Shown: positions 1 to 64,000 of the stretch, piece by piece
Position numbering within the stretch: position 1 is the stretch's first letter
Layout: every line of letters starts with the position of its first letter
NCBI RefSeq assembly: GCF_964355755.1
Contig: NC_092679.1
Coordinates: 15,428,932-15,492,931, forward strand
Source of the DNA: Antedon mediterranea
Lineage: Eukaryota; Echinodermata; Crinoidea; Comatulida; Antedonidae
Length of the DNA: 64,000 nucleotides
Direction: 5' to 3'
The notes under the pieces: model-generated
The model's input: only the letters and a program-made list of their open reading frames with translations
Told to the model about the DNA's origin: nothing
Databases searched by the model: none
Position numbers and translations under genes: made by a program

Positions 1-783
1 GTATCCATCTACCGTATCTATCGAAGGTAGACGTTTCCAGCGCTGGCCGCTCATTACCAAAGGCTACAAGAACATTCGTCGGAAAGTGCTATCGAATGGA
101 CACCTTATGTTGTTTGCTAAGCTTCAGTTGATGGAGATAAATCGTACGACACTCATCCAGTGGTGAGTTTTTACTTGTTATTGATTGTTATTTTACGCTA
201 CAGTAAATACATTAAAGTTTTTAAATACTGTGTTTGATTTATTTTCAACAGGTACAACAGAACGTCAAAGAAGCAAGAGCGGCAAGTGTTGGAATCTGGC
301 ATCTCGGCAACAATACCCAAACTTGTCTCTGATAAAACCCTACTTGAACCTTTAACCAAGCCAGCGGTGCTAAACGTTCATACAAGCGCTCCATCTTTCA
401 CATTTGTCCTACCAAAAAACACTTCCGGCCTAGCGACTCAAGGAAACAGACCGTCGATCCCAGTTCCTGGCGAGATAGCAAAACCACCACCATCAGTCCC
501 TGAGGCTAGCAGTACTCGTATTCCTAGAACTACCCTCTTGTACAGAAAACGAGTGGCTAAAGACATATCGGAAGGGAAACCGATCAAAATATACAAACCA
601 AGAACGTCTGCGATTGTGTGCTCAAAGTGTAAGCAACCAAGATTAAATAAGAACCACACTCAGTACTATGGAAATTGGTATTGTGCTGCAACATCTGATG
701 TGACTTTTAAAGAATGGAAATCGGCTATGGTTGCCATCCGTCGCCTTCGTCAAGAGAGGAAAAAAAAGCAGCAAAAAGAATGA
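1..783 (+). CDS. C-terminal two exons of an unidentified protein with a Cys/His knuckle
   Basis: Two exons join in frame. The first enters from outside the window (reading frame 2 from base 2) and ends at 162 before GTGAGT. The second starts at 252 after a CAACAG acceptor and ends with TGA at 781-783. Together they give about 230 residues. The N-terminal part is basic (RRFQRWPLITKGY, then NIRRKVL). The middle is Pro/Ser/Thr-rich and probably disordered. Near the C-terminus is CSKCKQP, then a His and a Cys about 10 and 18 residues after the second Cys, which looks like a small zinc knuckle. The tail is very basic (RRLRQERKKKQQKE). I do not recognise the family. The knuckle and basic tail suggest nucleic-acid binding, and a transposon-derived gene is possible; both are inferences. 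The frame continuity across the intron is direct evidence that it is a real gene end. Confidence 0.7.
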
Positions 784-2010
784 TTCCAAATGATTGTTGT
801 AGCCATGGATAGTTTTTATACTGTTTCGTATATCTTCAATTTTTTTTTGTTCTGTGATTTTATATTCACTTTTTACAAAATATTTGTATTTTATGCAATT
901 TGGCCATTGGGCCACCATATCTAATGGTATTCTGAATGTAAGAAGAATAATAATAAAAAAAAGTTTTTAATGCTGCCAAATCCAAAGAGCAATGATTAAT
1001 GTTGTAAATTATTTTGTAATTTTTATAAATTACATTCAGTTTTAATTATTACATTATAATTTACATTATATCATTCATTGCACTTTGTATTTGAAGGTCC
1101 CAAGCCCTTACAAAAAAAGCAGAGGGGAAACTTTTGCAGTTGAGTGTACATTAAAGGGTGAATTCTATATTCTTGTCAAGACTATTTCCTTAGTAGTGTA
1201 AATTCTCAAATATTTTATATTTATTTCAAGAGCAATTCCACTACAATTCATTTTGATGTGAATCAAATAATTCATTCCACCAATTCTAATAATATATTTT
1301 GATAATAACTCATACTATAGAGGTTATTATCCAGTAACCTTCAGTTACTCCTCTTACAGTTACACATATCCTATGATACCATGTGGCCTAGAAAAAAAGC
1401 CCCAGACAAAGTTAACGGTAATTTTGTCTAAATTTTTGAATAAGGCTAACTTATCAAACTATTTGGAATATGGTTGGCCAATCAGAAGTCAGGGTGGGTT
1501 TTTTAAATAGTTACATAGTATTTAACATATATATACAATTTTGATTGACAATTGTTCACACCCTAAAAACACAACAAAAAACGTCTCGTCATATTAAAAG
1601 AACTAACAATTAATACAACATACATATTGTAGTCGAATTTACCGTGTTTTAAAAACAAAATTCATGTACTGTAGTACAAGGATTTTTCGAAAATTGGATA
1701 AAAAAATGTCGACTTTCTCAACTTTTAACAAAAAATTTAAGTCTTATTATTCTATTATTTAATATTTTTATTCATTTAATACATCGATCATGTGATAAAC
1801 CCCTAAAATTGACAGTTTTTAGTATGCCGGTATTCAAAACAACCTCCTAGATTCTTGGGTCCCATTGGCCAATTGTCTAGTTTCCTCATTATCTAATGAC
1901 TCAGTCCAATTCAGTTTTAATGACCCCACATGGCTCTGTCCATTTCTTGTCCATTTATTTTTGCGTTCTTTACCGTTTCGAGTGATAAGATTGAGCTGTA
2001 CCCTTAGCGC
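784..2010. other. AT-rich intergenic stretch
   Basis: No convincing exon on either strand. AATAAT/AATAAA-like runs around 945-960 could serve polyadenylation of the upstream gene. A short segment at about 1675-1730 resembles the arms of the foldback repeat at 2011-2194. Confidence 0.5.
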
Positions 2011-2238
2011 AGGGATTTTTTCAAAAAATTGCCAAATTTCGACCTTTTTATTTTTCGCTCAAAACTGTTTACTATAGCATAATTTACATGCGCAAAACCC
2101 ATTATTCGACTCTGCGCATGTTTATTATGCTATAGTAACCATTATGTCAAAAAATAAAAGGGTCGAAATTTCACCAATTTTCGAAAATTTCCCTGTACAG
2201 GGATTTTTTCCAAAAATGGCAAAATTTCGACCTTTTAT
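2011..2238. repeat. Foldback (palindromic) MITE-like element plus a direct partial copy
   Basis: Bases 2011-2194 form one long imperfect inverted repeat. Both arms begin AGGGA and share ATTTCGAC, then TACTATAGCATAAT and ACATGCGCA around a loop of about 18 bases. The left terminus is copied again in direct orientation at about 2198-2238. No coding capacity. Confidence 0.7.
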
Positions 2239-3285
2239 ATTATCTATTCACTGTGTTGGTATGTACATATTCTGGATGTTCTATTCGAACTACTATGTTC
2301 GGATTGCTGTGGCGATGAAAAAAGTCATAGCCAATAATAGTAAGATTTGTTAGACGCGTATCCACCAAAGTTCTCAAGGCGCCTGTGAAAAACCAATGGA
2401 CACTCATCCGTAAACTTAAATCAGGCAAAAAACATAATTGCATTGTGTTTACCAGTTAAGGCGCATAGACTGGCTAGTACATATTTAGTATATTCTCAGT
2501 TTTCTGAGTACCTAGAGAACAAAAAACAAAATGATACATTGCCAACATAAATAACATAATTAATCAAAATTATATAAAATAACATAACATTACTGATCCA
2601 ACAATTTGATTACTTGTAAAACCATCGATCTCATAGTTTGAAAAACTTTGCATTTATTTGGTACCTAATACACATATTAAAATATTGACCTTTGACCTTA
2701 TGTCAACTGATGAAAATGATGAATGTGCTCTTTTACAGAGCGTATGATTATATTAACAGGATGACTCTCAATTGCGGAGGATATTTTTTCACAAGGAGAT
2801 TAAATAGATACCGATAATCATAAAAATGTAATAAAAGACCAAGTGGTGCTTCAATAAATTCGAAAAATGTCAACGATACAGTAATTTAAATTAGTAACGT
2901 CGAAAAATAAAAGGGTCAAAATATGGCTATTTTTTTAACAATTCAATTATGATTTATTTTTGTATATTCATTTGTTTTCTTGCTTCGCATGATTGCCACT
3001 TCAAGCGGTCTTCTGCCTTCATTTTTGGCAAATAAATTCCAAAATACGAAATTTATAATAATAAATGAAAAACTAATACTGGTAATATCTAGAAGTATGG
3101 TTTACGGAAGTTCTTATCAAGGTCATTCATTCAGCAAAATGATATTGTGCCTGCTTCTTCACAACAGTTTCGTTAGGAAAGTATTCACCGATGTGTGTCT
3201 ACGGTAAATTTTAAAGGTAAGGTTGCATGTTTCGTCATGGTGATGAAAGTGCTTTGATATTTATAATTGTAACTTATTTATGATG
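2239..3285. other. AT-rich intergenic stretch without recognised genes
   Basis: Only short open frames lacking protein-like composition or splice context are present. A short motif near 2900-2930 resembles the arm of the neighbouring foldback repeat. Confidence 0.5.
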
Positions 3286-3485
3286 TTTGGCTACCACTCC
3301 AAGGGTCCTGGGTTTAAGTCCTGTCACATGTCAGGATTTTTTCTAAGGACAAAATTACAACTCCACTTTTAATAAGACTTTGTTTATGTAGAGAATCTTG
3401 TGTATATGTTTGGCTTGTGAACCTCTGAGCGTCCCTAATGATCAGCTATTGCTGGATGGATCACCTTCATTAAATATGTTCAAAA
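3286..3485 (+). mobile_element. Probable tRNA-derived SINE fragment
   Basis: A polymerase III B-box-like motif, GGGTTTAAGTCC, lies at about 3310, preceded by an A-box-like GGCTACCACTCCAAGGG. A non-coding body ends with CACCTTCATTAAATATG. The layout matches tRNA-derived SINEs, but no consensus was compared, so the family is unknown. Confidence 0.4.
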
Positions 3486-4624
3486 AAAGTTTACATTGCG
3501 CCTGTATTTCAGTACTGGTGGCCTGATGATAAAAACATCATAGCCTAAAATGGGTGTAGTATTTAAGAATACATTCCGTATAAAACGTATACGCTGGTGT
3601 TGATACGGACTTTACTCCGGCTACCAAAACCGAATTCTGGCAGCCTTATTTTGTTTAACCATAACCTCATGGAAAAAAATGCTTTCGGCCTCAATGCAAA
3701 CGTAGGCATATAATTTACTAGACCAATATTATGTTTAATTAAACCGTATAATGGGTAAAATCCAATTACCATTAGTTATACGGTAAATGTAAAATAAATG
3801 TTGAGGCACATGTAGGCATATTTCCCCGAATAATTATTTATTACTTAAAGATAACATAACAATTAAGATCATTTCATCATTTTTAAACCGCAAAGTGATG
3901 AAAAATTTAATATTCTGAGGAGCGGTACGAAAATGATAGGCTTAAGCCAATTATTGGGACACTCGGAACCCGTATTACTTCCGTGAGGAGCAAGCCCCTT
4001 CCGGAGAAGGTCATAACCCGCCTAAAATGTATAATTATAATGGAAATTCTATAATATCCTACTATAAAGAGTTTCCATTGGAATTATTGTCTAATTTTAA
4101 TGTATAGTAGAGAGTACTCTAGCTCTACTATCGCAAACGTTTCACCTCGTGAGATTAAATATCCTATCGTTTTGTTAAGGAATTCAACCAGTTAGGAAAT
4201 TGATACATGTACAGATATATAAGGGTACTAGTATATTTAAAATTGCTTCCAAACATACGTTGTATATTTACGAGGACGTTGTTAAATAGATTTGATTTCT
4301 ACACTTTATAAAATTATGTTGATGATGATTTCCACAACTTTTCATTCTTAACGGGTAAAAGTGTGTTTTTAGAAACAAAATGGGTCCATAATATTATTTC
4401 CACAAGACTGTTCGATCAAGGCTATATTTACGTCCTCGTCCAATCAACCTTCACGTCCTACCATGAATTATAACCTCCAAAGTATAATCATTATCATACT
4501 CACATAAATTAAAATGTAATAAATATTATCATTGATAGTGAAAGTGCATTGTGTAGAACTCGTAGCTTACATACAATGACACTGTCATACTAAACAGTGT
4601 AAGGTCTTCTTGTTTATAGGAACA
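3486..4624. other. Intergenic region upstream of the receptor gene
   Basis: Nothing coding recognised. Bases 4200-4624 immediately precede the receptor start and should contain its promoter and 5' UTR; no clear TATA box could be assigned. Confidence 0.4.
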
Positions 4625-7600
4625 ATGTCTGTATTTGGAAATGTTGTTCAAGTTAGATATGGCACTTATTATTACCAAGTATTTGTTCTCATATTATACG
4701 CTATATCGCCTGCGAACACCGATTCCGATTACAGTAAGTATAAATTGTCAAATACGTTGACCTAGGCCTAATTGTGTAGTAATTGCAATTACATAAAATA
4801 GTATTGTTTGATTTGTTCGTGGCCAGTGAAGGAAAGGAGCAGTTTTCTAACAAAAATTCCTTTATGGTTGCGGCACTGTAATTTGAATCTTCTAGAATTG
4901 AGAAGCAATGTACAATCGAGTTGAGTATGAAATTAATTATAGTCCAACGCGGAACTAATTTTCCTCTATAGAGAGATTTTCTAAAAGTACTGTACAGAAA
5001 ATAGATGTATGCATTTTCTTACTGCTATTTGGTACTGAATATAGTTTTACTCATTTTTTAATACTTTTTAATCCATCTGATACAGAAACTTAAGATTTCT
5101 TTTACAATCTATAACTTGTTGTGACGTCATCATTTGATCTATTATATAAAATTTTTTAATGCAGATGAAATTAATAATCATGACATTTTTTCTTTTATGC
5201 TTAAGGAATGGAACATATATACGGACAAGATATCCGTATCTGCCTACCAAGTTCATCTTGTGACAACCGATGCGGATCCATTTTGAATGGTGGAACCGCA
5301 AAATGCAGCTGCGATGCACAATGCTCAATGTTTAGAGACTGCTGCTACGATTTTACAGATAAATGCGAAAAAATTACCAGGACAGAAGTTCAAAAAGAGG
5401 ACATGTCCTTTAAAAAAAAGACAGAGTGTTTGAATACGGATTCAACCACAATAGATACGGGCTATCATGTTATTTCTAATTGCATAAACACAACAGAAGA
5501 AACAATCACTAGGAAATGTGAACATCCAGAACAACAGAAGATCATAGAGCAAATTCCAGTAACAGATCCTTATGGAAACGTTTATAGAAACTTTTATTGT
5601 GCATCGTGTCATGGCTTGCAGACTGCAGACTTAGTCGCATGGCGCATGTCTGTTTCTTGTGATGAAGGTGATGTTCACAAAGCATCCGATGACGACTCTA
5701 CAATAAGTATATCTAACGTTACGAAACACACGTTGCATGAGAAACTTCTTGGACAAGATGTATTCTGTCAATCATATAAATACACACCTCCAGTAGATAG
5801 AAAGCGACCACGTCCCTGCATGTTAGGAAAAGAAACCTGTCCATACGGCATCGTGGATGAACAGATTAAACTCGGTTGTTCTGCTTATTCCGCCACTGTG
5901 TATGTTGGTTCACAGCCTTATAAAAATCCACATTGTGTAATTTGCAATGGCTATTTAAATGAATACAGTTGTCAACAGGTACTGTTTAGAAAAGGGCCAC
6001 CTGGTCCAAAAGGTGAACCTGGTGAACCTGGTATCTTGGGTATTCCTGGTGAACCTGGTATAATGGGTCACGATGGATATCCTGGTTACACAGGTCAACC
6101 GGGTTTTATAGGACCACCTGGTCCAGAGGGTAGTCCTGGGCTGCCGGGTAAAGATGGTTCACCAGGATTACCAGGTCCACCAGGTTCACCAGGTCCACCA
6201 GGTCCAGATGGCGTTTCTGATTTAGAAAGTCAAGAAGGCCCTCCGGGTCCAGACGGTCCACCCGGTGTAAACGGCATCCGAGGCCCACCAGGTATACCAG
6301 GACTTCCAGGGCGTATGGGTTTGGTTGGAAACAATGGTGCTCCAGGATTAGATGGTGCAACTGGTTCAAAAGGTCCTCCAGGTGAAGAAGGTCGGTCTTG
6401 TTCATATCGGGGCCCTAGTCAAAGTAATCAATTTGAAGATCACCGAATTAGTCGCAGAGACATTCCTGAGACATGGAGTTTCTCTATTCAACCAGGCCAG
6501 CCTGGACAAAAGGGTTTTCCTGGTAGACCAGGGTATCCTGGCGCAAAAGGTGATGATGGTTTACCTGGTATACTTGGTGAACCTGGAAAACCTGGTCCAT
6601 CTGGGCCACCTGGTCTACCAGGCTTACCAGGTGCACAAGGCCAAACTGGTTTACCCGGTCCACCTGGTGAGCCTGGTATGCCAGGTGAGCCTGGTTTACC
6701 AGGTCTTACTGGTCCAATAGGTAAATCTGGTATACCTGGTGTAAAAGGGCAACCTGGTCCACAAGGTTTACCTGGTATACCTGGCTTCGATGGCTTCCCT
6801 GGTAAAAAAGGTATCAGAGGGTCAAAGGGTTTACGTGGTCCACCGGGTCGTCATGGTTCACCGGGACCAGATTGCCATTTTGATACACGCCTTGGTACAA
6901 AAGGGGACCGTGGTCCATTTGGTGAGCCTGGAATAAAAGGACACACTGGAGAAATGGGCTCCCTCGGTGCACCAGGTCTACCAGGTTTATCAGGTTCACC
7001 GGGTACACCAGGTTTACCGGGTCTACCAGGAAGACGTGGTCCACCTGGAAAACCAGGTTTACCCGGTAAACAGGGGCCAAAAGGTGCACCAGGTCCACCT
7101 GGTCGACCTGGGAACGGTAGGCCTGGTCCACCAGGTTTTCCTGGTGTACCTGGTTCAGATGGTGAAATTGGGTTACCAGGAAAGCCAGGCTCAAATGGTT
7201 TAGACGGTGAAACGGGTAGACCTGGCGTTCCCGGCCGTCTTGGGTTACCTGGTGAAGATGGTGACCCCGGGCAAGAAGGTCGTGTGCTTCCTTTTGTCCC
7301 CATTGGTCCTAATGGTTTATATCCAGATCTTGGTGGTTGCTCTGGTACATATTGTACAGGAACAGGAACGGGAACAGGACCTTCTTTCACGACGTTAGAT
7401 GTTCTCGTTAACTTTGAAAACGGTAAAATAAGCTTGAATTCTGAATATATTAAATATACTGAAAGTCCGATAATATGCAACACAAAGCAAGTGTACGATT
7501 TTATCAAGAAGGAATGTATAGACTTACAGTGCCGTGTTGGTTATACACTGTCTGCTGAAGCAACGTGTGTGCCTAGTCAGAATCCATTAAGGGATGATAC

Positions 7601-9841
7601 GCCTAACTTAGATATAAACAGACCTGCTTCACCTAAATGTAATAGCAAACCTCCAGGTATGCTATCTGAACTCTTCTGCTTGTGTCAAAGTAAGGAACAA
7701 ACTCTGAATGTAAATTATGTAACTGAAGATCCTAATTCTACCGAAGACAGCTTGATAGATCATTTGCTTGAAAGTACAGTAGGAACTGACATAATCGTTT
7801 TCGACCAGAATATATCGCCTAATCCATTCCTTAGCATGGATTTCATGACATCCGAATGTTTAGATATTGTTTATTTGTCGTCAGTTGTTACAAAATCGAT
7901 TTACGCTAAAAAAGGAATTTCTTTGGTAAACTTAGTACATAACTGCTTTGGAAACCAGTCCACAAACACTGAATGTGTCACTAACACAATGTCTGCAAAC
8001 AATTTGATAAATTTGAACGGTACAAGGACGATTCGAAACGACAAGAAATCAATACAGGTGCCACTTGATGGTTATACATTAGACCTGACCTTTGACATTC
8101 AAAATGATTCTAATGTATGCGTAAGTTTGACGCTGAACACATGTATTGATACTTCCGTTACGGGTTCTTGTCCATTGATTGAACTGGACTACAATTCATT
8201 TGTAATTCAAAGTAATAACACAACAATAATGCACCAGGCCACTGGAAAAGTATTCACTTCTGGAGAGTACAGTCTGACAGAAAATGACACTGTACTTGTT
8301 TGTTCGTTCTTCAATCAAAAAGCAGAACCGCTTACGACAGTTATATTTCTTTATTCTGACACACTACTAGTTGTGAATATGATTGGGGTTATTCTTTCTC
8401 TGATTGGTTTGTTCTTCACATTTACAATACGATGTGCAGTAAAAGAGCTGCGGACACATTCCGGAAGGATTGTAATGAACTTGTCTTTCGCACTTTTTAT
8501 CGCCCAGTTGTTTACTCTACTATTAGGTTATTTTCGTGGCAACGCGACAGCTTGTAGTGCGGCGGCGGCTTTTCTCCATTACATCTGGTTAGTAGCTTTT
8601 CTCTGGATGAACTCAATGGCAATCGATTTGTTTCGCATCTTAAATTCGATTCAGCTCACAGTTCGCGACACAGACCAGAACAGACTTATGTACAGAAGAT
8701 ACTTCCTGTACAGCTGGTGCATTCCAGCGGGTTTCGTCAGCATTCTTTCAGCCATCCAGTCTTCAGATTTCCCACGGTTTTACTTCAAGTATGGCGACGA
8801 ATCTGTTTGTTGGATTCGTGATGAATTTGCTAGTCTTATTGTGTTTGGGTTGCCGATCGCTTTGGTCATTATTGTCAATTTTGGTTTGTTCATCTGTATT
8901 ATATACAGGATTCGGAAAGTAAAACAGTCTACAGCCGAGATTCAGACGAACATATCAACAGGAAACAAGATATCAACGGAATTGAAAATATATATCAGGG
9001 TAAGCTTAAGTACATTCGGTAGAAATAAAATCATAATTGTATAAACAAATTGGTGACTCTGCATATGATACTACGTTATATCCAAAACAAATAAACAAAC
9101 AATGTAGTATATTTGCCACAATTGTTTTTACCGTACTGTATGGCTTTCTCAAATAATGTAAGATATTGGTGTTGGAATATTTCGCCTATTCAGTAGAATT
9201 CTTTGTTTCGACCTAATTTCACAAATGATCATTCCTTATTTGGTCTAAAATCTAACCTCTCACTTTTCCCTATATGCCTACATTATTACGCACTTCCGTA
9301 TCACAAACTTCTAATGTTGATTTACTAGTTAGTCATGGTTGTGGCATTGATCGAACGGCTACTTTGTAAGACATCTCAATGTTGACATCACTTCAGTTTC
9401 TAGAGAGAAAGAATTTGTCTCCAACTTTCCAGTAACCTCAAACAGTCTTTACAGCATTTTATTACAGCACATCTTTGCCATATTGCCGACAATGTTTTCT
9501 TTACTAAATCATAATGTTAGAAAATGAAGATTTCTTAGTTGCCCTAACTGTAAATGTGTTTTCTTGTCTTACAGATTTCCACCATAATGGGCTTAACTTG
9601 GACATTTGGATTCCTTGCCTCTTTCGTTGATCATATAGCAATCTGGTATATCTTCATTATACTCAACACGCTACAGGGACTGTGTATCACCATCGCATTC
9701 AACGCTAATCACAATATGTTGACGATACTTCGAAATCGTAAAGGTTTACACCAAAGTTCAACTGAAGAACATAAATTGAAATCTAGAAGTAGGTCCAATG
9801 AATCGAAACCTACAAAAGTGACAGACACTAACAACTTATAG
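4625..9841 (+). CDS. Somatomedin B-collagen-7TM (adhesion/Methuselah-like) receptor
   Basis: Three exons, 4625-4733, 5206-8999 and 9575-9841, join with matching phases and consensus GT/AG sites to give 1,389 residues. Exon 1 encodes a short basic N-terminus and a hydrophobic stretch ([12 protein letters not shown]) that reads as a signal peptide. Residues about 48-90 match a somatomedin B domain (CDNRCG, CSCDAQC, CCYDF). Two Cys-rich segments follow, including [10 protein letters not shown], as in Methuselah-like invertebrate receptors. Residues about 299-728 are Gly-X-Y collagen with three interruptions. A Cys-containing linker and a region of about 250 residues lead to seven hydrophobic segments (about 1080-1350). 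TM6 carries MGLTWTFGF and TM7 carries LNTLQG, both hallmarks of family 2 (class B/adhesion) receptors. I see no clear GPS cleavage motif. The cytoplasmic tail is short, basic and Ser/Thr-rich. It should be a plasma-membrane receptor with a collagenous ectodomain; ligand and coupling are unknown. Confidence 0.9.
5991..7284 (+). other. Collagen Gly-X-Y domain inside the receptor exon
   Basis: About 430 codons of Gly-Pro-rich triplets, built from GGT/CCA/CCT-type codons, lie in one uninterrupted exon. Interruptions occur at about 6211-6240, 6390-6500 (with one Cys and the dibasic RISRRD) and 6868-6900 (with one Cys). Collagen domains in known collagen genes are usually split over many exons, so this single-exon block is unusual. 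Confidence 0.9.
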
Positions 9842-10190
9842 GACCAAACTTTCTATCAATAAAAGTTTGAGAGAAGACAATATTGAAAGAAATTGACATT
9901 GAAAGTTATAAAACTATACTCGTGTGAACCGAGAGCTTACAAACTCGCTTGGGTTAATAGGTAATAAACCAGTAATAAACTTAACTTACGTCAAGCGAGT
10001 TTCGTCTAGCTAACAAACTTGACTTCGTCAGTTCATCTCTGACGAGAAGCTATAAGTTCATCTCTGACGAGAAGTTATAAGTTCATCTCTGACGAATCTT
10101 CATTCTTGTAGATTAAGAATTCTAGGTTAAGTCTCTTCTTTATTACAGCTTAGCTGATTTATTTATTTACAATTGTTTGTGTTTGTACAT
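9842..10190. repeat. Short 25-bp tandem repeat downstream of the receptor gene
   Basis: Three copies of a 25-bp unit starting GTTCATCTCTGACGAGAAG begin at 10031, 10056 and 10081. The receptor's likely polyadenylation signal, CAATAAAAG, is at about 9858. Nothing else coding is seen here. Confidence 0.7.
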
Positions 10191-10194
10191 AAAT

Positions 10195-10425
10195 GTAAGA
10201 CTACTGATCGTGATATCGTGGGTTTGAATCCAATGCTCGTCGCATTCCTTGTATCCTTGGGCAAGACACTTTACTTAAGTTTGCCTCTATCTACCCATAT
10301 GTACAAATAGGTAGCTGTATTATGGGAGTATGTTTCCATACATGTTTGATAAAAAATGCCCGGGGTATGTACAGTGCTTAGGGGTTTCATTAGGTGCTTT
10401 ATAAATCCAGGATATTATTTACCTC
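10195..10425 (+). mobile_element. tRNA-derived SINE with CR1/L2-like tail
   Basis: A B-box-like GGGTTTGAATCC at about 10221 is followed by the CCTTGGGCAAGACACTTTA body motif typical of deuterostome tRNA-derived SINEs. The tail, GTGCTTAGGGG then GGTGCTTTATAAAT, resembles the 3' end of L2/CR1 LINEs, which would mobilise it. Family named from memory, not by search. Confidence 0.65.
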
Positions 10426-10427
10426 CG

Positions 10428-11082
10428 CCAAGGAGGTGTATGTAATCGGTGTGTAAGCGTGTATTTGTTTCTTTGTTAGCAGGATTACTCAAAAAGTAAT
10501 TACAACATTTACAAAAATTAATATACAGATAGATATGTGGTCAAGGACCATTCCATTAAATTTTGGGACCACTTAGGACCATGGTCCCAATTCTGGACCA
10601 CTTTTTAGTATACTTTTCAGACCTGCTAGTGTTACAAGATAGCACAGAATTTTCCAAAGCCGGCGAGCAGTCTTAAAGCAACAAGCAAACTGAAATTGCA
10701 TTTCTCGAGAACTACTTGTTCAAAAGACTTCATTTTTGTACAAGAGGCAAGAGTTATAATTTGTGATTTGTAATTTTAAAACATAATTTGATTTAATGTA
10801 CACCTTTGTTGATGCGAGTAGTTTAAAAACCCCATTTCTTTTCAAATTCACTCGTTTGATTTTCACGTTGCTGTTGTTCTATTGTTAGTCAACTGAAGCT
10901 ATTGTTAATTGAAAGGCTCGTTACATAACCATTACACCAAACTCGCATACACATGCTTGTAGTAAAATTAGCCTAAATCACAAACAGCATCAAGATTCAA
11001 GACACACAAATTTACCGGTGAAATCTTATGTAGGAGAATTTTACAGTAGGCAGAGGTATGCACTCTCGGAGTGGCTTTCTAG
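10428..11082 (+). mobile_element. Non-autonomous Helitron-like element
   Basis: The element starts near CCTCCGCCAAGGAGGT. It ends with a hairpin (CACTC at 11061-11065, GAGTG at 11069-11073) followed by CTTTCTAG at 11082, then TT. A 3' hairpin a few bases before CTAG is the Helitron signature. Much of its body recurs in inverse orientation at 45.4-47.2 kb. No Rep/helicase coding is seen. The 5' end is uncertain. Confidence 0.6.
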
Positions 11083-12060
11083 TTATTAATTGTATTAGAA
11101 AAAGGAATCGGTGGGGATGGCTGGTAGGGGAACAGTATTTTGTCTGTACTAGTTTAATCTTAAAAATAACAGTCAACAACTAAATATCATTCTACAATGA
11201 ACATCTGATTTGATAGTAGTGTTTATTTATTTTGACATACACATTTTAATGAGGAGCACTTTGACAATAATAAGTGCAATTTATTCTATAGCAGTATTTC
11301 TACAAACAATTAGAGGTAATTAGTAATTTAACCTAATTATATTAATATATATTATATCATATTATATATCATACATTATATATTATTATACTATGAATGT
11401 ATTTAATGCAAATATTTTCGTACAGTAAAAACCAACATAATTTTTTCATTTAGATTAGTTTGTTTGTACTACAGTATGTCTGTCAAACAATACTCTTTAT
11501 ATTATTTTGAAATACAATTAGTTTCTAATACTATTTAACAGAACTTTATCTGGTGAGACATAATAAGAAACTTGCCTAATTATCTGGTGCAATTTGCACC
11601 AAATAAAAAAAATAAAAATATGAGTTATTACTGAGGAATTTAATAAATATAAATGCTACTCATGATAATTAGAAACGATGTCAAAATTGTTATACTGCAG
11701 TTATTGCAGTTACTTTAAAACCTGTTTAATACAACTGTTTAAACCTGTTTAATACAGTTTACAACTATTTAAACCTGATTAATGCAACTATTTAAACCTG
11801 TTTAATGCAACTATTTAAACCTGTTTAGTGCAACTATTTAAACCTGTTTAATTCAATATTTTTTGGGCTATGATTTATAATATATGCAATATTAATCTAT
11901 TTAGTTTAAAACCAACTTAATAATATACCTAGATCTTGTGTTTATGTAAAGTTAAACAAATTAAGCAAATTGTTTGCTTAGTTTTACATCCTACGTTTTA
12001 CGTCTCACAAAAACCTGCGTTTTGTTTGCCCTTTCATACATTACTTCATTTACCAAGGTA
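11083..12060. repeat. AT-rich stretch with a 23-bp tandem repeat
   Basis: Bases 11330-11400 are nearly pure A/T. At about 11721-11860 a 23-bp unit (CCTGTTTAATGCAACTATTT plus AAA) recurs about six times with small changes; starts at 11774, 11797, 11820 and 11843 are exactly 23 apart. No gene seen. Confidence 0.7.
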
Positions 12061-12662
12061 GACGCAATATTCAACAGCTTTTAGAAGCATCCTGAGAACT
12101 GGTTTGCAAGAAGCTTATCCAAATAACTAAACATAAAAATAAAATTGTATGTGAATACTGCAAAAATTCTCATTTTTCCGCTGACCACATAACAGGGAAT
12201 TTATTTTCCTATCCAATAAATCGGTAACAGTATATTTTTCTAGTTGAGGTCTGGCCCTACACACCAAAATTATCTGCTACATGCACAAGCGCAACTTGTA
12301 TTACATACATACGCAAGGTATATAGTAATACCGAATGTTTAGAATAGAAATCACTGATCATGGTCGTGTTTGTTCAATTGCTTGTGTCAAATTCATGCAT
12401 AAAGAAGTAGTGTTTGCTAATCCATAGTTAATCTGGCCTTCACTGCTTGCTTTAAGAACTCTAGATAAAAATGTGTATTCCGGCACTGTACAATTAAGTC
12501 CCGAATATGAATATACTGTAGATAAAAATGTGCATGCTGCGTACATAACAGTACAATTAAGTCGCGAATATACTGGATTTCTGTGCATGTATATTTCCCA
12601 AAACATTGTTAATTTCTTTGTTAGTACAGAATCGTAAATGTAGGAACAGCTTATCTTACCTG

Positions 12663-12764
12663 GCATTGTATTGTTCAACTCTCCCTTTCAAGATGTTTGG
12701 ACCAAGATATTTGCCTAATTCTACCAAACACAGACTGGCTGCACTGCTCGTCAAGGCACTGTCA
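12663..12764 (-). CDS. Candidate internal exon of an unidentified minus-strand gene
   Basis: Read on the minus strand, a TTGTGACAG acceptor is followed by an open frame of about 33 codons and a CCAG/GTAAGATAAG donor. The peptide contains LVELGKYLG and ILKGRVEQYN, which looks like globular, possibly helical-repeat, protein sequence; the other frames are less protein-like. A possible next exon (about 12062-12107, phase-compatible, containing LLKAVEYCVYL) lies downstream. No identity is assigned. It could belong to a gene whose other exons I missed, or be a retained fragment. Confidence 0.4.
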
Positions 12765-13129
12765 CAAGACTATACATAAAATAGATGAATACAAAACTAT
12801 AATGAATATTTATGACTTTGGTAGATAAAAACTTTTTTATGAATTTACATGTATTGCTAACTGTTTATTGAGCAATTTACTCAAAATTAGAAAACTAGAA
12901 TTGCTCTATTGCTCAAGTGTTTATCGGAGAAACTGAAACTTAAAACAAGTAAACATTTAATATTTTCTAGTTAAGTTTCACTTGTTCCGGTTTGCTGATT
13001 TATAATGGTCATTGAAAATAAGTTATGGGTTTTCCAAGTAATATTTTTAAAACATCATTCATCAACCTATTGTAATAAACCAACAAATATATCAAAGGTA
13101 ACCATGACCAATAAATTGTGTGATTTCAA

Positions 13130-13322
13130 TGTATAATCAAAATAACTGATTACAGTATATCTTCTGGAATTCAAACATGATATAGATATGAATGCAATAA
13201 AACCAGTCAAAGTTCATTCAAAGTGGTAATATAAGTTAGTGTTTCTGAGTGTTTATAAACCAGTCCAGAAAGACTACCCAAAGTGGTAATAAGTGGTTGC
13301 AGTGTGTTTATAAACCAATGCA
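13130..13322 (+). promoter_or_regulatory. Promoter and non-coding first exon of the first TRIM-like gene
   Basis: A TATA-like CAATAAAA at about 13194 precedes a short segment ending AATGCA before GTAAGT at 13323. The next acceptor is TTTATAG directly before the ATG at 14050. Comparable donors occur upstream of several other copies (20811, 29926, 34153, 37197). No transcript evidence is available. Confidence 0.45.
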
Positions 13323-14049
13323 GTAAGTACCTGCTCTTCTTGTATAGTAAATCTGATTCTTTTTTTCTGTTTATTTCAATGTATTTGCTTCAACACTGTC
13401 ATATAAAAACTACTGTACCCGCCTACTTTGTTTAGGAAAATTGTATTGACGGCTGCTGAGTCACAGAGTTGAAAAGATTACACAAACTTTACCCGGTTAT
13501 AGCTCAGATCATGTCTAATAAACAGCTCTTGAGTCATAACATGGTGAAATGTATTTGTAGTATAGCATTTATCTGGTTCCAACAAATACTAAGTGGGGAT
13601 TTTAACTTTTATGTTGAACCTATTAAACTGTAGTTATTATTATACTTATTTTTAACATGACAACTTCTTTAAATAATTTTAATAACCATCCAGTCTCTTA
13701 TTTTCGTTTTCACAATTCTACTCTAAAAAATAAAAAAAGCTGTATACTATCATATTTGAGTAAGGTTTAATTAATATAGCTTTGTGTTTGTTGATTCCAG
13801 TATTGGTAAATATGTTTTGGCAAATTGATATAGAAAAGCAAACTAAATATTTGGACTGTTTGTACATTAATGTGCAGATTTTGAATTTCACTTTTAATAC
13901 GGGCTGGAAAGAGAGCAACATTTCACAGTCAAAATGTACACACCCGTACCCTCTATCGTAAAAACCCTATTGCAATGTTTTATACACAACAAATTATTAT
14001 TTTATAATAAAAGATATGAAAATAAATAAGAAATATTTTTCATTTATAG

Positions 14050-15747
14050 ATGTCTTCTAACCAGGAAATACAGATGTGTTCTACTCATAATCTAGAATTA
14101 GAGTTCTTCTGTTCAACTTGCAAGAAAGCTGCTTGCACAGAATGTGAACATTTTCTGGATTGTCAGCAAAAACATGAAATGATTAAAATGAAGTCTGCTA
14201 TTGATAATTTTAATCAAGAAACAACTGAAGTACTCAAGATAGCCGAGGACGTTAAAAAGGATTTGGAGGAAACCTTTTATTCTATTAGTGAGAATTTATC
14301 TCACTTTAAAGATCAGGTAGATTTATGCAGAAAAGCTATTGAGGTTCAGGAGAAGAAACTTATCCAAGCAGTTCAAGCAAAAATTAAAGGATTGATTTTG
14401 GAACTTGAAGAAAAGCAAAAAACAATTGATGAAGATATTTCTGGTCAATTTGTAGATCTTGATGCAAGGAGAGATCAAGTTAATGATGAAATTAAATCGG
14501 TAAATTTAATACTAGACCAACCAGAAAAATCTAACACTCTTTCAAACTATAAGAAAAGTATCCTTAATGTTAAAGATAAGGTTTGTGGTATCCGTAAGGT
14601 ATTTCATGGAAAAAGTGTCACACCAATTTTTATTCCATCTACTAATGTAAATGGTTTGATTAACCAAACTGACATCGGTGAAGTGCTAATGGTTAATACC
14701 AATTATACAATTGCAGAATCAGATAGACAATTTACTGTTGCAACAGGACAAACTTTTAAAGTCAAAGTATCAAGTCTTGAAGAGGGTGAATTAACTGCCG
14801 TTTTTACTTCTGACTTCTGTCAAGAATCTGCCATTAAAATCAAACACCAAGGAAGTGGAGAACACATAATACCCGGTAGATGTGATAAGGAAGGTAATTT
14901 TCAGCTTAAGATAAGTGCTGAAGACGTAGAGATCAAAGGATCACCAGTAAATATCAAGGTGGAACCGCTTGGACTTGTGCATATTATTGATAACATTGAA
15001 CAGTATAAAGACCATCAAAATAACTATCGTGTTATGGATGTTGAAGTAGACATGGATGGTTGTATATTAGTATCAAGTGGTAGCAGAGAGGTTCTAAAAT
15101 TTGATCAATCAGGTTTATTTAAAACTAAAACAGAAATGACACAAAATGTACAAACCCTGCATCAAATGAGTGATGGTAGAATAGTAATCAGTAACACAAA
15201 CTGTGTTGTATTATGTAATGATAAGTTTCAAGAAATTCATAAATTTGGTGAAGGAACATTAACATATCCATTTGGTTTGACAGTTAACAAGGAAAATGAA
15301 GTCTTGTATGTATCTGATTGTGGAGCTAATTGTGTTTATAAATTTAATATTAACAATGGTGATCTAGTAGGAAAAATTGGATCAGACATATTGAAAGGAC
15401 CAGAACATATATCTTTGACCAAAGATGGACATCTGATTGTTTGTGATGCCCAAAATAGCAGAGTACTAATTTTTGATGATAACGACAAAATAGTAAGAGA
15501 AATAAAAGGAATACCATGGATTCAATACCCTTGTGGTGTGGCAGTTGATAAAGAGGAAAACATTTTAATTGTAGATCATATAGGTATACACTTGTTTGAT
15601 AAAAAAGGTCATTGTAAAAAGAAAATTTATTGCAGAGAATTCAGCAAGAAACTTATTTTTGCAAGCATCTGTGTAATCTCGAACAGACCTCGAAAGATAG
15701 CCGTGGCCAATTTCGGCACAAACGATGTTAAAATATTTAACTATTAA
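14050..15747 (+). CDS. TRIM-like protein: B-box, coiled coil, filamin, NHL (copy A, intact)
   Basis: A single open frame of 565 residues whose ATG follows a 3' splice site. Residues 10-42 form a B-box-type zinc finger (CSTH, CSTC, CTEC and a final KH). Residues about 50-190 are heptad-rich coiled coil. Residues about 222-310 match a filamin/ABP280 immunoglobulin-like repeat ending in KGSPVNIKVEP. The remainder is NHL-type beta-propeller repeats (for example FGLTVNKENEVLYVSD and RVLIFDDNDK). The order is that of the TRIM2/3/71 group, but there is no RING finger, so E3 ligase activity is not expected from this chain alone. It may be an adaptor or RNA/protein-binding scaffold; this is inference. 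It heads a same-strand array of paralogues. Confidence 0.9.
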   Translation: MSSNQEIQMCSTHNLELEFFCSTCKKAACTECEHFLDCQQKHEMIKMKSAIDNFNQETTEVLKIAEDVKKDLEETFYSISENLSHFKDQVDLCRKAIEVQEKKLIQAVQAKIKGLILELEEKQKTIDEDISGQFVDLDARRDQVNDEIKSVNLILDQPEKSNTLSNYKKSILNVKDKVCGIRKVFHGKSVTPIFIPSTNVNGLINQTDIGEVLMVNTNYTIAESDRQFTVATGQTFKVKVSSLEEGELTAVFTSDFCQESAIKIKHQGSGEHIIPGRCDKEGNFQLKISAEDVEIKGSPVNIKVEPLGLVHIIDNIEQYKDHQNNYRVMDVEVDMDGCILVSSGSREVLKFDQSGLFKTKTEMTQNVQTLHQMSDGRIVISNTNCVVLCNDKFQEIHKFGEGTLTYPFGLTVNKENEVLYVSDCGANCVYKFNINNGDLVGKIGSDILKGPEHISLTKDGHLIVCDAQNSRVLIFDDNDKIVREIKGIPWIQYPCGVAVDKEENILIVDHIGIHLFDKKGHCKKKIYCREFSKKLIFASICVISNRPRKIAVANFGTNDVKIFNY

Positions 15748-15985
15748 ATTAAGTACTTTATTCAATAATTCTTTGGATTTCATAGATAACTGCTCCTCAC
15801 CCTTTGCATTTTCATTGCACATTTGCCCTAACAAAACCAACGAAGGTTGCAACTCTCTAACTTATAATACAATAAATTTATCAATGGGAGCTATCGTGTA
15901 TTTTCTTTCTCCTAAACTTAACTTTCTTTCAAACCAAAACAAAATGTGTATTATTTATTGGATTATGTACTCTATAGACCCACAG

Positions 15986-16391
15986 CAGCTAATGTGCAGT
16001 GGCAGTTAATGTGCAGTGGCAGCTAATGTGCAGTGGCAGCTAATGTGCAGTGGCAGCTAATGTGCAGTGGCAGCTAATGTGCAGTGGCAGCTAATGTGCA
16101 GTGGCAGCTAATGTGCAGTGGCAGCTAATGTGCAGTGGCAGCTAATGTGCAGTGGCAGCTAATGTGCAGTGGCAGCTAATGTGCAGTGGCAGCTAATGTG
16201 CAGTGGCAGCTAATGTGCAGTGGCAGCTAATGTGCAGTGGCAGCTAATGTGCAGTGGCAGCTAATGTGCAGTGGCAGCTAATGTGCAGTGGCAGCTAATG
16301 TGCAGTGGCAGCTAATGTGCAGTGGCAGCTAATGTGCAGTGGCAGCTAATGTGCAGTGGCAGCTAATGTGCAGTGGCAGCTAATGTGCAGT
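15986..16391. repeat. 17-bp minisatellite, about 24 copies
   Basis: The unit CAGCTAATGTGCAGTGG is repeated head to tail with almost no divergence (one visible variant with T for C in copy 2). It lies 240 bp behind the stop codon of TRIM-like copy A and could fall in its 3' UTR or in the spacer to copy B. Confidence 0.97.
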
Positions 16392-16720
16392 ATACCAATC
16401 TACTCTTTTTGAATATTATATTGTAATTTATACATCCTCTGCATTTTTATTTTATGTTATGTTTGTATTTTTCACATGATGAACAAAACAAAAGTAAGTA
16501 AACAATTTTCATAACTAGGCCAGCAGCCATCTTAGTTTAAAAGAGAGAGAGAAAGATTTATTCAAACTCTTAGCAAAAGAACTTCCTACTTGTTATATAG
16601 GAAGACATGTATGCAAGTAATATATTGATGGTCAATTTTTTTTTCTGCTTTTTTCAGTGTAGAATTACACAAATTTAAAGTGTGGTTTGAAAATCAAGAA
16701 CAATTATTTTGATTTTTTAG

Positions 16721-18372
16721 ATGGCTTCTATCAAAGGGCTACAGAATATATGTTCTACTCATAATCTAGAGTGCGACTTCTTTTGTTCAACTTGCAAGAA
16801 AGCTGCTTGCACAGACTGTGAACATTTTCTGGATTGTCACCAAAAACATGAAATGATTAAAATGAAGTCTGCTATTTGTGATTTTAATGAAGAGGCAACT
16901 GAAGTACTCAAAATAGCTGAAGAAGATAAAAAGGATATGGAAGAAACATTTTATTTGATTAGTGAACATTCCTCTTACATTAAAGATCGGACGGAGTTAT
17001 GCAGAAAAGCTATTGAAACTATTCAAGTAGTTCAATCAAAAATCAAGGAATTAATTATAGAACTTTAAGAAATGCAAAAAACTAAAGATCTTGATGGCAA
17101 GAGAGATTATGTGGATAATAAAATTAAATCGGTCAATTTGCTACTAGACAATCCAGAAGAATCTAACACTCTTTCAAACTATAAGACAGGTATCCTTGAT
17201 GTTAAAGATAAGGTTTGTGGTATTCATCAAATATTTCATGGAAGGAGTGTTGTACCTAATTTTATTCCATCTATACATATACATGATTTGATAAACCAAG
17301 ATGGCATCGGTGATGTGCTAATTGTTAATACCAATACACAATTGCAGAATCAGACAAAAAATTTACCATTGCAATGGGACAAAGATTTAAAGTTAACGTA
17401 TCAAGTCTCAAAGAGGGCGAGTTTACCGCTATTCTGACATCTAAATCTGATCAAGAATCCACTATGGTAAAACATGGGGAAAGTGGAGATCACATAATAA
17501 CAGGTATATGTGATATTGAAGGCGATTGGCAGATGAAGATAATGGCTGGAGATTATCAGGTTAAAGGATCTCCAGTGAATATTAAGGTGGAACCTTTTGG
17601 ACTTGTGTATACCATTGATAACATTGGACAGTATAAAGAGCATCAATATAAGTTTAATATCATGGATGTTGCAGTAGACATGGATGGATGTATATTAGTA
17701 TCAAGTGAGAGCAAAGAGATATTGAAGTTTGACCAATTAGGATCATTTCAAGGCAAAAAAGAGATGACTCAAAATATACGAACAATGCATCAAATGAGTG
17801 ATGGTAGAATGGTATTTAGTACTTCCACAAATTGTGTCATATTATGTGATAATGAGTTTCGAGAAAGTCTCAAATTTGGTGAAGGAATGTTTAAATATTC
17901 ATTTGGCTTGACAGTTAACAAGAAAAATGAAGTCTTGTATGTATCTGATTGTAATGCTCACTGTGTTTATAAATTTGATATTAATAATGGTGATCTGTTA
18001 GGGAAGATTGGTTCAAAAGAAATTAAAATGAGAGAACCATGTCATATAACTTTGAATCTCATTGTTTGTGACAGGTTAAACAGCAGAGTACTAATTTTTG
18101 ATAAAAATGAAACAACAACAAGAAAAATCAAAGCACTATCATCAATAACTTATCTTCATGGTGTGGTAATGGATAAAGAGGAAAACATTTTAACCTCTGG
18201 AGAATTTGGAGTAAATTTGTATGATAAAAATGGTTGCTTTAAAAAAGAAATTTTCAGAAGAAAAAAAACCTGGAAAATTGCTTATCCTAGCATATGTGTA
18301 ATCTCAAACAGACCACGAAAGATAGCCGTGACTGATAGCAAATCAAAAGATGTTAAAATATTTAACTATTAA
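16721..18372 (+). pseudogene. TRIM-like copy B, disrupted
   Basis: Homologous throughout to copy A and starting with ATG after a TTTTTTAG acceptor. A nonsense codon (TAA, 17066-17068) replaces a Glu codon in the coiled coil. A one-base deletion near 17333, in the segment matching NTNYTIAES of copy A, shifts the frame. The filamin end and NHL region are open again in the other frame up to 18372. In-frame deletions have also removed parts of the coiled coil and one NHL segment. Both downstream open stretches are long, so inactivation looks recent. A rescued short product is possible but not supported. Confidence 0.88.
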
Positions 18373-19062
18373 ATAACTTTAGGAACTAATTTCCTGGATT
18401 TAAAATAGATACACCAAACTCTTTCCTATTCTCTATTTTGAAAATTATGGACATAGAGGAGCCACAAGTGAACAGAACACCCTTGAACATCCTATATTCT
18501 AACATTCCAAATATTTTGGAGCAAATTATTAGATAAATTAAACAACTTTTAATAAAAGATATTAGAAATAAATATATTTTTTCTTGTATTTTACAGATTA
18601 TTATAAAATTTTAATATTAAAGACATTTAATTTCATTTGCTTTTGGTAATTATTTTCTTGATCAGTTCCATCATACGATGTAAAAATCATTTTCATTTTA
18701 GTCATGTGGTCAATACTTCAGCATGTACTGTACAATATGATTTTGTTGTTGATTTTTTAAAACTTTAAATATTTAGTGCATTGCATTTTATTGTTTACAT
18801 TTTACTAATTATAAAGATAAATTAGTAATCTTCTACGATTGAAACAGGGTTTTAAGTCATTTTTAAATGGCTATACAATTACTTCGAAACAAGACAAAAA
18901 AATTTTAAAAAGTAATCTACTTTTCAAACACCTACAACTATTGTATGTAATTTAACCAATAGCTGATGAGTCACAAAGGAGAACAAATAAGATATATTGG
19001 TTGTAACCCAAGAAGGATATCATTAGGTGATCCGAACACCTGTTGTAATTCTTCTTTCTTTC
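18373..19062. other. Spacer after TRIM-like copy B
   Basis: AT-rich. Bases about 18455-18475 (ATGGACATAGAGGAGCCACA) recur after copy F near 36416-36435, so the 3' flanks were duplicated together with the genes. No other gene seen. Confidence 0.6.
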
Positions 19063-19065
19063 TAA

Positions 19066-19842
19066 GGGCGCGTTTATACAACACGCTATTACACGCATAT
19101 TCTACACGCCTACGAGGAGTGTGTTGTATAACAACAAAGAGATTCCGTGTAATGAGATTTTAATTGCAAAAAAGGCTACTTGGCTGAATCCTAAAATTTG
19201 GTGGATTCCCGGTCGCCGTTACCGTGTTGGAAGTGTCCTCAGGGTATATTTTGACCTCTCGTTAAAACAGGTCGTAATATCAATCATGTCATGCGACGTC
19301 TAACAAGATTGGGCCCATTTATTGCTGCTTCGCTGCCAGCAATCATCCTCCTACCACGTCTTACGCCTAGCCTGGTAGGGCCAACTCGTAGTGGTAGTAG
19401 GCCTCTATAGACTATCGTTTCCCACTCCAAACAGAATAAAAAATAACATCGCAAAAATGGCATCTTCTTCCATAGTGTATAGATGAAACAATGAAACCCT
19501 TAAAATAACTTTTATTAATTTAAATGAACCGAGAACAAAATAAACAACAATGCAAACGTGAACGAATACAATAATGAAAACGGTAAAAACCGCGCGAATA
19601 CATCGGACAGCGAGGAGGCGACGATGATTTGTTGACAACAACCCAGCCAACAATTCAATTCAAGCGATCAACGATTTGACCTTTTATCCTAGCATGCACT
19701 GCGTGTTGATGAAACTTCCGGTACAACACGGTATCGTGATTTCTAGTATAACAGCAAACGTTAAGGTGGGTTGACCTCGGTCCGAACAACACGCTAAAAA
19801 TTAAAGCCGTGTTCAAATTTAGGGTGTTGTATAAACACGACC
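19066..19842. mobile_element. Non-autonomous PIF/Harbinger-like transposon, 777 bp
   Basis: Terminal inverted repeats read GGGCGCGTTTATACAACAC on the left and the complement GTGTTGTATAAACACGACC on the right. They are flanked by TAA at 19063-19065 and 19843-19845. A three-base TAA duplication fits PIF/Harbinger. The small open frames inside show no transposase motif, so it appears non-autonomous. Confidence 0.75.
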
Positions 19843-19845
19843 TAA

Positions 19846-20480
19846 TCCTTTTGTTGGTTGTCATTCTCGGAATAAGCAGTAATCTTGTTTTGGCCAGCAA
19901 ATAGATATAATAATTTTACACAATCTGAATTTGTGCAACTGTAATATTTTATGATCATATATCATATTAGCTCGTACGCAGCTAGAAAGACCGTTTTTGC
20001 ACATGATTTTGGTTCTTGATACCTTTTATAATAAATTCTTTTCATTTTTGATGAATTATGAATATAAAATAGTGACACACGTGCACATCAAACTTTAAAA
20101 ATCGTGCACTAGAGCTTGACAATGGGTAATTTTATACAAAATTTGTGTAAAAATATGCCTATTTTGAATCGATTATAGCTCTCGGGGATTGATGGTTACC
20201 AATGAGTTGTATGAGTTCATGTGAAATTTAGGTTATGCTGTCATCATATGGAAATCTGAATTTTAAAAATTGGATTTTGATACAGTTCATTACAATGTTT
20301 TCAATTTTCTTTCTAATTTTCAATATGTTAGTCAAACAATTCTCCTTCAGACATATGAACTTTTTTTTTTAATTTGAAAAATTCATCATATTCAAACAAT
20401 TTAATAAACGCGAGTGGTGTAACATAAAACCCTAATAAATATCATGTGCATGTTACGATGCATTGCACAATAGCCTAATT
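19846..20480. other. Spacer between transposon and TRIM-like promoter
   Basis: No gene seen. Bases about 20155-20215 (around TTTTGAATCGATTATAGCTC) resemble about 37498-37550, another sign that upstream flanks of the TRIM-like genes are duplicated. Confidence 0.5.
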
Positions 20481-20810
20481 GAATTTCGATGCATTCATGC
20501 ATTTTTCTTTTCTAAAGTTTTCTCTAGGTACCAACTTCAGAATTTAAATTACATATTGTTGTTCAGATCACACATCACCAAACTATTGTAAAAGCATCAA
20601 TGGGAACCTGTCGCCAATGACGCAAATATTGTGTAGTTCCAATGTATTGAAATAACTCATTAAAGTGTATTTTCAGCAATTCAAACAATAACAATAGAGT
20701 GTTAAGAGAGAGGTATGCTTAATAAAAAGCAGTCAAGAAAAGGTAGTCAAAGTGATAAGGTTGCAAGCTTCTTGTTCTAACCTTAAAATCGTAAAAGTGG
20801 CACATTAACA
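20480..20810 (+). promoter_or_regulatory. Promoter and non-coding first exon for TRIM-like copies C/D
   Basis: The sequence from GATGCATTCATGCATT through GTTGTTCAGATCACA and AATGTATTGAAA is shared with 36980-37280. A TATA-like CTTAATAAAA at about 20718 is followed by a short segment ending ATTAACA before GTAAGT at 20811. The conservation between the two loci supports a regulatory or 5' UTR role. Confidence 0.5.
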
Positions 20811-21465
20811 GTAAGTAAATGCTTTTCTAGTGTAGACTAAATCTGATATTTCTTCTCTGGAAATAATAGCAAAGTTGTATGTACTGGGTGTAATTTTCAA
20901 CGAAGCTGAAATAGTTTACAAATCTGAAGGTGTGGCTTTATCCAAATGCTACTTTTCACTTTGTAGAAGTGATTCACAGGCTGGGAATTTTATAGATGAA
21001 CTTTATTCTTTAATAGGATACTATTTTATATTTATAATTTGATCACAAACACGGTATATTTCTAAAATATTTTAGCATATTTTATCGTGTACTTAACAAC
21101 GAATTGCATCTTCACCACAATAAGCTTTCCAACTATATTATACTATTACAGACAAAGTACCATGGATTCTATTTGCTTGATTGGATTATATCATCCAAGC
21201 ATCACAATTTCTTCAATTGAGATTATAAAATGTTCTCAGCAATAAATGCATTAAAAATCAAATTAAAGTTTTTAAAAGTGTTTAATAGAATAGTATGAAG
21301 ATATTTCTAATTGTTTAGATATCTAAACAAAAAGAACAAATTTGTTCTAAAATTATAATCTACAGTACTGCAACAATAAAAATGCATACATTTCTTGAAT
21401 GTAAATAGATAATAGTAAAAATTCAAGAAATGTGTTTCAGAATTATTTATTTCCTAATCTTCTAG

Positions 21466-21678
21466 ATGTCTTCTAAAGAAGAGGTACAGATGTGTTCTAC
21501 TCATTATCTAGAATTAGATTTCTTCTGTTTAACTTGCAAGAAAGCTGCTTGCACAGAATGTGAAAATTTTCTGGATTGTCAACAAAAACATGAAATGATT
21601 AAAATGAAGTATGCTATTGATACCTTTAACCAAGAGGCAAGTGATTGGAATTTTCTATTACTGTATTTATTCGAATAA
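21466..21678 (+). pseudogene. Truncated TRIM-like copy C (B-box only)
   Basis: Starts with ATG after a TTCTAG acceptor and encodes a normal N-terminus and B-box (CSTH, CLTC, CTEC). The similarity stops abruptly after the codons for NQEA. A short unrelated tail ends at 21678. The coiled coil, filamin and NHL parts are missing, so it is a gene fragment, although a 70-residue B-box peptide could still be made. Confidence 0.8.
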
Positions 21679-21819
21679 ACGTCTGCTTTGATAAATATAT
21701 AGATAAGACATTATTCTTACATAAAACAAAAGAAATTAGTATAGGATAACCATTTATTGTGTCTTTGATAAAAATAATAAGAACAATAAAATCGCTGTAT
21801 CACCATATTATTCCTCTTA

Positions 21820-21975
21820 CATTATGACGTCATTTGATTGGACGTGTTAAACTTTAAAAATTATTTTCACCAAAGGTAGCATAGATAGTTATTCTATAGT
21901 ATTTAGATTTCTTTTGTTTTATGTAGGAAAAATAAATGTTTATCTATTTATCGTTATCGTCCTAGTGTAAATAGG
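21820..21975. mobile_element. 3' part of a Harbinger-like MITE
   Basis: From TGACGTCATTTGATTGGA through TTTTGTTTTATGTA to ATCGTCCTAGTGTAAATAGG it matches the right half of the complete element at 57205-57588. It overlaps the left edge of the triplicated unit that follows. Confidence 0.6.
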
Positions 21976-22871
21976 TTTAAAATTTGCAGATGAATACTAA
22001 ATATTTAGGATCAAGGGTGGCATATGGTGCATTCAGCTATACTGGTACCTACCGTTTATAATAATAACCGAAGAATATTTGTTCTACCATCAGAAACATG
22101 GAACATAGCTTGCATAAATTAATGAGGATGATGATTTAAGGCGCTCCTTTTATTTTTTTGTCTTTTAACAGATGTGTTGCTCTCATAACCAACCATTAGA
22201 CTTCTTCTGTTTAACATGCAAGACAGCTGTTTGTAGAGAATGCGAACATTTTCTTCACCAGCAAAATCATGAGATCGTTATCTATTTATCGTTATCGTCC
22301 TAGTGTAAATAGGTTTAAAATTTGCAGATGAATACTAAATATTTAGGATCAAGGGTGGCATATGGTGCATTAATTAATGAGGATGATGATTTAAGGCGCT
22401 CCTTTTATTTTTTTGTCTTTTAACAGATGTGTTGCTCTCATAACCAACCATTAGACTTCTTCTGTTTAACATGCAAGACAGCTGTTTGTAGAGAATGCGA
22501 ACATTTTCTTCACCAGCAAAATCATGAGATCGTTATCTATTTATCGTTATCGTCCTAGTGTAAATAGGTTTAAAATTTGCAGATGAATACTAAATATTTA
22601 GGATCAAGGGTGGCATATGGTGCATTCAGCTATACTGGTACCTACCGTTTATAATAATAACCGAAGAATATTTGTTCTACCATCAGAAACATGGAACATA
22701 GCTTGCATAAATTAATGAGGATGATGATTTAAGGCGCTCCTTTTATTTTTTTGTCTTTTAACAGATGTGTTGCTCTCATAACCAACCATTAGACTTCTTC
22801 TGTTTAACATGCAAGACAGCTGTTTGTAGAGAATGCGAACATTTTCTTCACCAGCAAAATCATGAGATCGT
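21941..22871. repeat. Tandem triplication of splice acceptor plus half B-box
   Basis: Three head-to-tail copies: 21941-22278 (338 bp), 22279-22533 (255 bp, carrying an 83-bp internal deletion) and 22534-22871 (338 bp). Each unit runs from the end of a MITE, through intron and a TCTTTTAACAG acceptor, into the codons for the first 34 residues of copy D (up to HEIV). Only the third copy continues into the rest of the gene. Copies 1 and 3 look identical by eye, so the event is recent or an assembly artefact. Confidence 0.93.
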
Positions 22872-24459
22872 TACAATGAAGAATGCAATTTCTTCTTTTA
22901 ACCATGAAGCAACTGAAGTACTCAAGACAGCTCAGAAAGTTAAAAAGAAATTGGAGAAAACATTTCATTCAATTACCGCAAGTGTCACATACTTTAAAGA
23001 CCAGGTAGATTTATGTAGAAAAGCTATTAAAGTTCAAGAGAAGAAAATTATTCAAGCCGTTCAAGCAAAAACTAGGAATTTAATTTTGCAACTTGACGAA
23101 ATTCAAACAACAATGGAAGAGGGTGTCAAAGATCAATTTGAAGACTTAGACAGAGAAAGAGATAAGGTAAATGAAGGAATTACATCAGTCAATTCAATAT
23201 TAAACAAACCACAAGAATTTCAAACTATTGTAAAGTATAAGGCAAGTATCACTCCTGTTGAAGATAAGGTTGATAGTGTTTGTCAATCATTTCATGCAAG
23301 AACAACTGTACCAAATTTTTGTCCATCTAAACCTCTAACTGATTTGATAAACAAGGACAATATTGGAAAAATAACAGTTCACAGTCTTTATAAGGTTGCA
23401 GAATCAGACCAACAGTTTGCAGTAACAGAGGGGCAAACATTTGAAGTAACAGTATCACGTCTCATACTGTGTCCAGACATTCAATTAACTGCAGTTCTGA
23501 CATCCAAATCTGGTCAAGAATCTATCACCGAGATCAAACATCTGGGAAATGGAGAGTACAGAATAATAGGTAGATGTGATAGGGAAGGTGATTGGCAGAT
23601 GAAGATCATGGCTAAAGATGTAGAGATTAAAGGATCTCCAGTAAATGTCACCGTGGAACCTTCTGGACTTGTGGAAACCATTGATAACATTGGACAGTAT
23701 AAAGAAAATGAAAAGTGCAAACCTGTTGTGGATGTTGCACTAGACAAAGATGGATGTATATTAGTATCAAGTGATAGTAAAGAGGTATTAAAATTTGAAC
23801 AATCAGGTTTATTTAAAGATAAACAAGACATGACACAAAATGTACGTACAATGCATCATATGAGTGATGGTAGAATGGTGTTTAGTGACAACAACAAATC
23901 CGTTATATTATGTGATGATCAGTTTCAAGAAATTCGCAGATTTGGTAATGAAACATTTTTTAAAGAACCACTTGGCTTGACAGTAAACAAGGACAATGTC
24001 TTGTATGTCGCGGATTGTAAAGCTCACTGTGTTTATAAATTTAATATTAATAATGGTGATCTGTTAGGAAAGATTGGTTCTGAAGAAATCAGAATGAAAG
24101 GACCGCATCATATAACTTTAACTAAAGATGGCAATCTGGTTGTTTGTGATACAAAAAATCACAGAGTTCTCATTTTTGGTGAAAATGACAAGATAACAAG
24201 AATAATAGAAGACCCACTAAGGTTTTCCAATCCATATGGTGTAGCAGCAGATTATGAGGACAACATTATAATATCAAGTAATCATGAACTACAATTGTTT
24301 AATAAACATGGTGATTTTATCAAGCAAATAGGTTCCCAGAAATCATATTTTTGGTCAGATTTATGTCATCCTAAAGGCATCTGTGTAATCTCAAAACATC
24401 CAAGAAAGGTAGCAGTAGCCAATGTTGGATCAAACAATATTAAAATATTTAACTACTGA
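22765..24459 (+). CDS. TRIM-like protein: B-box, coiled coil, filamin, NHL (copy D, intact)
   Basis: An open frame of 564 residues. The ATG follows TTTTAACAG and corresponds to the internal Met just before the first B-box Cys of copy A, so the usual first eight residues are absent. The B-box (CCSH, CLTC, CREC, QQNH) is followed by a coiled coil at about 40-185. The filamin repeat lies at about 215-310 and includes an insertion (LILCPDIQ) relative to the paralogues. NHL repeats run to the end. It is the most diverged full-length member. Two extra acceptors with truncated B-box starts lie upstream in the triplicated unit, and splicing into those would give short frames ending after HEIV. No RING. 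Confidence 0.88.
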   Translation: MCCSHNQPLDFFCLTCKTAVCRECEHFLHQQNHEIVTMKNAISSFNHEATEVLKTAQKVKKKLEKTFHSITASVTYFKDQVDLCRKAIKVQEKKIIQAVQAKTRNLILQLDEIQTTMEEGVKDQFEDLDRERDKVNEGITSVNSILNKPQEFQTIVKYKASITPVEDKVDSVCQSFHARTTVPNFCPSKPLTDLINKDNIGKITVHSLYKVAESDQQFAVTEGQTFEVTVSRLILCPDIQLTAVLTSKSGQESITEIKHLGNGEYRIIGRCDREGDWQMKIMAKDVEIKGSPVNVTVEPSGLVETIDNIGQYKENEKCKPVVDVALDKDGCILVSSDSKEVLKFEQSGLFKDKQDMTQNVRTMHHMSDGRMVFSDNNKSVILCDDQFQEIRRFGNETFFKEPLGLTVNKDNVLYVADCKAHCVYKFNINNGDLLGKIGSEEIRMKGPHHITLTKDGNLVVCDTKNHRVLIFGENDKITRIIEDPLRFSNPYGVAADYEDNIIISSNHELQLFNKHGDFIKQIGSQKSYFWSDLCHPKGICVISKHPRKVAVANVGSNNIKIFNY

Positions 24460-25316
24460 AATATCCTGTAGTTCCCCATGGCACCTATGGATTAATTATG
24501 GGAAGTCCCATACAGATATGTACTATTTTTTTCTTCTACATAATAGGATATAGAATAAAAATATTCAGAAAGTTCATCTTGTAAAAAGAGAACAGCCCCA
24601 TCAAACAGCCACAAATTTTCTGGAAATTTGATTTAGTGGAAAGAGTCACACAGTATTCCTATGGCATATACTGTCCTAAACATTTAACATTTTTTAAATA
24701 ATCAGGTGTGTAAGAAAGCCTATTCTATCTAAACGTGAAAATGGAGAGGGTTTGATCCAACCACTTGGAACAAACAAACTTTGGTAATCCAATCAATTAA
24801 AAAAATAATTCTTGCCTTATTTTTCATTATGCTGATACCGTTGATTCAACATTTTTTAATATTATGCTGTATTGGTAATTACATACCTCAAATTTAACAT
24901 TTATAGCTAATATCTTGATATCCAGTCATGTACATATATAGCTTTGTCTGATTTTTTAATTATTTATTTCAACATAATTTTGTCAATACAGTATCATTAT
25001 CAAATCATAATTACCATAATAGTATTTTAATTTTTGTAAAATCATATTGTTATCATGAGTTATTACTATGACAGTTTCATTTTAATAATTTGCATTCATT
25101 GATATTATTACTCTTCTAGTTTGCTACGGTTATCTTTGGAATTATAGATTATCATTTTAAAGAAAATAAAGTACCTAATGCTGTAAATATTGTACTATTG
25201 TTTAAAATTACATTAATAATAAATACATTTAGTGCTTAAGTTTTGAAGAAAATATATATTATAATATTCCATTATGAAAAAACACTGCTAGGAAATGGTT
25301 TATTACAGTACTACTT
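24460..25316. other. AT-rich spacer after copy D
   Basis: No gene or defined element recognised. AATAAAA at about 24554 could be a polyadenylation signal for copy D. Confidence 0.5.
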
Positions 25317-25677
25317 CGAGTGAGTACTCAACCTTAGAGGGAGTACTCAACCTTAGAGGGAGTACTCAACCTTAGAGGGAGTACTCAACCTTAGAGTGAG
25401 TACTCAACCTTAGAGTGAGTACTCAACCTTAGAGTGAGTACTCAACCTTAGAGTGAGTACTCAACCTTAGAGTGAGTACTCAACCTTAGAGTGAGTACTC
25501 AACCTTAGAGTGAGTACTCAACCTTAGAGGGAGTACTCAACCTTAGAGGGAGTACTCAACCTTAGAGGGAGTACTCAACCTTAGAGGGAGTACTCAACCT
25601 TAGAGGGAGTACTCAACCTTAGAGGGAGTACTCAACCTTAGAGGGAGTACTCAACCTTAGAGGGAGTACTCAACCTT
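25317..25677. repeat. 19-bp minisatellite, 19 copies in variant blocks
   Basis: The unit GAGGGAGTACTCAACCTTA alternates with a GAGTGAG variant. By eye the order is one T-type, three G-type, seven T-type and eight G-type copies, with the rest of each unit invariant. Confidence 0.96.
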
Positions 25678-25689
25678 TGGGCAAAATGT

Positions 25690-25865
25690 ACAAAATAGAT
25701 CAAAATCTATACTCGTTTTGTAGTTAAGATTATGACTGGTGAAATTCGTCAACACGAATACGCTTTACAAATATGAAATGGGGATCAGCTCAAAAGTTTC
25801 ACAAATGTGTGACGTATCCGTTTTTGTTATCGTATTCGTAAGGTTGCGAAACCTCCCTATTAATA
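25690..25865 (-). mobile_element. Terminal half of a TA-flanked inverted-repeat transposon
   Basis: The complement of this segment matches the left part of the element at 55091-55593, ending in GCGAAACCTCCC then TA. Only one terminus is present here. Confidence 0.6.
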
Positions 25866-26103
25866 GGAAAAGCAGAATGGTTAATAAGGAAATAAAAACT
25901 TAGTTGTTTGTAAAGTAATTAAGGCCAAAAAAGGATGAGATGTAAGTAGGAAACATTACTTAGATAAAGAAGCTTCTATATGAAATTGTAGTTAAATTTA
26001 GAATAGGTATTAAAGAAAATATTTAAGTTTTCATGTATGGTAAAATAATTTGGTTGTTTTTAAAAGTTTGTATAAATTTCTATCATTAAAACTTCTGTAA
26101 AAA

Positions 26104-26700
26104 CCAGTGGCGGATCTAGGAGGGGTGAATAGGGTGGCTAGCCACCCCCCTTAATTCTCAAAAAAAAGAAAAAAAAAGATGTATTCCTAATCGCGATTGA
26201 CCGTCGCTAGACGTGGATTAATCTTTTAATTAAGAAGAGTAGGCCTAGCTAGGCCCTACTTACTAGAGCTAGGGTTAGCATTAATAGTTGTGTGTAAATA
26301 GGCCTACACAGTGAAAGAGCTAAGAGTTCAATTACTATTATGAATTCAAGAGTTTAAAAAGAAAACACGATTTACAATCTTCGGAAAATACCCATTTTCA
26401 AAACACACCGTCACACGCACTCCAAAAACTACCAGCGTCACGTTGTCTAGCTCGCTCCTCGTGTGAATGCTGACGTCATCACTCTCCAAAATACACCATT
26501 TTCCATTGCAGTTAATTTCCGCCGCCCTGGTCCGTGTGTGAAAGCATTAGCGGCGTGGTATATTTACACCCCTGAGTGGAGTGCAATATTGGGAACTTTT
26601 TTCTCGCGCATGAAAGTTTTTTTGTATAATATTATGGTATGCAGTATAAACGATAAAAATAAACGAGAAACATGGTGTTCTTTTATTATTTTATAGGCAT
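26104..26700. mobile_element. Probable DNA-transposon fragment with CAGTGGCGGATC terminus
   Basis: CAGTGGCGGATCTAGGAGGG at about 26105 resembles termini of hAT-like elements. Just inside is the perfect palindrome GGGTGGCTAGCCACCC. The opposite terminus was not found and no transposase is readable, so the class and the right boundary are uncertain. Confidence 0.35.
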
Positions 26701-26794
26701 AAAATAAACATAAAATGTCTTGTATGTACACGGGACGGACGAAAAAAGTATGTGGCGTATTTGGCATTTTTTGATTTGTGTTATACATTACACA

Positions 26795-27660
26795 TTTGTG
26801 AAACTTTTGAGCTGATTCCCATTTCTTATTTGTAAAGCGTATTCGTGTTGACGAATTTCATCAGTCATATTCGTAAATACAAAACGAGTATAGTTTTTAT
26901 CTAATTTGCACATTTTGCCAGGTCAATTTTGATAAATAGCAGTTTTTAAAGTCCTCACTCGCTTTGATGTTACGCTAGGCCTAGGCAGACAAGCACTAAG
27001 CAATACGTACCTGCGCTTCGCTCAAATTTACCGCAGTCATATTTTGGACGACGCCCTCAATATTTCGTTGCCATGCCAAACAGATTTTTACTGGCTTACG
27101 AAAAACAAATACGAGTGCGTAACGTATCCGTTTTTGTTATCGTATTCGTAAGATTGCGAAACCTCCCTATTAAAAAAATATATTTCATGCAACTAATTTG
27201 GTTGTTTTGACAATTTGAATTGATTTTTTTTCACATACCAATCTTGCTTGTATTTTGTATATCAACAATGTATTGTTTTATTTGTATTTTACCCTTGTTA
27301 AGTCATTTATATATTTTTATGTGAATTTTTTTTTCAATAATTTCAAACCATGTACATATTTTACTGTCATATTTTGGACGACTGGCTTACAAATACGTGT
27401 GCGTGACGTATCCGTTTTCGTTATCGTATTAGTAAGATTGCGAAACCTCCCTATTAAAAAAATATATTTCATGCAACTAATTTGGTTGTTTTGACAATTT
27501 GAATTGATTTTTTATTTTTTTTTTCAATCTTGCTTGTATTTTGTATATCAACAATGTATTGTTTTATTTGTATTTTACCCTTGTTAAGTCATTTTTATAT
27601 TTTTATGTGAATTTTTTTTTCAATAATTTCAAACCATGTACATATTTTACTGTGTTTTAC
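26795..27660 (+). mobile_element. TA-type transposon fragment with duplicated right end
   Basis: From CACATTTGTGAAACTTTTGA to GCGAAACCTCCC this follows the element at 55091-55593 but lacks its left terminus. The right end and about 200 bp of flank are then repeated in tandem (27145-27360 and 27430-27660), both copies carrying the same flank (ATATTTCATGCAACTAATTT). The open frames inside are AT-rich chance frames. Confidence 0.6.
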
Positions 27661-28389
27661 CATGAATAAATGAATACTGATCTTATTAAAATGTACAGAA
27701 GAATTATTACAGATTCTGAAATGAATATACATGCACTGTAAAACAAGCATAGCAAACACATACATTATAGACCATGACACATAGCTGTATGTAATTTTCC
27801 AGAAACTTATTTTGAACAAATCAAATTACATGCAATTGAAGCGATAGAAATCTCATGAGTAAAGCGAAACAAATTAGATATTATTTAAAAGGAGGAAATA
27901 ACGGTAATTTTTTCAGCATAATTTATGCAAGATTGTTCATAATCCAAAAGTATGTGTGTATGCGCCATGAAGTCTAGCAAATTTTGCAAATCGCAAATAC
28001 AATGCAAAAACTGGAACAATCTTGGAACCATCACTGACCAAAATTTGAATGCTCTCAATTTTCACTTTTTAATTAATTTGTTTCCTTTGTTTGTATGGAA
28101 ATTCTGCCTTATCACAACTCTATTACATTAAACTAATCCTCCTTCAAATTGGCTAACTTAATATTTGGTGGTATCATTTTAATGTCTTGTACATGAATTT
28201 AAATTGACGTTTAAAAAAAGACAATGCAAAACGAGAGAATATGGGTTAGAGAGAAATTGCTTTTTTTAAATACTATGTTTCAATGAGTGGAACTAAAAAC
28301 AGTATAAGTATAAATAAGCAATAGATTATACTGTACATGCATCTCTCCTAAATGTCAAATCATGTCAGTGTTTCCAATTTAGGTACTCT
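27661..28389. other. AT-rich spacer
   Basis: No gene or defined repeat recognised here. Confidence 0.4.
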
Positions 28390-28589
28390 TGTTGAACCCA
28401 CAAATGTGAAAATTAGCTTATCAATCAATTAATTGAATCAAACAATCTACTTTTATTTCAGAACAAAGTCCATGGCTTACTGAGTATAAGTAATTTTAGA
28501 CTAAAATATAGTACTTTGCATATTCTGGTGTAGGGGCGTTACTCCTTAACCACACAAGTAGCAATAGTATAATGACCTTGTAGTATAGT

Positions 28590-28967
28590 GCGCAAACAAT
28601 ATTGAACATCGACTTGGAACTAAACGTACATAACAGTAAGCCAACGAGTTAACAACCACACACTACACTACACTTGATCTTGAAGTATCTTGCACCCGCG
28701 CATCAAGTAACAAATATCGTCTTGAACTATTACGTACATTAAACCAACGAGTTAACAACTACACACTACACTACACTTGATCTTGAAGTATCGTGCACCC
28801 GCGCATCAAGTAACAAATATCGTCTTGAACTATTACGTACATTAAACCAACGAGTTAACAACTACACACTACACTACACTTGATCTTGAAGTATCGTGCA
28901 CCCGCGCATCAAGTAACAAATATCGTCTTGAACTATTACGTACATTAAACCAACGAGTTAACAATGC
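28590..28967. repeat. 103-bp tandem repeat, about 3.6 copies
   Basis: The AAACCAACGAGTTAACAACT phase points at 28638, 28741, 28844 and 28947 are exactly 103 bp apart. Units contain GTGCACCCGCGCATCAAG and are almost identical except the first. Confidence 0.93.
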
Positions 28968-29094
28968 AAATATCGCACGCACGAGCAGCAAAATAGTAAT
29001 AATCCAACGCGTTTGTTCGTGAATACACAAGTTTTGAAACATCTCAATATAATCATGAATATATAATAAAATTGTTTGAGTCTAGCACTAAATT

Positions 29095-29225
29095 TGACTC
29101 TTTTTTTACATTTGTGGTTGTTTTCACATTTGTGGGTGATGAGTTTTCACATTTGTGGTCGTTTTCACATTTTTGAGTGATACGTTTTCACATTTTTGGG
29201 CGTTTTCACATTTGTGGGTTCAACA
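29095..29225. repeat. Short repeats of GTTTTCACATTTGTGG
   Basis: Six to seven imperfect copies with alternating spacers (GTGATGA, TCG, AGTGATAC, GCG) run into the right terminal inverted repeat of the 836-bp element. Subterminal repeats of this kind are often transposase-binding sites; that role is inference. Confidence 0.8.
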
Positions 29226-29849
29226 GCTCTCCCCTCTGTCCACCACAGTGGCTGCGTGAACTAGGACAACTGGGGTAACCCCTACTCATCTATTCAATAA
29301 TTCTGATGTACTTTAAAAGCTGCATAATCTGAATGATCATGTTTGTCTTCCTGATCATAATTTGCCATTACAAACCGAAACTACAAATTTTAATCATTCA
29401 AGGAATACTATACCATGGAGGTATACCTCCATGCTTATACATCCACCTGATACTGTACTTCAGGATTGACATTCATGAAAGAAAGGGTATAGGGATAATT
29501 GAGTTTTATAGCTTCATTTTAACTTATTTGTAAAGTTAAGTATTGTCCCCTGAAAAAAATAATTCTTTAAAAAAATTCTTGTTGAAATATGCCATTTGAA
29601 TGTCACACAATAGTTGTAATTGTAATTTAAAGCTAAAAATAAAAATTTTAAATGTTATCAAATAATATTTTGTTTTTGGTATTTCATTAGACACTAAACA
29701 CAATAACATTACAAAGCGAAAAAGTTAATAATTTTTCTACAAAACTACATGCAATGAAATCTGATAGTCACATAAAAAAAGATAAGATATTGTTTTACAA
29801 AAAAGAAGGAAATATTGATTTCCTTTACAGTTAAACCACACCCAATTGT
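29226..29849. other. Spacer, AT-rich
   Basis: TGGGGTAACCCCTACTCATC at about 29269 resembles the outer end of the SINE at 30045-30235. Nothing else recognised. Confidence 0.4.
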
Positions 29850-29925
29850 ACCAGGTTATAAGAGGCTGTATCCATAAACAGCTAACTCTTTATTCAAAAC
29901 TTTGCCAAGAAAAGGTCTTATAAAA
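29850..29925 (+). promoter_or_regulatory. Candidate promoter/first exon upstream of TRIM-like copy E
   Basis: CCAGGTTATAAGAGG then CATAAACAGCTAACTC resembles segments near 13490 and 34083. It ends with TTATAAAA before GTAAGT at 29926. The next family-type acceptor is TTTTCTAG at 31228. Evidence is positional and by similarity only. Confidence 0.35.
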
Positions 29926-30044
29926 GTAAGTACAAATTTAGTTTTTGTATATTTGTTTTTGTATATTGTTTATTTTATACCTTTAGGTAAAGGATTACTC
30001 ATAGTAAATTAATCACTGTCCTAATGTATGTGGTAATCCCTTGA

Positions 30045-30235
30045 TATATGGGCTATTTTTTGAACCACTGCTGTAACCCCCTACTCATCTTGAATGATGA
30101 ACTGGGTGCACACAGGTTGTTTTATAGACTTATTCCACCACCAGAACAAAGAGCAAGTCAGCCTCAAACCATTGCCGATATTGTTGGCTCGTTAGGTACA
30201 GTAAACGGCGCCCCTGCCTTAACTACTCGGCCATT
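30045..30235 (-). mobile_element. tRNA-derived SINE (antisense)
   Basis: On the minus strand an A-box-like TGGCCGAGTAGTTAAGG is followed by a B-box-like GGTTTGAGGC, resembling the type II tRNA (Ser/Leu) layout, and then a non-tRNA body. The plus-strand open frame across it is incidental. Confidence 0.6.
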
Positions 30236-30369
30236 TAAGATATATATATATAAAATGCGTATATTTAAAATATATTATTATTTCATATTTTAACTAATAT
30301 TAACACTAATACTTTAATATTTTTTAATTACTAACTACCAACATTCGGTTGCCCAAAAGTATTACATGT

Positions 30370-31125
30370 TCAGTTTTTAGTCACGTGGACGCGACTCTAT
30401 AGTTCACTCGGTCGGTCTGTCTGTCGGTCTGTCTGTCTGTCTGTCGGTCCAGTATCACTATTCATGTTATCACTTTCTGACCTTATCTTGATATCAGTTT
30501 AATCTAGCTAAGTCAATTTTTCACAGTATATTCCTTATGGCCAGGAATCGATGTGGTTATGTTTTCACGGTGCGCAATAAAAAATTACGCGGTCTACGCA
30601 CGATTTAACAAAATCACTTTTGTAATCATATCTTCACAACCATGAATCACAATTAAATAAAATTTGGTACTCATAAATTTCAGGGCATCAATCATCATAT
30701 GGCAATACAATTTCGTGCGTAGCGCATGTAACGCATGCGTACGCGCGCTTAAAATTTTCAAAAATTATTTTCGATGAAATAAGAGTACGTTTCAGGCAAT
30801 TTTAAGCGTTTACAAAATTGCCATGAGTGCGCAGGTTTTTGCGCGCGCACTGAGCGTTAAATGTTGTTGCGCACTCTTTTTGCCCGATTTCTGTTTTCTT
30901 GACTTACTTTTCAACTAGAAATTACATTATACGAACACGTCAAAAGTGACAGGCTACGCACGTGTAAATTAAAAAAATATAAATGTTTTTAAACATTTCA
31001 ACATTTTTAAACATGTTCAGTAATTTCGATCAGTATAGTTCACTATGTCGGTCTGTCTGTTGGTCCGGTATCACTATGCATTGTAGCACGCGACTTAATG
31101 GCTGTTGGCCTTGTTTTATTGGACT
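30370..31125 (+). repeat. GTCGGTCTGTCTGT-bearing interspersed repeat, two partial copies
   Basis: Two segments (about 30375-30500 and 31030-31120) share CTATAGTTCAC, a GGTCTGTCTGT microsatellite core and GGTATCACTATGC; a third copy is on the minus strand at about 53440-53570. In that copy GTCGCGTCCACGCGAC forms a palindrome. Between the two plus-strand copies is GC-rich sequence with many GCGCGC steps. The element type is not identified. Confidence 0.6.
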
Positions 31126-31227
31126 GCACTTTGCAATGTAAATGTATTTATGGTATTCTCCAGTAACATTACATTGTTTGGGCATAACAGATATTGACTA
31201 AAATATGGTATACCAATTTATTTTCTA

Positions 31228-32908
31228 GTGGCATCTAACCAGGAGGTACAGATGTGTTCTACTCATAATCTAGAATTAGAGTTCTTCTGTTCAACTTGCA
31301 AGAAAGCTGCTTGCACAGAATGTGAGCATTTTCTGAATTGTCAGCAAAAACATAAAATGATTAAAATGAAGTATGCTATTGATAATTTTAACCAAGAGGC
31401 AACTGAAGTACTTAAAATAGCTGAAGAAGTTAAAAAGGATTTGGATGAAACCTTTTATTTGATTTCTGAACGTTCATCTCACTTCAAAGACCAAGCAGAG
31501 TTATGCAGAAAAGCTATTGAGGTTCAGGAGAAAAAACTTATCAAAGCGTTGAAAGAAAAAAGTAAGAGATTAATTTTGGAAATTGAAGAAAAGGAGACAA
31601 AAATGGAGGAGGGCACCACTGGTCAATTTAAAGATCTTGATGCAAAGAGAGCTCAGGTGAATGATGAAATTAAATCAGTCAAATTGATACTAAACAAACC
31701 AGTTGAAGCTAACACTCTTGCAAACTCCAAGACAAATACCATTGATATTAAAGATAAGGTTTGTGGTATTCATCAATCACTTCATGAAAGATGTATTGCA
31801 CCTAATTTTATCCCATCTACACATATAAATGATTTGATAAATCAAGATGGCATCGGTAAAGTTTCAATTGTTAATACAAATTACACAATTGCAGAATCAG
31901 ACAAACAATTTACTGTCATAAAGCAACGTGGATTTGAACTTAAAGTATCAAGTTTCAAAGAGGGCGTGATTACAGCTGTTTTCATTCCTGAATATGGTAA
32001 AAAATATGCCTCAATGATCAAACATAGGGGAAGGGGAGAGGAAAATATACCATGTAGATGTGATATTGAAGGTGATTGGCAGATAAAGGTAATGGCTGGA
32101 GATCATCAGGTTAAAGGATCTCCAGTGAATATCAAGGTGGAACCTCTTGGACTTGTGCATACCATTGATAACATTGCACAGACAGTATAAAGAGCATCAA
32201 AATGAGTATAAGGTCATGGATGTTGCAGTAGACAGGGATGGATGTATATTAGTATCAAGTGAGAGCAAAGAGATATTGAAGTTCGACCAATCAGGTAAAT
32301 TTAAAGGCAAAAAAGAGATGAGGCAAACTGTAAGGACAATGCATCAGATGAGTGATGGTAGAATGGTATTCACTGATGATACAACTTGTGTTACATTATG
32401 TGATGACAAGTTTCAAGAAATTCGCAAAGTTGGTGAAGGAACATTACAATATCCATTTGGCTTGACAGTTAACAAGGAAAATGGAGTCTTGTATGTATCT
32501 GATTGTAATGCTGATTGTGTTTACAAGTTTGGTTCAGAAAAAATTAAAATGGAAGAACCATGTCATATAACCTTGACTAAAGATGGCCATCTCATTGTCT
32601 GTGCCTATTACAATGACAGAGTATTAATTTTTGATGAAAATGAAAAAATAGCAAGAGAAATCAAAGGAACATTTACGATTATGGCACCTTTTGGTGTGGC
32701 AGTGGATAAAGAGGAAAACATTATAATATCAGATGATGGTGCAATAAAATTGTTTGATAAAAATGGTTGTTCTAAGAAGGGCACCTACATTTATAGAAAG
32801 TTAAGTTGGAATCGGGCCCGTCAAAGCATTTGTATAATCTCAAACAGACCACGAAAGATAGCAGTGTCTGACATCGTATCAAAAGATGTTAAAATAATTA
32901 ACTATTAA
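31228..32908 (+). pseudogene. TRIM-like copy E, start codon lost and frameshifted
   Basis: The acceptor TTTTCTAG is followed by TGGCATCT, where the paralogues have ATGGCTTC/ATGGCATC, so the A of the start codon is missing. Translation could still begin at the internal ATG at 31252, which matches the start of copy D. B-box, coiled coil and filamin are open to 32190. A four-base ACAG duplication (32178-32185) then shifts the frame. The NHL part is open from about 32147 to 32908 in the next frame and lacks a segment (NINNGDLLGKI in the paralogues). At best it makes a B-box/coiled-coil/filamin protein of about 312 residues without a propeller. Confidence 0.85.
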
Positions 32909-33107
32909 ATGAGTCTAATCTATTTCTTGCTGGACTCAATATAGATACACTGAACTCCTTCACGTCCCTCCCATTCTTCAAATCATTTTAGACAAATGTG
33001 TACACTGGTTTTAGTTTAATGCCAGGGTAGCATTTTTGCACAAAGTTGTTGGTCAAAACCGAGAGAAAATACAGAACAAAAACAAAGGAACAGTCTGTGA
33101 TTAACAC

Positions 33108-33178
33108 CTCGCTAACAAGATGCAGAGATCATCTGGTTAAAGGATTGCCAGTAAATGTCTCGGTGGAACCTCTTGGGA
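33108..33178 (+). pseudogene. Fragment of a TRIM-like filamin repeat (copy G)
   Basis: About 70 bp match the end of the filamin repeat of the paralogues (GATCATCTGGTTAAAGGAT then GTGGAACCTCTTGG; peptide KGLPVNVSVEPLG). The flanking parts of the gene are absent. Confidence 0.7.
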
Positions 33179-33240
33179 CTTATATAGACTTTTTCTCATT
33201 CTCACAGATTTCCTCATCTTTATCGTTTCAAATTAATTAA

Positions 33241-33440
33241 TTAAATTTTAGTATATCACCGGGCGGTTTAGAATTAATGTTCTTTGCCTCTTGTGTGCAC
33301 TGATGAAGGGCTAGTGTTGCCCGAAAGCTCTGCTAACTTTTCTGGCTGTTTACTTTATCGTTTTGATTTAGCTTTTCGCTTTTTATTTTTGTATCTCCAT
33401 TGAGATCCAGCCACTGATACCCACAGCATTGTAATTTTTT
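33241..33440 (+). mobile_element. Probable Penelope-like element tail with a hammerhead-like core
   Basis: CTGATGA (33300-33306) is followed by a stem of GGGC (33308-33311) and GCCC (33319-33322) around TAGTGTT, then GAAA (33323-33326). CTGATGA-stem-GAAA is the conserved core of the hammerhead ribozyme, and Penelope-like retroelements are known to carry hammerheads. Stem III and the cleavage site are not clean here, so this is a decayed or partial copy if the call is right. No reverse transcriptase coding is adjacent. Confidence 0.4.
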
Positions 33441-34079
33441 CAGTAATTTGCCTTTGGATTTATATATATATATATATATAAATCAATGATGTTGCGTAGC
33501 ACTGTGTAAATTATATATAAATCATACTGTAAATTATAGAAACAGTGCTCTTTTTTCATACAACTAAAAAATAGTATTTTTCTTTTCTTTCTTTGAATAA
33601 ACATTCTAAGGCACATAAAAGGTTGATAATTTATTTACCAGTTTTTAAATCACTACGCAGATAGGAAGCACAGCAAACATACACCTCCAGTCAAATTATA
33701 ACAATGATAAATTTTATATTTCATAACATGACATTTTCCGCTCTTAATGCCAATGTATTTGATTGATACTGGTTTAGATTCCTGGCTTACAACCACAATG
33801 AAAAACATCTGCTAAATAAGATTTTTACTGCCGAAATACTACTACAAAAATGTCCATGATGAATACATTTTTTTTCAAACTTGATTTGTAAATGTTTTTA
33901 AATTGCATTTTTTTCTGAAATAGTTGTAGGCAATTTCAAATGGCTTAAACTGTAAAAAAAGGTATAACTGACCGATTTGTCTGAAAGTATTACTACCATG
34001 CAATTTAACCAATTGAAATATGATAAATCAAATAGGTTAATCAACAAGATAAGATTACTGATAGTATTACAAAATTGTA

Positions 34080-34152
34080 GCAGGTTATAACAGAGATTAT
34101 GTCATTAGCTCTTGTTTACTATTTGGAGAACAATGTATTCAGCAAATGTACA
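34080..34152 (+). promoter_or_regulatory. Candidate promoter/first exon of TRIM-like copy F
   Basis: GCAGGTTATAACAGAG resembles segments near 13490 and 29852. The segment ends AATGTACA before GTAAGT at 34153. The downstream acceptor is TATTTTTTAG before the ATG at 34754. Confidence 0.35.
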
Positions 34153-34753
34153 GTAAGTAATGTTTTTTTTTCTGTAATCAGACCTGAGTATGCAGCCAGC
34201 TGGGTTGATGGCGAAGGGGTTTAAAAAACTAGAAATAGTTGATACAATTTTGGATACTAGTGTAAGATATAAACAACTATCAATGTAAAATGTCAGTAAT
34301 ATAGTATAAAACTTTAAATAACAGGGGGCAAGCCATGATTCTAACGTTTTGATCTTTATTTGATCATCAGCAATTATCAATAAACAATAATTCCAAATGT
34401 CAATAAATATGTAACTATTATTATGATTTCATTTCACCATTCGTAATAATTGTTTTAATTAACTTTCAATTAACCAGGTAAGGGTTAAAAAAACAACCTT
34501 TAGTGTCTACTCCAGGGCACAGACATGTTGATCTGGCCTAGCAGCAGATTAATTGAACTAAGAATCTATTTTAAAACAGTGGATGTGTTATTAAATAATT
34601 GTTAGTATTCATCTATGAAAATTAATCATGTTGATAATGAAAATATTCTCCCTATTCAAATCATAAACATTCATCATGTGTATACTCATTTCCAAGAAAA
34701 TTGATTTGATAATCAAAAATTAAAAACAAAAATAAGGTATTTGTATTTTTTAG

Positions 34754-36349
34754 ATGGCTTCTAATCATTTCTTCTGTTCAACTTGTCAACAAAAACAAGC
34801 TATTTGTACTTTTAACCAAGATGCAACTGAAGTACTCAAAATAGCTGAGGAAGTTAAAAAGGATTTGGAGGAAACCTTTTATTTGATTAGTGAGCATTCA
34901 TCTTACTTTAACAATCAGGCAGAGTTATGCAAACAAGCTATTGAGGCTCAGGAGAAGAAACTTATCCAAGAAGTTCAAGCAAAAAGTAAGGAATTAATTT
35001 TTGAACTTGAAGAAATGCAAAAAAACATGGATGAAGATATTGCTGGTCAATTTGATAATTTGGATGCAAAGAGAGATCAGGTGAATGATGAAATTAAATC
35101 AGTCAATTTAATACTAGACAAAGCAGAAAAACCTAACACTTTTGCAAACTTCAAAGCAAATATCCTTGATGTTAAAGATAAGGTTTGTGGTGTTCAGCAA
35201 TTATTTCGTGGAAAAACTGTTTCACCAAACTTTATCCCATCTACACAAATACATGATTCAATAAACCAAGATGGCATCGGTGAAGTGTTAATTTTTAATA
35301 CAAATTACACAATTTCAGAATCAGACAAACAATTGACTGTTGCAACAGGACAAACATTTGAAGTTAAAGTATCAAGTCTCAAAGAAGATGAATTAACTAT
35401 TGGTTTGACTTCTGCATCTGGTCAAGTATCTACTACTAAGTTCAAACATCAGGGAGGAGGAGAGTACATGATAAAGGGTAAATGTGATATTGAAGGTGAT
35501 TGGAAGATAAAGATAATGGCTGGAAATCATCACGTTAAAGGATCTCCAGTGAATATCAAGGTGGAACCTCTTGGACTTGTGCATACCATTGATAACATTG
35601 GACAGTATAAAGACAATCAAAATAAGTATAATATCATGGATGTTGCAGTAGACACGGATGGATGTATATTATTATCAAGTGAGAGCAAAGAGATACTAAA
35701 ATTTGACCAATCAGGATCATTTAAAGGCAAAAACGAGATGACTCAAAATGTGCGGACAATGCATCAAATGAGTGATGGTAGAATGGTATTTAGTACTACC
35801 ACAAATCATGTAATATTATGTGCCAAAGAGTTCCGAGAAATTTGCAAATTTGGTGAAAGAACATTAACATATCCATTTGGCTTGACAGTTAACAAGGAAA
35901 ATGAAGTCTTGTATGTATCAGATTGTAGAGCTAATTGTGTTTATAAATTCAATATCAGTAATGGTGATCTCTTAAGAAAGATTAAAATGAAAGAACCAGG
36001 TAATATAACTTTGACTAAAGATGGTCATCTTACTGTTTGTGCTTGGGGAAAAAACAAGGTGTTAATTTTCGATGAAAACGAAAAGAATGCCAAAAAAATC
36101 AAACTAAAATCAACAACGTTATCACCTTTTGATGTGGCGGTGGATAATGAGGAAAACATTATAATATCAGATGATGAAACAGTACAATTGTATGATAAAC
36201 ATGGTTGTTTTATCAAGGAAATTTACACAAGAAAATTTGCTCTCAAACAAAATCGTCTTGCAAGCATCTGTGTAATCCCAAACAGACCACGAAAGATAGC
36301 AGTGGCAAATGACGAAGCAAACAACTTTGTTAAAATATTTAATTATTAA
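34754..36349 (+). CDS. TRIM-like protein lacking the B-box (copy F)
   Basis: An open frame of 531 residues beginning with ATG behind a TTTTTTAG acceptor. The N-terminus reads MASNHFFCSTC then QQKQ: compared with copies A and E, two in-frame deletions have removed most of the B-box, leaving two Cys and no zinc-binding set. The coiled coil (about 25-160), filamin repeat (about 190-275) and NHL repeats (to the end, with one shortened unit) remain intact. The protein should keep oligomerisation and propeller-mediated binding but not the B-box. Such a product could act as a dominant partner of the full-length copies; this is speculation. It is the last coding member of the array. Confidence 0.85.
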   Translation: MASNHFFCSTCQQKQAICTFNQDATEVLKIAEEVKKDLEETFYLISEHSSYFNNQAELCKQAIEAQEKKLIQEVQAKSKELIFELEEMQKNMDEDIAGQFDNLDAKRDQVNDEIKSVNLILDKAEKPNTFANFKANILDVKDKVCGVQQLFRGKTVSPNFIPSTQIHDSINQDGIGEVLIFNTNYTISESDKQLTVATGQTFEVKVSSLKEDELTIGLTSASGQVSTTKFKHQGGGEYMIKGKCDIEGDWKIKIMAGNHHVKGSPVNIKVEPLGLVHTIDNIGQYKDNQNKYNIMDVAVDTDGCILLSSESKEILKFDQSGSFKGKNEMTQNVRTMHQMSDGRMVFSTTTNHVILCAKEFREICKFGERTLTYPFGLTVNKENEVLYVSDCRANCVYKFNISNGDLLRKIKMKEPGNITLTKDGHLTVCAWGKNKVLIFDENEKNAKKIKLKSTTLSPFDVAVDNEENIIISDDETVQLYDKHGCFIKEIYTRKFALKQNRLASICVIPNRPRKIAVANDEANNFVKIFNY

Positions 36350-36979
36350 ATGATTCATAACTCAATAAATTTAATATAGATAAATTGAACTTTGTCTCCT
36401 CCATCTCCATATTCAATGGACATAGAGGAGCCACAACTTGCATTAAATCACGTAAAGTAAATTCGGCAATGTTATTTGGTCTTCTTAGCAGTTAAATCTG
36501 TGGACTGGATTAAGTGAAACAGATGACAGACCTCGTGGCCATTAATATATAATAAATAATCATTTTGAGCATACCAAAATTAGTTTAAAACTTGATGATT
36601 CATTCCAGTTACACAATAATGTTTCAATCTTCAATATCACTTTATTATCTTTTGTTCAGTTACTGTATCTATCGTGCTGATATGATGTTTTTTAATCATT
36701 TTATTTTAAAAGGTATATTTTAAATATTTAGTGCTTCAAATTAAATTGATTTTGTTCAATATAACATTTTATTAATATAATAGGAATATGATCACTATAA
36801 ATTAATTTAAGAAAAGGGTTTTTCGGTAGACAATTTAGACAGAATTTTTATATATTTTTAAAAACTTAAATTTCAATAAGTGATAAATTTGGTCGCTTTA
36901 AAATAGTTTGTATACTTTTTATATAAATAAACTTTGTAAGGCACACTGACTGACTGTAATATATTACTCTTTAAAATGA
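36350..36979. other. 3' flank of copy F
   Basis: Contains the CATAGAGGAGCCACAA motif also found after copy B. Otherwise AT-rich with no gene seen. Confidence 0.5.
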
Positions 36980-37280
36980 ATATCGATTGAATTCAAGGCA
37001 TTCATGCATTATTCTTTCTAAAGTTTTCTCCAGGCCCCTACTTCAAAACTTGAATTACATGTTGTTGTTCAGATCACAGCGAACCTGCCGACCATGACGA
37101 AAATAATGTGTATACATCTCCAATGTATTGAAAATAGAGTAGTTGTATATAAACTTCCATTTCTTGTTTTAAAGTTGAAAAAGCATTTTAACAACAGTAA
37201 GTCATTAAATAGTACTCACAGTGATAAGGTGTCTATTGCTTGTTCTAAAGTCGAAAAAGCATTTTAACAACTGTAAGTCA
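36980..37280 (+). promoter_or_regulatory. Orphan TRIM-like promoter/first-exon copy
   Basis: Strong similarity to 20480-20815 (GGCATTCATGCATT, GTTGTTCAGATCACA, CCAATGTATTGAAA). Two in-tandem versions of a segment ending in GTAAGT (donors 37197 and 37273) are present. A TATA-like TATATAAA lies at about 37147. No TRIM-like coding sequence follows; a transposon and then a minus-strand gene come next. Confidence 0.55.
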
Positions 37281-38024
37281 ATGCTTTTGCTTTTCATTAG
37301 TATTATACTATAGTAGTAATAGTAGTATAGTAGGAAAGAGTAGTTTCTGCTGGCTGTTATATTTTTCTAGCTTTTCCTAGTAATTTTTTTTTTAAAATCA
37401 GACCTTTTCCACTTTAAATCACGGCATACGAACATGTTGAATTAGACAATTTGCGTGCATTTTAGTTGAAAAATTGACCAAATATTGTCAAATCAAGTCT
37501 ATTTTGAATCTATTATACATAGCTCCTCAGGATCAATGGTGACCCTCAATTTTTGTGGGTTACTTATTTTCATCTTTACAGTAAATTTCAATCTCTTATA
37601 AATACATACCATCCAACCAAAATTCATTCGTACAAAATAAAAATCATCCATCTTATCTGATACAGTTCAATGAAAATTTAAATAATTCACTTAATATTTA
37701 CATCATCTAATACAATGTGATGTCTTCAGTGTTGGAGAGCCACTCAGTATCCCTAAAGGCCGGTGCACACCGAACGCGAAGCAACGAATTTCGCGTTAAA
37801 AAGTGACGCACGCGGCAGGCGACGGACGCTTCCAGTGTGAACATACAAGCGAACAGTGTACGATAGTCGAATTTCAACTTCAACGCGTTGAAAACGACAG
37901 CAGCGAAGGCTTCGCACGCGAATTTTCAAAAGTTGAACCGTGGTCAACTTTTTGAGGCGTCGCGAGCGCGGTTCGCGTTCGTCAACCAATCAGAAGTCAG
38001 GAATATCTCTCATCGACGACACCG

Positions 38025-38866
38025 ACGGCAAAAAAATGGTGGCTGACGAGCGAGGTCTTTATGGAAATAATTTGTCATTACCCTTCTTCTTACGATAAGG
38101 GAAGTAAGTCATACACAGACAGAAACATAAGGATTAATGCATGAAGACAATAATTTCAGACAAACATCTGTGTAGAAGAATGCCAGAAAAACTAGGCCTA
38201 AAACGTGTCAGAGATCAATTTGTAAAGTGAGTTGGCAAGCCTTCTATTTCTAGCCTACCTAGGTTTAGGCCATACTAGGGCCTAGCTAGCCTAGGCTACA
38301 TATACCCTAGTAGGCTAGGCCAGGCCTAGCCTAGGTTAAACCTACAAATAAATGAGTACAGTACTAGGCTAGGCTAGGTTTAGCCTAGGCCTAGGCTACT
38401 TATTATTATTAATTAATATTTATAGGCCTAATATTTAGTTGATTTAGTGTTGTAAGGCTAGGATAGGCCTAGGCCTAGTAGTAATATTAATACATAAATA
38501 CTGTTGTTTTTGTTTCTTTTAGGTCAATTAGATGAACATTGATAAATTGGATCCTTCAGGCTATTACCAGCGTTACAAACTCCACCAATGACCAAGCTAG
38601 TAGTTTAAGCGGCCAGTATATTGCCATGGAATTAAGAGCAATTGCTCCTCAAAAACGTGGACTGGCAATTATGAGGCTGACACAGGTTTGTATAGACTTT
38701 TTTCAAATGTGTATGTCAGTTGGTGACATACATTGGCCAGAAAAAATGATTTGAGCAATATGCCTTACTATAGCAATTTTTTAATACTTGTTTCATTTTT
38801 TTTTTATAGAAAATGGAAAAGATTAAGGAGGAGTTGGACTGTAACTATAGTATAGTATACTACTAG
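38025..38866 (+). pseudogene. Decayed MADF-type DNA-binding gene inside the Harbinger element
   Basis: Exon 1 (about 38055-38230) reads FMEIICHYPSSYDK then YTDRN and INA, the start of a MADF domain. A TGA then stands where MADF proteins have Trp, followed by further stops and frame changes; VRDQFVK closes the domain in another frame. Exon 2 (about 38526-38685) encodes SGQYIAMELR and APQKRGLAIMRLTQ, reminiscent of the C-terminal region of MADF proteins. Exon 3 (38810-38866) follows a TTTATAG acceptor in phase and ends in TAG. Harbinger elements commonly carry a second DNA-binding gene of Myb/SANT-MADF type beside the transposase, which fits; the product is not functional as it stands. Confidence 0.65.
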
Positions 38867-40445
38867 TATTTATTAAGTGGTTATAGAAGGAAAGCTGAAC
38901 TGAATGTCTTTTTTTAGCAATAGAGAACACATGGAAATATATGTATATGTAATAAAAAATAGTCAAATTGGCTGCCAGCTAATGGAATTTTTTTCATTTT
39001 ATAAGTGAAAACATAAGTTTGTTTGGGTTTTTTCTATGTAAGTGATTAACTTTGTTAAAACTACAAAATGTCCTATTCAAATTTGATTTTAATCATCTTC
39101 ATTTTTCATGATTCTATGGGACAATACATCTTTAAGTTTAGTGTCATTTTTTGGACAAGATATATTGTCTTCCTGAAAATATAATTTAAAACATTTTCGT
39201 TGTGTGTAATACAGTATAACACTTTAGGGTTAGTTATTCACTTTAAACAATAATATTTCTTCAATTTTCATTTTTTTTAGGATGATGCATTTTAAATTTA
39301 TTATTTTGATATTATTTTGCGAAAGTATTCAGGAGTAGTAAAAAAGAAAATCTGGTTGATATTTAATGATACCTTTAAAAACAATGATTCACTATTTCAA
39401 TAAGTGTATTTATGTGAAAAAGTCATAAGATAATATACAGTGTAAATATGAGTTTGGGATATTTATTACATTTAATCAAATGAGAAAAAAACTGTATGTT
39501 TTGTCATGAATAATATAATATTTAATAATAATTAGAAAATGAATGTGAAAACTTTACATTATTAGGCCTATAGTTTATATTTGAAAGTGACAAACCCAGG
39601 AAGATTCCCAGTTGTTTCATTTTTTTTTTTTATAGAAAATGGAAAAGATTAAGGAGGAGTTGGACTGTAACTATAGTATAGTATACTACTAGTATTTATT
39701 AAGTGGTTATAGAAGGAAAGCTGAACTGAATGTCTTTTTTTAGCAATAGAGAACACATGGAAATATATGTATATGTAATAAAAAATAGTCAAATTGGCTG
39801 CCAGCTAATGGAATTTTTTTCATTTTATAAGTGAAAACATAAGTTTGTTTGGGTTTTTTCTATGTAAGTGATTAACTTTGTTAAAACTACAAAATGTCCT
39901 ATTCAAATTTGATTTTAATCATCTTCATTTTTCATGATTCTATGGGACAATACATCTTTAAGTTTAGTGTCATTTTTTGGACAAGATATATTGTCTTCCT
40001 GAAAATATAATTTAAAACATTTTCGTTGTGTGTAATACAGTATAACACTTTAGGGTTAGTTATTCACTTTTAACAATAATAATATTTCTTCAATTTTCAT
40101 TTTTTTTGGGATGATACATTTTAAATTTATTATTTTGATATTATTTTGCGAAAGTATTCAGGAGTAGTAAAAAAGAAAATCTGGTTGATATTTAATGATA
40201 CCTTTAAAAACAATGATTCACTATTTCAATAAGTGTATTTATGTGAAAAAGTCATAAGATAATATACAGTGTAAATATGAGTTTGGGATATTTATTACAT
40301 TTAATCAAATGAGAAAAAAACTGTATGTTTTGTCATGAATAATATAATATTTAATAATAATTAGAAAATGAATGTGAAAACTTTACATTAATATTAGGCC
40401 TATAGTTTATATTTGAAAGTGACAAACCCAGGAAGATTCCCAGTT
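38789..40445. repeat. 824-bp tandem duplication inside the Harbinger element
   Basis: Copy 1 (38789-39612) and copy 2 (39613-40445) are nearly identical; differences include small insertions at about 40078 and 40390. Each starts TGTTTCATTTTTTT, contains the last exon of the MADF-type gene, and ends GAAGATTCCCAGTT, so the terminal exon is present twice. Confidence 0.95.
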
Positions 40446-40991
40446 CGTGTTTATATGAAATGTTTTATATGGTTATAATAACCTCTGTTGAAAGATATTT
40501 GTAACAGCAGATCACATGTACGTGTAATCAACATGCAATAAATGCTTTAATTATTGTAACTGTATTGATATTGGATACATCTTCTTCTGTTCTTGTGATA
40601 TATACATACAATCATGCACATTTCAGGCTTTGGAAAAGGATAACATTTTCCCACCAAAACCAAACACTGTGATTGGTGTAACCAGGGAAGAGTTAAATTA
40701 CATTTTAATTTAACTCTTCTCTGGTTAAACTTACATAGGAAATACTTCAGTCATCTTCTCTGATTATTTTTAATGTAGCATTGTATTGGCAAACCCACTA
40801 TCTCCTAGGCCTAGCAATCGCGACGAATCAGCACATCGTGACGCGTTTAGTGGGAACTGACAAGAAAAACTAATAGACGCATGACAATTCAACTTTCGAA
40901 GCGATCCGTTGAATGACGCTTCGCGGCTTCGCGTTCGGTGTGCACCGGCCTTAAACCAGGGATGTTGGGTCTCTGCTAATAAATTGGCCTT

Positions 40992-43900
40992 TTATTGATC
41001 TTTCCAGGGAAAGTCAGCATTATCGATCACACTGTTTCCATCTGAGGATTCGCGCAGAGTCTTTGTAACCTCGTTGAATGTTCACCTCATTGAAAAGTAA
41101 ATTCAATAGAACAGTCATCTCATTTAAAAAACAGTTTAAAATTAGTCTTGAATGAATATTGAAATACTGTACAAAAAAAGTGTATACTCACCAAGGCATA
41201 AAATAAAGGATCAAAGAATTTATCCAAATGTGATTTAAATCTTCTCTTATCTATATTTTTGGCTATGACTGGTAGCTGTGGATAAATAATGAAATATACC
41301 AGACCGTTAAAAATTGTACTTGTATAAATAATAAATGTTGATAAGTTGAATTTTGTTATGCGTTTGTTTCTGAACGTTGTCTGGTCTGTGTGTAAATTTA
41401 ATGATAGGTACCTAAACTGGTCGCTGAACCATCCTGGTAAGTGATGCAGAATGTATTCAACATCAAGTCAACCCGGGACGAACCTGTGTACTTGTAGAAG
41501 GTATAAAGAGCAGACCGTTACTAGGGTGTCTCTTCATGACGTGAAGGACGATATTTCGATTAATCTAGAACATTTACACGGGTTGGTATTTTGCAGTGTA
41601 AATACATGTAATCAGTGTCATTCCCGTGTTATGAATCAGGTGTGAAATGGAAATTATCCGGACACGACACAGGTTTGTTCCAAGCTCGGCGGTGTAAAAG
41701 GGATATAAGTACTGTATTATAAACATGCTCGTTCTGATACCTTAAACTATTGAACATTTGAGCCTTTATACTCAACCTCAGAACAGCAATTTGCTAATAG
41801 TAACAAACTGGTTTTGCACCACATTACAATTACAGCAGAAATCATATTGAGACATGTCTGTAAAGCAGGGGACACACTTCCGCGAAAATAACATGGAAAA
41901 TTATATGTTTTAACACCAAAGGGGTAAAGAGAAAATTTGTTGGGTCCCGAAAGTGTCTCCTTATTTAAATATTCACCTGTTTACATATGGTCTCTAACAG
42001 ACACACATGCTGCGTGTAGCTTTGTTTCCTGCCACACTCAGCAACAGATGGCAACAAATCTGAAACAGTTTCCTCCATTGATTTTATTAATGAAATTTCG
42101 GACAGTAGATATATACACCTAAAGGAAGATAACAAGATATAAATACAATATTATTTTAATTCTAAATATATATATAATATAACCAGAATATTGTGTCCTA
42201 TAATATAGTGTCCTTCAACTAAGCTCTGTCTATACTATCAAACGTTATGTGACAAACATGTGATGTGCCCATATATGGACATGATGATGTCATATCACTT
42301 ATATTATTTGGGAATATCACTACCATATTTGGACACGTCACACTTTTTTGTCAAACTAGTTTGATTGTGTAGACAAAGATTATAAATAAATAAATTATGA
42401 TTTTAGTTTACTTCAATGTAAAGGTTTATGAAGCAGTCACTGCTATAAACTGTAAAAGCTGCTAAATAATTGCATAAACTGGTTTAAAGAGCAAAACAAA
42501 ATTAAATTACTGCAGTAGCTGCAGTAGAGCATGGTCCCTACATACTATATTGACTTACCCATCGCAGGCTTCCCATGGTTCACTTGGTCTTCTAAACTGA
42601 TGATCCATACAACCTCCCTTGCTTCCTCTGCCCATTTTTGGGGCCAATGAGCCACATGAATACATCTAAACAAACAAAAAATATGCTAGTGCTGCTAGAT
42701 TGAAACACATGATTTTACACTTATATATGTTACATGAAATATTACAGTATTGTGATAGAGCTAGGATTTGTACTAAGGACACTGGGATTGTGTGTGTTTT
42801 ATTGAAGGTTTATGTGTAAAAGTATATAAACACACTCAATATCATAACTTAAGAATTAAACAAAATTACAGCTCAAAAAGCATTCCACCAGGGAGAGGGA
42901 CCATTGAATAAGACTGACTAATAAGGTATGCCAGTTTGCAGCCACACCCACTTTTACTACGACATTTTTCATTTTATTGCCATTTTAAACAGATACCGTA
43001 AAACCTCGAAAAGAAGCCCATGGGCTTCTTCTTTTTTTAGTGCTCTTGGGTGGGCTTCTTTTCGAGATGAGCTTCTTTTCGAGAGTACTTTTGCAAACTG
43101 TAGAGGGTAGAATTTCTACTACAATAATATTTCTTTTGAGACATTTTTTCAACCATGAAATTTTGTTTAATATACCAATTAAAAAACAATATAAAAAGCA
43201 AAAAAAAACAGTCCTATGATTCACCGTCAAATACAATCATTTCGTTATCATCATTGTCATCATCCACAATGGAAAATCGTGTGTCGTCTGTCGATGATGG
43301 CATCTCATATCCAACCAACCCTTCGACGTTTACTTCTTTGTTTTCAGAGAACCATCAAGGGCTAATTTATCCCACACTTTCTGAACGACCAAATTTATAG
43401 CGATGGATTTGTGTTCATCAAGGACCAGGCACTTTGTTATAAGAATTCGCCTATCGCTTGCGCATATCTTACCCATCACATAATCATCGAGGTTATCACA
43501 CATCACAAGTATCTGGCATTGGGGGGCCTCATTTCGAGATGGGCTTCTTTTCGAGAGTACTTTTGCAAACGGTGGAGGGGGGCTTCTTTTCGAGATGGGC
43601 TTTCTTTTCGAGGTTTTACGGTATATGCTTTATTATGTCCTTCGTAATATTTTATGATATTCTTTTTATATACTAAATATTTGTGAACATTTTGAGGAGT
43701 CCCTCCCTCTTCGCCTCACTTAGCCATCACCTTTTGCACACTCTAGTTTGATAGTATCTCTATGGGCAATTCTCACCTGTTTATTTGAATGTAACTCCAT
43801 ATCATTGTCTCTAAGACGTTTGACAACACCAAATGTTGCTGGGTCTTTATCCAGACTACTGTACCTAGCTGATGACTCTGCTTGCTGCTCAAGACCTGCT

Positions 43901-46900
43901 ATGCCTTCTTTGATCTTTTCAAATAAAATCTTTATTGCATCTTCTCCTAAAATAGAAAACCAATTCGTAATATTTTTATTGACAGGTATTGTTGAAAATA
44001 TATTACTTTAGCTGTAAACATTAAATCAACTGATGAATTTATTTTATTTATTTATTCAAAATGTTCACAAACACAAAACAAACAGATATGAAAGGAAAGA
44101 CCAAACTATGCTATTTCATGTTAATTTATTTATTTACTTATACATTGTTAGTTTATCATTGTTTATTCATTTATTTTTACCACGGTGAGTTTTTTAACCT
44201 ATTCAACTCTCCTATTACAGATTTTATTTAACTTTTTTTTTATTAGTGTACAAATATTTTATTATTTCATATATTGTATTTATTCATCATCAACATTGTC
44301 TTAGATGTTAGAAACAATCCCATGCTGTCTCACTATGAGAAAGGTGTAGCTGTTTGTATGGTTTGAATGTTTTCCCATTGTGCAGCCATTTTTTCCAGGT
44401 ACAGCGATTAGTTTTATTTATTATTAGATTGTAAACAATATTGATTTATGTACTTTTGTAGAAATAAATAGAATTTAATTTATCATATTGTATTATTATT
44501 ACAAGTTGTTGCCAGTTTAGTTGTACAAAGATAAACATTCTATAAATGTATTTACTACTAACCATAAGCTTTGGCAACGTTCCCAAGAGCAACGGCAGCT
44601 CCTTGTCTAACTGACGGAATGTTATCAGCAAGATTTCCAAAGAATAGGGGATAAAGAGCATCCATAGATGACCTGCAAAATTAAATTAGAAATTTGTAAC
44701 AAAACAGAAAAATTCCAAGACAGTTGGGAAAAAAAGTTTGACAATGTTGAATTAATAAGAACAATAGAACAACCAGAGATAAAAGTGAAAACGGATACAG
44801 AATTGTGATCAGTGGCCAGATTCACCAATCACACTTAACTCAATAAATATTTAATTATTTCCCTTAAGCCTGTTTTCCAGTCAATGTTATTTTATGCTAT
44901 TGTTAACAATAATCAACATCGACTAGAAAACCGGCTTTAAATTATATTCACAGATAACTTTCACAATTTATACAGATGTGAAAAGGGTATTAATATAAAA
45001 ATGTGGTAAAAATCCGTTCAGTACAGTAATAATAATCTTGCTATTAAAACAGACAAATAAACAGAGGTGATTTTATAACCTCCTTGGCTGTGGTAAGACA
45101 TACTTTGATTCCTCCGGAAAACACAATATGAAGTTTCCACATGCAATGCAGGCAGCATCCCTCACTGGCCAGCTCTCATCTCTGAAGCAGTCTAAAAGAG
45201 CTTTTAGAAGTTCTTCTACGTGAGGTCTCACCACTTCTTTATCAATCTACAGTGCATAATATTCAAACAATAATAATAATGGATAGATGGATACATTTTT
45301 ATAGTGACAACTCTAGTGGACAACTTTAAATGAAATATCGGGAGAAATTTCGAAAGCTCCAAGAGAACGCGCTATAAAAAATCTAAAAAATACATTGGCA
45401 TCTACACTAAACAATGGGTATATCTTGAGAGTGATGAGGTCTGCTAATAGGTTTTTTAAACTACTCGCATCAAAAAACGTGCACATTAAATCAAATTATG
45501 TTTTAAAATTACAAATCACAAATTATAACTCTTGCCTCTTGTTCAAAAATGAAGTTTTTTGGACAAGTAGTTCTCGAGAAAATGCAATTTCAGTTTACTT
45601 GTTACTTTAAGACTGCTCGCCGGCTTTTGAAAAATTCTGTCCTATCTTTTAACACTAGCAGGTCTAAAAAAGTATACTAAAAAGTGGTCTAGAATTGGGA
45701 CTGTGGTCCCAAATGGTCCCAAAATTTAATGGAATGGTCCTTGACCACATATCTATCTGTCTATTCATTTTGGTAAAGATCTTGTAATTACTTTTTGAGT
45801 AATCCTGCTAACAAACAAACAAACAAACAAACTAGCCTTCGCGCATAGCGCGATACTTGGCCAAATCAAAATTGGCCTCCTGACATTGACCCAATTTTGA
45901 CCAAAAGTGTGTGTCTCATGCTGTGTGATTTAGGCTAATTTCACTACAATCATTTGTATACGAGTTTGGTGTACAGGTTATGTAACCAGCCTTTCAACGA
46001 ACAATAGCTTCAGTCGGCTAACAATAGAACAGCAACGCGAAAAACACACGGGTGAATTTGAAAAGAAATAGGTTTTGTAAACTACTCGCATCAAAAAACC
46101 TCTATATTAAATCTAATTCAGTTTAAAAATTACAAATCACAAATTATAACTCTTGCCTCTTGTACAAAAATGAAGTTTTTTGGACAAGTAGTTCCCGAGA
46201 AAATGCAATTTAAGTTTACTTGTTAATTTAAGACTGCTCACCGGCTTTTGATAATTCTGTCCTATCTTTTAACACTAGCAGGTCTGAAAATAATTTTTAA
46301 AAGTGGCCCAGAATTGGAACCGTGGTCCGGATTTTAACCAAAATTGGGCAGTGTCGTCCTTGCACCAGGTGACATGTATGGTAGTAATTTGGAGTCATTC
46401 GAATCAAAACTGTGAGCGCTAGAGTGATGACAAACAAACAAACAAACAAACTAGCCTTCGCGCATAGCGCGATACTTGGCCAAATCAAAATTGGCCTCCT
46501 GACATTGACCCAATTTTCACCAAAAGTGTGTGTCTTATGCTGTGTGATTTAGGTTAATTTCACTACAATCATGTGTATACGAGTTTGGTGTACAGGTTAT
46601 GTAACCAGCCTTTCAACGAACAATAGCTTCAGTCGGCTAACAATAGAACAGCAACGCGAAAAACACACGGGTGAATTTGAAAAGAATTAGGTTTTGTAAA
46701 CTACTCGCATCAAAAAACCTCTATATTAAATCTAATTCAGTTTTAAAATTACAAATCACAAATTATAACTCTTGCCTCTTGTACAAAAATGAAGTTTTTT
46801 GGAGAAGTAGTTCTCGAGAAAATGCAATTTTAGTTTACTTGTTAATTTAAGACTGCTCACCGGCCTTTGATAATTCTGTCCTTTCTTTTAACACTAGCAG

Positions 46901-49900
46901 GTCTGAAAGTAATTTTTAAAAGTGGTCCAGAATTGGGACCGTGGTCCGGATTTTAACCAAAATTGGGCAGTGTTGTCCTTGCACCAGGTGACATGTATGG
47001 TAGAAATTTGCAGTCATTCGAACCAAAACTGTGAGCGCTAGAGTGATGACAAACAAACAAACAAACAAACCAAACAGATCAACATACTTGGCCAATTTTC
47101 AATTTGGCCAAGTAACAAACAAACACACAAACCGCACCAATCAACATACTTGGCCAATTTTCAATTTGGCCAAGTAACAAACACACGCTACCGATTACAT
47201 ATACTTCCTTGGCGGAGAGGGTGATATAAACATTTTTTTAATATAAACCATCAGCATCTATAGTAAACAATGGTTGTTCCTCTCACTTTCAAAGGGTGGC
47301 AAAGGTGGGAAAGGCTACTCTTGTGATGAGGTCTGCTAAATTTTACGCAGGAGAAATTATATTAAAAACACCTTCCCCACAATTTGTGACGTTTTGTAAA
47401 AATAATACATATATATTACTTTAAAAACATTAAACCAGGTCATTCCTTGTCTTAAATGTACGTTTTATGGTAAATTATGATAAAAAGTGAGAAACAATGC
47501 ACTACCTAAGTAGCTCGCAGCGAATGACTTCTCGTGGACGTTCTTTAGGTCTGCCTAGCTAGGCCTAGTTTTGTAGGCCTAGTGGTAAACATCGGTAACG
47601 TACGAACATCGTACGCTAGCTATATACCTAGCCTGACGTTGTATAGTTGCTGCATTAATTGTCTTTCTATTTTTGCCAGACTCCGTTGATACAAATTGGG
47701 GAAAACCCAATATTTTCGTTGAAAAGTTTTAAAAGTCTTCTATTTGTTTTGGCCTCACAATCAATCGAAAAGTGGGTGAATTACAGAAGAAAAACAGAAA
47801 TATCAATCCGCGCGCAATGCATTTTGGGATTTATAGCGGGCCGCTATAATTATTAGAATCGAGTTATTTCTCAAATTTTCAACCATTTAAAGACAAAAAA
47901 AGTTATCGCAATAGGACCATATAGTATTATTTTTACATTAAATATAGTTTGTGATCTTAAATTAGATCTAAAAAAAGTAGGGAAGGTGTCTTTAAATTAT
48001 AAAAAATTTAAAATATACAACATTGACATCTGTAGTAAAAAAATTAGTAATCTTACACTTTCTAAGCATGGCAAAGGCCGAAAATGCTTCAAAGCAACTC
48101 TCGCAATCAGAAGATTGATGAAGTATGCTAATTGTTACAGGAGAAATTACTAAAGCAACCATAGAGGGTGGTATAAACAATTTAAAATAAATACTAATGA
48201 CCTGGACAGTATTAGGCCAAATAAAAAAACATACTTGTTAAGCGTCACCGCCCGCTCCTGATTATCCAGCCGCCTCTCTTTTTATTTTTATTTTTTTTTA
48301 ACCGATATACAACGGAAAGTTCAGCGGCCCGACCCAGCTCCAGAGTAGGGCTCGAAATTCACGCTAGCAAACTAGCATTTTGCTAGTAGATTCTTCATAA
48401 GTGCTATTTGAAAATTTCAAAACTAGCAAATGTTTGTTAGGCTAGTGTAATTTTTGAAAAAATACATACTTTTTAGCTTAGACAACGCTAGCCGCCGATC
48501 GCTCTATGTCGACAACGGCAAATTGGTGAAAACAATTGTTTCATTTACACGCCGCCGATTTACGTAAAGGAAACGCGAATAGCACCGTGAATCATGTAAT
48601 GTGGTAAACAGCAAGCTTTTTCCCCAACACATTAAATCATGTGCATTTAGTACGTCGCTGAGGATTACATCATCAGTCACGTGATTACAGAATACGCGAT
48701 TATCAATTTAGGGATTTAACGAAATAAATATTTTGCCTACACAGTGGTCGAAGCGCGTTTTTTTATAGGTTCGTAAATAGGAAACACCTCATACATAATG
48801 GACTCTACCAATTTTGTTTACGATGATCTCGCGCTCGAGATCGGCACACCACGAGGTCCTGTTTTTGGGCGATGGGTTTCCTTATGCCTGGTTTACCTGC
48901 CTGGAATAATTACATACACTTTTTGCATCACAACTTTAAATACTGATTTACACAGCAATTGGCAAAGGATTCATCAAAGAAGAATGAATACGTTGAATAA
49001 AAATTCACTTAAGAAATGCCGTAAGCTGTTTTCAAACTATAAATCAGCCCACTATTTAGTATTATTGAGACCAAATCATGCTTCTCGCGATAGGGAATTT
49101 CCTGGATAGATGAGTCGAGCGAGAGACGGCGGATGGCCGATGAGTGAGGTTGGGGTAGCACCTTGGACGGATTAGTTAGCCTAAGGCCTACAATTTCGCT
49201 TGGTGGCAATTAAATTTAATGTTTTAATTACGTCTGGATATAAACAATACAAAACTCAATTTTGTCATAAGCAATAATATTTCATACGTAACATAGTCAA
49301 TTTTGTTCTGTTTCGCATTTTAAAAGTTTGACGTTTCGTCCTAAAAAAGTGGGGCAAAACGTCCACCGCGCAAAAATATACCTCTATAAAAAGTAAAAAA
49401 AAAAAAAAAAAAAACCGTCCCCCCGCCCCTGAAAATTTATGAGGGTGTGACGCTTAACAAGTATATTTTTTTATTTGGCCTTATGTTTAATTTACTTTCT
49501 GTCTGTAGTGTTCTATTTCCACCTATGACTTACAGTTTGTGTCAAACATTTTTATAGTAGTTCAAATTATGAAATTCTCATAGGCATGCATGCAAAATGC
49601 CAGATTAGATGCCTGTTTCATTGTTGGCATATAATTCTTGGTATATCAGACTAACGTGCCACAGTTCTGCTAAAAAAGGGCTTTCAGATAAAACCTACCT
49701 TTGAGCCTAGCTCGGCAATACATGCACAAGCCGCCTCTCGTACAGCATGGTTATCAGCTAATGTCTGCGCTATGTAATACGTAACCTGAACAACAACAAA
49801 ATTATTAAAATTTTATTTTTAATTATAACAAACAGATTTGTAAGCGTGGTTCCCAGTAGGGACGCAACCTACGTAAGAAAATAATAACTACAGTATGTTT

Positions 49901-52900
49901 GCCCCGTCTGTGTGAAATCAAACCTGCTTATTAGTTGCGCGTCAACATGAGCTTTGACCTGGTTCATGCTTGGCTACACGCTGTACTATATTTTCCATCC
50001 AGTGATTGTACATTATTGTGCATTGAGGCTCTTTTTTTTAACATTTTATTTTATACATTAGGCGCTATAAGTGTAAATTATTATTAATATTATTTATTTA
50101 GTACAACAATAATACTTAGATAGGCCTATACTTCAGTTTCACAAATAAAGCGTGGTTCCCACTAGCGACGCAACACAAGAACGTAACGCAACGCAAGTGA
50201 ATTAACCAATCACAAGCGATGGCTTATTCGCTTGTGATTGCTAACTGTCTATAACTTCGCTTGTCATTGGTTAAAACGCTTGCGTTGCGTTTACGTCCTT
50301 GCGTTACGTTCTAGTGGGAACCAAGCTTAATGGGAACTAGACTCATTACCACTTCTTTAATGTATCTTCCCACTAGTTGTTTTCCTTCGGAATGAGTCAC
50401 TTGTCTCCAAGTCTCTTGAGAATATATTCTTACTCCCTCAGCAACATAATATCTGGTAATAAATCAAACAACATTCATTATTAATAACCAAAGCTTATAA
50501 TTATTAATATATAGATGATAGTGTTATTAATCCCTGGGATTTTACATTAAAAGTAATATATATTTTTAATGAAGTCCCATGGTGTTGTTGATAAACAGTT
50601 GTTTTCTCGCCACGCCATTAGGCAGTTATAGTCCAGAGGACCAAATCATTACAAAACAGTATCAACGCGGAAGCTATTACTTAGGCTAAAAAATGGAAAT
50701 TTGTAAAGTCGGACTGGGCATGCGCACACCCCAGATCATGTCTGGGAGAAGAGAGTCTATGAAAACATCTGCTGATATTAAGCATTTTGTCACATGAGAT
50801 TTTTCGTTGAACAAACACAAACTCTACGACGTAACCAAATAGAGCATTTCAGGTTATTTTACATAATCCAAATTGTTTACTAATTGTTGAACAAAAATTA
50901 TTGATAATAAATCACTGTTTCTTAATTTGCTAAACAGAATATCAATAAAATAATCATTTAATGAAGAACAACAATTAAATGATTATTCAATGACAATTCA
51001 ATGAGTCTAGCGATGTTTTTTTGTAGGAAATATTTCTTGGCATAAACTAAAATAAAAAAGGAACAAAATTTGAAATTTGATTACAATAGCTTAGAGACTA
51101 CTTTTTTAAATATGACTTTAACTTTGATCAACCAAAATTCTAGAGATTCACCAACGTTAGAGCAGTATTGGACTCACCTATTTAGACACATTCTTGGCAA
51201 AAGAGATGGATAAAATTTCTCTCTAGCTTCTTGAGCTGGCAGATTCAAAAGAAACTTCCGAGTTGCAACTGACGCTGCTAGTCTAACCTAGAAAAAACAA
51301 TAACACAATAATTGATGACAATGGGCTCGCAATAGACACACAACGACTATCTGATCCATCAACAATTATACTTTAAAAAAGCCATATTTCAAAAATCAGT
51401 TAACAATTGAATATATATATATATATAAAGATGGTGAATACAAATTCATGTCAAGATGAGCACAGAAAGAAGAAATAACAAAAAAGATAAAGAAAAACAT
51501 CGAGTTCTACTAGCCCCAGAATCATCCAATCTTGACACTGAGTAGGCGTACCCTGACGGAACCGAGGCAACAGAAGTGGGTATGCTGAGGCGGGTACTTC
51601 GAACATTTCAAACCGTAATTAAGGGTAAGCTATACTCGATTTTTAAATCAAGCAGAAACATTTAGCTTCAATAATCACCACCTGAGAATATATGCAAATT
51701 ACTAGTTTGCACTAGTTTCATGCAAATTCTTTAGAGCAATGATTTCAAATCATAAAATGAACAACATAAATGCAAAATAAGCTATTAAATTAATAATAAA
51801 CAATCTTACTTGACTCCAGTTATCTGCAAGTCCATTGGATAAATGTCGGGTAAACTGTTCTCCAAAGTAGATCATTGGGTTACTATCTTCTCTAGAAATT
51901 TCCATCGACTCCTCATCATCTAGAACACAAACGTAAAATAATTATTAATATAAAATGTAAAAATAAATTAAAGCATCAAAAATAGTATTGTTTTCTAATT
52001 TGTAAAAACTCTGGCTTAAATGAATACTAAAAGCAAAGCTACATATTTTTTTAGTGCCAATTAATAAAAAAACATTTATTTAATTTAAACAGTTTTATGT
52101 CAAAATTACATGATTCCTACTTATCTTTGTAAATACTGTCTGTAGGAAAATTATATTAGAAATTGACATAAATTATTAAAACCGCTGTGTTTCTATCATA
52201 AAGCAAAATATATTGACATTAACAATACTGGTCTTTCATATCATTTCATCCGCCCACACACATAATTATTTTATGTTCGTTGTGAACGCATCACGTACAA
52301 AAGAGTTTTATGATGTATTGAAATAAGACACGCAATTTAAAATAGAATAGTAGAAAGATAAAACTCAGTAACAAAAGTTTGTCAACGTCAAGGATGTTGA
52401 GGCAATCAACTTGGCGACGAACTTAAGTATATGAGTTCCATTAATGGATACAATTTTTTTCTACTGTATGCTGATGATTCATTCAACGAAGTCTCTTTTT
52501 AATTGGAATGTCCCCGCTGTCCCCTGCCCGTCTGGTTCTTCGCATCCCAATATGTCATAACAGTTGAGAAGAGAGTAATGTACAGGATTCTTCACATCAC
52601 ATTTAAATCACTTCATAACACGGCTCCAACATTTCTATCCAACATCATTTCTCCATACAAGCCAAAACAAATACTGAGGTCAGGAATGCTGAATCACTCG
52701 CCACATTCAAACAACTCCTCAAATCCCATCTTTTTAATTTGGACTTTCTACATTTAATTTTACATTTTCTGTTGATTGTTCAGCGCTTAGAGGCGTCCTG
52801 CATTTTGCGCTATATAAATTGAACATTATTATTATTAATATTATTAATAGGAGTTGCCTTTTCACGAAAAGGGACCTACTAATAGGGATGTCCCCTTAAT

Positions 52901-55900
52901 AGGATGGATTCCACTGTAATTGAACGATGTTTACTTTCTGAATAGGCATTTCTTTTCATAAATCTGCTGGCCAGGTATTAAAATAATATTGCCTAATTTT
53001 TTCAGTAAGTCAGGAGTTATTTAAGGATAATCATACGAAAAATCCTCCCCTCTCCTCCCTCCAAATGCCACCCTTGACCCCGTTTCATTTTTACGTACGG
53101 TCATTGACTTCTGTACAGCTGACAAAAGCGGCACAGACTTGAAATCCAGTCTCTCTAACAAAACGATTTGTGTGTACAAGTGCCTGGAATATCAAGTCTA
53201 GTAGATCTTGGTTTATCTGTGATGCAAAATGTATCCCACAACCTTCGACCACACATTGCAGACATCTAAGATAAACACAAAATATGTATTATTAAAGCTC
53301 AGCTGTAGGCAAGAATTTCTAATATAACATTTGGGTAAATGTACATTAAAAATACGTTACAGAAAACTTAAGAAAAGAATATAAACCAAAAAATGACAAA
53401 AAGTGCCAACAAAAATTGGCCGTATACAGTGGATTTTTGAATGTGAAAATAACAAGGCCAACAGCCATAAGTCGCGTGCTAAAACGCATAGTGATACCGG
53501 ACCGACAGACAGACCGACCGACCGACATAGTGAACTATAGAGTCGCGTCCACGCGACTAAAAATCTGAAGTTGAATAAACACAAAAATATGAAACAAGGA
53601 AAAACTATTGATCGATAATAATGGGTATGAAAAGTAAATATAAAAGTTTTGCCTGCAGAATACTGCAAGATAAGTAAAGCTCTACAAACTAGTTTTGACA
53701 AAAGTGTGGTGCCCAAATATGGTAGTGATATGACATCATCATGTCCATATCACATTTTTTTGTCACATAAAGTTTGCTAGTGTAGACAAGGCTTTAGTTA
53801 CTTACTTCATCCATGTTTCAAGATTTTTCCAACCAGCAGTGTCATGAAATATTTGTTCTGCCGATGTACCTGCCAATGAACCTCCATTTCCCTAAAAAAA
53901 CCAAACATTCAAGCTATTTAAATATATAGAGACATATGAAATGAATTTGTTGTCAGGTTTCCGTCCAATCTGCGACTTTTACAGATTTGTACCAAAAGGA
54001 TTGCATTTTCCATCATTGATGGACATATACTGTAGCTTGTAATGCTAGACCTCCAAGTCTTCCAAGTTTGCTGATATTTCGAGTAATCTGGTATACAAAT
54101 TGTTTACTCTATGCTCAAGATTGTTTAAAATAACGCCCTCTATGATTAGATGTTTAGTCTCCTACCTAGTTTTGTTTTTTATATTTATTTTATAAATTCT
54201 TTCAATATCTAAATTAAATTCTTTCAAGTATAAAGTTGGAAAATCACACGCACTTCCAAATTTAGCATAATTTCTATTTGGGATGGACAAACAACAGTAT
54301 CACATAACAGACAATAAAATAAAGTACCTCATTGGATGCTGTCAGTTTGTTGGCCAATGTCTCAGCTTGTCTTTTTTCTTCAACATCAGATTCCGTCAAT
54401 GAAATTCTTTCCAAGTTTTTCCGGATGCCATCTGTAACAAGGTCTTTTGAAGACACATATGTCTCCACACCAAATCTTTTGCACAAACTACCAAGAACTT
54501 CTCCTAAAAAGATAAATCATGCATGATTTCAAAATATTGTGAACCGTGAACCGTACAAGAAGTAGAGGCTTTGAACCATGTGGTATCGGTAAAGTTGAAA
54601 ACAAAAATATAGTCCTAATGAATCTATGTTATTTTTTTGTTTTATTTTAATTTTATATTCCGTTTACACAAAACGTGAAGTGGATAGGCGGTTGAGCCGA
54701 AACTTGCTCAGGATAGATACAGTACAGATTCTATGTGGGACAGGAATGCGGTTTTCAGCTTACCGTTACCACTAGTCTATTGTAAATTGGCCTTAGCATA
54801 TATTTTTTCAGTTCTCGCATTACAAAGAGAAATGATGACAGTGGTACATTGGGCCGTGCCCTTGTCAGGGTGCACTTGGTTGATGGATGAGTGCATTATG
54901 GTACAGATGCTCTAGGTACCTTTATTAACTTTTTTGTATCAAAGTCGTCTCAGGTATACATAAGTCCACTCATCACGTATACTGTACTATAAGCCCACCA
55001 CTACTTTTGATAATTTTTTTTTCAAATCGTGGCTCTCTGGTACTGTATGTGGACAATTAATGTAAAGATGTGTCAAAATATGCAGTTAATAGGGAGGTTT
55101 CGCAACCTTACGAATACGATAACGAAAACGGATACGTCATACATTTGTGAAACTTTTGAGCTGATCCCCATTTCATATTCGTAAAGCGTATTCGTGTTGA
55201 CGAATATCACCAGCCATATTCGTAACTACAAAACTAGTATAGTTTTTGATCTATTTTGCACATTTTGCATTTGAATCATGATTCATGATTATAATATAAT
55301 TATAGATTTATTGAAAGTAATTTACTAAAGTAATTTACTGAAATGCCAAGTCAATTTTGATAAATAGCAGTTTTTAAAGTCCTCACTCGCTTTGATGTTA
55401 CGCTAGGCCTAGGCAGCCAAGCACCAAGCAAAACGTACCTGCGCTTCGCTCAAATTTACCGCAGTCATATTTTGGACGCGCCTCAATATTTCGTTGCCAT
55501 GCGAAACAGATTTTTTTATGGCTTACGAAAACGAATACGTGTGCGTGACGTATCCGTGTTCGTTATCGTATTCGTAAGATTGCGAAACCTCTCTAATGGC
55601 TAGGAATAACCTATTTGGAGCTAGCACTGTAGACCTAGCCATACAGTTAGTTAACTTAACTTAAACAAGTTTATTATTTCTGTCCAAAAACTATACAGGT
55701 ATGACATTTTGTATTGAGCAATATTACAATAAGATTTGAAATTTCATTTTTTAGATCAGTTTTCTTTATTATGACCCAAAGTAGCAATATTGCATTCAGT
55801 AAATGTCAAGCATCTTATCACTGGCAAAAACATCAATATTGACTATATTTTATCTTCTTCAATTAAATATCAACAATCAAATTATTGATTCTTCCAAAGG

Positions 55901-58445
55901 TCATGGGTTATAAGATTCGGTTTCCATGGTTGTAAGAGAAACTAAATTAGAACAAATTATTAAATTATGATGTTTTTCATCTCAATTTTTCATCTCAATT
56001 CCAATCATTTTCAATACCTCATAACACCTCTAATTCTAGGGCTGTTTTCAACCTTCTCAGTACATTTTCCATTATCAATTCCATAATTTAGTTTAGTACT
56101 GTAGCAATATTTATCTGATCAAACTCTGTACTGTACTTACATACTTAATGTTATTGTTATATGAAATGACCTATGACACTTTCCCTACAATTGTTGATGT
56201 TTTGTAAATACAAATATTACTCTGCTTTAAAAGCTTTGCTTATTTTGAGGTCCCTTCTCTCCATAACTTTTGTATAGTACTTTGTACTACAGTATTTTAA
56301 AATCTTATGGAATAAAAGTTTATTTGATTAAATAAATAATTGTTTTTGTGGTGGGGGTTATGTTAAAAGTACATTTCTTTAGACCACCACTCGACCCTGT
56401 AATTCCATGGGATACAATTCTCTTCAGCTTTTGAAAATGTTTTTGGCACACCGCAATTATTATTAAAAGTATTTTCCAATGACTGTTAATATTGCAACTA
56501 AGGAGTCAAATTATATCTAATAAGCAAAAGTCAAAAAGAACTAGTCTATAAAAGGAAAGAAAGACTACAATACAGGCATAAGATTAATTGGTTTTGATAC
56601 TTGAGTTTATCACACAATGCTATTGTAGGATCTATTCTTAGAATCCAATAAATGTGTACTACATCTTATGGAAAAAAGTTAATTAAAAAGTAAACTAACA
56701 ATAACATTATTAGGCTTGAAATTGTAGCAAATTGTACACTGCTCAATGTGTCATGGTTACCATGGGATACGAGGATAAGAATACAAGTTTTAATAGAGCC
56801 ATTGAATAAGCACTTTAGAATCTACAGTTACAGGCAATAAACATACATAAGATTGCGATATTAATTTATCTTTACAAATTAAATTGGTGCATTACAACAA
56901 TGAATGTGCACCATTCTGCAGAACTATCGGCGCTAGTTTACTTTCTCGAGCTTTACAAAAAAAATGCACCCCTTGCGCAAGAGTGATTGTTCGTAACAGG
57001 TGTGAAACTTGCGCCAGAATATCAAGCATTACTGTATGTATGTGGTGTATGCTAAATAATATATGAATTCTATGTTTCCACGGCTATTTAACAAAAATGT
57101 GTACTTCTTCTATAATTGACAATTGCAGGAATCGCATTGGGAAAAAATATCCTTCTAGCCAATGGCGAGTAAATATAATGTGATGGTGAGTAAAGCTCGC
57201 CTAAAGGCCCATTTACACTAGGACGATAGCGATCGGCGATAAATAAACAAATATTTTTCATACATAAAACAAGAAGAAGAATTTATCTAAAAAGTTTTTA
57301 ATCTAGAAATATTTAGGAACAATCTATGCTTTCTTTGATGAAAATGATATTTTCACACATCCAATCAAATGACGCCATGATTAGTAAACTAAGAGCAATA
57401 ATATTGTGACAAATTTTTTGTTTTATAGATCATGACATCATTTGATTGGATTTTTTAGACAGCATGAATGAGTATACAGTACTATAATTCTAGAACAAAA
57501 ACCTTTCTAAATTCTTTTGTTTTATGTAAGAAAAATGCATGCTTATCTATTTATCCTCGATCATTATTGTCTTAGTGTGAATGGGCCTTAACCCTTGTAC
57601 TATTCACATCATGCCAACCACGCAGTTGCGGCGCTGACACAGCATACTGTAAACCATGCATCCCAATGTTTCAATTTCTTTCTTTTTCACTAATCATTTT
57701 ACTTGATATGATGCCCGTAGTTGTATCATGAAAACAAAAAGTCCCTAAAGATGCATGCGCAATCTGACGTGAACTTGAACTGGAGCCAGACCAGAGGAGG
57801 TTTGAAAGATCCTATCCTGAACTCGCCACATTGGTCATTTGAAATTTTTCATTTTACAGGACAGGTACAAACGTTTAAATTATTAATTAAAACACATTTA
57901 ATTGTATATTTTTATAAATAGGTATACGACCTATTATATATAGGCCACTCACAGTAGCCTAATTTAATGCAATTATCCTTTCTACAAAAAAAATATAAAT
58001 ATTATTATTAAAAATATAGCTAGGACTAATTATTCGATACGGGCGAATGTTTAATAATACTGTAAAGTGTAATACTAAATAATAAATTCATATTCTCATC
58101 ATAATAATAATTAATAATATATAAAATATGTTTATTACCTGCACTTAATCTTACACGAGCTTCATTATGATTAAGTAATTCTAAAACGTGCATTTTCAAT
58201 TCAGTTCCAAAATTCTCAGAGCTCCACTGATTGACCACAATCAACCGGCTTCCCAGCAGAGCTCCCTGTTTTGTCTCCCATGATACACAGTCAGGTTTTT
58301 GCAGTAGGCCTATGAAGTCTACTTCCAACTTTTCAACATCATCTGGCTCAGCAGAATTTACAATACTCTTCAGTTCAGCCAAACCTCGGTCTCTTTCTAT
58401 CTTTTTGCTACTACATAACAGTTGCTGTATATCACTTGCTTCCAT
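40992..58445 (-). CDS. HEAT-repeat protein, 15 exons, 667 residues
   Basis: Minus-strand exons with consistent phases and GT/AG sites: 58139-58445, 54328-54503, 53806-53891, 53099-53265, 51810-51919, 51178-51287, 50350-50452, 49699-49785, 45080-45246, 44563-44672, 43777-43946, 42559-42665, 41977-42118, 41192-41275 and 40992-41069. They total 2,004 nt. Start is MEASDIQQLL; the end is NADFPWKDQ and a stop. The chain is built of helical HEAT/ARM-type repeats, clearest in NHAVREAACACIAELG, ESWPVRDAACIACG and PSVRQGAAVALGNVAKAYG. A loop contains YSCGSLAPKMGRG. HEAT solenoids act as protein-binding scaffolds. I cannot name the orthologue, so no function is assigned. The last exon uses a weak acceptor and is the least certain. 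A CG-rich patch with ATATGGCGCG lies about 115 bp upstream of the start. Confidence 0.82.
42221..42380. mobile_element. Palindromic MITE (TGTCTA...TAGACA family), copy 1
   Basis: The arms begin GCTCTGTCTATACTATCAAAC and are complemented by GTTTGATTGTGTAGACAAAG, with a centre around CATATTTGG. Related copies are at about 53680-53795 and 60483-60622. It lies between two exons of the HEAT gene. Confidence 0.7.
42996..43621 (-). mobile_element. 626-bp TA-flanked transposon with a decayed ORF
   Basis: Terminal inverted repeats CCGTAAAACCTCGAAAAGAA (left) and the complement (right, one-base gap) are flanked by TA at 42994-42995 and 43622-43623, as in Tc1/mariner/pogo. The minus strand from about 43520 to 43205 has a long reading frame with one break. 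It contains MCDNLDDYVMG, KVWDKLALDG and an acidic end (VDDDNDDNEMIVF), resembling a transposase C-terminus. Subterminal GGGCTTCTTTTCGAG units are repeated at both ends. Confidence 0.65.
43952..44562. other. HEAT-gene intron
   Basis: AT-rich intron sequence, no element recognised. Confidence 0.5.
45320..47230 (-). mobile_element. Helitron-like copies with a 619-bp tandem repeat
   Basis: Segments complementary to the element at 10428-11082 recur three times (ACTACTCGCATCAAAAAAC at about 45462, 46083 and 46700). The unit beginning ACTAGCCTTCGCGCATAGCG repeats at 45831 and 46450, a 619-bp period, with (CAAA)n runs at the joins. The right side ends CTTCCTTGGCGGAG near 47215, the complement of the 5' end. 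No CTAG hairpin terminus is visible, so the left end is missing. It lies in the large intron of the HEAT gene. Confidence 0.65.
47231..48211. other. HEAT-gene intron with a degenerate repeat
   Basis: A motif with CATCTATAGTAAACAATGG and GATGAGGTCTGCTAA at 47250-47345 resembles 45395-45455 and, more weakly, 48015-48140. This suggests the Helitron-like cluster inserted into or duplicated a local sequence. No exon identified. Confidence 0.4.
48215..49480. mobile_element. 1,266-bp transposon with TTA target duplication
   Basis: Termini GGCCAAATAAAAAAACATAC (left) and its complement (right, one mismatch) continue into CTTGTTAAGCGTCAC. TTA occurs at 48212-48214 and 49481-49483. A three-base TTA site fits PIF/Harbinger or Zator-like elements. 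Nested at about 48345-48480 is a second terminus-like segment (TAGGGCTCGAAATTCACGC). An open frame at 48798-49109 has no recognised motif. Confidence 0.7.
50149..50327. mobile_element. 179-bp palindromic MITE with TAA duplication
   Basis: The left arm AGCGTGGTTCCCACTAG and the right arm CTAGTGGGAACCAAGCT are followed inward by ACGCAA-rich and CAATCACAAGCGA complements. TAA flanks at 50146-50148 and 50328-50330. The first 20 bases of a related copy appear alone at about 49849. Confidence 0.82.
52515..52850 (+). mobile_element. 3' end of a CR1/L2-like LINE
   Basis: The reading frame gives RILHITFKSLHNTAPTFLS and then, after a frame change, ESLATFKQLLKSHLFNLDF. This is the typical C-terminal region of CR1/L2-type reverse transcriptase proteins. 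The tail has CAGCGCTTAGAGG and GCGCTATATAAAT followed by ATT repeats. It is 5'-truncated and lies antisense in a HEAT-gene intron. Confidence 0.75.
53440..53570 (-). repeat. GTCGGTCTGTCTGT-bearing repeat, minus-strand copy
   Basis: The complement of the 30.4- and 31.0-kb repeats: GTGATACCGGACCGACAGAC, then GTGAACTATAGAGTCGCGTC and the palindrome GTCGCGTCCACGCGAC. It lies in an intron of the HEAT gene. Confidence 0.65.
53680..53795. mobile_element. Palindromic MITE (TGTCTA...TAGACA family), partial copy 2
   Basis: AACTAGTTTTGACAAAAGTG, CCCAAATATGGTAGTGATAT and TAGTGTAGACAAGGCTT match the family at 42221 and 60483. It ends within about 15 bp of a HEAT-gene exon. Confidence 0.6.
55091..55593. 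mobile_element. Complete TA-flanked inverted-repeat transposon, about 500 bp
   Basis: Left terminus GGGAGGTTTCGCAACCTTAC; the right end is its near-complement (GCGAAACCTCTC), each next to TA. The inverted repeat extends over about 45 bp. The interior matches 26795-27170 (TTTGATGTTACGCTAGGCCT). No transposase coding. Confidence 0.7.
55594..57204. other. First large intron of the HEAT gene, proximal part
   Basis: AT-rich, no exon or element recognised. Confidence 0.4.
57205..57588. mobile_element. 384-bp Harbinger-like MITE with TAA duplication
   Basis: Termini AGGCCCATTTACACTAGGAC and the complement of ...AGTGTGAATGGGCCT, flanked by TAA at 57202-57204 and 57589-57591. The inverted repeats continue as CGATAAATA-like sequence. 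A truncated relative is at 21820-21975. Confidence 0.8.
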
Positions 58446-60482
58446 TATAAGAGTTATTTCTTTGCCTAAAATAACGACAGTGATTATAAGCTAGGCCTAC
58501 ACCGTGTGTGTCATGTACCGCGAAGAGTTCGAAAACAATCTATACCGCCCTCAATAATAATGAATATGGCGCGCCGTTAATGCCTGCTTCTTTTTTGTCT
58601 TTGTTCTCTATCAGCAGCCAGCAATAGGCAGCAATAAGCAGCAACAAACTTTACTTTAAATACATTACTTCTTGTAAATGGTTTCCTAGTCAGTAATTTA
58701 TTTGTAGGTTAATATGATTTTTGTAAAGAAATAGTATTCGGTGTCAAAAATGTTCCTAAACTTACTGTTTGAAATGTACCAAATTCACCAATTTGCTAAG
58801 ATGAGCAAAATTCCATTTCAAACCACCACCTCGGAGAGTGGGTATTAACTGCCTTTGGGAAGGTATCTTTCCTAGTAACCAATAAATAACCAATCTTTTT
58901 TTAATATGTGGCAATTGCTATTTATTTGTACATGTACACGGTTTGGTGAAACAAAAGATAGGAACAAAACATGATATTTTGAGCATATAAACCCCTTTAG
59001 TACGTTAAAATTACATTATATTCTTCACAAGCATTGTCAGTTTGTGTCAAAATCAAGCAAAAAATAAATCTGAAAATTAATATTGATGCATCGTAATGGA
59101 TATTTTAAATCTAATATCAATTACTTCTCATCAAATTGCAATGCACGACAAGGGACAGATTACACCTCATCTGAATGGATTAATACATAATTGGAAATAA
59201 CTATCGGCACAGTGTGTATAATTTATTATTTTCTATTGACACAGTTGACCATGTATCTTAATGTGAAGTTTTTATTGACACAGTTGACCGGGTGCCCAAT
59301 TCCAAGAGCAAGGCCGACCTTGCCGGAGAGAAAACAAGGCATACGAGACACACGGTTGACTGATAACTCCGCAGGAAATATCGGCATGGTTGACAGTGCT
59401 GATAAAAAATAATATACGCACAGTTAATTTTAAATCCTTTTACAATCTCAAATTTTAAAACTGTTTGTATATCTATGTCGTTGATCTACAGTATTTTTTT
59501 TATTAAATAAACTAAAGTTAGGCGTAATTTTTCTGCTTATTATCTTGCGCTTGACTTTGACACGTTTTATTCGGTACAAACAATATGCATAATGTGAGTT
59601 TAATCAACCATGATCAATATATACCAGTTTGCAAAAAACAAAAACATTATTATTCCCAATAACAAAGGATGACTATTGAAATGTTATTTATTGTCTTGTT
59701 GATTATAAACCCTTTTTTATAATTATAACATTTTCTTTTTTTTTTAAGTAGGAAACAGCATGTTATACTTCTATTGCACTACCTACTAAAATATATTGAA
59801 CGTTTAAACTCAAAAGGATACATAAACTACAGATTTAGACGTACATTCTAGGTTTAATAATACCAGTTAAATCGTATCTTACAATTTACATTCATTTAAT
59901 AACACTGGACGATTCTCGGTACTGTATGTATCATTTTTTTTTTATGTAGACCATAAGCCTACCTTTAACGTAACATAATACAGGTACCACATAAGATACA
60001 TATATGATACTGACAAATTATGCCATATTTGGAGATACAGTACAGAGAATCGGGTGATAACACAATCTTGGTTATTCAAACCCTCAGCTCATATTATTTC
60101 ATAATTAATCCCATCCCATTAGCTCTGTACTAAACTCTACTTTAGTTTATTTATAAATCAAAGATATACTTTGCCAAATCTTATAAAAAGAAAACCAGGT
60201 GTTACAAAAAAAAAGAAATCATTTTCACAAAAATACACTCTTATTAATATTCACAATGTAAGCGATGCTTTTCATACAAACAGAAATCAAAATATTATCT
60301 CAATTCAATAAATATAGATAATAACTTAATCAGTTTTGGCTTGGTAACAAAAATCATCCACTACAAAAGTTGCCTCCCTGAAATGGAGAGAACACAGATG
60401 GGGGTAAGAATATCCACCAAAAAAACAAACAAAATCAGCAACTTTTAGTCAGTGATCGGTTCAAAAGCAACGTATTCATATT
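58446..60482. other. Intergenic region upstream of the HEAT gene
   Basis: Bases 58446-58620 hold the HEAT gene's 5' region, including a CG-rich ATATGGCGCGCC (YY1-like ATGGCG). A GC-richer patch at about 59285-59400, with two copies of TATTGACACAGTTGACC just before it, is unexplained. The rest is AT-rich without recognised genes. Confidence 0.5.
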
Positions 60483-60622
60483 CCTGTCTACACTATTAAA
60501 CTAGTTTGACAAAAAAACATGCCCAAATATGGTAATGATATACCCAAATATGGTAGTGATATGACATCATGTCCATATATGGGTACATTACATTTTTAGT
60601 TTGATAGAGTAGACAGAGGTTT
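60483..60622. mobile_element. Palindromic MITE (TGTCTA...TAGACA family), copy 3
   Basis: TGTCTACACTATTAAACTAG on the left and TTTGATAGAGTAGACAGAG on the right, with CCAAATATGGTA duplicated in the centre. Confidence 0.7.
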
Positions 60623-62774
60623 GGAATTTCTATTTGTTTCTAGAATTTTTTGAGTTCATGATATAGTACAGACTATGCCAATTAAATTCCTAGGCCAACG
60701 GCTCTTCCAATTTCAAAACGCATATTTAGATCTCTTGCTATTTTGTTGAGGTTTAGCCAAGCCTAGGCCAAGTTTTGTAGCACCTCAACAAAATTATGTA
60801 ACATTCTATCATAGTGCAAGTACCTAGACCTTGAAAACAGATTTTTAGAAAATTTTCTTATGGATTGATAAAACAAATAAAGCACGCAATAAACCATAAT
60901 TTCTTAAGGTGACCGAAACTTGCGAATGAATGAGAGAAAACTACAATATAGAACCCTTCCTTTGGGACACTTTCCTGTGAAATGAACAAAGGACAATCCA
61001 TGTTTTACCACTATGGACAACCTCTATTTAGAGAACACTCCCATTACAGAGACACTGTGTTGGTTTTCCTTATAAAGAGGTTCTACTGTAAAACCATTAA
61101 TGGTTATTGATTCTTATCGACGTATACAGAATATTTGGTACGTAAAATTTTCAGAGATTAGCAATCAAACTTCCACAACAAATTTGTTATTCATTATTTA
61201 GTATAAAGCATATCTTATCTGGCTCAATATTTGTCAAATACTGTAGCAAAAGATATGATATTGTTGATAAATTAACTGTGCTCCAAAAAACTCTGCCGAG
61301 CATGTATAATTACCTAAAATGCTATTGATTAAAATTTTTTTGAATAAATAGTCATTTAAAATACATTATGGAGACATTTGCATTATGGGAACATTTTCAT
61401 TAAAAAACAGGGTAATAGCAACAAAAAAAAACCATTTGATTAGACAGGAAAACAATTGGGTGGGACCTATTAAGGTGGTAGTATGAAAAGGGTGGATCTA
61501 TAAAGCATTATGGGAAAAAGAGTGTGATCTGTTAATAATGATTTGTAATTCCTTGATTAAGAACAAGAGATATTTTCACCTACTGAAGCTCTTACAAATA
61601 ACATTACAATACAGTACACATGAATAACGCATTCCCATTAAAAAAAGCGCTGGCTAAATAGGTGCTTATTTCATATTTATATTCAATGTATGTCACAAAA
61701 ATGTATATGCAAATAACTATTATTTGTATGACTTTCTCCAACTCATCATCTTGGCATTAGCTTTAATTCATATAAATTTTGTAAAACCATTTTATGATTA
61801 TACCTTGCAAATAATATCTTATTGTATTGCTTTTTCAAGGGGTTGCGGGTACCATTTTTTGATGTTATGATCCCGAGCCGTTTGTGGCTATAAAATTAAT
61901 TAACTAAATTTGATTGAAAAATCTAAAAAAATGCATCATATTCTCAAAAATATATTCAACATTGAAATATATATCCATAACAAACATTTTTTCATATGTG
62001 GGTCATTTAAATAAGTGCCCTCCTGAAACTGCCAGGGTGCAGATTCATGCAAGTACTGTACCATTGCTTAAACGTAGGAGAGCAGTAACCAATGAAGCAT
62101 AACCTTCCTTCAAGTTAATAAAAATTAACAAACAATTAAAGCACAATACCATACAACAAACATAAAGATCTCCCTCCAATAAACGACCCCTCCAATTATT
62201 GACCACTCCAATTATTGACCACTTCAATTAATGACCTCTCCAATTAAAGATATCTCCAATTAGAGACCATTTTCATGTAGACTACTACCTGAACACAAAA
62301 TATATCCCAGCCCCTTGTGATTCTAATTACTGCAACTGCTAAAAACCACTAAAATACCAAAGTGGTCCTTTAGGGAGACACATATTTGTTTCATAAAAAC
62401 AAAGGATTATACAACGCTTAAAAACTTCCAAATAGACAATATCATACAACAGTCAAAACAATAATTCAATAAAAGTTTGCTTACAATATACAAACAGCAT
62501 AGTGGTATAGTGCATTTATTATTAATAGTCTATGCTCTTTAGATTTCATATTTCAACTACATCAAACAAAAATCATTGGAAATGAACACAAATAATAAAG
62601 CCTGTGAACATCAGCCGATTTATATTTATTGGACCCAATTCGCCGGGGATGTTCAGTATTTTCCTGTTTTTGTTTATCCCACGTGGTACAACCTCATTAT
62701 TTACTCATATTCAATCTGTCCCTAGAGATGCTTTTTAACGTGTATTCGTAACCGATACATCGTTAAAAGTGATT
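60623..62774 (-). other. 3' flank / possible long 3' UTR of the right-hand gene
   Basis: No coding exon recognised. About 62178-62280 is a loose tandem repeat of CTCCAATTATTGACCA-like units. Short segments with CCTCTATTTAGAG and TTATAAAGAGGTTCTACTGTA (about 61020-61095) look like repeat remnants. Confidence 0.4.
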
Positions 62775-63906
62775 TTAGGACTCTGACGACGTAGAAAGGT
62801 ACTCCTCAGGACGTTTGTAGTCGTTCAGAGCCCTCACAGTCGATATATCTTGAGGAAGTCCAGATTTTCTTCTCAGTAATGGTTTGGTTTCTTTTTTCTT
62901 TTGGCCAATTTGAGCCTGAAAGAGTAGAATAAGAACAAAATATAAGTATTTCTACACATACAATACAACCTCTCCTTTGGTACATCCCTATACAGGGGAA
63001 ACCCCTTAAGTAGAAGACACTTTCTTGGGAAAAAAAACTAAGCAGTGTGGACAAATGTCTATTTTATGCCATGTTTATATGTATGTATGTGTATGTAAAT
63101 CAACGTATATGTACGTGTATGTGTGTTTTATTTAACCTTTCTGCTTCTGTTTTGAACCTCACCTGGTATCTGGTTGTATTTCTTAACAATGCGCGTCCCC
63201 TGTAAATCCTGTCATGGTCTATTTGTCTATTTATTCTATTTACGGTATTAATTAATGCAACTAGTTTGAAGTGAGCCTCCTATCACAAGGCCCTTGGGAT
63301 TTCCTAGAGGTTCCTTTCATCTTGAAAAATATGGTTTACAAAATATTTTTGTGTTTTGTTTCTTTTATGAGATGAATAAAGAGAAATTATGTTATGTTAA
63401 TATATATTTAACACTATGACCAGACCTATTCCAGGGACACCCATACTAGTTAAACTACTGAAGTTAAACCAATCACAAATTTGCTAAATGGTTTCCACCA
63501 AGTTACCGAAAGCACGGAATAAATTACTTTTAAGTTCATTGGACTATTTTGTGAGTTTTGGGAATTTTTTAAATCATCAGTTAATACTGTAAAACCAGAA
63601 ACTTCGCGACATAAAACTTTCACGAATCGGTTACATCAGCCATGTTCGCGACATAAAACTTTCGCGAATTTGAAAATGAAGTACATACAGTACTAAAACA
63701 ATCACATGTGATGTGTGCGAAAAGTTTCTGGTTTCACAGTATATGATATAAATTGGAAACTTGACTGACTGATAAGTAATAGATACCGGTACCTGTTTAT
63801 CTACATCTCCTTTCTTCAGAACAACATCGTCATCATCTTCCACCTCCATCTGACTATTGCCACCCGATGGCGAGTTTGAGTTCAGACTCTTGTGAAAATT
63901 ATGATA
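62775..63906 (-). CDS. Last two coding exons of an unidentified minus-strand gene
   Basis: Exon 63793-63906 (38 codons, CTTTGAAG acceptor, CAG/GTACC donor) joins in phase 0 to exon 62775-62915 (46 codons and TAA, TCTTTCAG acceptor). The 84-residue C-terminus is hydrophilic: an acidic patch (MEVEDDDDVV), a basic patch (QKKKETKPLLRRKS) and an end with DISTVRALNDYKRPEEYLS then TSSES. The dense Ser, acidic and basic content suggests a phosphorylated cytoplasmic or nuclear tail. The family is not recognised. The rest of the gene lies beyond the right edge of the window. Confidence 0.7.
62920..63586. other. Intron of the right-hand gene
   Basis: Contains a GTATGTATGTGTATGTA-type simple repeat at about 63080-63125. 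No element with clear ends apart from the MITE that follows. Confidence 0.4.
63587..63740. mobile_element. 154-bp TA-flanked MITE
   Basis: CTGTAAAACCAGAAACTTCG on the left and the complement of CGAAAAGTTTCTGGTTTCACAG on the right, with TA at 63585-63586 and 63741-63742. An internal direct repeat, CGCGACATAAAACTTTC, occurs twice. The size and TA site fit a mariner-type MITE. It lies in the intron of the right-hand gene. Confidence 0.72.
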
Positions 63907-64000
63907 CTTCAAAGGAGAAAAAAAAGATTTTTATATTAAGTATATTACAGATATATGGATATGGTCCCCTAAAAAATAATAGTAATAGTTATTTACTTTG

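Follow-up and report, generated by a model that had tools for sequence, protein, structure and literature searches.

A gene predicted to encode a somatomedin B, collagen and seven-transmembrane receptor in the crinoid Antedon mediterranea

The ectodomains of class B receptors draw on a wide range of adhesion modules, and a stretch of 64,000 nucleotides from the genome of the crinoid Antedon mediterranea (contig NC_092679.1, positions 15,428,932 to 15,492,931 of the forward strand), referred to here as the window, raises the question of whether a long collagen can be one of them. A reading made from the letters of this stretch (the sequence-only reading) had proposed that one gene joins a signal peptide, a somatomedin B (SMB) domain, about 430 residues of Gly-X-Y and a family-2 seven-transmembrane (7TM) domain. 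The analysis described here considers whether this is a single gene, whether its Gly-X-Y region has the character of a collagen, how the region arose and what it would do for a receptor. The genome searched is a 354-Mb assembly of 18 contigs, in which the window lies on contig C10.

Gene model and domain order

The gene model consists of three exons (Table 1) that together encode 1,389 residues, with the joined frame closed by a TAG stop codon. Exon 1 encodes a hydrophobic stretch that is called a signal peptide by eye only. The acceptor of exon 2 is pyrimidine-rich and the acceptor sequence of exon 3 is TTGTCTTACAG. An alternative acceptor for exon 2 at 5230 likewise preserves the frame; the acceptor at 5206 was chosen because it retains the residues YGQD, which by eye resemble the YG-D of the paralogues. 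Exon 2 is contained in an open frame of 1,279 codons (5205-9044) with no stop or frame break. Since the SMB domain, the collagen and TM1-5 are all located within this one 3.8-kb exon, the unusual combination needs no splicing assumption.

A Pfam search of the window protein identifies SMB in single copy and collagen in seven stretches (E 8.5e-60); once exon 3 is joined on, 7tm_2 is matched at residues 1090-1339 (E 3.8e-28). No further family is matched at E<=0.1, GPS/GAIN among them, and the Methuselah N-terminal domain likewise has no Pfam match in this protein. The order along the chain is a signal-peptide-like start, SMB, a cysteine-rich region, the interrupted collagen, a juxtamembrane ectodomain and 7tm_2, so that the three Pfam domains follow one another as the sequence-only reading had them, and TM6 and TM7 fall in exon 3 where it had placed them. 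Together with the unbroken frame and the single frames of the paralogues described below, these matches bear out its claim of one gene with SMB, collagen and 7TM parts. We regard the SMB-collagen-7TM architecture, within a known kind of receptor, as almost certainly real.

By sequence profile the 7TM part is nearest to adhesion GPCRs among PDB chains, with ADGRL3 the closest (E 1.9e-36); the match of the full profile to ADGRL3 begins about 100 positions before TM1. Structure comparison, using a model without TM6-7, places the 7TM part nearest to adhesion and then to secretin-family receptors. The ectodomain profile yields no convincing PDB chain, and the ectodomain model is of low confidence (pLDDT of 33-82 by ten-residue block), with fold matches that essentially concern the 7TM part. 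The model of the SMB and cysteine-rich regions (pLDDT 73) gives no significant Foldseek match.

Table 1. Features of the gene, in positions of the window
Feature	Position	Strand	Description
Exon 1	4625..4733	+	Start codon and hydrophobic, signal-peptide-like N-terminus; from splice sites and open joined frame
Donor GTAAGT	4734	+	Directly 3' of exon 1
Exon 2	5206..8999	+	SMB, cysteine-rich region, collagen, juxtamembrane ectodomain and TM1-5 in a single open frame
SMB domain	5256..5372	+	Residues 54-92; Pfam E 3.3e-7
Cysteine-rich region	5373..5975	+	Common to paralogues (alignment); two C-x2-C-N/H-like stretches
Collagen region	5994..7286	+	Residues 300-730 (431 residues); 128 Gly-X-Y triplets in five blocks
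Collagen blocks	5994-6218, 6237-6398, 6495-6872, 6894-7118, 7125-7286	+	25, 18, 42, 25 and 18 triplets
32-residue interruption	6399..6494	+	Non-collagenous; Cys435 and RISR (6444-6455), a furin-like RXXR with putative cleavage
7-residue interruption	6873..6893	+	Starts with Cys593
GGCSGTYC	7332..7355	+	Residues 746-753; fits GXCXXXXC, 15 residues past the last perfect triplet
Juxtamembrane ectodomain	7380..8354	+	Rich in beta structure according to a model of low confidence; GPS/GAIN not matched
7tm_2 domain, TM1-5 part	8364..8999	+	Pfam, genome matches, profile and structure comparison
Exon 3	9575..9841	+	AG acceptor; TM6-TM7 and cytoplasmic tail; stop TAG at 9839-9841
AATAAA	9858..9863	+	Polyadenylation-type signal 3' of the stop

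Composition and uniqueness of the collagen region

The Gly-X-Y region is close to the length first estimated for it, and is divided by four interruptions of 6, 32, 7 and 2 residues. In the best single register the whole region contains 68 glycines, compared with at most 63 in 20,000 shuffles. The glycine count is thus above chance, although the register shifts at the interruptions. The chance of all glycines of a block falling in one register ranges from 10^-13 to 10^-33, values that serve as illustration only, as the blocks were picked as perfect runs.

True collagens favour Leu, Glu and Phe at the X position, and Pro at Y stabilises the triple helix chiefly once hydroxylated. In the window collagen, Pro occupies 52% of Y positions and a fairly low 19% of X positions, and Leu, Glu and Phe together occur 38 times at X versus 8 times at Y. 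At six further collagen loci in this assembly the bias is the same, with 90 at X versus 17 at Y, these being pooled counts from which a glycine minisatellite (L022) was set aside; the minisatellite itself, with 23 at X versus 42 at Y, has no X bias. The window collagen thus shows the bias at X and Y that is typical of genuine triple helices. The arrays that Tandem Repeats Finder detects are all short, with units of 9 and 18 bp and a single array of 6-bp units, and among the 30 of 46 rows listed no internal DNA copy is more than 74% similar to the reference copy (threshold 60%). The short arrays, together with an X/Y bias unlike that of the glycine minisatellite, point to a diversified sequence, and a recent minisatellite expansion as the source of the collagen is rejected on the repeat evidence.

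The next-best collagens of the genome are 44-50% identical to the window collagen in the top rows and 25-60% over the matches listed. Two unrelated in-register Gly-X-Y strings of the same composition would be expected to share 46.6% identity, so no donor collagen gene is identifiable. A search of NCBIfam matches only bacterial collagen-like adhesin models, far under their cut-offs, which is taken to reflect composition. Among the genome matches listed, the collagen query has a full-length match only at the window gene. With 150 candidates scored for 7tm_2 and 150 for collagen, inspection by eye finds no second 7tm_2-collagen pair closer than about 145 kb among the matches listed.

Paralogues and the origin of the stalk

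A TM1-5 query has 22 matches in the genome, the window gene included. The sequences of 19 of the 21 others were fetched, the two weakest being left out, and 15 of these 19 were aligned. The four omitted are a fragment with stops (L002), two loci with the frame broken in two (L009 and L010) and one whose longest frame lacks the SMB region (L012); no Gly-X-Y run is seen by eye in the frames of L009 and L012 or in the longest frame of L010. A further alignment (A3) also omits L015, L016 and L019. Among the 16 aligned members, window gene included, 7tm_2 is found in all and SMB in 15, and the 19 Pfam families listed for them at E<=0.5 include neither GPS/GAIN nor a Methuselah domain. By this similarity the window gene, which looks intact, is assigned to a local SMB-7TM receptor family; among the aligned members and the genome matches listed, it alone has a long collagen.

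The nearest paralogue, L001, is located about 85 kb from the window gene. The two are 52% identical in the SMB and cysteine-rich regions taken together, 46% in the juxtamembrane ectodomain and 69% in TM1-5, and the L001 exon that corresponds to exon 3 is 71% identical over 66 residues. They pair in the tree with support of 100/99; the tree carries a long-branch warning for L011, L017, L018 and L019, and its long end branches do not include the window gene or L001. Relative to L001, dN/dS is about 0.21 for the SMB and cysteine-rich regions and about 0.28 for the juxtamembrane ectodomain, which are approximate values given a dS of about 1.6-1.8, while dS is saturated in TM1-5. These ratios indicate purifying selection on both flanks of the collagen.

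The single open frames of the paralogues align to the parts of exon 2 on both sides of the collagen. Because the flanks are united in this way, the window gene does not consist of two neighbouring genes. At the collagen site L001 has a degenerate Gly/Pro-rich linker, about 55 residues long, in which no more than three triplets follow one another, and the other 14 aligned paralogues never have more than two consecutive Gly-X-Y triplets anywhere. A linker that is short and Gly/Pro-rich at the same site suggests that a single gene of an SMB-7TM (NvX/PARF1-like) family acquired the long collagen stalk, either by growth or by insertion. The linker of L001 may be a precursor of the stalk or its decayed remnant, and offers an example of how a long collagen domain can come about within one exon of a gene that is not a collagen gene.

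Possible function and comparison with known systems

Trimerisation of the receptor is plausible, and is favoured by the X/Y bias and the cysteines specific to the insert: Cys435, Cys593, Cys748 and Cys753 are located in or beside it and have no counterpart in L001. We consider it rather probable that the receptor homotrimerises through its own collagen. Three receptor chains would wind together from the membrane-proximal end; folding would begin next to the membrane, toward which this collagen turns its C-terminal end, just as secreted fibrillar collagens start folding at theirs. Cys748 and Cys753, the pair within GGCSGTYC, would perhaps lock the trimer, with Cys435 and Cys593 as possible further cross-links. 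Such a trimer of 7TM receptors would carry its three SMB heads at the end of a kinked rod about 110 nm long, calculated from 384 helical residues and the triple-helix rise of 0.286 nm per residue. The rod could supply reach and avidity and relay tension from the matrix, or the clustering of ligands, to the 7TM domains; these would signal via G proteins like relatives of their class. Packing three seven-helix bundles into each trimer may, on the other hand, be difficult on steric grounds. Bolder, and in our judgement somewhat doubtful as a whole, is the picture of a receptor that is GPCR and collagen in one: class-B-type chains that exist only as trimers, wound together by their own triple helix, with the SMB heads about 110 nm out, acting as a sensor of matrix tension or multivalent ligands. 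Its stalk would have grown, in one paralogue of a local cluster, from a short Gly/Pro-rich linker.

The GXCXXXXC pattern is described as a site required for trimerisation of FACIT collagens (PMC10381214, in part). It also occurs once among the 15 collagen-free paralogues (L013), so the motif is weak alone and suggestive only. When the genome is searched with the GGCSGTYC stretch and the juxtamembrane ectodomain, 0 of 8 other matches extend into the motif. The distance of the motif from the last triplet and its presence in L013 count against a homotrimer, as do the Pro content at X and the lack of any dedicated trimerisation domain recognised by Pfam in the window protein.

An unlikely alternative is that the main role of the collagen lies in a product released from the cell, with cleavage at an RXXR site or elsewhere freeing the SMB domain and part of the collagen and leaving a shortened receptor. 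The RISR at residues 450-453 sits in a non-collagenous interruption, and furin sheds the membrane-associated collagens (MACITs) XIII, XXIII and XXV, which have RXXR sites (PMC4678570, in part), but the motif is a minimal one, and a second RXXR in the juxtamembrane part (residues 977-980) shows that it is not confined to the collagen. Somewhat less likely again is that there is no homotrimer, and that the Gly-X-Y region acts as an extended spacer or enters a heterotrimer with separate secreted collagen chains, anchoring matrix to the receptor; this would suit the lack of a recognised trimerisation domain and the scarcity of Pro at X, but a run of 128 triplets broken just four times and a true-collagen X/Y bias are hard to explain without helix formation, in whose absence loss of glycines would be expected. 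An artefact of two genes or a mis-joined collagen is very improbable and is rejected, since the uniqueness of the full-length match and a gene model resting on DNA are set against 1,279 codons without a break, flanks joined in the single frames of the paralogues and a Gly/Pro-rich linker in L001 at exactly the collagen site; the possibility of two genes or an assembly join, raised in the sequence-only reading, is thus largely answered from the DNA.

If homotrimerisation through the collagen holds, each complex would contain exactly three receptors, and the triple helix within the chains would keep the ligand-binding heads at a rigid distance from the 7TM domains that could be measured. Such a receptor would lend itself to asking whether receptors of this class are activated by tension or by being forced into trimers.

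The adhesion GPCRs GPR56 and GPR126 reportedly bind collagen III and collagen IV, respectively. They have a related 7TM domain, but collagen is their external ligand, whereas in the window gene it is part of the receptor chain. Collagens are named only as ligands of adhesion receptors in the portion of PMC12716839 covered, terms aimed at a collagen-7TM receptor have no match in the part of PMC13197933 examined, and no such receptor was found in the open-access literature as far as it was covered.

Among collagens, the MACITs XIII, XXIII and XXV and COL-99 of C. elegans share with the window gene a membrane-anchored collagen region with interruptions, cysteines and an RXXR site, and COL-99 is reported to be trimeric (PMC4678570, in part). 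MACITs are single-pass type II proteins (PMC4678570, in part), whereas the window collagen is N-terminal of a 7TM domain with its C-terminal end toward the membrane. FACITs such as collagen IX have GXCXXXXC near the C-terminal end of the collagen, and are extracellular, associated with fibrillar collagens and equipped with THBS or vWA domains (PMC10381214, in part); the window protein has a stretch that fits the pattern, some way past its last triplet, and no Pfam match to THBS or vWA.

The closest likeness in overall plan, drawn from descriptions, is to receptors with an N-terminal SMB domain, an adhesion-like 7TM and lineage expansions. NvX of Nematostella and PARF1 of the planarian Schmidtea usually carry one SMB on an adhesion-like 7TM (PMC3261222, in part), and SMB adhesion GPCRs are expanded in amphioxus (PMC2246102, in part). 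The word 'collagen' is absent from the main text of both papers, and the window gene differs from the receptors they describe in its 431-residue interrupted collagen region. The SMB-7TM kind of receptor is thus already known, and what sets the window gene apart from the receptors described there is the long collagen stretch in its ectodomain.

Other members of the receptor family

The three copies L005-L007 bear a Pro/Thr-rich spacer within their cysteine-rich region, a further example of a spacer that only certain receptors carry in the family that joins somatomedin B (SMB) to a 7TM domain. Within this cluster, the L005-L006 pair has a dS of 0.08-0.12. L002 is a broken fragment of the same receptor family, covering the first five helices of the 7tm_2 domain (TM1-5). 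A reverse-transcriptase-like frame, recognised by eye, lies on the strand opposite L002.

Coordinates of the features discussed (C8 and C10 are contigs of the assembly; C10 carries the window)
Feature	Location	Strand	Description
L005-L007	C10:1.70-1.72 Mb		Three SMB-7TM copies, very similar to each other
L002	C10:15374500-15380500		Between L001, the nearest paralogue, and the receptor gene
TRIM-like frames	window 14050-36349	+	At least five in a row, downstream of the receptor gene
Split TRIM-like member	window 31198-32908	+	Broken into two frames; grouped with its neighbours by eye
L022	C8:2536600-2538400		Minisatellite coding for a Gly-containing repeat

TRIM-like frames

Pfam matches to the B-box and/or to NHL or beta-propeller domains were obtained for four of the TRIM-like frames, one of which also has a filamin match below the cut-off. 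The first part of the split frame has no Pfam match, hence its grouping by eye.

Collagen matches elsewhere in the genome

The L022 minisatellite passes the Pfam collagen cut-off; a residue count of its triplets reveals neither proline nor any X/Y bias (residue preference by position in Gly-X-Y), and the locus is a useful false-positive control for collagen. Open frames bearing collagen also form large tandem arrays at C3:3.38-4.08 Mb and C5:25.60-25.62 Mb. Two loci read from the C3 array (L020 and L023) and one from C5 outside its array (L024) each end in what was recognised by eye as a C1q-like domain.
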